A stretch of DNA of 34,971 nucleotides. Origin: Ferruginibacter sp. GTDB lineage: Bacteria > Bacteroidota > Bacteroidia > Chitinophagales > Chitinophagaceae. The notes under the pieces are model-generated. The model had not been told where the DNA came from. It did not search any database and saw nothing but the letters and a program-made list of their open reading frames with translations. The stretch is taken from assembly GCA_025351645.1 (NCBI GenBank), contig JANXVN010000175.1, positions 1 to 34,971 on the forward strand, read 5' to 3'. This document shows positions 1-34,971 of this stretch, in pieces; position 1 is the first letter of the stretch, and every line of letters begins with the position of its first letter. The position numbers and the translations under genes were made by a program.

Positions 1-137
1 AAAAACAGTTATTAAAACCTGCTGAACCATACCGGCATATTTTAATTTCCGTGGTGGCTATCTAACTTTAATTGAAGATTGATTATTTTATTGAAATCCA
101 CAGCCCTCTTAAAAGCTAAAGGGTGAAGGATTTATAA
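1..137. other. Left-edge non-coding stretch
   Basis: No convincing reading frame, RNA or strong hairpin is visible between the window edge and the stop codon of the ABC ATPase. If the membrane permease belonging to the efflux operon follows the ATPase gene, it lies beyond this edge. Confidence 0.5.
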
Positions 138-815
138 CTACACGTGAAAATTTTCAGTCACCACACGCCCATCAAACAAGTTTATTATGCGGTGTGCAAA
201 GCCTGCATCATAAGGGCTGTGCGTTACCATTATTACGGTAGTGCCTTCTTCATTTAATTGTTGTAACAGCTTCATCACTTCTTCACCATTTTTACTATCG
301 AGGTTACCTGTTGGTTCATCCGCCAATATTAATTTTGGCTTGGCTACCACCGCTCTTGCAATGGCTACACGCTGCTGCTGCCCACCACTTAACTGTTGCG
401 GAAAATGGTTGCGGCGGTGCATGATGTTCATACGTTCCAGCACGGCTTCTACTTTTGCTTTGCGGTCTTTTACCGGCATCTTCATGTATATCAGTGGCAG
501 CTCTACATTTTCAAAAACGGTTAGCTCATCAATAAGGTTAAAGCTTTGAAAAACGAAGCCTATATTGCCTTTACGCAACTGTGCCCTTTTGCGTTCCGTC
601 ATTTTTGCGACCTCGGTACCAAAAAAATTATACTCGCCGCCAGATGGGTTATCGAGCAAACCAACAATATTTAATAAAGTTGATTTACCGCAACCGCTTG
701 GCCCCATGATGGCAACAAACTCCCCTTCTTTAATCAATACGTTTATGCCGTTTAATGCAGTTGTTTCTACTTCTTCGGTAGTAAATAATTTTTGTAACTC
801 TTTAATTTGGATCAT
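138..815 (-). CDS. ABC transporter ATP-binding protein, LolD/MacB type
   Basis: This 225-residue protein is a stand-alone ATPase that would power an inner-membrane export permease of the LolCDE/MacB type. Seen in the sequence: Walker [10 protein letters not shown] near residues 38-46, a Q-loop region ([18 protein letters not shown]), the ABC signature [14 protein letters not shown], Walker [14 protein letters not shown] and the switch histidine in MVTHSP. The length is normal for the family. It is the last gene of the minus-strand run that begins with the periplasmic adaptor at 2306, so it is probably the energy module of that efflux system. No permease is visible within the window. Family assignment is very secure; the exported substrate is unknown. 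Confidence 0.95.
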
Positions 816-825
816 ATGCTGGTTT

Positions 826-1017
826 TTATATCACGTTATTTAAAATAGCTATTGCCTGTATCCTGCCATTGAACTGATCAACATTTTCTTTTTGTAGCCC
901 CGGTGTTATTGTTGCAGCATTATCAGTGCTTACACATTTAGTATCCAGCCTTAGGGTGGCTATGTTAACTACAAGCAATAATGTTATTACAAGAGCCATA
1001 AATTTAAAATTATCCAT
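826..1017 (-). CDS. Small hypothetical membrane or exported protein (63 aa)
   Basis: I do not recognise this protein. It starts with MDNFKFMALVITLLLVV, a short positive N-terminus followed by one hydrophobic segment (about residues 6-22), so it is probably membrane-anchored or exported. The remainder is polar, with one cysteine near residue 28. It lies in the same direction as, and between, the periplasmic adaptor (41 bp upstream) and the ATPase (10 bp downstream), so it is likely co-transcribed. Tight packing in the operon is the main reason to accept it. It could be an accessory subunit of the exporter or a spurious frame. Confidence 0.5.
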   Translation of the reverse strand: MDNFKFMALVITLLLVVNIATLRLDTKCVSTDNAATITPGLQKENVDQFNGRIQAIAILNNVI

Positions 1018-1058
1018 AAAAGTTATTCTGGTTGATTGGGTTGTTATAATTTGAAAGC

Positions 1059-2306
1059 TTAAAATTCAAGCACTTCGTTTTTGCCGAAATTTTCATAAGA
1101 GCTAGTGATTACTTTTTCGCCCGGCTTTAGCCCATTCGTTACTTCATAAAATTCAGGGTTGCGCATGCCTACAGTAATGTTTCGTTTTACTGCTTTTTTA
1201 CCCGTAGCATCCACCACATAAATCCAGTTGCCGCCAGTTTCGGAAAAGAAGCCCCCAACCGGTATTAGTATGGCTTTTGATGATTTGCCCAGTTCCATAC
1301 GTATGGAAGCAGATTGCCCACGCTTGATGCCATCTGGTGTTTTTGTGGTAAACACCATATCCACTTCAAACTTGCCGCTGCGCACTTCAGGGTAAACTTT
1401 AGATATCGTCATGCTGTAGTTTTGGTCACTAAATTCCATAGTGCCTTTTAGCCCTACAAAAATCCTGTTGATGTAGTGTTCATCAACATCCGCACGCATT
1501 TTAAAGCCATTAAGGTCATCTATCTGCCCAATGTTTTGCCCGGCGGTTATGCTGCTGCCCACTTCTGTTTCTATGGAAGATAACAGCCCGCTTACCGGTG
1601 CACGCACTACTAAATTTTCAAGGTTTTCTTTCATTAATTGAAGGTTCTTTTGAGAGTGCTGCAGCGTGCCTTCCAACTGATGTACCTGAATGCTTGAGTT
1701 TTCGTTCTGGTAACTTTCAGATTCTATGTCTATTCCTTTAAGGTTGGTCAGCCTTTCATATTCTCTTTTGGTCTTTAAATATTCCTGCTCGCTTATTACT
1801 TTGCCTTTGTATAATTTTTCGTTACGGTCGTTGTTGTCCCTGGCTTGTTCCAGTTGAAAATTTACTTCGTTTAATGTGCTACGTAAACCAAATTTATCTG
1901 TCTTTAATTTTAGCCTGGTATTTTGCAGGTCATTTATAAGGCGGTTAATTTCTGTTTCCTGTTGAACGAATTCCATTTGCAGGCGGTTGTTTTCCAATTT
2001 CAAAATCACGTCGCCTTGCTTTACGGTGTTGCCGCCTTCAATAACTTTTTCTTTTACATAGCCGCCTTCTATGGCATCTATACGGTACGTTTTTATTGGG
2101 TTTACCACGCCGCTTACTGCAATAAATTCATCGAACACGCCTTCGGTTACGGTAGAGATGGTTATCTTCTCTTTGTCTACATTCAGCTTGCTCCTTTTAT
2201 CTGCAAAGCCCAATTGAAAAACCAACAGCCCTGCTATTAAAACACCACCGCCTATCCAGCCTATCTTTTTCAGCGTCCAGAATTTTTTTTCTAATTTCTT
2301 GTCCAT
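1059..2306 (-). CDS. Efflux periplasmic adaptor subunit (HlyD/MacA family)
   Basis: This 415-residue membrane-fusion protein would bridge an inner-membrane exporter and an outer-membrane TolC-like channel. Seen: a lysine-rich N-terminus, one transmembrane anchor (about residues 15-33), a lipoyl/barrel-sandwich half (VIEGGNTVKQGDVILKLEN, about 88-106), a long helical hairpin rich in Q, L, N and E (about 110-230), the returning half motif VVRAPVSGLLSS, then beta-barrel and membrane-proximal domains (IPVGGFFSE, GLKPGEKVITS). It is the first gene of the operon that includes the LolD-type ATPase. A sigma-54-like promoter and a palindrome lie directly upstream, which ties it to the divergent NtrC-family regulator. 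The substrate cannot be told from the sequence. Confidence 0.93.
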   Translation of the reverse strand: MDKKLEKKFWTLKKIGWIGGGVLIAGLLVFQLGFADKRSKLNVDKEKITISTVTEGVFDEFIAVSGVVNPIKTYRIDAIEGGYVKEKVIEGGNTVKQGDVILKLENNRLQMEFVQQETEINRLINDLQNTRLKLKTDKFGLRSTLNEVNFQLEQARDNNDRNEKLYKGKVISEQEYLKTKREYERLTNLKGIDIESESYQNENSSIQVHQLEGTLQHSQKNLQLMKENLENLVVRAPVSGLLSSIETEVGSSITAGQNIGQIDDLNGFKMRADVDEHYINRIFVGLKGTMEFSDQNYSMTISKVYPEVRSGKFEVDMVFTTKTPDGIKRGQSASIRMELGKSSKAILIPVGGFFSETGGNWIYVVDATGKKAVKRNITVGMRNPEFYEVTNGLKPGEKVITSSYENFGKNEVLEF

Positions 2307-2339
2307 TTTAAAAATGTATTTATTTACAGTGGATGGTTT

Positions 2340-2354
2340 TCAATAGATATGCCA
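2340..2354 (-). promoter_or_regulatory. Sigma-54-like -24/-12 promoter upstream of the efflux operon
   Basis: On the minus strand the sequence reads TGGCATATCTATTGA. It matches the sigma-54 pattern TGGCAC-N5-TTGC with GG and the downstream G at the right spacing; the last C is replaced by A. It ends about 34 bp before the adaptor start codon, as expected for a short leader. The facing NtrC-family activator makes sigma-54 control plausible. Function is inferred, not shown. Confidence 0.5.
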
Positions 2355-2406
2355 AAGGCTGAACCCCTTACCCAGCATGCACTTAACTATTTTTAGGGTT
2401 AAAGTC

Positions 2407-2422
2407 TGTCCGGTATCGGACA
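2407..2422. promoter_or_regulatory. Perfect inverted repeat, candidate activator site
   Basis: TGTCCG-GTAT-CGGACA is a perfect 6-bp dyad with a 4-bp spacer, about 53 bp upstream of the sigma-54-like element. The position is suitable for an enhancer site bound by the Fis-type C-terminal helix-turn-helix of the response regulator encoded at 2913-4289. The binding partner is inferred. Confidence 0.5.
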
Positions 2423-2639
2423 TGTTTTGTACACCGCCGAACGTTTTAAGCGCACATTTTATAAAGTCTCTATATTGCCGGTTAACGATTACTATTGGCT
2501 AAATGATTTGTTTGCTGTTATATTGCAGCATCGATGTTTATAAAAAAGATAACATTTTTATAAACATCTTTAGAAAAATATCAGCCTAAACTTTTAATAT
2601 TGAATAGGCAAATTTATTAGCAGCGTGCCATTTTGTGAG

Positions 2640-2880
2640 GAGCTCTATTATGGAGCCTTCTTATGACTGGTAACTGCAAATCAGTAGAATAGCTATTGCG
2701 TGAAAGATAGCTGTAGTTACCAGTCTGACGCACTCGTCTGACTGGTAACGGCAAATTCGAAGGGTGCCCCTTGCGTGAGGGATAGGAACGGAAATCCTTT
2801 TTGTCGGCCGCCGCAAAAAGATTGAAGTGCATAGCCCGGCCCTTACCGCAGCGGTTTGGGCACGCCCATAATAAATATGT
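2640..2880 (-). repeat. Composite REP-like element, locus 1
   Basis: Read on the minus strand, this begins with a GC-rich REP-like core (about 2767-2870: GGGCTATGCACTTCAATC, then GCGGCGGCCGACAAAAAGGA). A palindromic unit follows: arms 2716-2730 and 2735-2749 pair over 15 bp with one central mismatch around a 4-bp loop. A second, truncated palindrome half (GTTACCAGTC) follows near 2665-2680. The same two modules in the same order recur in the opposite orientation at 22955-23330. Open frames across it are by-products of the repeat. It fills the space between the efflux operon and the two-component genes. Confidence 0.8.
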
Positions 2881-2912
2881 CCACATAATAACACCAATAA
2901 ATTATTATAACT

Positions 2913-4289
2913 ATGAACCCGGATTTAGAAGGAAAAATTTTAATTGTAGATGATGATGCCGGTGTGCTTAGTGCGGCCAACCTTTTGCTGAAGCGCCGGT
3001 TTAAACAGGTGGATACAGAAAAAAATCCGCTGCGTATACCCTACTGGGTGAACACCGGAAAGTACGATGTGATTTTGCTGGACATGAATTTTAACCGTGA
3101 CCTTAGCAGCGGCAAAGAAGGATTTGAATGGCTTGATAAAATATTGGACCTTGACCCAACTATTTCAGTAGTTTTATTTACGGCCTACGGCGATGTTGAA
3201 ATGGCCGTGCGGGCAATAAAATTAGGCGCTACAGATTTTGTATTGAAGCCATGGCAGAATGATAAACTGGTGGAAACTTTACAGACTGCACTTAGCATTG
3301 CACAACAAAAAAAAGCGGCGAAAACTATTGTTGCACCCATGAGGGCAGCCAAGAATACCACACCAGTTTCTTCCCATCCATTTATTGGCAACAGCGATGT
3401 TATACAAAATATTTTAAGCACTATTGAAAGGGTTGCTGGTACGGATGCCAATGTATTGATATTGGGTGAAAACGGCACTGGTAAAGACTTAGTGGCTAAA
3501 ATAATACACCAGCAATCGTTAAGAAAAGAAAAAACTTTTGTATCGGTTGACCTTGGCGCTATTTCCGAACCGTTATTTGAAAGTGAATTATTTGGGCATG
3601 TAAAAGGTTCGTTTACAGATGCACGTGAAGACAGGACGGGCAAACTGGAAGAGGCAGATGGCGGCACAATTTTCCTTGATGAAGTTGGTAATATTTCGTT
3701 ACCGATGCAGGCAAAATTATTAACTGTTTTGCAAAATAGGAACATAACAAAAGTAGGCAGCAATAAAGTAAAAGCCATTGATGTGCGCCTTGTATGTGCC
3801 ACCAATAAAGCGGTGTATAATATGGTGAACGAAAACACTTTTCGGCAAGATTTATTATACCGCATAAATACCATTGAAATACAAATACCGGCGCTGCGGG
3901 AACGCAAAGAAGACATACCATTGCTGGCCGATTATTTTTTGCACGTGTATGCAAAAAAATATAACCGCACTGTTGCGGCATTGAGCAGCACGGTAATTAA
4001 GCTGCTGCAAAAATATGCCTGGCCAGGCAACGTAAGGGAATTGCAGCATGCGTTGGAACGTGCGGTGATACTATCACAATCTGCTATTTTACAGCCCGAA
4101 GATTTTACTGGCTTACGTTTAAATGCAAGCGATGCGGCAGCGCCAGAAACTTTGCAACTGGAAGAAATGGAAGTGCTGCTGATAAAAAAAGCTTTGCGAA
4201 AATACAATGGTAACATTACAGAAACCGCAAGGGAACTGGGTTTGACGAGGGCATCGCTTTACCGTCGGCTGGAGAAATATGCTATTTAG
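2913..4289 (+). CDS. Sigma-54-dependent response regulator (NtrC/AtoC family)
   Basis: This 458-residue transcription activator has three domains. The receiver domain (about 8-125) has an acidic pocket at DDD13-15, a phospho-acceptor D57 in LLDMNF, T90 and K112. The AAA+ domain (about 155-385) has Walker A GENGTGKD (185-192) and Walker B GTIFLDEVG, followed by R-finger regions. The C-terminal Fis-type helix-turn-helix contains NITETARELGLTRASLYRRL. The sigma-54 contact loop, classically GAFTGA, reads GSFTDA (232-237). It is followed 58 bp later by its likely partner kinase and faces the efflux operon, which carries a sigma-54-like promoter. Assignment is secure; control of the efflux operon is inferred. 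Confidence 0.95.
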   Translation: MNPDLEGKILIVDDDAGVLSAANLLLKRRFKQVDTEKNPLRIPYWVNTGKYDVILLDMNFNRDLSSGKEGFEWLDKILDLDPTISVVLFTAYGDVEMAVRAIKLGATDFVLKPWQNDKLVETLQTALSIAQQKKAAKTIVAPMRAAKNTTPVSSHPFIGNSDVIQNILSTIERVAGTDANVLILGENGTGKDLVAKIIHQQSLRKEKTFVSVDLGAISEPLFESELFGHVKGSFTDAREDRTGKLEEADGGTIFLDEVGNISLPMQAKLLTVLQNRNITKVGSNKVKAIDVRLVCATNKAVYNMVNENTFRQDLLYRINTIEIQIPALRERKEDIPLLADYFLHVYAKKYNRTVAALSSTVIKLLQKYAWPGNVRELQHALERAVILSQSAILQPEDFTGLRLNASDAAAPETLQLEEMEVLLIKKALRKYNGNITETARELGLTRASLYRRLEKYAI

Positions 4290-4347
4290 CTTTTTATTAT
4301 TTCCTTAAATAAAACTATTTTTTACAGAAAATATTCAACTTTTATAA

Positions 4348-5745
4348 ATGATTTTTAAAAGATTTGCCATTGGCCTAATTTGGAGGATTGCCGCTATTAT
4401 TTTACTGGCGGCCGCCTTGGCATTTTGTGTGTTAACAATTGTGCAAACAAAAGAGGCTACCGTTTACTGGTTGTTTAGCTTGCTTGTTTTTTCGATGATA
4501 GTTTACAGGGGCATCAACCTTTTTCAATACGCTAATTCCACCAACAGAAAGCTTGCACGTTTTTTTGACTCTATCCAATACGACGATTTTACTATTCGTT
4601 TTTCAAGCGACAATACGTACGGAAAAAGTTTTCAGGATTTAAATAAAGAGTTTAATAAAGTGCTTGGGGCATTTAGGAAGGTAAGGGCGGAAAATGAGGC
4701 TAGCCTTCACTTAGTGAACACAATTATACAAAATGTACAGACAGGCCTTTTACTTTTTGACCCCTTTGGGAGGATAGAATTGAGCAACACAGCGGCTTGT
4801 AAACTACTTGGTTTTTACCGGCTGAAAAATATTTCAGAGCTTAAAATAAACCATGCGGAGCTGGCTGAAAAATTAAGCAATGTAACTGATAAGCACTTTT
4901 TATATGAGTCTATTGGCGGGCTTCAATTATCTGTAAATATTATTAGTATCCGTTTAGGGGGGCAGGTTAAAAGCCTGGTGTCGCTGCATAACATACAGCC
5001 AGAGCTGCAACAAAAAGAAGTAGAATCGTGGCAAAATTTAACGAGGGTTTTACGCCATGAAATTATGAATTCACTCACGCCCATTTTGTCGCTTATTGGC
5101 ACCATGAAACATATAGTAGATACAGAACTACCTGCCAATGCAAATGATAACGGCGCCCGTGAAGACTTGCAGGAAGCCCTGGAAACATTGGAAAGCCGTG
5201 GCATTGGCGTAATAAATTTTGTAGATGCTTACAGAAGTTTTACAACCATACCACAACCAGTTTTAAATGAAATTAATGTTGAACAATTAATTCAGCGGGT
5301 GATGGTGCTTGTTGAAAAAGAAATTGACATGGCAGGAATTGATTTTAGTTACAAGCATACTGGCACAGAAAATACAATTATTGCAGATGGCGACCAACTA
5401 TCAATGGTATTGCTGAACCTGATAAAAAATTCGAAGGAGGCTTTGGTGAATACCAACAAAGGCATTATTATTTTAAAAAGCACGGTACAAAACGACCAGC
5501 AATTAATTATAGAAATAACAGATAATGGCCCGGGCATTGAACCAGAAGCGATAGAAGAAATTTTTATTCCATTTTATACAACCAAGAAAAGCGGCTCGGG
5601 TATTGGCTTAAGCTTGTCAAGGCAAATTATTCAGCAGCATGGTGGAAATATAAAAGTATTTTCTGAAGCAGGCAAGGGATGCAGCTTTTTTGTAGTGCTT
5701 AAAATGAATATGGGCATTGGGAAGGTAGCTAACGGGTACGCATAG
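4348..5745 (+). CDS. Membrane sensor histidine kinase
   Basis: This 465-residue kinase has two transmembrane helices (about 12-31 and 38-54) with almost no loop between them, so sensing is probably within or near the membrane or in the cytoplasm. A linker and a PAS-like segment follow (LLLFDPFGRIELSNTAACKLLG, about 134-155). The phospho-acceptor is H237 in the H box RVLRHEIMNSLTPI. The ATPase domain has an N box (LNLIKNSKEAL), a G1 box (DNGPGI) and a G2 box (GSGIGLSL). It lies directly downstream of the NtrC-type regulator and is almost certainly its partner. The signal is unknown, but the neighbourhood suggests envelope stress or a toxic compound handled by the efflux system. Confidence 0.93.
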   Translation: MIFKRFAIGLIWRIAAIILLAAALAFCVLTIVQTKEATVYWLFSLLVFSMIVYRGINLFQYANSTNRKLARFFDSIQYDDFTIRFSSDNTYGKSFQDLNKEFNKVLGAFRKVRAENEASLHLVNTIIQNVQTGLLLFDPFGRIELSNTAACKLLGFYRLKNISELKINHAELAEKLSNVTDKHFLYESIGGLQLSVNIISIRLGGQVKSLVSLHNIQPELQQKEVESWQNLTRVLRHEIMNSLTPILSLIGTMKHIVDTELPANANDNGAREDLQEALETLESRGIGVINFVDAYRSFTTIPQPVLNEINVEQLIQRVMVLVEKEIDMAGIDFSYKHTGTENTIIADGDQLSMVLLNLIKNSKEALVNTNKGIIILKSTVQNDQQLIIEITDNGPGIEPEAIEEIFIPFYTTKKSGSGIGLSLSRQIIQQHGGNIKVFSEAGKGCSFFVVLKMNMGIGKVANGYA

Positions 5746-5880
5746 CCGTTTTTGGTTTGCCTTTTTTTATTGTTGTTCAAATTGTGAGGTACTGATTGAA
5801 ATGAAATGGCTTACATTTTTTAGATAGTGTTTATTGGACTAACACTATAATTGGTAATCGATAAATGATAATTGCACATA

Positions 5881-5915
5881 AAAAATCCTTCAACCTTTAC
5901 GGTTGAGGGATTTTT
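5881..5915. terminator. Bidirectional hairpin terminator
   Basis: Arms 5881-5895 and 5901-5915 pair over 15 bp with a single mismatch (ATCCTTCAACC / GGTTGAGGGAT) around TTTAC. An A tract on one side and a T tract on the other let it end both the kinase gene (plus) and the mutase-fusion gene (minus). Confidence 0.85.
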
Positions 5916-5936
5916 ATTACATTTATTATAAGCCTA

Positions 5937-8345
5937 TTAATTTTTCGATACAGTGATTGCCTGATTTCCATTTGCCTGGTTTCCGTTTACCTGAGTTCCG
6001 TTTGCTGAAGTTCCATTTGTCGAAATTCCATTGGCTTGCGTTCCAGTAACTCTAATACCATTAACATGCGGCTCTATGCTCTCTTCAGCAATAATTTTTT
6101 TATACATGGTTAAAGCCTGGGCTACTACCTGGTCCATGTTATAATATTTATAAGTTGCCAGCCTGCCAACAAAATATGCATCCTTCATCTGCAAGGCGAG
6201 TATCTGGTATCTTTTGTATAATGCTGCATTTTCCGCACGTGGTATCGGATAATATGGATCGCCTTCGTCAGTAGGGTATTCTGTTACAATAGAAGTTTTA
6301 TTATGCTTTTGGCCCGTGAGGTATTTAAATTCCGTTATCCTTGTGTATGCATGCTCATTAGGATAATTCACGGTACCAGTCGGCTGAAACACCGGCGCAT
6401 CCATGGTTTCAAATTTAAAAGATAACGACCTGTAAGGAAGCTTGCCATAACAGTAATCGAAAAAATAATCGATTGGGCCAGTATAGATTAATTTTTTAAA
6501 AGTAAATGCATCGATGATTTCCTTATAATCGGTATTGAGCATTACCTTAATGTTAGGATGGTTTAGCATCGTTTCAAACATGCGTGTGTACCCATGCAAA
6601 GGCATTGCCTGAAAAGTATCTGTAAAATAGCGGTCATCGCGATTGTTCCTTGTTGGTATCCTGGCAGTTACTGATGCGTCCAGTTCCGATGGATCGAGCC
6701 CCCATTGTTTTTTTGTGTATCCTTTAAAGAATTTCTCATACAATTCACGCCCAACTTTATTTACCACTACATCTTCTGATGTGTTTATATTTTTCGTTTT
6801 CTCGGCTTTTGATTCTAAAAAGGAGTCGACTTCACTGCTGTTTAATTGCAGGTTGTACAACTGATTAATGGTGTTAAGGTTAATTGGTATTGGTACATGC
6901 ATACCATCCACACTTGCTAAAACCCTGTGTTCATAGGGCCTCCAGGCCGTAAACTTGCCAAGGTAATCAAATACATCTTTAGAATTGGTATGAAAAATAT
7001 GTGGTCCATACTTGTGTATCATTATGCCATTATTGTTAAAGTAGTCAAAAGTGTTGCCTCCAATATGGTTGCGCTTATCTATCAATAAAACTTTTTTGCC
7101 GCTCTGTGTGGCTAGCCTTTCAGCTAATGTTGCACCTGCTAACCCAGCACCCACAATTAAATAATCAAACACAGTTTTAGTAGCTTTGAATGTTACCGTG
7201 TGTTTTTTATCAATAACCTGAGTAATAAGCATATTCATTTTGTCCCAGGTTTTATTCCACGAAATATCTGCTAAGAACGCATCAGTATCACGAAGCCACT
7301 CCTTTATATTTTTATCGCCTAAAATCTTTTCTCCTGCGGCTATAAATTGTTGCGGCGTATCCGCGATGTGTACTAAATTTAGCTCTCCATAAGGCGCTAC
7401 AACATCTCTAATTGAAGTTGATATAACAGGCTTGCCACCTGCAAGATATTCCGGCGTTTTGGTAGGGCTGATATAGGTGGTAGATTCGTTGATGGCAAAT
7501 GGCATCATCGCAATATCCCAACCAGATAAATATTGCGGCAGTTCTTTATAATTTTTACCCCCCAGGTAATGTATGTTTTGTTCCTTTGGCAAGCTTGCAG
7601 GATCTATTTTTACCACCGGCCCTAATACAACAAGCTGCCACTCAGGCTTTGCTTTAGCTACATCTTGCAATAACTGTAAATTAAACCTTTCATCAACAAC
7701 GCCATAAAAACCAATTCGTGGGTGAGGTATAGAAGACTGGTCGTGTGGTTCTGCCATGGCTACCCTTGCTTGCAAAAAATGCTCCTTATCTATACTGCTT
7801 GGAAAAGGATGTATGTTATGATGAAGGTGCTTTTTTGCTGAGTATAAATGATGTCCGCCCGTAAATACAATATCAGCCATTTTAAAAAGCCTCGCTTCAT
7901 TTTCTTTAAGTTTTGCAGGCGCAAATTTAAAACCAGAAAGTTCATCCATACAATCATACACAACTGCCTCAGCTATTAAATGATCACTAAAACTCAAAGC
8001 CATTGGAGAATAGTACCATAATAAATATCCTCTAATATCCATAGAACGTAACAGGTCATCCAGCAAAGTTTTTTGAGCCTGTACTACTTGTGCCTCACTA
8101 TAATTTTTTACTAAATGTGGCACTACTATCCATACATTTACAGCTGGTTGTTTGGTTATATCATAATAGTCAGATGATGCATCATAAATTGGTTCTTCCA
8201 AAATAAAGACCCTGCTATTTTTGGCAAACCTGGTTAATAGATGTTGTGGCCTTTGATATACAAAATTCCATCTAAGGTGCGAAAAGCAAACGATGTCCAA
8301 AGTCATAAGCGTTTTATTTGAAAGTTTAATAAATGTGTTGACCAC
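5937..8345 (-). CDS. glf: Glycosyltransferase / UDP-galactopyranose mutase fusion
   Basis: This 802-residue protein combines two enzymes. Residues about 15-375 look like a GT-B glycosyltransferase (QRPQHLLTRFAK near the start; RIGFYGVVDERF and SPTKTPEYLAGGKPVIST in the C-terminal half). Residues about 393-755 are a UDP-galactopyranose mutase: FAD-binding LIVGAGLAGATLAERL, then RNHIGGNTFDYF, KYGPHIFHT, GYTKKQWG and a final segment YFVGRLATYKYYNMDQV. The mutase makes UDP-galactofuranose, which the fused transferase might use directly. The tail (762-796) is seven Asn-Gly-containing pentapeptides. An alternative start is M14 (8306), where the conserved region begins. No signal peptide is visible, so it is cytoplasmic. 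Domain calls are secure; coupling of the two activities is inferred. Confidence 0.92.
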   Translation of the reverse strand: MVNTFIKLSNKTLMTLDIVCFSHLRWNFVYQRPQHLLTRFAKNSRVFILEEPIYDASSDYYDITKQPAVNVWIVVPHLVKNYSEAQVVQAQKTLLDDLLRSMDIRGYLLWYYSPMALSFSDHLIAEAVVYDCMDELSGFKFAPAKLKENEARLFKMADIVFTGGHHLYSAKKHLHHNIHPFPSSIDKEHFLQARVAMAEPHDQSSIPHPRIGFYGVVDERFNLQLLQDVAKAKPEWQLVVLGPVVKIDPASLPKEQNIHYLGGKNYKELPQYLSGWDIAMMPFAINESTTYISPTKTPEYLAGGKPVISTSIRDVVAPYGELNLVHIADTPQQFIAAGEKILGDKNIKEWLRDTDAFLADISWNKTWDKMNMLITQVIDKKHTVTFKATKTVFDYLIVGAGLAGATLAERLATQSGKKVLLIDKRNHIGGNTFDYFNNNGIMIHKYGPHIFHTNSKDVFDYLGKFTAWRPYEHRVLASVDGMHVPIPINLNTINQLYNLQLNSSEVDSFLESKAEKTKNINTSEDVVVNKVGRELYEKFFKGYTKKQWGLDPSELDASVTARIPTRNNRDDRYFTDTFQAMPLHGYTRMFETMLNHPNIKVMLNTDYKEIIDAFTFKKLIYTGPIDYFFDYCYGKLPYRSLSFKFETMDAPVFQPTGTVNYPNEHAYTRITEFKYLTGQKHNKTSIVTEYPTDEGDPYYPIPRAENAALYKRYQILALQMKDAYFVGRLATYKYYNMDQVVAQALTMYKKIIAEESIEPHVNGIRVTGTQANGISTNGTSANGTQVNGNQANGNQAITVSKN
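5958..6062 (-). repeat. 15-bp coding minisatellite (seven units)
   Basis: The end of the mutase-fusion gene is seven contiguous 15-bp units encoding five-residue repeats of the form (N/T)-G-x-x-x (NGNQA, NGTQV, NGTSA, NGIST and relatives), covering residues 762-796. Such a tract can change length by slippage without breaking the frame. Confidence 0.85.
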
Positions 8346-8786
8346 GCTAAAATTATTTTAACAATCATGCCATTATTTTTCGCTGTTTAAATTTGGAATG
8401 CTATTATTTTATTAAGAAATTATATCTACACTGTGAGTAGTTACCTCAACAATATTCCGCATAAAGCAATACATGCTTTTGAAAGCAGCAAAGCTTTATT
8501 GATATTGGGTTTTACGCACTTGTACTGTACAATAATTATAAACTAAAATAATAAAAACAACAAAAAATATAGAAGGTATAAATGTCCCATCCGGCTGTAT
8601 CTTACCGTATATTAATGGTATAGTAATTTATTTAATTGATATTAAGGCTATAGGCACATAGTGGTAAAGCCTCATTGACATGTACAGTATAAAATAATGA
8701 CCTGCCGAGGCTTATAAAGATGTATATGGCAACTAATTAACAACCCAAAAAGAGAAACGAAAACTAAAGCGCAAAGCTCAGCAAGG
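8346..8786. other. Intergenic region upstream of the mutase-fusion gene
   Basis: No gene or RNA is recognised. It holds a 13-bp perfect palindrome TTGTACTGTACAA at 8520-8532. The core octamer ACTGTACA appears again on the other strand near 8684-8693. These could be operator sites for the downstream minus-strand gene, but nothing else supports that. Confidence 0.4.
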
Positions 8787-9959
8787 CTACAGCGCATATG
8801 CCTCGCTTTTTATATGCGTACGAACTTGTTGCTGTGCTTTTAATAAAGCATTTGCATATGGCTGATACAAGATGCGTTTGGGCGGAGCGCCATTAATCAC
8901 TTCAGCATCCCACAAGCCAGAGTGGTGCCATGCTTCAAGATGGTCCCAGTCTGTACGGTCTATGATGGGATACAAACAAACGCCTAACAGTGGGATACCT
9001 TTTTGTAACGCATCACTACATTCTTCGCCTATATAATTTATCCATTGCGGCCTGTCTATGCCGGAATGGCTAGTCTCAGAAATAACTAACGGGCACCCAT
9101 AACGCTCGAAGCCCATTTCAAGGAGGTAGGCTAAACTTTTCCATCCCTGGTCAGTTTTCCTTTCCTTCCAGCCCAAAAAAATATGCTTGTCTATTGTCCA
9201 CTGGTTATTGAAGTAATAATTAAAGCCCATGTAATCCAAATATTCAGGCGAGCCACCAAGCTCCGGACAAATTTTACCACATAAAATATCCATTGCCTGA
9301 AATTGCGCCTCGTTATGTGCTTCAGCAGCGGCGGCCTCATCAAGGGTAGCGCCATCAGGCGCCACAATATTTACCAATGGTTCTGTAGCCATAATTTTTA
9401 TGAGCGGATCAATTTCTTTCATCGCAATAACACCTTCAATATATGCCCGCATCAAACTATATTTCACATCCCACCCCTGCCCATTGCAATAAGGCGACGT
9501 ACCTTTTACATCACCACCAAGCCACGATATAAAACTTACTTCATTGATGGGGGTAACTATCAATATATTATTAGGAAAATATTTTTTGTACAAAAACACA
9601 AATGCCCGGCATACTGCAGCAAAGCGGCGTGCAAACATGGGGTGCAAAGGTGTAAGGTCATCAGGATACCCAAAGTGGCAGATATCCCAAATTTGCTGAA
9701 TATTGTGAAGCTTTGCTTTTTCAAACATAAATATAACCGTAGACCAATCATACTTGTAAGGTTGTTTTTCTACTATGTTCCAGCGTATGCCTTCCCTTAC
9801 CGTTTTAATTTTAAATTGAGAAAGATGCAGGTAGTCCTCATCCATCAAATGCAGGTGGCCGCTAGTTTTTAACAAGTCGGCTCTTTCACCAAAACAATTT
9901 AATTGATCGCTGCATTCGTACCCAGCCATCCAAAAACTGTAAAAAGGAGAATGTTCCAT
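8787..9959 (-). CDS. GH1-like (clan GH-A) glycosidase-related protein, copy A
   Basis: This 390-residue TIM-barrel protein is related to family 1 glycosidases. Seen: EGIRWNIVEKQPYKYDW (barrel strand with an early Arg), the acid/base position VTPINE (E140, matching the TFNEP motif) and a candidate nucleophile VISETSHSG (E295). LDYMGFNYY and a late W/E segment (DWDHLEAWHHSGLWD) also fit the family. There is no signal peptide, so it is cytoplasmic. It resembles the product of 19133-20476 in architecture and catalytic positions, though they are far apart in sequence. A 91-bp MITE-like element lies 29 bp upstream. It sits beside the mutase-fusion gene on the same strand, 441 bp apart. Substrate unknown. 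Confidence 0.8.
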   Translation of the reverse strand: MEHSPFYSFWMAGYECSDQLNCFGERADLLKTSGHLHLMDEDYLHLSQFKIKTVREGIRWNIVEKQPYKYDWSTVIFMFEKAKLHNIQQIWDICHFGYPDDLTPLHPMFARRFAAVCRAFVFLYKKYFPNNILIVTPINEVSFISWLGGDVKGTSPYCNGQGWDVKYSLMRAYIEGVIAMKEIDPLIKIMATEPLVNIVAPDGATLDEAAAAEAHNEAQFQAMDILCGKICPELGGSPEYLDYMGFNYYFNNQWTIDKHIFLGWKERKTDQGWKSLAYLLEMGFERYGCPLVISETSHSGIDRPQWINYIGEECSDALQKGIPLLGVCLYPIIDRTDWDHLEAWHHSGLWDAEVINGAPPKRILYQPYANALLKAQQQVRTHIKSEAYAL

Positions 9960-9978
9960 ATAAAATAGTTTATTTAAA

Positions 9979-9988
9979 GTTTATAATA
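9979..9988. repeat. Left 10-bp flanking direct repeat of MITE copy 1
   Basis: GTTTATAATA immediately precedes the 91-bp element and is repeated exactly at 10080-10089, immediately after it. This is the expected footprint of a transposition-generated target-site duplication. Confidence 0.85.
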
Positions 9989-10079
9989 CAATGCCGTTAA
10001 GTTAAGACCTTTCCTCTCCTTTGGAGAGGGTTAGGGTGAGGTAAAGACAAACATATAGATCCTTAACTTAACGGCATTG
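9989..10079 (-). mobile_element. 91-bp MITE-like element, copy 1
   Basis: The element is 91 bp long with perfect 18-bp terminal inverted repeats (CAATGCCGTTAAGTTAAG at each end, inverted). An internal palindrome CCTCTCC-TTT-GGAGAGG gives strong folding potential. Exact 10-bp direct repeats GTTTATAATA flank it. Copy 2 at 19018-19108 is also 91 bp and differs at only four positions by my alignment. It is too small to encode a transposase and none is nearby, so it would be moved in trans. Ten-base target duplications are compatible with an IS4-type transposase, which is an inference only. Confidence 0.9.
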
Positions 10080-10089
10080 GTTTATAATA
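10080..10089. repeat. Right 10-bp flanking direct repeat of MITE copy 1
   Basis: GTTTATAATA, identical to 9979-9988 on the other side of the element. Confidence 0.85.
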
Positions 10090-10373
10090 ACAAACTACTG
10101 ACCGTAATTTTTGAGAACTATTTAAAGCTGACCTTAAACCAATTTACTGAGTAACTTATTCTACAAATTCTTATATACAATCTATTAGAAATCACAACTG
10201 TTTCTTTTTTACCTCAATCAATTTCAGTAAAATTAATCGTTTGCAGGATGTACATTTATTTTGTAGTTAGATAACGTATCAATCACAAAAAACCAGCAAC
10301 ATTTGCATGCTTATTGTTATGGTGGGATATAAGATTTTAGGGCTTAATTTTTCTCACTCAACTGCGTAATTAC

Positions 10374-11537
10374 ATGGTGCAGGCTAGCATAAAAAAAAGC
10401 GTTACAAAAAACAAAAACATTTTCGGGCATTGTAAGGCACCACAAATATCTTTAAAGGTTTGTGTTGTTGTACCTGCAAAAGATGAAGCCGAAAATATTT
10501 TTTATACGTTAGATGCATTAAGGAACCAATTGCATACAGATGGCTCCAGGCTTGATAATTCTTTGTTTGAAGTTTTATTGCTGGCCAACAATTGTATTGA
10601 TGGTACCCTGGATGTTGCCTTACGTTACGCTGCTGAATTTCCCGATTTTAACTTGCATGTTACATCGGCTATCATTCCCCGAAAAAAAGCGAATATTGGT
10701 TATGTACGAAGGATATTGATGGATGAAGCCTGCCGGCGATTATCTTTAAATGGCTCTACTGAGGGCATCATTGCATCAACTGATGGCGATACCGTAGTTG
10801 ATAAATATTGGCTAAGCAATATTATACAGGAAATAGCTTTGGGAAACGATGCTGTTGGAGGAAGGATACTTACAAATAACATTGACCCAAGCGCCAGGCT
10901 TTATTATTTAAGGGATGTAACTTATAGGTTGCTGCAGGCAAAAGTTAACTCCATAATAGACCCAGAAAAAAATAACCCATGGCCCTGCCACCATCAATAC
11001 TTTGGGGCTAGCCTGGCTGTTACCAGCAGCATGTACATTTTTTGTGGCCGGCTGCCCGGAGTGCCGCATTTAGAAGATATGGCCTTGTACAATGCGCTGG
11101 TTAAGGTAGATGCAAAAATAAGGTGTAGCCCAAATGTAAAAGTGTACACATCAGGCAGGACGGACGGCAGGGTTGAAATTGGGTTTAGCGAACAGTTGAA
11201 ACAATGGGTTATGCTCAATAACAACCATACGCCACAAATGGTAGAACCCGCAGCATCATTGATTATCAAGCTACAAGCAAAAAAGCTACTTAAGAAATGC
11301 TATGAAACCTACAGTGAAAAAAGAATAATAGAAAGAAACAGTATAAAAGTTATTGCTGATAGCCTGATGATTGATGCAAGCTGGTTAACTGCTGAAATTG
11401 CTGGTGCAACATTTTTTGGCGCACTTTGGCAAATTACCGAAGATGTAATTGGGGAAGGAGATTTTTATGAAGAATACCCCGCTGTATATATTATGGAAGC
11501 AGTTGACGGGTTAAGGAAATTTTTAAACGAGGGTTAA
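10374..11537 (+). CDS. Family 2 glycosyltransferase
   Basis: This 387-residue GT-A enzyme would transfer a sugar from a nucleotide donor. Seen: the opening strand VCVVVPAKDEAENIFYTLDAL (about 29-49), ASTDGDTVVDKYWL with the metal-binding D-x-D-like TDGD at 136-139, and a later acidic motif LPGVPHLEDMALYNAL at the position of the catalytic ED pair. No transmembrane helices are visible, so it is probably soluble. It is convergent with the NodS-like methyltransferase gene; the two genes share the four bases TTAA (11534-11537) as overlapping stop codons. That intimacy and the deacetylase beyond suggest a common pathway. The acceptor is unknown. Confidence 0.85.
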   Translation: MVQASIKKSVTKNKNIFGHCKAPQISLKVCVVVPAKDEAENIFYTLDALRNQLHTDGSRLDNSLFEVLLLANNCIDGTLDVALRYAAEFPDFNLHVTSAIIPRKKANIGYVRRILMDEACRRLSLNGSTEGIIASTDGDTVVDKYWLSNIIQEIALGNDAVGGRILTNNIDPSARLYYLRDVTYRLLQAKVNSIIDPEKNNPWPCHHQYFGASLAVTSSMYIFCGRLPGVPHLEDMALYNALVKVDAKIRCSPNVKVYTSGRTDGRVEIGFSEQLKQWVMLNNNHTPQMVEPAASLIIKLQAKKLLKKCYETYSEKRIIERNSIKVIADSLMIDASWLTAEIAGATFFGALWQITEDVIGEGDFYEEYPAVYIMEAVDGLRKFLNEG

Positions 11538-12124
11538 TTTATTTTTTCAAATAAATCTAACCGGTAAGTTTCGTGCCTTTGCTGCTGCAAATGCTTTAGT
11601 TCTATTTTATCCAATTCTAAAAAATAGTCGTTAACATAATTTCCGGTTTGTGGATAATCGTGTACAAGCGGCGTCCAGTGTACCATTAATAATTGCCCGC
11701 CTTTGATTAATTGTTTCATTGTTTTTTTACGCAACATCCCTAGCGCTGCATTGTCCAAATAGTATGCAACTTCAGAAATTATTATAAGGTCATACATTTC
11801 ATTTCCAAAATCCGCAGGTACTGTCATTCTTTTAACCTGCACATTTGGGTATGCGCTTAATCGCTGCCTCGCCTTTACAAGTGGCGCCTCTACTGCATCT
11901 ACAGCCAAAAGGTTTTCGCATTTATTCATAATCATTTCGCTAAGTACACCTATGGAGCAGCCTATTTCAAAAACATTGTGGTAAAGGGGCTTAGTTAGTG
12001 CGTTAATGGTAACTGCATACTTTGCTCTTTCATAATCGCTGCCCTCAAAGTTCCATGGGTCTGTATTTGCACTATATACCTCATCAAAATATTTTTCAGA
12101 AAGGCTGTTTTTAATCGCTGGCAT
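11534..12124 (-). CDS. NodS-like SAM-dependent methyltransferase
   Basis: This 196-residue class I methyltransferase resembles the NodS family, which N-methylates the deacetylated sugar of Nod factors in rhizobia. Seen: KYFDEVYSANTDPWNFEGSDYERAKY near the N-terminus (the typical DPW/YE-KY opening), the SAM-binding strand NVFEIGCSIGVLSEM (motif I, about 50-64), LLAVDAVEAPL (acidic loop) and DLIIISEVAYYLD (motif IV-like). It lies 4 bp downstream of the PIG-L deacetylase gene. Methylation of an amine exposed by that deacetylase is an attractive inference, but the substrate is not shown. Confidence 0.85.
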   Translation of the reverse strand: MPAIKNSLSEKYFDEVYSANTDPWNFEGSDYERAKYAVTINALTKPLYHNVFEIGCSIGVLSEMIMNKCENLLAVDAVEAPLVKARQRLSAYPNVQVKRMTVPADFGNEMYDLIIISEVAYYLDNAALGMLRKKTMKQLIKGGQLLMVHWTPLVHDYPQTGNYVNDYFLELDKIELKHLQQQRHETYRLDLFEKIN

Positions 12125-12128
12125 GTTA

Positions 12129-12869
12129 CTAGTTTTTTAGTTGTATAAATAATTCGAAAGACCCTTTAAAATGATCCAGTACTTTTGGCGACAACATAAA
12201 GCCATCAGCATCATCATCAATTAATTTTGTTAACTGAGATGCATGCGCTTTAATAGCAGCGTGCTTAATTTCAACCACACTATTAATATCAATTTTACAT
12301 AAAGTTGTTTTCAGTAATTCATCATCCACATCTCCACGCTCCCAAAACCAAATTAAATAATGTAACAAATTTACTTGTAATCCGGCTTGTATTATGGCTG
12401 CAGCTGTAATTTGCCAGCTAGCTTTATGATCGCGGTGAGGGTCGTTTTTCCAGGGCAAAATAATAGTTTGCGGTTGTACATTTTTTAATAATTCAGACAT
12501 TTTACTGACCGCCTCCGTAAAGCCAGTTGATTCAATAGCTGGTACTGCACCGTCTTTCAGGCGCATAAAGTGGCAGTACGTAGCAGGAATACCCAAAATA
12601 TTTGCTGCGGCTAACGCCTCCCTCTCTCTTAGTTGCATCAATAAAGGCGCTATGTATTTTTGGGAATTTGGGTGAGACATACTGCCATCGCTTACAAAAA
12701 TAATATGCACATTTTTACCAGCTTTTGCCAGGGCTGCAATGGTACCCCCACAGCCAAGCGATTCATCATCAGGATGCGGAGATATTATTATAGTAGCCCC
12801 AGTGAAGTTTTCTATCGATAAAAGATGTGCATCATTAACCCATTGGTCTTTAAATTCAATCCCAGGCAT
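12129..12869 (-). CDS. PIG-L (LmbE-like) family N-deacetylase
   Basis: This 246-residue zinc-dependent deacetylase belongs to the family that removes N-acyl groups from N-acetylglucosamine-type sugars (GlcNAc-PI deacetylase, MshB, BshB relatives). Seen: the metal and catalytic motif IISPHPDDESLGCGGT (about 29-44) and the distal histidine motif PWKNDPHRDHKAS (about 140-152). The start overlaps the end of the acyl-CoA-dehydrogenase-like gene by 14 bp, and its stop lies 4 bp before the methyltransferase start, so the three are translationally close. The likely role is deacetylation of an amino sugar placed by the GT2 enzyme; the actual substrate is unknown. Confidence 0.9.
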   Translation of the reverse strand: MPGIEFKDQWVNDAHLLSIENFTGATIIISPHPDDESLGCGGTIAALAKAGKNVHIIFVSDGSMSHPNSQKYIAPLLMQLREREALAAANILGIPATYCHFMRLKDGAVPAIESTGFTEAVSKMSELLKNVQPQTIILPWKNDPHRDHKASWQITAAAIIQAGLQVNLLHYLIWFWERGDVDDELLKTTLCKIDINSVVEIKHAAIKAHASQLTKLIDDDADGFMLSPKVLDHFKGSFELFIQLKN

Positions 12870-13956
12870 CTTTAATTTTTTCGCTTTTTAAAAGATAGGC
12901 ACCAACAGAAGAAATAACTGCATCCGGGGCTGGCTGCCTCAAATAAAACGTAAGGTCGCGGTGCAAACGTTCCAATGTGTTGGGTTGCATTAAGCCTATA
13001 GGCCCAATACATACACCAGAGAGGTATAAAATACGGCTACAAATATTTTCAATTGCAGTACGTACTATACCGGCATAAGCCATATTTTTTTCATTAGTTG
13101 CCGGATAGTTGCGCCATTTTTCAGTTTTTTCAGCAACACTGTTTAACCAGTTATTACCGCACGCTGCGAGCATTGCCATTTCTGCAATCCTCGCTTTTTG
13201 TTGCTCAGAGCCAGCCCTGTTCTGTTGCCGTAAAAAGTGATGTGTAGCCTCTACAATTGATAGGGCACCACCAAGCTGTACTGCGGCAAACCTTGTAGCG
13301 CCGCCATTAAAATAAGGTTCTGCATAATAGGTATCGGGAGCTCCTAAAAAGCACTCCTCGCCTATCTCCACACCTGTAAAATCTATTTTAAAACTAGCTG
13401 AAGCCCGCATCCCCATTGGTTTCCAAAAACTATTGTCTTCTTTAAAAGGCTTTAATTTTTCAACGGGCAATATACACATTTGCCACCCAATTTTACCAGG
13501 GGCAATTAATTTCCCTGTTACTATTGGGCGTTGTATCCAATGCGCCCCAGAACAAAACATTTTTCCTCCTGCTACTGTATATTTACCATTTGGCTGTAGC
13601 GTTATGGTAACGCCGTTTTCATTTTCAGAGTTCCAAACGCCAAATAGTTTATTATTTGCAGCAGCGGCATACCATTCCCTTTTTTGTGCTTCTGTACCAA
13701 ATGCATGCACTAATTGCAAAGCATTAATATGCCCCTCATAAATTCTTCCTACAGAAAGATTAGCGCCGCCAACATTTTTTAAAAGATGTAAGAGGCCTTT
13801 AGTAGATGCCTTATTAAAATCAAGCGGTTCGCCAGGCAAAACTATTTTTAGTAAGCCTGCAACGGCCATACACATAAATTCTTTATCCGGAAAATTACCA
13901 GCTACATCATTAGCTGTAGCATTTAATGCAATGTCTTTAAATAATTGATCAAACAA
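12856..13956 (-). CDS. Acyl-CoA-dehydrogenase-like flavoprotein
   Basis: This 366-residue protein has the acyl-CoA dehydrogenase fold pattern. It has a helical N-terminal half with GRIYEGHINALQLVHAFGT, the middle beta-domain stretch FGVWNSENENGVTITL...AGGKMFCSGA, the hallmark WKPMGMRASASFKIDFTGVEI (about 178-200), and a helical C-terminal half ending RLHRDLTFYLRQPAPD. I could not place the usual catalytic glutamate near the C-terminus, so it may be an oxygenase or N-oxidase type relative. It is the first gene of the minus-strand group with the PIG-L and NodS-like genes and overlaps the former by 14 bp. Role unknown. Confidence 0.8.
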   Translation of the reverse strand: MFDQLFKDIALNATANDVAGNFPDKEFMCMAVAGLLKIVLPGEPLDFNKASTKGLLHLLKNVGGANLSVGRIYEGHINALQLVHAFGTEAQKREWYAAAANNKLFGVWNSENENGVTITLQPNGKYTVAGGKMFCSGAHWIQRPIVTGKLIAPGKIGWQMCILPVEKLKPFKEDNSFWKPMGMRASASFKIDFTGVEIGEECFLGAPDTYYAEPYFNGGATRFAAVQLGGALSIVEATHHFLRQQNRAGSEQQKARIAEMAMLAACGNNWLNSVAEKTEKWRNYPATNEKNMAYAGIVRTAIENICSRILYLSGVCIGPIGLMQPNTLERLHRDLTFYLRQPAPDAVISSVGAYLLKSEKIKDAWD

Positions 13957-14005
13957 AATAAATGTATTTTCGCGCCCGTTTCATTTTGCGCTTACCAGTA
14001 ATAAA

Positions 14006-14461
14006 TTATGCTGTCTGGTCCCTAAAAGATTTTATCTCGTCATGAGAATATTTTAATTGCTGTTGCTGGCCAAGGATCATTTCCTTTAAAAAAGAAGGCA
14101 AATGTTCCTCTTGTAAAGCTTCAGTGTAAGCTTTTTGCGCAGCATCTTCGCCCGCTTCGCAATTAGCAATTACAGCATGCCTGTCGTGCCCTGTAAATAT
14201 TGCTTTAATATCCATCCATGCACGGTAAACTTTACCCGAAGCCATAGTACCTTCTGCCATGGTACCTCCTAAAACTTGTACTTCTTTTCCCAGTGCCATC
14301 CTGGCTTGCCTGCTTTCATCAATCATGTTTTCAAACAGCGGCTTAAGGTCGCTATCTTCAGGCGCCAACTCTTCCATAGCGCGTTCATAACCTGTTATAC
14401 GGTCATTGTTGATCATTATAAGATCATTCAATGTTTCGATTGTTTCTTTATTGTTTTCCAT
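14006..14461 (-). CDS. DUF2383 / PA2169-type four-helix-bundle protein
   Basis: This 151-residue all-helical protein matches the ferritin-like DUF2383 pattern: ETLNDLIMINNDRITGYERAMEE at the start, FENMIDESRQARMALGKEV, then GKVYRAWMDIKAIFTGHDRHAVIANCEAGED and a final helix PSFLKEMILGQQQQLKYSHDEIKSFRD. The E/H positions resemble those of ferritin-like bundles. Members of this family are often found with stress genes; here a catalase and an SDR lie within 8 kb. Molecular function is not established. Confidence 0.85.
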   Translation of the reverse strand: MENNKETIETLNDLIMINNDRITGYERAMEELAPEDSDLKPLFENMIDESRQARMALGKEVQVLGGTMAEGTMASGKVYRAWMDIKAIFTGHDRHAVIANCEAGEDAAQKAYTEALQEEHLPSFLKEMILGQQQQLKYSHDEIKSFRDQTA

Positions 14462-14585
14462 TGTTAAAGTTTTAATATGCTACTACAATCCCATGCCAAA
14501 GTTTACAATGCATTATTTCGAAAAAAATATAAGTATTGAAAAATAGTCTCAATCCAAGAAAAATTTTCAACAGCATGGCCATGCT

Positions 14586-15344
14586 TTATACCAAGTTAAA
14601 TGCCGCCTCAATTATCTCCGCTATCCACACAGGGGCTTCCATTGGGTATAAATGCCCAACATTTTTTATAGTTTTTAAATGGGCGTTTTGCAAATACGGC
14701 AGTACCTTGCTTTTAATAGTTGCAAAACTAATGGCAGGGTCATTTTCAGCGTCCATTACTATTACCGGGCAAGTTAAACCAGCCAGCACATTACGTACCG
14801 GGCATTGAGAGCCTTTGTTTACCCACCATTCCCTTACATTTTTTGTAGTGGTTATTTGGGCAAGCACCGCAGTATCAAGCTGTTGTTTAGTTAGGTTTTT
14901 TTTCCAGCTTTTTAATGGTAGCCATTGCCTGGGATTCGTTGGGCACCTGCACTAGATTTTTTTTATCAGCAAGGTTAATACTTTCATTGCCAGGCGGCGA
15001 TGGGGCAATAAGCAACAATTGTTCAACCCTGTTACTGATGTCGTTTACGGCTATTTGCAAAGCAATTTTTCCACCCATCGAATGCCCGCTAATACTATAT
15101 TTATTTATATCCAGGCCATCAATTTGGGATTGTATAAAAAACGCATAATTTGCAATAGTCAAAACCTTTAATGGCAATGTGCCGCCACACCCAGGCAGGT
15201 TAAAAGCAATACAGGTAAATGTGGGCGATAGCATTGAAGCCACCCATTGCCAGCAACTGGCATCGCCACCAAAATAGTGTAAAAAATCAACACCTTGTTC
15301 CCGTTTCCACATTTTATAAATGGTGGTGGCAAATTATCTTTCAT
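14586..15344 (-). pseudogene. Alpha/beta hydrolase, frameshifted twice
   Basis: Reassembled, this is a roughly 252-residue alpha/beta hydrolase. Start ATG at 15344 (MKDNLPPPFIKCGNGNKV), then a frame change at the T6 run 15281-15286 (gene strand; one base seems missing) into FLHYFGGDASCWQWV. The nucleophile elbow is SGHSMGGKIAL and the region IAPSPPG follows. A second frame change at the A8 run 14896-14903 (one base extra) leads into the C-terminal part with acid VMDAENDPA and catalytic histidine NVGHLYPME. All catalytic parts survive in one frame or another, and protein sequence is otherwise well kept. That points to sequence errors or very recent damage. Substrate unknown. Confidence 0.75.
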
Positions 15345-15361
15345 GTTTATTTTGAAATGTT

Positions 15362-15485
15362 AGTGGACAAAAACTTGCATGCAAATTTCTGTCCGGGGTA
15401 ATACAATAGCTCTGTTAGGCATTGTTGCGGCACTCAATTTTACAACATATCTTTTTGGTACAACTCCTCCATTTGCTACCCATTG
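15362..15485 (+). repeat. Hairpin-bearing intergenic element, copy 1 (divergent, internally deleted)
   Basis: It begins with a hairpin (GGACAAAAACTTGC/GCAAATTTCTGTCC, about 15365-15394), followed by GGTAATACAATAGCT and GGCATTGTTGCGGCAC. It ends with ACTCCTCCATTTGCTACC. These blocks line up in order with the copy at 31408-31560 but lack about 40 bp of its middle. It lies between the divergent hydrolase and SDR genes. Confidence 0.65.
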
Positions 15486-15591
15486 CAAAATCCTTTATCG
15501 CTTGCCTTCAGTATACAATTTATCCATTGCTTGACTGGATTGGGCTAGGTAGAATAATTATTGGTTCTTATGTATAAACAATACAAATCAC

Positions 15592-16462
15592 ATGCAGCAA
15601 GAATATAGGCCCATGGCAGAAGAAATAACAGCAGAGCAATTGCCTTATCCTGCTGCACAGGCAGATATGAAGCAACAGCCTGATAGCGACCTGTCTAATT
15701 ATAACGCTGCCAATAAGTTAGCAAATAAGGTCGCGATAATAACAGGTGCCGATTCAGGCATTGGGCGTGCCGTTGCCATTGCATTTGCTAAAGAGGGAGC
15801 AAGCATTGCCATAGTGTACAATGAAAACGATGGAGACGCGGCAGAAACAAAACGCCTGATTGAACTACATAACCAGCAATGCCTTGTTATAAAGGGAGAT
15901 GTAAGAAGCAAACAAGCTTGCTTTAATGCGGTGGAAGAAACCGTAAAAACTTATGGCGGCCTGAACGTTTTAATAAACAATGCCGCCTTTCAGCAAGTGC
16001 AGGAACGGTTAGAAGATATTAGTGAAGAGCAATTGCGCCGCACGTTCGAAATAAATATTATTGGTTATTTTTTTATGGCGCAAGCCGCATTGCCGCATTT
16101 AAAAAGTGGTGATGCTATTGTAAATACGGGCAGCATTGTTGGTATGACTGGCTTAGAAATCCTGGTAGATTATACGTCAACAAAAGGTGCCATCCATTCG
16201 TTTACAAAATCGCTTGCGTTGCAGTTAGGCAAAAAATATAAGGGTAAACTGCGTTATACCTGGCCCCGTTTGGACGCCTAACATACGCGGTACCATGCCT
16301 GCAAAAGAAGTAGCCAACTTTGGGCATGAAGTAGCACTGGAAAGCCCTGCCCAGCCAGAAGAGCTAGCACCAGCGTATGTTTTATTAGCTAGCAGCGATG
16401 GCAGCTTTATTACCGGAAGCTTGCTGGAAGTTACCGGTGGGCGTTTATCGGCAGCAAAATAA
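15592..16462 (+). pseudogene. SDR family oxidoreductase (YghA/general-stress-39 type), frameshifted
   Basis: Reassembled, this is a 289-residue short-chain dehydrogenase with the long N-terminal extension typical of YghA/GSP39-like stress proteins. Seen: cofactor motif ITGADSGIGRAVA, NNAAFQQ, catalytic Ser in NTGSIVGM and YTSTKGA (Tyr/Lys). At the A6 run 16231-16236 one extra A moves the reading into a premature stop near 16281. Dropping one base restores NIRVNCVIPGPVWTPNIRG and the normal end ITGSLLEVTGGR at 16462. It is the first of three plus-strand oxidoreductase genes; the next starts about 11 bp later. The substrate is probably a sugar or alcohol, by inference. Confidence 0.8.
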
Positions 16463-16473
16463 TTACATCAAAA

Positions 16474-17082
16474 ATGAACATAAATATCCTTTAGGCATTG
16501 TGGCTGCAGTATTAAGAACGGATGCTGTTACTGAATTTACAAAAAAAGTTTTATTGCAAAGGATGGAGCAAAATCAAATTGCCCTAGCTTTTTTTACTAT
16601 TGATGAATTTAATTTATTATCGCTTGTGTGCGATTTATTATTAGCCCAGGATAGTACACAAAGGATTTGTAACCCAGCCATTGACATTGAAAGGCACTTA
16701 TCAAAAAACGATGCGGATGGATGGCGGTATGACAGTATGCCTGCAGATAGGCTTGCCTACAAAAACGGCCTGCAGGGAATTGAGGAATCTGCTCATATAA
16801 AATAAAAAGCCTTTTGCCCAGTTAGAAAAAAAGCAACAGGCTCAACTATTGCAACAGCTTCAAACGGGCATTATTACCGGATCCGTTTGGCAAGTTTTAC
16901 CGGCAAAACTATTTTTTGAAGAGCTGCTTGCTGAAGTAGTTGCTATATTCAACAGCCATCCTTTAGCGCAGGAAGAAATTGGTTATACAGGTATGGCCGA
17001 TGCGGCAGGCTGGCATAAAATAGGACTTAATGAAAAGGATGAAATAGAAACCGATGAACTTACTGTAAATAAAAACATGTAG
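16474..17082 (+). pseudogene. Gluconate 2-dehydrogenase subunit 3-like protein, frameshifted
   Basis: Reassembled, this is about 202 residues resembling the gluconate 2-dehydrogenase small-subunit family, which accompanies GMC flavoproteins. The part ending at 16805 contains FFTIDEFNLLSLVCDLLL and CNPAIDIERHLSKND. An extra A in the run 16799-16802 causes a stop; removing it continues into PFAQLEKKQQAQLLQQLQTG and the C-terminal WQVLPAKLFFEELLAEVVAIFNSHPLAQEEIGYTG. The start is also unclear: ATG 16474 needs one extra A to join the frame, while GTG 16500 is in frame but gives a shorter N-terminus. Its stop overlaps the GMC start (TAGTG). No TAT signal is visible. Confidence 0.7.
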
Positions 17083-18634
17083 TGCAAAAATATTCGGGTA
17101 CCGATATTGTAGATGCAGTAATAATAGGCACTGGCGCAGGCGGATCGCTAATATTGTCGAGGCTTTCAAAGGCAGGGCTAAAATGGGTCGCTTTAGAAGC
17201 CGGCCCCTTTTTCAACCCTTCTACTGAATTTGCTACTGATGAAAAAGAACAGGAAAAAATATTCTGGCAATTTGAGAGGTTAAGCGCCGGCAAAAATCCG
17301 CTGGCCTTTGGCAAAAATAATTCAGGCATTGGCGTTGGTGGCTCTACTATTCATTTTACGGCTTATACGCCACGCCCGCAGCCAGATGACTTTTCGATTT
17401 ATTCAGCATTTGGCGTTGGCAATAACTGGCCCATCAATTATTACGGCCTTGAAAATTATTACGATGAACTGGAAAACTTTTTAGGCATATCCGGCCCATC
17501 GCACTACCCATGGGGCCCAAAAGAAAAAACAATTACCCGCTACAGCCTTTGCCGTTAAACGCTGCCGCACAATTGATGCAGCGAGGCTGTAATTCTTTTA
17601 AAATAAAAACTTCGCCTGCAGCTAATGCGGCATTATCTGGTGCTTATTACCAGGAACATGTTGGCTGGCGGAGGGCTTGCACCAACCGTGGCTTTTGCCA
17701 AACAGGCTGCAGCGTTGGCGCCAAAGCCAGTATGAATGTTACTTTCATCTCTTACGCCATACATTTTGGCGCCGAGGTAAGGGCTGAAAGTTTTATAACG
17801 GGCTTTGGGGGAAATGCAGCCGGCAACATAACCGCAGTAATTTATAATCGTAACGGCAAAGAAGAAAAGCAACTTTGCAAAAATGTATTTTTATGCGCTG
17901 GAGCTATCGAAACGCCAAGGTTATTATTGATGAATAATTTAGCCAACAGCAATGGGATGGTGGGCAAAAACTTTATGGCGCATGTAGGCACGCAGGTTTG
18001 GGGCGAGTTTGAAGAAATGGTACGCCCCAACAAAGGCATCCCAGGCGGATTAATATCGGAAGACATGCATCGCCCCCCCAGCACTGGCTTTGCAGGAGGG
18101 TACATTTTACAATCTATAGGCGTTATGCCTGTTACCTACGCGTCGCAATTAGCACGCAGCTCTGGCTTTTGGGGACAAGCATTGCGGGACAAGATGCGTA
18201 CCTACAACCATACCGCTGGTATCAACATGCACGGGGAATGTTTACCAAGCGAACAAAATTTTCTTGAATTGTCAGATGAAAAAGACCAGTTAGGATTACC
18301 AAAACCAAGGATACATTTCACTAACGGGGATAATGAAAATAAAATGAGTGAGCATGGCGAAAAGCTGATGGTGCAAATTTGGAAAGCTGCAGGCGCAACA
18401 AATATTATAGTGCAGCAACGCATGGCACACACCATCGGCACCTGCAGGATGAGCGATGATGAAGCCATTGGTGTTGTAAAAAGCAATGGGCAATCTTTTG
18501 AAGTATCTAATTTATATATCGCAGATAACTCCGTTTTTCCAGGGTCGCTAAGTGCCAACCCTGCATTGACTATTATGGCGATAGCATTGCGTACCGCAGA
18601 TTTATTTTTGGAACAAAAAAAGTCTCCGCTTTAA
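17082..18634 (+). pseudogene. GMC family oxidoreductase (gluconate dehydrogenase flavoprotein type), frameshifted
   Basis: Reassembled, this is a 517-residue FAD-dependent GMC enzyme that would oxidise a sugar or alcohol. Seen: GTG start overlapping the previous stop, FAD-binding VIIGTGAGGSLILSRL, the GGSTIHFTAY loop, a cysteine cluster CTNRGFCQTGC, LCAGAIETPRLLL, and the C-terminal motifs HTIGTCRM and ADNSVFPGSLSANPALTIMAIALR with the His/Asn catalytic region. At 17519-17529 (AAAAGAAAAAA) one base appears missing, so the frame changes from one ending at 17558 to the one that runs to 18634. Protein conservation is good on both sides. It probably forms a complex with the preceding small subunit. 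Confidence 0.85.
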
Positions 18635-18792
18635 GGTGGAATATCATAAATAATGTGCATAATGCAAAATATTGGATGTGTTGAAATTCAATAGTAGACA
18701 CGCAATGAAATACGGTTCTACACAAAAAATAAACAGGTAGTAAATTGCTGCTTCCCATACAGCCTGAAGCCTTTGATTGGCTGTAAGACCAG

Positions 18793-19017
18793 CAGCGTAT
18801 ACCTATTAAAAGTATACTGTAGTAAATTGAGGAGGAGCTGAATAAAGGTATGCCGTAAAAGGGAGGGACACAACCCCTTCTGACTGGCGTCAGCCGGGCG
18901 GAGATGATCACCATAGCTGCTGTATTAGCCCGGACAAAAATCTGCATGTATATTTTTGTCCGGTTAAAACGAATTATCATAAAATACCGCATCCGAAAGA
19001 ATTCTTAATTCTTAATT
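18793..19017 (-). repeat. Hairpin-bearing intergenic element, copy 2
   Basis: Inverted relative to the copy at 31355-31570. Shared blocks: AGTAAATTGAGGA, GCCGTAAAAGGGAG, GATGATCACCATAGCTGCTG and a hairpin. In this copy the hairpin at 18930-18963 has a perfect 12-bp stem (CCGGACAAAAAT/ATTTTTGTCCGG) with a 10-nt loop. About 36 bp beyond the hairpin both copies carry AATTAAGAATT, read in the element's direction. The MITE at 19018 was inserted at this end. It follows the GMC gene and could influence its mRNA end, but no T tract marks it as a terminator. Confidence 0.75.
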
Positions 19018-19108
19018 CAATGCCGTTAAGTTAAGGATTAAAATGTTTGTCTTTACCTCACCCTAACCCTCTCCAAAGGAGAGGAAAGGTCTTAACTTAA
19101 CAGCATTG
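19018..19108 (+). mobile_element. 91-bp MITE-like element, copy 2
   Basis: Same length and same terminal inverted repeats as copy 1 (left end perfect, right end with one change: CAGCATTG). It has the same internal palindrome and four differences in total over 91 bp by hand alignment. Flanks ATTCTTAATT (19008-19017) and ATACTTAATT (19109-19118) agree at nine of ten positions and look like an aged 10-bp target duplication. It ends 24 bp before the start codon of the second GH1-like gene. Confidence 0.88.
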
Positions 19109-19132
19109 ATACTTAATTCTTAATTAAAGCAA

Positions 19133-20476
19133 ATGGCGGCAAAAAGTTTCCTTACAATCATCGATAAAAAATACGGCGTAGGTGCCAGTTACCAGGGCGA
19201 TCAATTTGGTGGCAGCACCGGGCATGATGGAAGCGGAATGCCGCAAAATAACCTTCGTAATTTTATGTTTGCAACAGGCATTGAATGCAGCAACCCAACC
19301 ATTGGGCATGGCAAAATACGGCGTGATTTATTAGAAGAATGCGGGCACTATGAGCACTGGAAAAAAGACCTGCAACTGGTACGTTCCATGGGCTTGAATG
19401 TATTGCGGTATGGCTTGCCGTATCATTTAGTAAATAAATCGGAAGGGCGCTACGATTGGAGCTTTGCAGACCTGGCAATGAACGAGATAAAAAGACTTAA
19501 GATTACGCCCATACTGGATTTTATGCATTTTGGCATACCGGATTGGATAGGCAATTTTCAAAACCCCGACCTGCCTATTTTATTTGCAAACTATGCAGCA
19601 GCAGTTGCTCAACGCTACCCATGGATTAGGTTTTATACACCCGTAAATGAAATATTTGTTACCGCAAAATTAAGCGCTAAAGAAGGTATATGGAACGAGC
19701 AGTTAAAGACTGACAAAGGCTTTGTAACAGCCATTAAAAATATTGTTGCTGCAAGCATTCTAGCTACCCACCAAATTGCAAAGCAACGCCCGGATTGTGT
19801 GATTGTACAAAGCGAAAGCGCTGAATATTTACATGAAGCAACGGTGTGCAAAAGCGCAGCTACAACGCTCATCAACAAGCTTCGTTTCCTATCGTTGGAT
19901 TTATTGTACGCACACCCGCCTGATGCCGATGTATGCATGTATTTATTAGATAACGGCCTAACCAGAAAAGAATATGAATGGTTTATGAAGGGCGAGCCGC
20001 CAGGGTACCAGGTGATGGGCAACGACTATTATGGCCGCAACGAACAGATAAAAATGCCGGATGGGAACATAGTAAACATTGCCGATGTATTGGGTTGGTA
20101 CCAGATAACAAAAACTTATTACGACCGCTATAAAAAACCGGTAATGCACACCGAAACAAATGTTTTTGATGCGCAGGAAGCACCCATGTGGCTGTGGAAA
20201 CAATGGATGAATATTTTACAGATTAGAAAAGATGGCATTCCTGTTTTGGGCTTTACCTGGTACAGCTTGATAGACCAGGTGGATTGGGATATTGGGCTTG
20301 CAGAAAAGCGAGGGAAAATTAATGAATGCGGGCTGTTTGATATGGACAGGAACCCCCACCCTGTTGCGGCTGCTTATAAAACTTTACTGAAAGAATTTGG
20401 GCAAATAACTATTGTGCCGTACGGAGAGATGTTTGAGATAACACAAAAAGAAGCAAGCCTTAAAGCGCAGGTGTAA
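19133..20476 (+). CDS. GH1-like (clan GH-A) glycosidase-related protein, copy B
   Basis: This 447-residue TIM-barrel protein is related to family 1 glycosidases. Seen: FMFATGIECSNPTI as strand 1, LNVLRYGLPYHLVNKSEGRYDW, the acid/base motif FYTPVNEIF (E173), QVMGNDYYGRNEQ and the candidate nucleophile PVMHTETNVF (E341) followed by GFTWYSLIDQVDWDIGL. It has no signal peptide. It has the same general plan as the 8787-9959 product but with an extra N-terminal segment of about 40 residues. Its start codon lies 24 bp after a MITE-like element. It is in the direction of the SDR/GMC genes but 498 bp away. Substrate unknown; the sugar oxidation genes nearby hint at an intracellular glycoside. Confidence 0.8.
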   Translation: MAAKSFLTIIDKKYGVGASYQGDQFGGSTGHDGSGMPQNNLRNFMFATGIECSNPTIGHGKIRRDLLEECGHYEHWKKDLQLVRSMGLNVLRYGLPYHLVNKSEGRYDWSFADLAMNEIKRLKITPILDFMHFGIPDWIGNFQNPDLPILFANYAAAVAQRYPWIRFYTPVNEIFVTAKLSAKEGIWNEQLKTDKGFVTAIKNIVAASILATHQIAKQRPDCVIVQSESAEYLHEATVCKSAATTLINKLRFLSLDLLYAHPPDADVCMYLLDNGLTRKEYEWFMKGEPPGYQVMGNDYYGRNEQIKMPDGNIVNIADVLGWYQITKTYYDRYKKPVMHTETNVFDAQEAPMWLWKQWMNILQIRKDGIPVLGFTWYSLIDQVDWDIGLAEKRGKINECGLFDMDRNPHPVAAAYKTLLKEFGQITIVPYGEMFEITQKEASLKAQV

Positions 20477-20523
20477 AGCCACCTATACATTTACCAAAAA
20501 GTGCGCTTGACAATCAAAATTAC

Positions 20524-20551
20524 AAGGCCTCCAATTTTAAATGGAGGCCTT
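20524..20551. terminator. Bidirectional hairpin terminator
   Basis: AAGGCCTCCA and TGGAGGCCTT form a perfect 10-bp stem, followed by TATATTTTTA on the plus side. It lies between the convergent GH1-like gene and the catalase gene and can serve both. Confidence 0.85.
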
Positions 20552-20582
20552 ATATTTTTAAATTTATTGCTGCTTGTATAAT

Positions 20583-22775
20583 TTACGCAGGCACTTTCCT
20601 AGGTGCTTCCCTGTTCCAAAAACGATGCTGGCTTATAGCTGCTATAAACTGCGTAGCCAGCGTATTGGTATCGTCTGTAATTATAATCCCTTCTGCCATT
20701 ACTGTTTCATTACTGCTATCTGCAGGCAGGTTCTTACCAAAGTAAGTTTGCTCTAAAACCTGTATTGCTGCTGTATCTGTAGCAATTGCCTTGCAATGTT
20801 TGTAAGCCTGGTTTAAAAAATGCAATGCATCGGGGTTAGCGCACAAAGTACCAACACTATTAATTCCGCCTGGTACATAAACAGCATCGTACAGAACAGA
20901 TGCGGTTGTTAGCAAGCTTTCATTTGGCGTTATCTCCGTATCATTTTCACTCATAAAAGTGCCCAATTTATCAGCAACAATTACTACTACTGCGCCCGCT
21001 GCTTTCAATGCATCCTGAACAATCATCAAAGATTTTTCATCTACGCCTTCGCAAGCGAGTAAGGCAACTTTGCGGGTTTTGATAGAATCTTTTGGCGTAT
21101 TCACCATGCTCAACGCTGCAGATTTTTCTAAGGACGACTTAAATTCTTCAGACTGATAAAATTCAGGATCAGCATCTGCACCAAAGCTTTGGTTAAGCTG
21201 CACCAAATTTTTTGGTATGTGCAAACCTAAATTATAAGCCACGCCTGCCGCTAAAGATTTATCAATTTTCGCCAATATCGCCAGTATCCTTTCTCTTATT
21301 GCAATGGTTTGTACTTTGCCTAACTCAAAAGATAAAGCATTGATAATGTGGTCTTTTTCCGGTGTTGACTGGCTATTAAAAAACAACGTAGCCTGGCTGT
21401 AATGATCAATGAAACTTTTACTCCTTGCCCTTACTTTATTAGCGTCTATGCGTTCGGGGTAGCTTGTAAAACCGCCTTCGCTTGCCTTTGCCTGTGCCGG
21501 ATAATTGCCACCTAAAGAATTTGGGCTGTAACTAACATTGCCGGTATTAATTGTTTGCCGCATGTGCCCGTCACGCTGGTTATTATGCAATGGCACTATC
21601 GGCCTGTTAATGGGTATTTCATGAAAATTAGGGCCGCCTAAACGCAATAATTGCGTATCAGTGTAACTAAATAAACGGCCTTGTAACAGTGGGTCGTTTG
21701 TAAAATCAATACCAGGTACCACATGGCCTAAATGGTAAGCTACTTGTTCTGTTTCCGCATGAAAGTTATCAGGGTTACGGTTCAGCGTCATCTTGCCAAT
21801 CCTTTGCACAGGCACCAATTCTTCCGGTATCAGTTTAGTAGGGTCCAATAAATCGAATTCATATTTATGCTCATCTTCTTCGGGCACTATTTGCACGCCC
21901 AGTTCCCATTCGGGAAAATTGCCGCTATCAATTGCTTCCCATAAATCGCGGCGATGAAAATCAGAATCTTTTCCAGAAATAATTTGCGCTTCGTCCCACG
22001 CAACAGCATGCACGCCCAGTAAGGGTTTCCAATGAAATTTTACAAAGCAGCTAACGCCTTGTTCGTTCACCAACCTAAACGTATGCACGCCAAAACCTTC
22101 CATCATACGCAGGCTCCTTGGCAATGCACGGTCGCTCATTACCCACATAATCATGTGTGCCGATTCTGGCACCAGCGAAATAAAATCCCAAAAAGTATCA
22201 TGTGCCGAAGCGGCTTGTGGCATGCCATTGTGCGGCTCAGGTTTTACGGCATGTACCAGGTCGGGAAACTTGATGGCATCTTGAATAAAAAATACGGGCA
22301 TGTTGTTACCTACCAAATCAAAATTGCCTTCTTGTGTGTAAAATTTAACTGCAAAACCACGTACGTCCCTTGCCAAATCTGTTGATCCCTTAGAGCCTGC
22401 AACCGTTGAAAACCTTACAAAAACTGGTGTTTCAATAGAGGTATCCGTTAAAAATTTTGCCTTGGTATGTTTAGCAAAAGATTCATACACTTTAAAAACA
22501 CCATGTGCACCAGAACCACGGGCATGCACCACACGCTCAGGAATGCGTTCATGGTCGAAGTGTGTAATTTTCTCCCGCAAAATAAAATCTTCTAAAAGCG
22601 AAGGTCCGCGGTCTCCCACTTTTAAAGAGTTATTGTCATCATTTACTTTAAGGCCCTGGTTAGTAGTTAAAAATTCTCCGCCATCAAAAGCTTTTTGCGG
22701 TTCAAGTGCCGCCACTTTTTTATTGGTTGGCTTTTCGTCCGTTAGTTTTGCCGGAACATTGTTTTTACTTGCCAT
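20583..22775 (-). CDS. katE: Large-subunit catalase HPII with C-terminal class I glutamine amidotransferase-like domain
   Basis: This 730-residue clade 2 catalase breaks hydrogen peroxide into water and oxygen. Seen: catalytic H84 in RVVHARGSGAHG, the distal-side stretch RFSTVAGSKGSTDLARDVRGFAVKFYT, N157 in DLVGNNMPVFF and the proximal haem-ligand Y371 in RLFSYTDTQ. After about residue 560 comes the DJ-1/PfpI-like domain (KVALLACEGVDEKSLMIVQDALKAAGA, AVYVPGGINSVGTL) characteristic of large-subunit enzymes. Length is normal for HPII. It is cytoplasmic and stands as a single minus-strand gene with its own terminator. Together with the DUF2383 protein and YghA-like SDR, it suggests a stationary-phase or desiccation-stress setting. 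Confidence 0.97.
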   Translation of the reverse strand: MASKNNVPAKLTDEKPTNKKVAALEPQKAFDGGEFLTTNQGLKVNDDNNSLKVGDRGPSLLEDFILREKITHFDHERIPERVVHARGSGAHGVFKVYESFAKHTKAKFLTDTSIETPVFVRFSTVAGSKGSTDLARDVRGFAVKFYTQEGNFDLVGNNMPVFFIQDAIKFPDLVHAVKPEPHNGMPQAASAHDTFWDFISLVPESAHMIMWVMSDRALPRSLRMMEGFGVHTFRLVNEQGVSCFVKFHWKPLLGVHAVAWDEAQIISGKDSDFHRRDLWEAIDSGNFPEWELGVQIVPEEDEHKYEFDLLDPTKLIPEELVPVQRIGKMTLNRNPDNFHAETEQVAYHLGHVVPGIDFTNDPLLQGRLFSYTDTQLLRLGGPNFHEIPINRPIVPLHNNQRDGHMRQTINTGNVSYSPNSLGGNYPAQAKASEGGFTSYPERIDANKVRARSKSFIDHYSQATLFFNSQSTPEKDHIINALSFELGKVQTIAIRERILAILAKIDKSLAAGVAYNLGLHIPKNLVQLNQSFGADADPEFYQSEEFKSSLEKSAALSMVNTPKDSIKTRKVALLACEGVDEKSLMIVQDALKAAGAVVVIVADKLGTFMSENDTEITPNESLLTTASVLYDAVYVPGGINSVGTLCANPDALHFLNQAYKHCKAIATDTAAIQVLEQTYFGKNLPADSSNETVMAEGIIITDDTNTLATQFIAAISQHRFWNREAPRKVPA

Positions 22776-22954
22776 AATTATAGTTGTTTACCAAATAATA
22801 GAAATTTTAATGCCATTCCATTACATAGATGATAATTAAGTCATAGTGTATAAAACGCGACCTTAAATAAACAATATCTGTACGGTTTGGGAAATTTTAT
22901 CCTTACCTGTGGAGAAAATGTTGTAGCCCTTGCCAGCTGGTTAATAGATGATAT

Positions 22955-23330
22955 TGGGGCGCACCTGCGGCCGGGCTATACACTACAATCTTTTTTTGCG
23001 GTGGCCGACAAAAAAAGGATTTTCGTTCCTATCCCTTGCGCTTCAATCTGAGGAGTATTGGCATAAAATAATATTTTTAAATGATGGGCGTTTTCAAACT
23101 TGCCGTAAACCAGTCAGACGACGGCGTCAGGCTAGTTACTCGGACCCTTTGCAAACTTATCGTAACCAGTCAGACGAGGGCGTCAGGCTGGTTGCTAGGC
23201 TCTCTTTGCAAACTTATCTTAAAAAGTGAGAAGATGGTGTCAGGCTGGTTACTAGGCCCTCTTTGTAAACTTGCCTTAACCAGTCAGACGAGGGCGTCAG
23301 ACTGGTTAAGGCAAGTTTATCAACACTTAT
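22955..23330 (+). repeat. Composite REP-like element with tandem palindromes, locus 2
   Basis: It starts with the REP-like core (about 22955-23045: GGCCGGGCTATACACTACAA, then GGTGGCCGACAAAAAAAGGA) that matches locus 1 in the opposite orientation. It continues into four tandem 57-bp palindromic units (23091-23318). Open frames crossing it are repeat artefacts. It lies between the catalase gene and the helical-repeat gene. Confidence 0.85.
23091..23318 (+). repeat. Four tandem 57-bp palindromic units
   Basis: Units start at 23091, 23148, 23205 and 23262, each exactly 57 bp. Each begins TTTnnAAACTT and contains a dyad built on CCAGTCAGACG and CGTCAGACTGG or variants of it. The last unit forms the best hairpin: arms 23267-23290 and 23295-23318 pair at 23 of 24 positions around AGGG. 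The third unit is the most degenerate (AAGTGAGAAGATGG). The central mismatch is A opposite A in both this unit and locus 1. Confidence 0.9.
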
Positions 23331-23412
23331 AGAAAACCTTTTTAGAAGTGGCTAAAAAGGTAAGCCTGCAGTTGAAGAGCAATAGTTACAGCGTATCATA
23401 AACATAACAAAT

Positions 23413-24072
23413 TTAAGAAGCCGCAATTTCCTTAAGCGCCCTCAATAGCCTGCCAGCAAGCTTATTAGCCGTAGCCAATTTGTTACCCTTAAATACGGGC
23501 TTCATTATCTGCGGCAACGCTAATGCGGCCACGGCAAATTCTTTAGCCTCAATATCCTTATGCAGCACATCGCAAACCTGCGCCGCTAATTGTGTGTAAT
23601 AAAATTTATTGTCCATTAATTTCAATAGTTCAACAGGGTAATTTTTTATTAATTTATAGGCTGCGTCCAACTGGTCATCTTTGCCATTCCTTACAAGTGC
23701 CTCTGCCAATTTTAAATCTGCCAAAGTACTGGTACCGCTACGGGAATTTTGTGCCTTGCAATATTTTACCACTATCTTATAAAAATGAGCCGCTCTTTCA
23801 AAATAATGCTGTTTCAGGTAGTAGTCGCCCAATTTTTCCTGCGCTAAAATAACGCTGGTATGTTCTGTAGGAAAATCTTCTATTACCCTTGTCAATAAGC
23901 CCACGCCAACATCCTGCACATTTTGCTGGTTATTGTCCAGCAGCAGCCCGCCTTGCAGTTGCATATAATCTGCCTTGTTGGTGGGGTCTCGGGTATGCTT
24001 CAAATATTTTTCAAACTTAGCATCGATATCGCCGCTCCAGGTGCGGTTAGTGTACCATTCACTTTTCATCAT
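23413..24072 (-). CDS. Hypothetical helical-repeat (TPR-like) protein
   Basis: I do not recognise a named family. The 219-residue protein is mostly helical, with TPR-like helix pairs such as VILAQEKLGDYYLKQHYFERAAHFYKIVVKY, LADLKLAEALVRNGKDDQLDAAYKLI and KDIEAKEFAVAALALP, and no signal peptide. It probably binds a partner protein. A longer frame reaches 24183, but the first 37 codons of that version run across the terminator hairpin of the preceding gene at 24141-24171. The start at MMKSEWYTNRTW (24072, or 24069) is therefore preferred. Confidence 0.7.
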   Translation of the reverse strand: MMKSEWYTNRTWSGDIDAKFEKYLKHTRDPTNKADYMQLQGGLLLDNNQQNVQDVGVGLLTRVIEDFPTEHTSVILAQEKLGDYYLKQHYFERAAHFYKIVVKYCKAQNSRSGTSTLADLKLAEALVRNGKDDQLDAAYKLIKNYPVELLKLMDNKFYYTQLAAQVCDVLHKDIEAKEFAVAALALPQIMKPVFKGNKLATANKLAGRLLRALKEIAAS

Positions 24073-24140
24073 AGTGCTGCAAATATAAACATTTGGCAAT
24101 GGCCTGCAACCATACGCCAACGCCTGGCATATACCCATAA

Positions 24141-24171
24141 AAAAGCTCCGGCGACAAATTCCGGAGCTTTT
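24141..24171 (-). terminator. Hairpin terminator after the lipoprotein gene
   Basis: AAAAGCTCCGG (24141-24151) and CCGGAGCTTTT (24161-24171) form a perfect 11-bp stem. The flanking A tract at 24137-24144 becomes the U tract in the minus-strand transcript. It ends the minus-strand lipoprotein gene 17 bp after its stop. Confidence 0.88.
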
Positions 24172-24187
24172 AGACTGAACCAATTAC

Positions 24188-24913
24188 CTACTTCGTAATG
24201 GTACCGTTTTGAATAAATTTAATCTGCACATTCTTTATAGAATCTGTTGCTGCAGGGTTGCCTACTAATAAAATTGTATAAACTTTTCCTTCATCCACAG
24301 CTATGGTACGGTTGGCGTTTATTTTATCGCCATTTGTTACGCCAATAGCAATATTGCCGGCACTAATTTTTGTAAAAGCAGATACGCTAGCAAAAGGGGC
24401 ATTCATGCTTACTACATTGCTGCCATTTGATGCTATTGTAACCAAAGGCGTAGCGCTGGAATCGGCAATGGCATTAATGTAACGTACAAAAGCCTGCCCA
24501 GGAGAAGCCATTAAACTATATAAACTATCATTTACAACAACATTTTTATAGCTGCCATTGTAGCCTACTATAAACAACGAATAATACACGCTATCGGCAA
24601 AGGTTTGGGTGCTGGTTGCCATGGGCGTACCCATGTTAACATCAAACGATTTTACTTGCCTGCTACCAATATAAACGGGCAAATAACTACCGGTAAAGCT
24701 TGTATAGCCCAAAGGCAGGTTTGTTAAATTATTACCAGAGAGCGTAATGGCAACAGCATTTTTGTCTGCAGCTAAATTAAAAGCCATCAAACCAGCCGCA
24801 GGTGTACGCTGATTAGAATCGTTTTTTTTACAAGCACTAAAAACAAGCGCTATCAGTAATGCTCCAACAATAGGGTATACATTACGGCGAAGGGTTTGAA
24901 ACATTTTTTCCAT
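24188..24913 (-). CDS. DUF4397-like lipoprotein
   Basis: This 241-residue exported lipoprotein has a hydrophobic signal (about 11-27) ending in the lipobox LVFSAC with lipidated C28, followed by KKND. The body is beta-rich with repeats of the form FVRYINAIADSSATPLVTIASNG and FTKISAGNIAIGVTNGD. This resembles DUF4397-type proteins common in Bacteroidota, often surface-exposed. Function unknown. It has its own terminator and no obvious operon partner. Confidence 0.75.
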   Translation of the reverse strand: MEKMFQTLRRNVYPIVGALLIALVFSACKKNDSNQRTPAAGLMAFNLAADKNAVAITLSGNNLTNLPLGYTSFTGSYLPVYIGSRQVKSFDVNMGTPMATSTQTFADSVYYSLFIVGYNGSYKNVVVNDSLYSLMASPGQAFVRYINAIADSSATPLVTIASNGSNVVSMNAPFASVSAFTKISAGNIAIGVTNGDKINANRTIAVDEGKVYTILLVGNPAATDSIKNVQIKFIQNGTITK

Positions 24914-25339
24914 ACTAAAATTTTAAAAAAAATTACAAAATATAATTTTATTCCACTGAGTAAAAATGATGCCATTACCTCCTAAAAAAATACTAAAGCT
25001 TTTATAAAAAGAAGTATTAACATTAGTTTGTAACAATAAAGCTACCTATTATAATGAGGCTGTACCTGTTGTTAAATATTTTAACAATATGGAAATAAGG
25101 GCAGGAATTGCTGCCATCTATATAAACTTTATGGAAAAAATTACGGTTGAGGCTAAGGTTTATAAAATGCTGGTTACTATCTAGCAGTCATTTTATAGAT
25201 GAAATACTACCGCTCCTTATAAAACTTATGAGCGGTTTGTTATAGAATGTTTTTACTTTTAACAATTGAAATTTTTAAACACCACAGCCATTAATTATTG
25301 CTTATCTTTTAGCAACAATATCTTTAATTCAATTTTATT
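24914..25339. other. Intergenic region between divergent lipoprotein and rmuC genes
   Basis: No gene is recognised. It includes a weak hairpin ACCGCTC/GAGCGGT at 25209-25236 followed by TTGTTATAG, and an A/T-rich dyad TTGTTAAATATTTTAACAA near 25069-25087. Promoters for both flanking genes must lie here, but I could not place them with confidence. Confidence 0.4.
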
Positions 25340-26794
25340 ATGCAACTATTTTTCTATTGCCTTGCCACGTTTATAATTGGTTTTTTATTAGCCTGGCTTA
25401 TTAAAAAAGTACCGGCACATAATACCTCGGGAATAGAACTGGCCAATACAAAAAACACCTCTTTAGAAACGGAGAAACATTACTTGCTCGCAGCAAATAA
25501 CGGACTGGAAGCCAAGCTTGGCATTGCAAGCAAAGATTTAGTTGACGCCAGTAAAATGGTTACCGCATACAGTACAAAAATTGAAGCCATGGCAGAGGCG
25601 ACCGCCATTGGAAAAGAGGCGTACAACCAACTACAGCAAAGGCTTTTAGAGGCTACCACTCTTTTATCTGGCATTGAAAACAAAAATTATTCCCTTACCT
25701 CCGAGCTTCGTTTTAAAGATGAACAATTAGCTACCCAAAAGGATCAGCTGCTGGACATTGGCAAAAAATTTGAAGATCAGTTCGCTTTGTTAGCACAAAA
25801 AATACTAGAAGAAAAAACAACCACTTTCAATTCCGTACAAGAGAAAAACCTTGCTGCTTTATTGAACCCGTTAAAAGAAAATATTGAAACATTTAAAACA
25901 GCTTTTGAAACGAGGTACACAACAGAATCCAACGACCGTATTTCTTTAAGGGAGCAGATAAAGCACATGCTGGTATTGAACAATACTTTATCTGCGCAAG
26001 CAAACAACTTAACCAATGCTTTACGCGGCCAGGTAAAGCAGCAAGGCAACTGGGGCGAGATGATATTAGAGAGTATCTTGGAATATGCCGACCTTCAAAA
26101 AGGCATCCATTATTTTGTGCAGGAGCGTACCGAAGGCGAAGCGGGCAATGCCTTACAGCCAGATATCATCATCCGCTATCCAGATGACCGCAGCATTGTA
26201 ATTGATAGTAAAGTATCGCTGCTGCACTATGAACAATATAGCAATGCAACAGATATAGATACACAAAAAATAGCAGTAGGCTTACTGCTACAATCGGTAC
26301 ACCGCCATATAGATGGCCTAAGTGGAAAAAAATACCAGGATGCTGTTGGCGCATTAGATTTTGTAATGCTATTTGTACCCGTAGAAGGTGCTTACATCAC
26401 TATCATGCAGGAAGAAAGAGAGCTATGGCAATACGCCTATAAGAGAAGGGTTTTATTGATTAGCCCCACCAATTTAATTGCCGCCATGAAACTGGTGTAC
26501 GACCTGTGGAAACGCGAAGGCATAAATCAGAACGCCCACGAGATAGCAGAAAAAGCAGTAAAGATTTACGAAAAATTAGCCGCCTTTATAGAAGACTTTG
26601 AAAAGGTAGGCGCTACGCTGGACAAGGCTACTGCCACATTTAAAGATGCACAGAAAAAGCTGCACACTGGCAGGGGAAATGTATTAAGCCAGGCATCGCA
26701 GATGAAGCAAAAAGTACATCACACAAAACCAGCCAGGGAGTTGCCAGCGCATTTGGTAGAACAGGCGCTAAGTGAAGAAGACACCTTTGAGTGA
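25340..26794 (+). CDS. rmuC: DNA recombination protein RmuC
   Basis: This 484-residue RmuC family protein has a nuclease-like fold and is linked to limiting inversions and rearrangements between short inverted repeats. Seen: an N-terminal membrane anchor (about 2-22), a long coiled-coil region (about 30-190), then the conserved core QGNWGEMILESILEYADL, QPDIIIRYPDDRSIVIDSKVSLLHYEQY, and FVPVEGAYITIMQ through RRVLLISPTNLIAAMKLVYDLWKREGINQNA. The PD-(D/E)xK-like D...DSK residues are present. The stop codon is embedded in a 7-bp tandem repeat. Assignment is secure. Confidence 0.95.
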   Translation: MQLFFYCLATFIIGFLLAWLIKKVPAHNTSGIELANTKNTSLETEKHYLLAANNGLEAKLGIASKDLVDASKMVTAYSTKIEAMAEATAIGKEAYNQLQQRLLEATTLLSGIENKNYSLTSELRFKDEQLATQKDQLLDIGKKFEDQFALLAQKILEEKTTTFNSVQEKNLAALLNPLKENIETFKTAFETRYTTESNDRISLREQIKHMLVLNNTLSAQANNLTNALRGQVKQQGNWGEMILESILEYADLQKGIHYFVQERTEGEAGNALQPDIIIRYPDDRSIVIDSKVSLLHYEQYSNATDIDTQKIAVGLLLQSVHRHIDGLSGKKYQDAVGALDFVMLFVPVEGAYITIMQEERELWQYAYKRRVLLISPTNLIAAMKLVYDLWKREGINQNAHEIAEKAVKIYEKLAAFIEDFEKVGATLDKATATFKDAQKKLHTGRGNVLSQASQMKQKVHHTKPARELPAHLVEQALSEEDTFE

Positions 26795-26813
26795 TGAGTG
26801 ATGAGTGATGAGT
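26789..26813. repeat. 7-bp tandem repeat at the rmuC stop
   Basis: GATGAGT-type heptamers repeat about three and a half times, overlapping the end of rmuC. A partly complementary heptamer run lies at 26894-26921. Confidence 0.75.
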
Positions 26814-26893
26814 TTCGGCTTGCTACTTTCTTCAAAAAATGAATATTGTACTAAAGACAAATATTTACAGAGCAGTTGATTTGACAGAACTTT

Positions 26894-26921
26894 TAACTTC
26901 TAACTCCTAACTCATAACTAA
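26894..26921. repeat. Four TAACTNN heptamers
   Basis: TAACTTC, TAACTCC, TAACTCA and TAACTAA follow each other exactly. A further relic, CTCATAACTCGTAAC, lies near 27054-27069. The rest of 26795-27093 shows no gene. Confidence 0.7.
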
Positions 26922-27093
26922 TATCCTAACTTATTTTATTATTTAGTTAAGCTATTCTTGCAAGTATTAGAACGCTTCGATTTTTTTATGCTTTATTAGG
27001 TATCTTGTTAATAGTTTTAAGGGGGGGATTACGGGTAAGCCCTTAGCCCGAAACTCATAACTCGTAACTTAAATTATAACTTCAACTACAACA

Positions 27094-27432
27094 ATGAAAA
27101 GATTTTGCTTTGCGCTTGATTTGGTTGATGACCCGGCATTGATTGCTGAATATGAACAATGGCACAAAGCAGAAAACTGCTGGCCAGAAATTAAAAAAAG
27201 CATCCTTGATGCAGGCATTGCACAAATGGAAATTTACCGGACCGGCAACCGTTTATTTATGATAATGGATACTGACGCAACATTTAGCTTTGAGCGTAAA
27301 TCGGCCATGGATGCGGCCAACGAAAAAGTACAGCAATGGGAGCAACTGATGTGGAAATTCCAGTCATCTATCCCATGGGCAAAGGAGGGTGAGAAATGGG
27401 TACTGATGGATACTATTTTTAAACTTGTTTAA
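27094..27432 (+). CDS. L-rhamnose mutarotase family protein (probable L-fucose mutarotase role)
   Basis: This 112-residue protein has the RhaM/DUF718 pattern: MKRFCFALDLVDDPALIAEYEQWHK at the start, WPEIKKSILDAGIAQMEIYRTGNRLFMIMDT in the middle and the late motif VQQWEQLMWKFQSSIPWA. These enzymes interconvert anomers of 6-deoxyhexoses. It is the first gene of the plus-strand operon for L-fucose breakdown, so acting on L-fucose is more likely here than on rhamnose. The next gene starts 16 bp after its stop. Confidence 0.9.
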   Translation: MKRFCFALDLVDDPALIAEYEQWHKAENCWPEIKKSILDAGIAQMEIYRTGNRLFMIMDTDATFSFERKSAMDAANEKVQQWEQLMWKFQSSIPWAKEGEKWVLMDTIFKLV

Positions 27433-27448
27433 CCTTAATATAAAAGAT

Positions 27449-28213
27449 ATGTTTTCCTTAACAGATAAAGAAGCAGTAATTACCGGCGGCGGAAGTGGTA
27501 TTGGTAAAGCCATTGCAGAAATGTTTGCCAAACAAGGCGCTACCGTGCATATTATAGAGCTTAATAAAACAAATGCCGACCAAACGGCTGCGTCAATAAT
27601 AACTAGTGGTGGCAAGGCTTTGGCGCATAGCGGCGATGTTAGCAACCAACAAATGGTTAAAGAAATTTTTGCGGCAATCGGCAGCATAGATATTTTAGTA
27701 AACTGCGCCGGAATAGCCAATGTAGGCCGGGCAGATACTACCACCGAAGAAGATTTTACCAAAGTATTTAACGTAAACGTAAGAGGCACTTACAATTGCC
27801 TGCACGAAGTATTGCCAATATTTAAAAGTAAAGGCAGTGGCGTTATTTTAAATATCGCCTCCATTGCTGCTTGGGTGGGGCTTGCAGATAGGTTTGCTTA
27901 TAGTATGAGCAAAGGCGCCGTTTTTGCCATGACCTTAAGCGTGGCAAAAGATTACCTGCCAGATAATATCCGCTGCAACTCCATTTCGCCAGCCAGGATA
28001 CATACCCCTTTTGTAGATGGGTTTATAGCAAAAAATTATCCCGGCAAGGAAGAAGAAATGTTTGAAAAATTATCCAAGAGCCAGCCCATCGGCAGGATGG
28101 GCACCGTAGAAGAAGTAGCTGCACTAGCCTTATACCTTTGCAGTGATGAAGCAGGCTTTGTAACCGGTATGGATTACCCTATCGATGGAGGCTTTATAAA
28201 ATTAAATACTTAA
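27449..28213 (+). CDS. SDR family oxidoreductase, probable 2-keto-3-deoxy-L-fuconate dehydrogenase
   Basis: This 254-residue short-chain dehydrogenase has cofactor motif ITGGGSGIGKAIAEMFAKQ, VNCAGIAN, catalytic Ser in LNIASIAAW and Tyr/Lys in YSMSKGA, ending VTGMDYPIDGGFIKL. A frame opening at 27425 would overlap the previous gene, so the internal ATG at 27449 (MFSLTDKEAV) is chosen. In the non-phosphorylated L-fucose route an SDR oxidises 2-keto-3-deoxy-L-fuconate to the 2,4-diketo acid; an alternative is direct oxidation of L-fucose. The neighbouring hydrolase for the diketo acid favours the first role. Confidence 0.85.
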   Translation: MFSLTDKEAVITGGGSGIGKAIAEMFAKQGATVHIIELNKTNADQTAASIITSGGKALAHSGDVSNQQMVKEIFAAIGSIDILVNCAGIANVGRADTTTEEDFTKVFNVNVRGTYNCLHEVLPIFKSKGSGVILNIASIAAWVGLADRFAYSMSKGAVFAMTLSVAKDYLPDNIRCNSISPARIHTPFVDGFIAKNYPGKEEEMFEKLSKSQPIGRMGTVEEVAALALYLCSDEAGFVTGMDYPIDGGFIKLNT

Positions 28214-28297
28214 GCAGGCCTTCAAACACCATTAAAAATAATTGCCATTATGCTTTTGTGCTAATGTACAATCAAGCAAAATTATAAAAATAAAAAC

Positions 28298-29155
28298 ATG
28301 AAATTAATTCGTTTTGGAGAATTTGGCAAAGAGCTGCCAGGCGTGCATATCAACGGCGTTAATTATGATGTGAGTAGTTTTATAAAAGACTATGATGAAC
28401 ATTTTTTTGCGGGTGATGGCTTAACGCAATTGGCTAAAATAGTTGCTGAACATACAACTAATTTACCCGTTGTTGTAGCTGGTGCAAGGCTGGGAAGCCC
28501 TGTGGCACGTCCTTCTAAGATTGTATGTATCGGCTTAAATTATGCTAAGCATGCTAAAGAAACCAATGCGCCCATCCCTAAAGAACCTATCATTTTTTTT
28601 AAATCAACTACCTCTTTAGGTGGGCCAAACGATAGCATCACCATCCCAAAAAATTCTATTAAAACAGATTGGGAAGTAGAGCTGGCCTTTATAATGGGCA
28701 AAAAAGCAAGCTATGTGGAAGAAGCCGAAGCAATGGATTATGTTGCTGGGTTTGCCTTGCATAATGATGTAAGCGAAAGGGAGTTTCAATTAGAACGTGG
28801 GGGTACCTGGGATAAAGGAAAAGGCTGTGACACTTTTGCACCTATTGGTCCATGGCTAGTAACAAAAGATGAAATTGCAGACCCACACAACCTGCGCTTA
28901 TGGTTAAAAGTAAATGATAAAATGATGCAGGATAGCAATACTGATGACCTCATTTTCAACATACCATTTTTGGTTTCTTACATTAGCCAGTTCATGACTT
29001 TATTGCCCGGCGATATTGTTAGTACAGGCACGCCTGCAGGCGTTGGGCTGGGATTTAACCCACCTTTATATTTAAAGCCCGGCGATGTAGTAGAGTTAAG
29101 CATTGATGGGTTGGGAACCAGTAAACAAACCTGCGTTGCATATGCAAAAAATTGA
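28298..29155 (+). CDS. Fumarylacetoacetate hydrolase family protein, probable 2,4-diketo-3-deoxy-L-fuconate hydrolase
   Basis: This 285-residue enzyme has the FAH catalytic domain: KIVCIGLNYAKHAKETNAPIPKEPIIFFKSTTS, the metal-ligand segment DWEVELAFIMGKKA, DVSEREFQLERGGTWDKGKGCDTFAPIGPWLV, and the end LLPGDIVSTGTPAGVGLG. Such enzymes split diketo acids; in the L-fucose pathway this gives pyruvate and L-lactate. The gene overlaps the following lactonase gene by 14 bp, so they are probably translated together. Confidence 0.88.
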   Translation: MKLIRFGEFGKELPGVHINGVNYDVSSFIKDYDEHFFAGDGLTQLAKIVAEHTTNLPVVVAGARLGSPVARPSKIVCIGLNYAKHAKETNAPIPKEPIIFFKSTTSLGGPNDSITIPKNSIKTDWEVELAFIMGKKASYVEEAEAMDYVAGFALHNDVSEREFQLERGGTWDKGKGCDTFAPIGPWLVTKDEIADPHNLRLWLKVNDKMMQDSNTDDLIFNIPFLVSYISQFMTLLPGDIVSTGTPAGVGLGFNPPLYLKPGDVVELSIDGLGTSKQTCVAYAKN

Positions 29156-29975
29156 TAGCCACCAGCACTTTTGGCACTATGATGCAACCAGGCACAGTTG
29201 GATAGACGATAGCATGGCCATAATAAGAAAAAACTTTTTACCAGCCAACCTAGTGCCGTTACTGCAGCAAAATAATGTAGCAGGCTGTGTGGCAGTGCAG
29301 GCGGATGAAACTGAGGCGGAGAATGACTTTCTTCTATCGCTTGTTAATGAAAATGCATTTATAAAAGGTGTAGTTGGCTGGGTTGAGCTTACTGCAAAAA
29401 ATGTTCAGGAAAGATTAGCCTATTACAAACAGTTTAGCAGTATCAAAGGCTTTAGATATATTCTCCAAGGGCTTGATCCATCTTTTATGCTGCAGCCCAA
29501 TTTTATAAATGGCATTGCAGCATTACAGCCATTTAGCTTTACATACGACCTGCTGATTTTTCCCAAACATCTGCCAGCGGCAATACAATTAGTAAAGAAA
29601 TTTCCGCAACAAAAATTTGTAATTGACCATATAGCAAAGCCCTACATAAAAGCAGGGCTAATCGACGAATGGAAAAGAGATATTAAAGCCATTGCACAAC
29701 ACGATAATGTTTGGTGTAAAATAAGCGGCATGGCCACAGAAGCTGATCATCGGCTTTGGCAACCGGCACACCTGACGCCTTACATCGATACAGTAGTACA
29801 AGCATTCGGTACAAAAAGAATTATGTATGGCAGCGATTGGCCAGTGTGCCTGGTAGCAGGACGATACCAAAAAATAATACAGGTTGTTGAAAATTATTTT
29901 GTTGATTTTACAACTACAGAACAAACCAATATTTTTAGTAACAATGCCAACTCATTTTATCAACTTCAAAATTAA
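29142..29975 (+). CDS. Amidohydrolase family, probable L-fuconolactonase
   Basis: This 277-residue metal-dependent hydrolase begins with KIDSHQHFWHYD (HxH metal motif) and continues with the conserved blocks VVGWVEL, KGFRYILQGLD, YDLLIFPKHL, FVIDHIAKP, WCKISGMATEAD and IMYGSDWPVC (late Asp). This is the pattern of the L-fucono-1,5-lactonase/YtfL-like group, which opens the lactone made by sugar oxidation. The start at 29142 (MQKIDSHQ) was chosen over an upstream one at 29103 because the conserved motif begins there; it overlaps the previous gene by 14 bp. The next gene starts 5 bp after its stop. Confidence 0.88.
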   Translation: MQKIDSHQHFWHYDATRHSWIDDSMAIIRKNFLPANLVPLLQQNNVAGCVAVQADETEAENDFLLSLVNENAFIKGVVGWVELTAKNVQERLAYYKQFSSIKGFRYILQGLDPSFMLQPNFINGIAALQPFSFTYDLLIFPKHLPAAIQLVKKFPQQKFVIDHIAKPYIKAGLIDEWKRDIKAIAQHDNVWCKISGMATEADHRLWQPAHLTPYIDTVVQAFGTKRIMYGSDWPVCLVAGRYQKIIQVVENYFVDFTTTEQTNIFSNNANSFYQLQN

Positions 29976-29980
29976 ATTAC

Positions 29981-31039
29981 ATGTCAGCGATTGCACCAAG
30001 GCCAGCCAGCAATGAAATTAATACCACCCTAAAATTGCCACCTGTAATTTTTGGCACCAGCGGCTTAGGCAACTTATACGAGGTTGTTCCGTATGCCATC
30101 AAGTTTGAAATTATAAAAGAATCGATTAAGCATGCACCGGAAATACCCATGTTTGATACTGCCGGCAAATACGGGGCTGGCTTAGCTTTGGAAGTATTGG
30201 GCAAATGCCTGAAAGAATTAGGCGTATCAAAAGATGGCGTTATTATCAGCAATAAATTAGGGTGGTACCAAACAGAATTAACAACGCCTCAGCCAACTTT
30301 TGAAAGGGATATTTGGAAGGATATGAAAAATGATGCAGTACAAAGAATTAGCTACAATGGCATTATTGAATGTTTTGAACAGGGCAATGAATTGTTGGGA
30401 GATTACGATTCGCAAATGGCGTCTGTGCACGACCCCGACGAATACCTGGCAGCAGCAACCGATACAAAAGACGAGGTAAAAAGATACGATGATATACTAG
30501 CCGCTTACACGGCATTAAGTGAATTAAAGCAACAAGGCAAAGTCAGTTCGGTTGGCGTGGGTGCAAAAAATTGGCGATCTATTCAACGCATTTCTAAAGA
30601 TTTGGCGTTAGATTGGGTGATGATTGCCAATAGCTTATCGCTGCATTCGCACCCAAAAGAATTGATTGATTTTGTTGGCGAATTACACCAGAGAGGAACG
30701 GTAATAATCAACTCAGCCGTTTTTAACGGCGGTTTTTTAGTTGGCCGGGACCATTACAATTATATGTTGGTAGATGAAAATACGCCACAAGGAAAAGCCC
30801 TATACAAATGGCGGACAGATTTTTTTGCGCTTTGTAAAGATTTTAATATTGAGCCTGCCGAAGCATGTTTTGCATTTGGCTTTAACATACCCGGCGTAAC
30901 CAGCGTAGCAGTAAGTACGGTTGACCCTAAAAAAGTAAAAAGGAATATTGAAATGGCCACTAAAAAAATTCCTGATGCTTTTTGGATAGCCATGAAGGAG
31001 AAGGGGTTGCTGGAAACGCACTACGTAATTAATGGATAA
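29981..31039 (+). CDS. Aldo/keto reductase, probable L-fucose (aldose) dehydrogenase
   Basis: This 352-residue aldo/keto reductase has PPVIFGTSGLGNLY, MFDTAGKYGAGLALEVLG with the Asp/Tyr pair, IISNKLGWY (Lys), ASVHDPDEY, KVSSVGVGAKNW and a C-terminal GVTSVAVSTVDPKKVKRNIE that contacts NADP. It resembles D-threo-aldose/L-fucose dehydrogenases, which make L-fucono-lactone for the preceding lactonase. It is the last gene of the operon and is followed by a strong terminator. Confidence 0.87.
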   Translation: MSAIAPRPASNEINTTLKLPPVIFGTSGLGNLYEVVPYAIKFEIIKESIKHAPEIPMFDTAGKYGAGLALEVLGKCLKELGVSKDGVIISNKLGWYQTELTTPQPTFERDIWKDMKNDAVQRISYNGIIECFEQGNELLGDYDSQMASVHDPDEYLAAATDTKDEVKRYDDILAAYTALSELKQQGKVSSVGVGAKNWRSIQRISKDLALDWVMIANSLSLHSHPKELIDFVGELHQRGTVIINSAVFNGGFLVGRDHYNYMLVDENTPQGKALYKWRTDFFALCKDFNIEPAEACFAFGFNIPGVTSVAVSTVDPKKVKRNIEMATKKIPDAFWIAMKEKGLLETHYVING

Positions 31040-31111
31040 TTCTTTAATGGATAATTGATAATAAATTAAGCAGCTATTTGCCACGTTTGTTACTTAATAA
31101 TGCACAATATA

Positions 31112-31144
31112 AAGCCTCATTTTATGCGTAATAAAATGAGGCTT
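31112..31144 (+). terminator. Hairpin terminator of the fucose operon
   Basis: AAGCCTCATTTTAT (31112-31125) and ATAAAATGAGGCTT (31131-31144) form a perfect 14-bp stem with loop GCGTA, followed by CTCTTTAT. It lies 73 bp after the aldo/keto reductase stop. Confidence 0.88.
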
Positions 31145-31354
31145 CTCTTTATCCGGCATATCGTTTCCTACAAAAAAGTATAAGAGTGCGCAGTGCTGGG
31201 CAATATTTATGCTCCTTACTCTAACCAACCCGAAAGCTGTAAAAAGTTGCATCTGTATTGCATAATCCTTAATTTAATTTATATAGTTTATAATGGTAAA
31301 ATGTACGGCGTAAAATAGATGAGCTATCAAGTTACAGATAATTAAAAATTAAAA

Positions 31355-31570
31355 ATGAGGAATTAAGAATTTGTCCAGTTGCAGTGGCTTACCTTAAATC
31401 GTGGTACCCGGCCAAATATTTGCAAGCAAATTTTTGTGCGGACCAATACAGCAGCTATGGTGATCATTGTTGCCCGTCCGAATGGCAGCCGGGCGGATGT
31501 CACTCCCTTTTACGGCAAATCTTTACTGAGCTCTTCCTCAATTTACTACTAACTTTTACTGGTGCGCATA
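31355..31570 (+). repeat. Hairpin-bearing intergenic element, copy 3
   Basis: It begins with GAATTAAGAATT, then 36 bp later a hairpin (about 31408-31441). Blocks CAGCAGCTATGGTGATCATT, CCGGGCGG, CTCCCTTTTACGGC and TCCTCAATTTACTACT follow. The order is the reverse complement of the copy at 18793-19017 and collinear with 15362-15485. It lies between the convergent fucose operon and GH95 gene. The rest of 31145-31765 shows no gene. Confidence 0.75.
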
Positions 31571-31765
31571 GTATCAAAAGCACAAATGCACTTTCGGCAA
31601 AGGGTTCGATTTTTAAATATTTTCTACCTACCTAATAATCCCAAAGTGATTGATAGCATTTTTGAGCAGTAGGTTATAATTTACAAAAACTGTCACTCAT
31701 AAATACTGTTAATTATCTCATGTACCAAAAAACAAAGCTTAAAAATAACACTACGTTTTAAAAAC

Positions 31766-34261
31766 TTATAACTCTCCAATCATAACTAAATGGTAAGTTT
31801 CCCCCTTCGCCGTATCGAACGGTAATAAATAATCTTTGCCATCTTTTACAGCTTTTTTGTTAATGCCTTTAATTACAAATGGAACCGCATTTCTTACTAT
31901 GCATTTATTGCCTGCTAAAGATAAAATTGTTGCAGTGGCTAGTTTGCCATCCTTCCATTGCATGCTAACTTCAAATGCTCCACGTGCCTTCAACCCCTTT
32001 ACCATTCCCTCTTTCCAGGCGTTGGGCAAAGCAGGCAATAAGTGTAGCTCTTTTAAATGGCTTTGCAGCAGCATCTCAGCCATGCCAGCAGTACCTCCAA
32101 AATTGCCATCAATTTGAAACGGAGGATGGGCATCAAAAAAGTTAGGGTATGTGCCACCGCCACCGGCATAATTGGTAGCGCTGTCTCCGGTTAAATGCAG
32201 CAAGTCTTTTATTAAAACATGGGCATGGTTGCCATCCTGCAGCCTTGCCCAAAAATTAATTTTCCACGCCTTGCTCCAGCCTGTGCCTTCATCGCCCCGT
32301 AGCTCTAATGTTTTTTTAGCGGCTGCAAAATAGGCTGGCGTGGCTTCGGTAATTTGCCTGCCAGGGTGCAAGCCAAACAAATGAGAAGTATGGCGATGAT
32401 GCGGGTCAGTCTCTTCAAATTCTTTATACCATTCTACTATTTGCCCTTTGCTGCCAATGTGCATCGGGTATAGTTTTTTCCTTTTTTCAATCAGCGTATC
32501 CCTAAAAATTTTATCGGTGCCCAGCACATCGGCGGCATCGATCAGGTTGGTAAATAAATCCCAAATTATAGACATGTCCATTGTTGTGGCAACCGACACG
32601 CCCTGCTCTTTTCCACTGCTATCCTTAAATTTATTTTCGGGCGTGGTGGATGGTGCCGTAACCAAATAGCCATCTTTATTTTGCACCAGCCAATCCAATG
32701 TAAAAATTGCTGCACCTTTCATTATTGGATATGCCTTTTCCGCAAGGAATTTTTTATCCCCAGTGTAGGCGTAATGCTCCCAAAGATCCTGGCAAAGCCA
32801 ATTGGCACCCATGTACCAATTTGCCCATACAGGGTCGCCGCTACCGATATCGCCTACCGGATTAGATGTGCACCAGATATCGGAATTATGATGCGCCACC
32901 CAGCCCCTTGCATTGTAAAACTCTTTAGCCGTGCGGGTTCCGGTTACAGATAAACTTTTTATAAAATCAAATAATGGCGCATGCATTTCAGAAAGGTTGG
33001 TTACTTCTGCTGGCCAGTAATTCATTTGGGTGTTAATGTTGATGGTATAATTAGAGCTCCATGGCGCCCGTAATTCCTTGTTCCAAATGCCTTGCAAATT
33101 AGCGGGCGGCCCCCCAGGCCTGGAGCAGGAAATAAGCAGGTAACGCCCAAAATCAAAATACAAGGTTTCAATGCCGGGGTCGTAAGCACCTTTGGTGTAA
33201 GCGCTTAAACGTTCATCAGATGGCAGGCTTGTATTTGCATTATTTGTGGTACTATCCTTTAATATAAACGATACCCTGTTAAAATATTTTTGATAGTCTG
33301 CTACGTGCGCAGCCTTTATTACATCGTAAGCTTTTTTTGTTGCATTATTGGTGGCTGTATTAACAAGCGCTTTCTCATCTTTACCCTGCGAACCGGGGCA
33401 TTTATCGTAGCCGTTAAAACTTGTGGCTGCGGCAACATACAAAATTACTTCGGTAGCATTTTTAATATGGATGCCACTTGTATCTGTTGCAATTGCGCCA
33501 TCTTTTGTTACCGCTTTAATGCTGTATTGGTACCGCATGCCGTTGCAGCCTGCGGTATCCTCATATTTTAAGTATTCCCTATTTTCGGGGTTAAAATAAT
33601 TGGGGTCAACATGCACAGGTGCTTTGCCGCTTACCAGTAATTGGTTGTTGCCATTTACAGATAATTGGTACCGTAACTGGCTGTTAGCAGATACTGTAAA
33701 AGTTAAGCTAGCTTTTCTGCTTGCGGTTAATTTTACCAGCATAATATTATCGGGCGCCGAAACAAAAATTTCTCTTTTATAGGTAACGCCATCAACAGTA
33801 AAGCTGGTGGTAGCGGTGGCTTTTTGTATATCAAGGTTGCGGTAATAATTAAAAGCGGCTACACCATGAAAGTCTTGCCTGATTAGCATATCGCCCAGCG
33901 GAAGATAAGATTCCGTAAATAGGCCCTGCATATTTTTAGTTAGGTTTTCAGCTTTGCTATAGTCTTCATCTTTTAGTAAAGCTTCCCTTATTTGTGGTAA
34001 AAAAGTATGGGCTTGTGGGTTAATGTTGTGCTTTAAAGGCCCGCCGCTGTAAAGAGTACTTTCGTTTAACTGTATCAGCTCTTCTTCAACGCCGCCAAAT
34101 ACCATAGCGCCGATACGCCCGTTGCCTAGTGGTAGTGCTTCTACCCATTGTTTGGCTGGTTTTTTATACCACAATTTTGAGGTAGTTTGTGCATTTGACT
34201 GTGTAACAAATGTTACCAGCAACAAAGCTGGTATTAATTTTTTGTAAATCGCTTTCTTCAT
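31766..34261 (-). CDS. Secreted GH95 family alpha-L-fucosidase
   Basis: This 831-residue glycoside hydrolase family 95 enzyme would remove alpha-L-fucose (typically 1,2-linked) from plant or host glycans. Seen: an N-terminal signal peptide ending near SNAQ (about 24), the opening [37 protein letters not shown], the barrel motifs [18 protein letters not shown] (the N-x-N pair thought to position the water), [19 protein letters not shown] and [16 protein letters not shown] (with the candidate catalytic Asp). The length is typical. It is convergent with the L-fucose catabolic operon, so together they release and use fucose. Some family members prefer L-galactose, which remains possible. Confidence 0.93.
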
Positions 34262-34706
34262 ATAGTTTTTACTTTTGCAAACTGCTTGGTAGTGTAAAGA
34301 AGGCGTGCTTACAAGGCATTGCCTTACAACTTAATTGACTTTGAAAATACTATTATGTTTTTAATAACCGAAGTGTAAATTTATTTTAGCCAATATTACT
34401 GATCATATTACCAACAGCACTTAAAATTATATTGCCAATTATTTTTATAGGATGGGCTTAAGAATATTGCTGGGCTTTCTAAAGGCTCTTTGATGCTACA
34501 AGTATTTTTAAAAAATCGCTGAAAAAAATAGTAAAAGCGTACAACGTGCGGCCTGCTGCCATTAGTAAGGGTTTTTAAAGCCCATATAGCTACTGTATTA
34601 ATTTAGGCAAAAAACAATATAATAAAGCGAAAATTAGCTATTTGGCCCGATGCTGTATTGCATAAAAATCATAAATAAATTAAAAAGATGTGTAGTGACA
34701 GGCTAA
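34262..34706. other. Intergenic region upstream of the GH95 gene
   Basis: A/T-rich, with no gene, RNA or strong hairpin that I can support. It should contain the promoter for the minus-strand fucosidase gene. Confidence 0.4.
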
Positions 34707-34971
34707 ACCAACGAGAGGTATAAGGTTAAAAGTCCTTTTAGTGGCTGTCCGGGAGTATCTATCGCTATTGCCAGGCCAGGCGCAAATGCTTATAACAATG
34801 ACCCGGTAACTTTTTATACCCTCAACAGCGCAACAGGCGTAACTACTGCTTTTAACTTGTACACTTATGTTAGCTTTGAATCTCCTGCTGGTTCTGGCGT
34901 ATTTAAAGGGCAGCTTTTAAAAGTTAACCCGGCAACTGGCGTGGTTAGCTGCTACCCTTCTTCGGTACTGG
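34707..34971 (+). CDS. Partial open frame at the right edge, no start codon visible
   Basis: One frame is open from the stop at 34704-34706 to the window end. It reads SGCPGVSIAIARPGANAY, then DPVTFYTLNSATGVTTAF and GQLLKVNPATGVVSCYPSSVL. The phrases LNSATGV and VNPATGV are a short repeat of the kind seen in beta-propeller or other repeat proteins. Composition looks coding, but no ATG, GTG or TTG with a convincing context precedes it in frame. It may be the continuation of a frameshifted gene, a remnant, or a gene with an unusual start. Function cannot be assigned. Confidence 0.4.

What the first reader, a model, noticed from the sequence alone, without database searches (positions are those of the whole stretch)
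9979..19118. Two copies of a 91-bp MITE placed just upstream of two related GH1-like genes
Copies at 9989-10079 and 19018-19108 are both exactly 91 bp, share 18-bp terminal inverted repeats and differ at four positions by hand alignment. Copy 1 is flanked by identical 10-bp direct repeats (GTTTATAATA); copy 2 by 10-bp repeats with one mismatch. The target duplications differ, so these look like two insertions rather than one duplicated upstream region. Yet each lies 24-29 bp before the start codon of a GH1-like gene, in the same orientation relative to that gene. The element would therefore be in the leader or promoter of both, and could supply a shared promoter, terminator or folded mRNA leader.
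Basis: partly seen in the sequence, partly recalled or inferred. Interest (0 to 1): 0.72.

Follow-up and report, generated by a model that had tools for sequence, protein, structure and literature searches.

The report
Jumping DNA carrying a hairpin repeat
The two 91-base copies belong to a tiny jumping element present in roughly 165 copies in this bacterium; landing near two sugar-enzyme genes looks like chance, but its centre is a widespread hairpin repeat whose means of spreading was unclear, and here it is carried by a transposon.

Summary
Both 91-bp elements exist as described. They belong to a recently amplified family: 331 matches to the 18-bp end in the 4.7-Mb genome, about 165 copies. 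Of 132 sampled copies with flanks, 75 have a perfect 10-bp duplication (0.8 expected), with AATTATAATT as consensus target. Full-length IS4-family elements with these ends, and 9-10-bp duplications, occur in Bacteroidota, Acidobacteriota and Planctomycetota; part of one lies at a contig edge in this genome. So it is an IS4-type MITE, presumably moved in trans.

The GH1 pairing looks like chance: there is no bias to gene starts or orientation, and the genome's canonical GH1 gene has no copy nearby.

The unexpected part is the core. It has the layout of the "intrastrand triplex motif" (TM), reported from more than 260 genomes and not linked to mobile elements in E. coli. Here all 72 strict TM matches, and 103 of 105 looser core matches checked, lie beside element ends; two diverged copies are bare. 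In relatives, 38 of 38 TM places read are bare. Elsewhere the same ends often enclose other hairpin-rich repeats. This suggests that IS4-type ends can carry such repeats. Triplex formation and gene regulation are untested.

The parts
9979..9988 (.). left 10-bp target duplication of copy 1 (GTTTATAATA)
9989..10079 (+). MITE copy 1, 91 bp, IS4-type ends; 15 further sampled copies have the identical sequence
9989..10006 (+). left terminal inverted repeat of copy 1, CAATGCCGTTAAGTTAAG
10013..10041 (+). triplex-motif (TM) core of copy 1: arm CCTCTCC, loop TTT, arm GGAGAGG, linker GTTA, third stretch GGGTGAGG
   Evidence: layout of the type A TM in PMC4666352 Table 1 (passage)
10062..10079 (-). right terminal inverted repeat of copy 1
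10080..10089 (.). right 10-bp target duplication of copy 1 (GTTTATAATA)
19008..19017 (.). target duplication of copy 2, low-coordinate side (ATTCTTAATT)
   Evidence: 9 of 10 match
19018..19108 (-). MITE copy 2, 91 bp, reverse orientation, four differences from copy 1
19018..19035 (+). terminal inverted repeat of copy 2, exact
19056..19084 (-). TM core of copy 2
19091..19108 (-). terminal inverted repeat of copy 2, one mismatch
19109..19118 (.). target duplication of copy 2, high-coordinate side (ATACTTAATT)
8787..9959 (-). neighbouring gene, 390 aa, related to the gene at 19133; not part of the element
   Evidence: no Pfam match; weak sub-cut-off GH35 NCBIfam match
19133..20476 (+). neighbouring gene, GH1-like, 447 aa; not part of the element
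   Evidence: PF00232, E 8.2e-14

Best explanation
The two sequences are independent insertions of a high-copy, recently amplified, non-autonomous IS4-type element. A DDE transposase of the IS4 family, made by an autonomous IS with the same 18-bp ends, would recognise the ends and move the element by cut-and-paste (inferred from the family). Insertions favour AT-rich palindromic sites and leave a 10-bp duplication (shown). The interior is not shared with the full IS elements seen. It has the layout of the widespread G/C-rich triplex-type repeat (TM), and in this genome nearly all detected copies of that repeat lie between the element's ends (shown for the copies checked), so it has been multiplied as cargo (inferred). 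The position before two GH1-like genes is coincidental and fits the element's AT-rich intergenic targets. In other bacteria the same ends enclose other, mostly hairpin-rich interiors, some of which also occur without the ends, so ends and cargo behave as separable modules (shown as a pattern; how they combine is inferred).
For: Copy number: 331 end matches at up to 2 mismatches. In 808 kb of stretches there are 133 end pairs, 96 of them exactly 91 bp (three, of 128, 146 and 326 bp, are read as spurious overlapping pairs). Duplications: 75 of 132 perfect at 10 bp and 97 of 132 with at most 1 mismatch, against 0.80 and 2.27 in shuffled flanks; nothing comparable at 7-9 or 11-13 bp. Helper: full IS L154 1572 bp, L164 1399 bp and L224 1398 bp, each with 10/10 flank duplication (one end of L164 and of L224 has one mismatch), and L187 1436 bp with a shared 9-mer in the flanks. 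All four match DDE_Tnp_1; three pass and one (L164, a fragment) fails the NCBIfam IS4 cut-off. Y, R, E and K of the YREK signature are invariant in five aligned transposases. Own genome: contig C301 ends inside such a transposase; 69 aa are 70% identical to L224, and the frame runs into an end with 3 mismatches. Cargo: 72 of 72 strict TM hits and 103 of 105 looser core hits (111 genome-wide) have an element end nearby, whereas 38 of 38 distinct TM places read in relatives have none (best 6 mismatches of 18). Foreign interiors: 34 of 45 fold with z below -3, against 3 of 90 random segments and 22 of 85 intergenic segments.
Against: No intact helper IS was seen in this genome; the C301 end is partial and has 3 mismatches. 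Empty sites were not searched. Context statistics come from 808 kb of 4.71 Mb, chosen around copies. Two diverged TM-like copies in this genome (C303:10092 and C3:8641) have no element ends, so the cargo claim is 'nearly all', not 'all'. Hairpins are also common in intergenic controls (22 of 85). In the foreign set 36 of 52 end pairs lack an 8-of-10 flank duplication. Triplex formation was not tested; the published in vivo footprint did not support stable triplex (PMC4666352). Arm covariation is weak: 1 compensated, 12 still-paired and 22 broken pair changes over 60 unique rows.
Confidence: 0.9

Rival explanations
1. The element was co-opted as a shared regulatory leader or promoter for the two GH1-like genes.
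For: Both copies lie 24-29 bp before start codons of related genes in the same orientation. As RNA the gene-sense strands fold strongly (z -7.8 and -6.0).
Against: No bias to starts or orientation across the family. The canonical GH1 gene has no copy. The one -7-like stretch differs between the copies (consensus recalled). TM cores (PIT motifs) showed no promoter or terminator activity in an earlier study cited by PMC4666352.
Confidence: 0.05
2. The element is a REP/REPIN-type repeat moved by a Y1 tyrosine transposase (RAYT), not by a DDE transposase.
For: The core is a hairpin repeat, and Y1_Tnp matches exist in this genome (7) and in 32 of 39 searched genomes.
Against: 18-bp inverted ends and 10-bp duplications point to DDE transposition; full IS4-type elements share the ends.
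Confidence: 0.03
3. The TM core is ordinary old MITE interior, and bare TMs elsewhere are MITE relics that lost their ends.
For: QMITE2 copies that lost TIRs and came to resemble REPs are described (PMC10969869, passage). Two diverged bare TMs exist in this genome.
Against: Bare TMs in relatives show no remnant of the ends (38 of 38 places, best 6 of 18 mismatches). The relative G044 carries the ends but no strict TM. 19 of 52 foreign interiors also match a place without ends.
Confidence: 0.15

Closest known systems
IS4 family, IS4 subgroup (PMC2266710, 'IS4 family goes genomic'; passages seen)
   Same: Ends fit the subgroup pattern -AATR--------WTW----; duplication 10 bp (10-13 listed); YREK signature; full elements 1398-1572 bp (1400-1650 listed).
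   Different: The window copies carry no transposase; with the four full IS elements they share the 18-bp ends but no evident longer subterminal sequence.
Intrastrand triplex motif TM / TMECO (Holder et al. 2015, PMC4666352; abstract, section 15, section 20 part 1 and passages read)
   Same: Pyrimidine arm, short loop, purine arm, TTA linker and GGGTGAGG third stretch, as in the type A motif.
   Different: Their E. coli TMs were not associated with mobile elements; here nearly all detected TMs sit inside a transposable element with target duplications. The arms are two pairs shorter (7 instead of 9).
Bacterial MITEs such as Chunjie, Nezha and BrickBuilt (PMC10969869 and PMC3733652 passages; PMC4596501 listing only)
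   Same: Short, non-coding, inverted ends, high copy, mostly intergenic.
   Different: IS4-type ends, with a repeat that is widespread in its own right as the interior.
REP dimers inside palindromes (PMC3733652, 2013, section 7 read)
   Same: REPs regularly sit within longer palindromes in three species; in two of them the palindromes were not found without REPs.
   Different: That section does not identify the palindromes as transposon ends with target duplications; here the ends match an IS family in several phyla.

Membership tests
MITE | Short, non-coding, terminal inverted repeats | tested here: met
   91 bp with 18-bp ends; no ORF of 100 aa overlaps either copy
MITE | Target site duplication | tested here: met
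   75 of 132 perfect 10-bp (control 0.80)
MITE | Autonomous partner with the same ends | tested here: met
   L154, L164, L224 and L187 in other bacteria; partial element in own contig C301; no intact copy seen in the own genome
MITE | Empty orthologous sites | not tested
   no search for empty sites was run
IS4 family, IS4 subgroup (helper) | YREK signature in the transposase | tested here: met
   Y, R, E, K invariant with spacing 2, 3, 6 in five aligned transposases
IS4 family, IS4 subgroup (helper) | Ends -AATR--------WTW----, duplication 10-13 bp, 1400-1650 bp | tested here: met
   CAATGCCGTTAAGTTAAG fits; 10 bp in three, 9 bp in one; 1398-1572 bp, two of four just under 1400 against PMC2266710 Table 1
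IS4 family, IS4 subgroup (helper) | Mobilises the 91-bp element | not testable with these tools
   needs a transposition assay
Intrastrand triplex motif (TM) | Sequence layout of the G/C-rich TM | tested here: met
   CCTCTCC-TTT-GGAGAGG-GTTA-GGGTGAGG against Table 1 of PMC4666352
Intrastrand triplex motif (TM) | Forms a triplex | not testable with these tools
   needs CD or NMR
GTAG REP / REPIN moved by RAYT | GTAG tag, spread by a tyrosine transposase without TIR-type duplications | tested here: not met
   no GTAG in the 91-bp copies; 10-bp duplications

The most novel reading that the evidence does not exclude
IS4-type ends are general carriers that repeatedly take up whatever dispersed hairpin repeat is at hand (triplex motifs, GTAG-type palindromes and other widespread repeats), in several phyla. 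This would explain how some of these repeats spread. The hairpin may even be needed, for example because it brings the two ends together for the transposase.
Probability: 0.3. Interest if true: 0.75.

Novelty: new variant of a known kind. Interest (0 to 1): 0.5.

Why it matters
The triplex motif is abundant in many bacteria and has been tied to genome instability, and the study that described it found no mobile element near its E. coli copies. A genome in which nearly every detected copy is cargo of one identifiable transposon, with target duplications, gives a concrete and testable route of spread. If the exchange between ends and cargo holds up, part of the unexplained stock of widespread bacterial hairpin repeats could be traced to non-autonomous IS elements.

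Tried and rejected
Shared GH1 promoter or leader: rejected on family-wide position and orientation and on the third GH1 gene. Rfam, gathering threshold: no family at the element; two Flavo-1 RNAs elsewhere in the window. The intact 404-aa DUF4372-type IS4 transposase on C48 has no end like ours at 5 or fewer mismatches in the locus read around it, so it is not the helper by end sequence. Viral collection: one end match, at base 71 of a contig, no partner found. Arm conservation by covariation: not demonstrated. My first control for hairpin content used random, mostly coding segments (3 of 90); an intergenic control is much less extreme (22 of 85), and I lowered the probability of the novel case from 0.35 to 0.3 for it. 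My first wording that all TMs in this genome lie in the element was corrected after (two bare, diverged copies). Literature: of the strings searched, core strings were found in PMC4666352 and in two papers not opened; the end strings nowhere. Topic searches. No paper joining TM and MITE was seen in those listings; the library is open-access only.
Full report
Observation. The two 91-bp sequences are present as described. Both have 18-bp inverted ends (one mismatch in copy 2) and differ at positions 7, 67, 69 and 70. Copy 1 has a perfect 10-bp duplication; copy 2 has one with a single mismatch. The neighbouring genes are related at 24% identity; only the second has a Pfam GH1 match.

Copy number and target. 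The 18-bp end has 331 matches at up to 2 mismatches in the 4.71-Mb, 320-contig genome, and none for the reversed pattern; by arithmetic about 165 elements. I fetched 100 stretches of own contigs; with the window they total 808 kb. They hold 133 end pairs: 96 of exactly 91 bp, and 10 of 112-113 bp that form a second subfamily with a related core. Three of the 133 (128, 146 and 326 bp) I read as spurious overlapping pairs. Of 132 with both flanks, 75 have a perfect 10-bp duplication and 97 have at most one mismatch; shuffled flanks give 0.80 and 2.27. Nothing comparable is seen at 7-9 or 11-13 bp. The position-by-position majority of the duplicated target is the palindrome AATTATAATT. Sixteen copies, copy 1 included, are identical, which suggests recent amplification.

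Gene context. With a simple ORF caller, 128 elements were placed (pairs outside 80-120 bp, with poor ends or with a poor core were dropped): 4 overlap an ORF, 20 lie at stretch edges, and 75, 16 and 13 lie between co-directional, convergent and divergent genes. Target-like 10-mers without an element overlap an ORF in 1078 of 2010 cases, so insertions inside genes are strongly under-represented. Between co-directional genes the elements are modestly over-represented (75 of 104 against 362 of 619, p=0.009). Start codons lie within 100 bp for 27 of 101 neighbours against 228 of 608 for target-like sites (p=0.04, towards avoidance); stop codons for 46 of 107 against 227 of 630 (p=0.19). Orientation to starts is 16 to 26 (p=0.16). 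A canonical GH1 gene on C308 has no end match in the 3.4 kb read. The query found only three GH1-related places; others could have been missed. The GH1 pairing is best taken as chance. Two copies in 35 kb are ordinary at this density (about 1.2 expected by arithmetic).

Helper. About 7.5 single matches are expected by chance, so I count only paired ends. Four full-length elements were found: L154 Holophagae 1572 bp, L164 Fulvivirga 1399 bp and L224 Chitinophagaceae 1398 bp, each with 10 of 10 flank bases duplicated, and L187 Planctomycetota 1436 bp, whose flanks share GAACAGTTC. One end of L164 and one of L224 has one mismatch. Their proteins match DDE_Tnp_1 and, L164 excepted, pass the NCBIfam IS4 cut-off. 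The frames of L164 and L224 are broken or short. YREK is invariant. Ends, duplication and size fit the IS4 subgroup in PMC2266710 Table 1 (passage). In this genome contig C301 ends inside such a transposase: 69 aa at 70% identity to L224, its frame running into an end with 3 mismatches. The same-genus genome G044 has 16 end matches at up to 1 mismatch, several near contig edges and next to transposase sequence.

The core. The interior CCTCTCC-TTT-GGAGAGG-GTTA-GGGTGAGG has the layout of the G/C-rich intrastrand triplex motif (TM) of Holder et al. 2015 (PMC4666352). They report it from more than 260 genomes, found no mobile element associated with its E. coli copies, and cite an earlier test without promoter or terminator activity. 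A strict TM pattern hits 72 places in this genome and occurs in 16 of 59 genomes searched in the genus, this one included. All 72 own hits have an element end nearby. With a looser core, 111 places exist; 105 lie in my stretches, and 103 of these have an end nearby. Two, C303:10092 and C3:8641, are diverged and bare, and have the TTGGGG linker seen in many bare copies of relatives. Of 62 strict hits in the 15 other genus genomes I read 37 distinct places, plus one in another family (G026); none has an end at fewer than 6 mismatches. G044 has ends but no strict TM. So ends and core are separable, and among the genomes searched this one combines them in high copy.

Same ends, other cargo. In 111 loci read (96 from named genomes, 15 from the genus; the viral one left out), 52 end pairs of 60-420 bp occur in 50 loci. 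Sixteen of 52 have at least 8 of 10 flank bases duplicated, against a mean of 0.42 and a maximum of 3 in shuffles. Of the 45 interiors of 20-200 bp, 34 fold with z below -3, median -5.1, against 3 of 90 random segments and 22 of 85 intergenic segments, median -1.35. Seven longer interiors were not folded. TM-type cores are found by pattern in L176 and L219, a Methylobacter and a Methylococcaceae genome. By eye others hold GTAG-type palindromes or repeats that I recall as widespread; that naming comes from no call. Nineteen of 52 interiors match a place elsewhere in these loci with no end within 120 bp, many over only 20-50 bases. In L204 a 103-bp insert with different ends and an 8-bp direct repeat (GCTGTTTT) sits inside such an element and carries a CCCCCTTTTTCAAAGGGGG repeat; L228 carries a similar one inside IS4-type ends. 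PMC3733652 section 7 notes REPs inside palindromes in three species, a partial precedent.

Mechanism. Shown: ends, duplications, target preference, copy number, IS4-family elements with the same ends in other bacteria, and the near-exclusive placement of detected TMs inside the element here. Inferred: mobilisation in trans, capture of the TM between the ends, any benefit of a hairpin interior. Not shown: triplex formation, effects on neighbouring genes, empty sites. The element folds strongly as RNA in the three strands tested (z -6.0 to -7.8), mostly through its ends, so a local effect on an mRNA leader remains possible.

Verdict. The finding is a real MITE; its regulatory reading is not supported. 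Its interest lies in the cargo.

Noticed in passing
window 2768-2845 (+) and 22965-23046 (-): Two Flavo-1 RNAs at gathering threshold.
   Followed up: no
window 5937-8345 (-): 802-aa protein joining a group 1 glycosyltransferase match and a UDP-galactopyranose mutase domain.
   Followed up: no
relatives, e.g. L306, L310, L324, L330: 10 of 38 TM places in relatives lie inside open frames of at least 150 codons with at least 25 codons on each side, so the repeat may be read as protein.
   Followed up: partly
L204:1259-1489 and L248:932-1150: Inserts with other ends nested inside IS4-type MITEs; the one in L204 has an 8-bp direct repeat.
   Followed up: partly
own contigs C36, C44, C79, C102, C318 and others: A second, 112-113-bp subfamily with the same ends and a related core.
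   Followed up: partly
own contigs C303:10092 and C3:8641: Two diverged TM-like copies without element ends, close in layout to the bare copies of relatives; possible source type of the cargo.
   Followed up: partly
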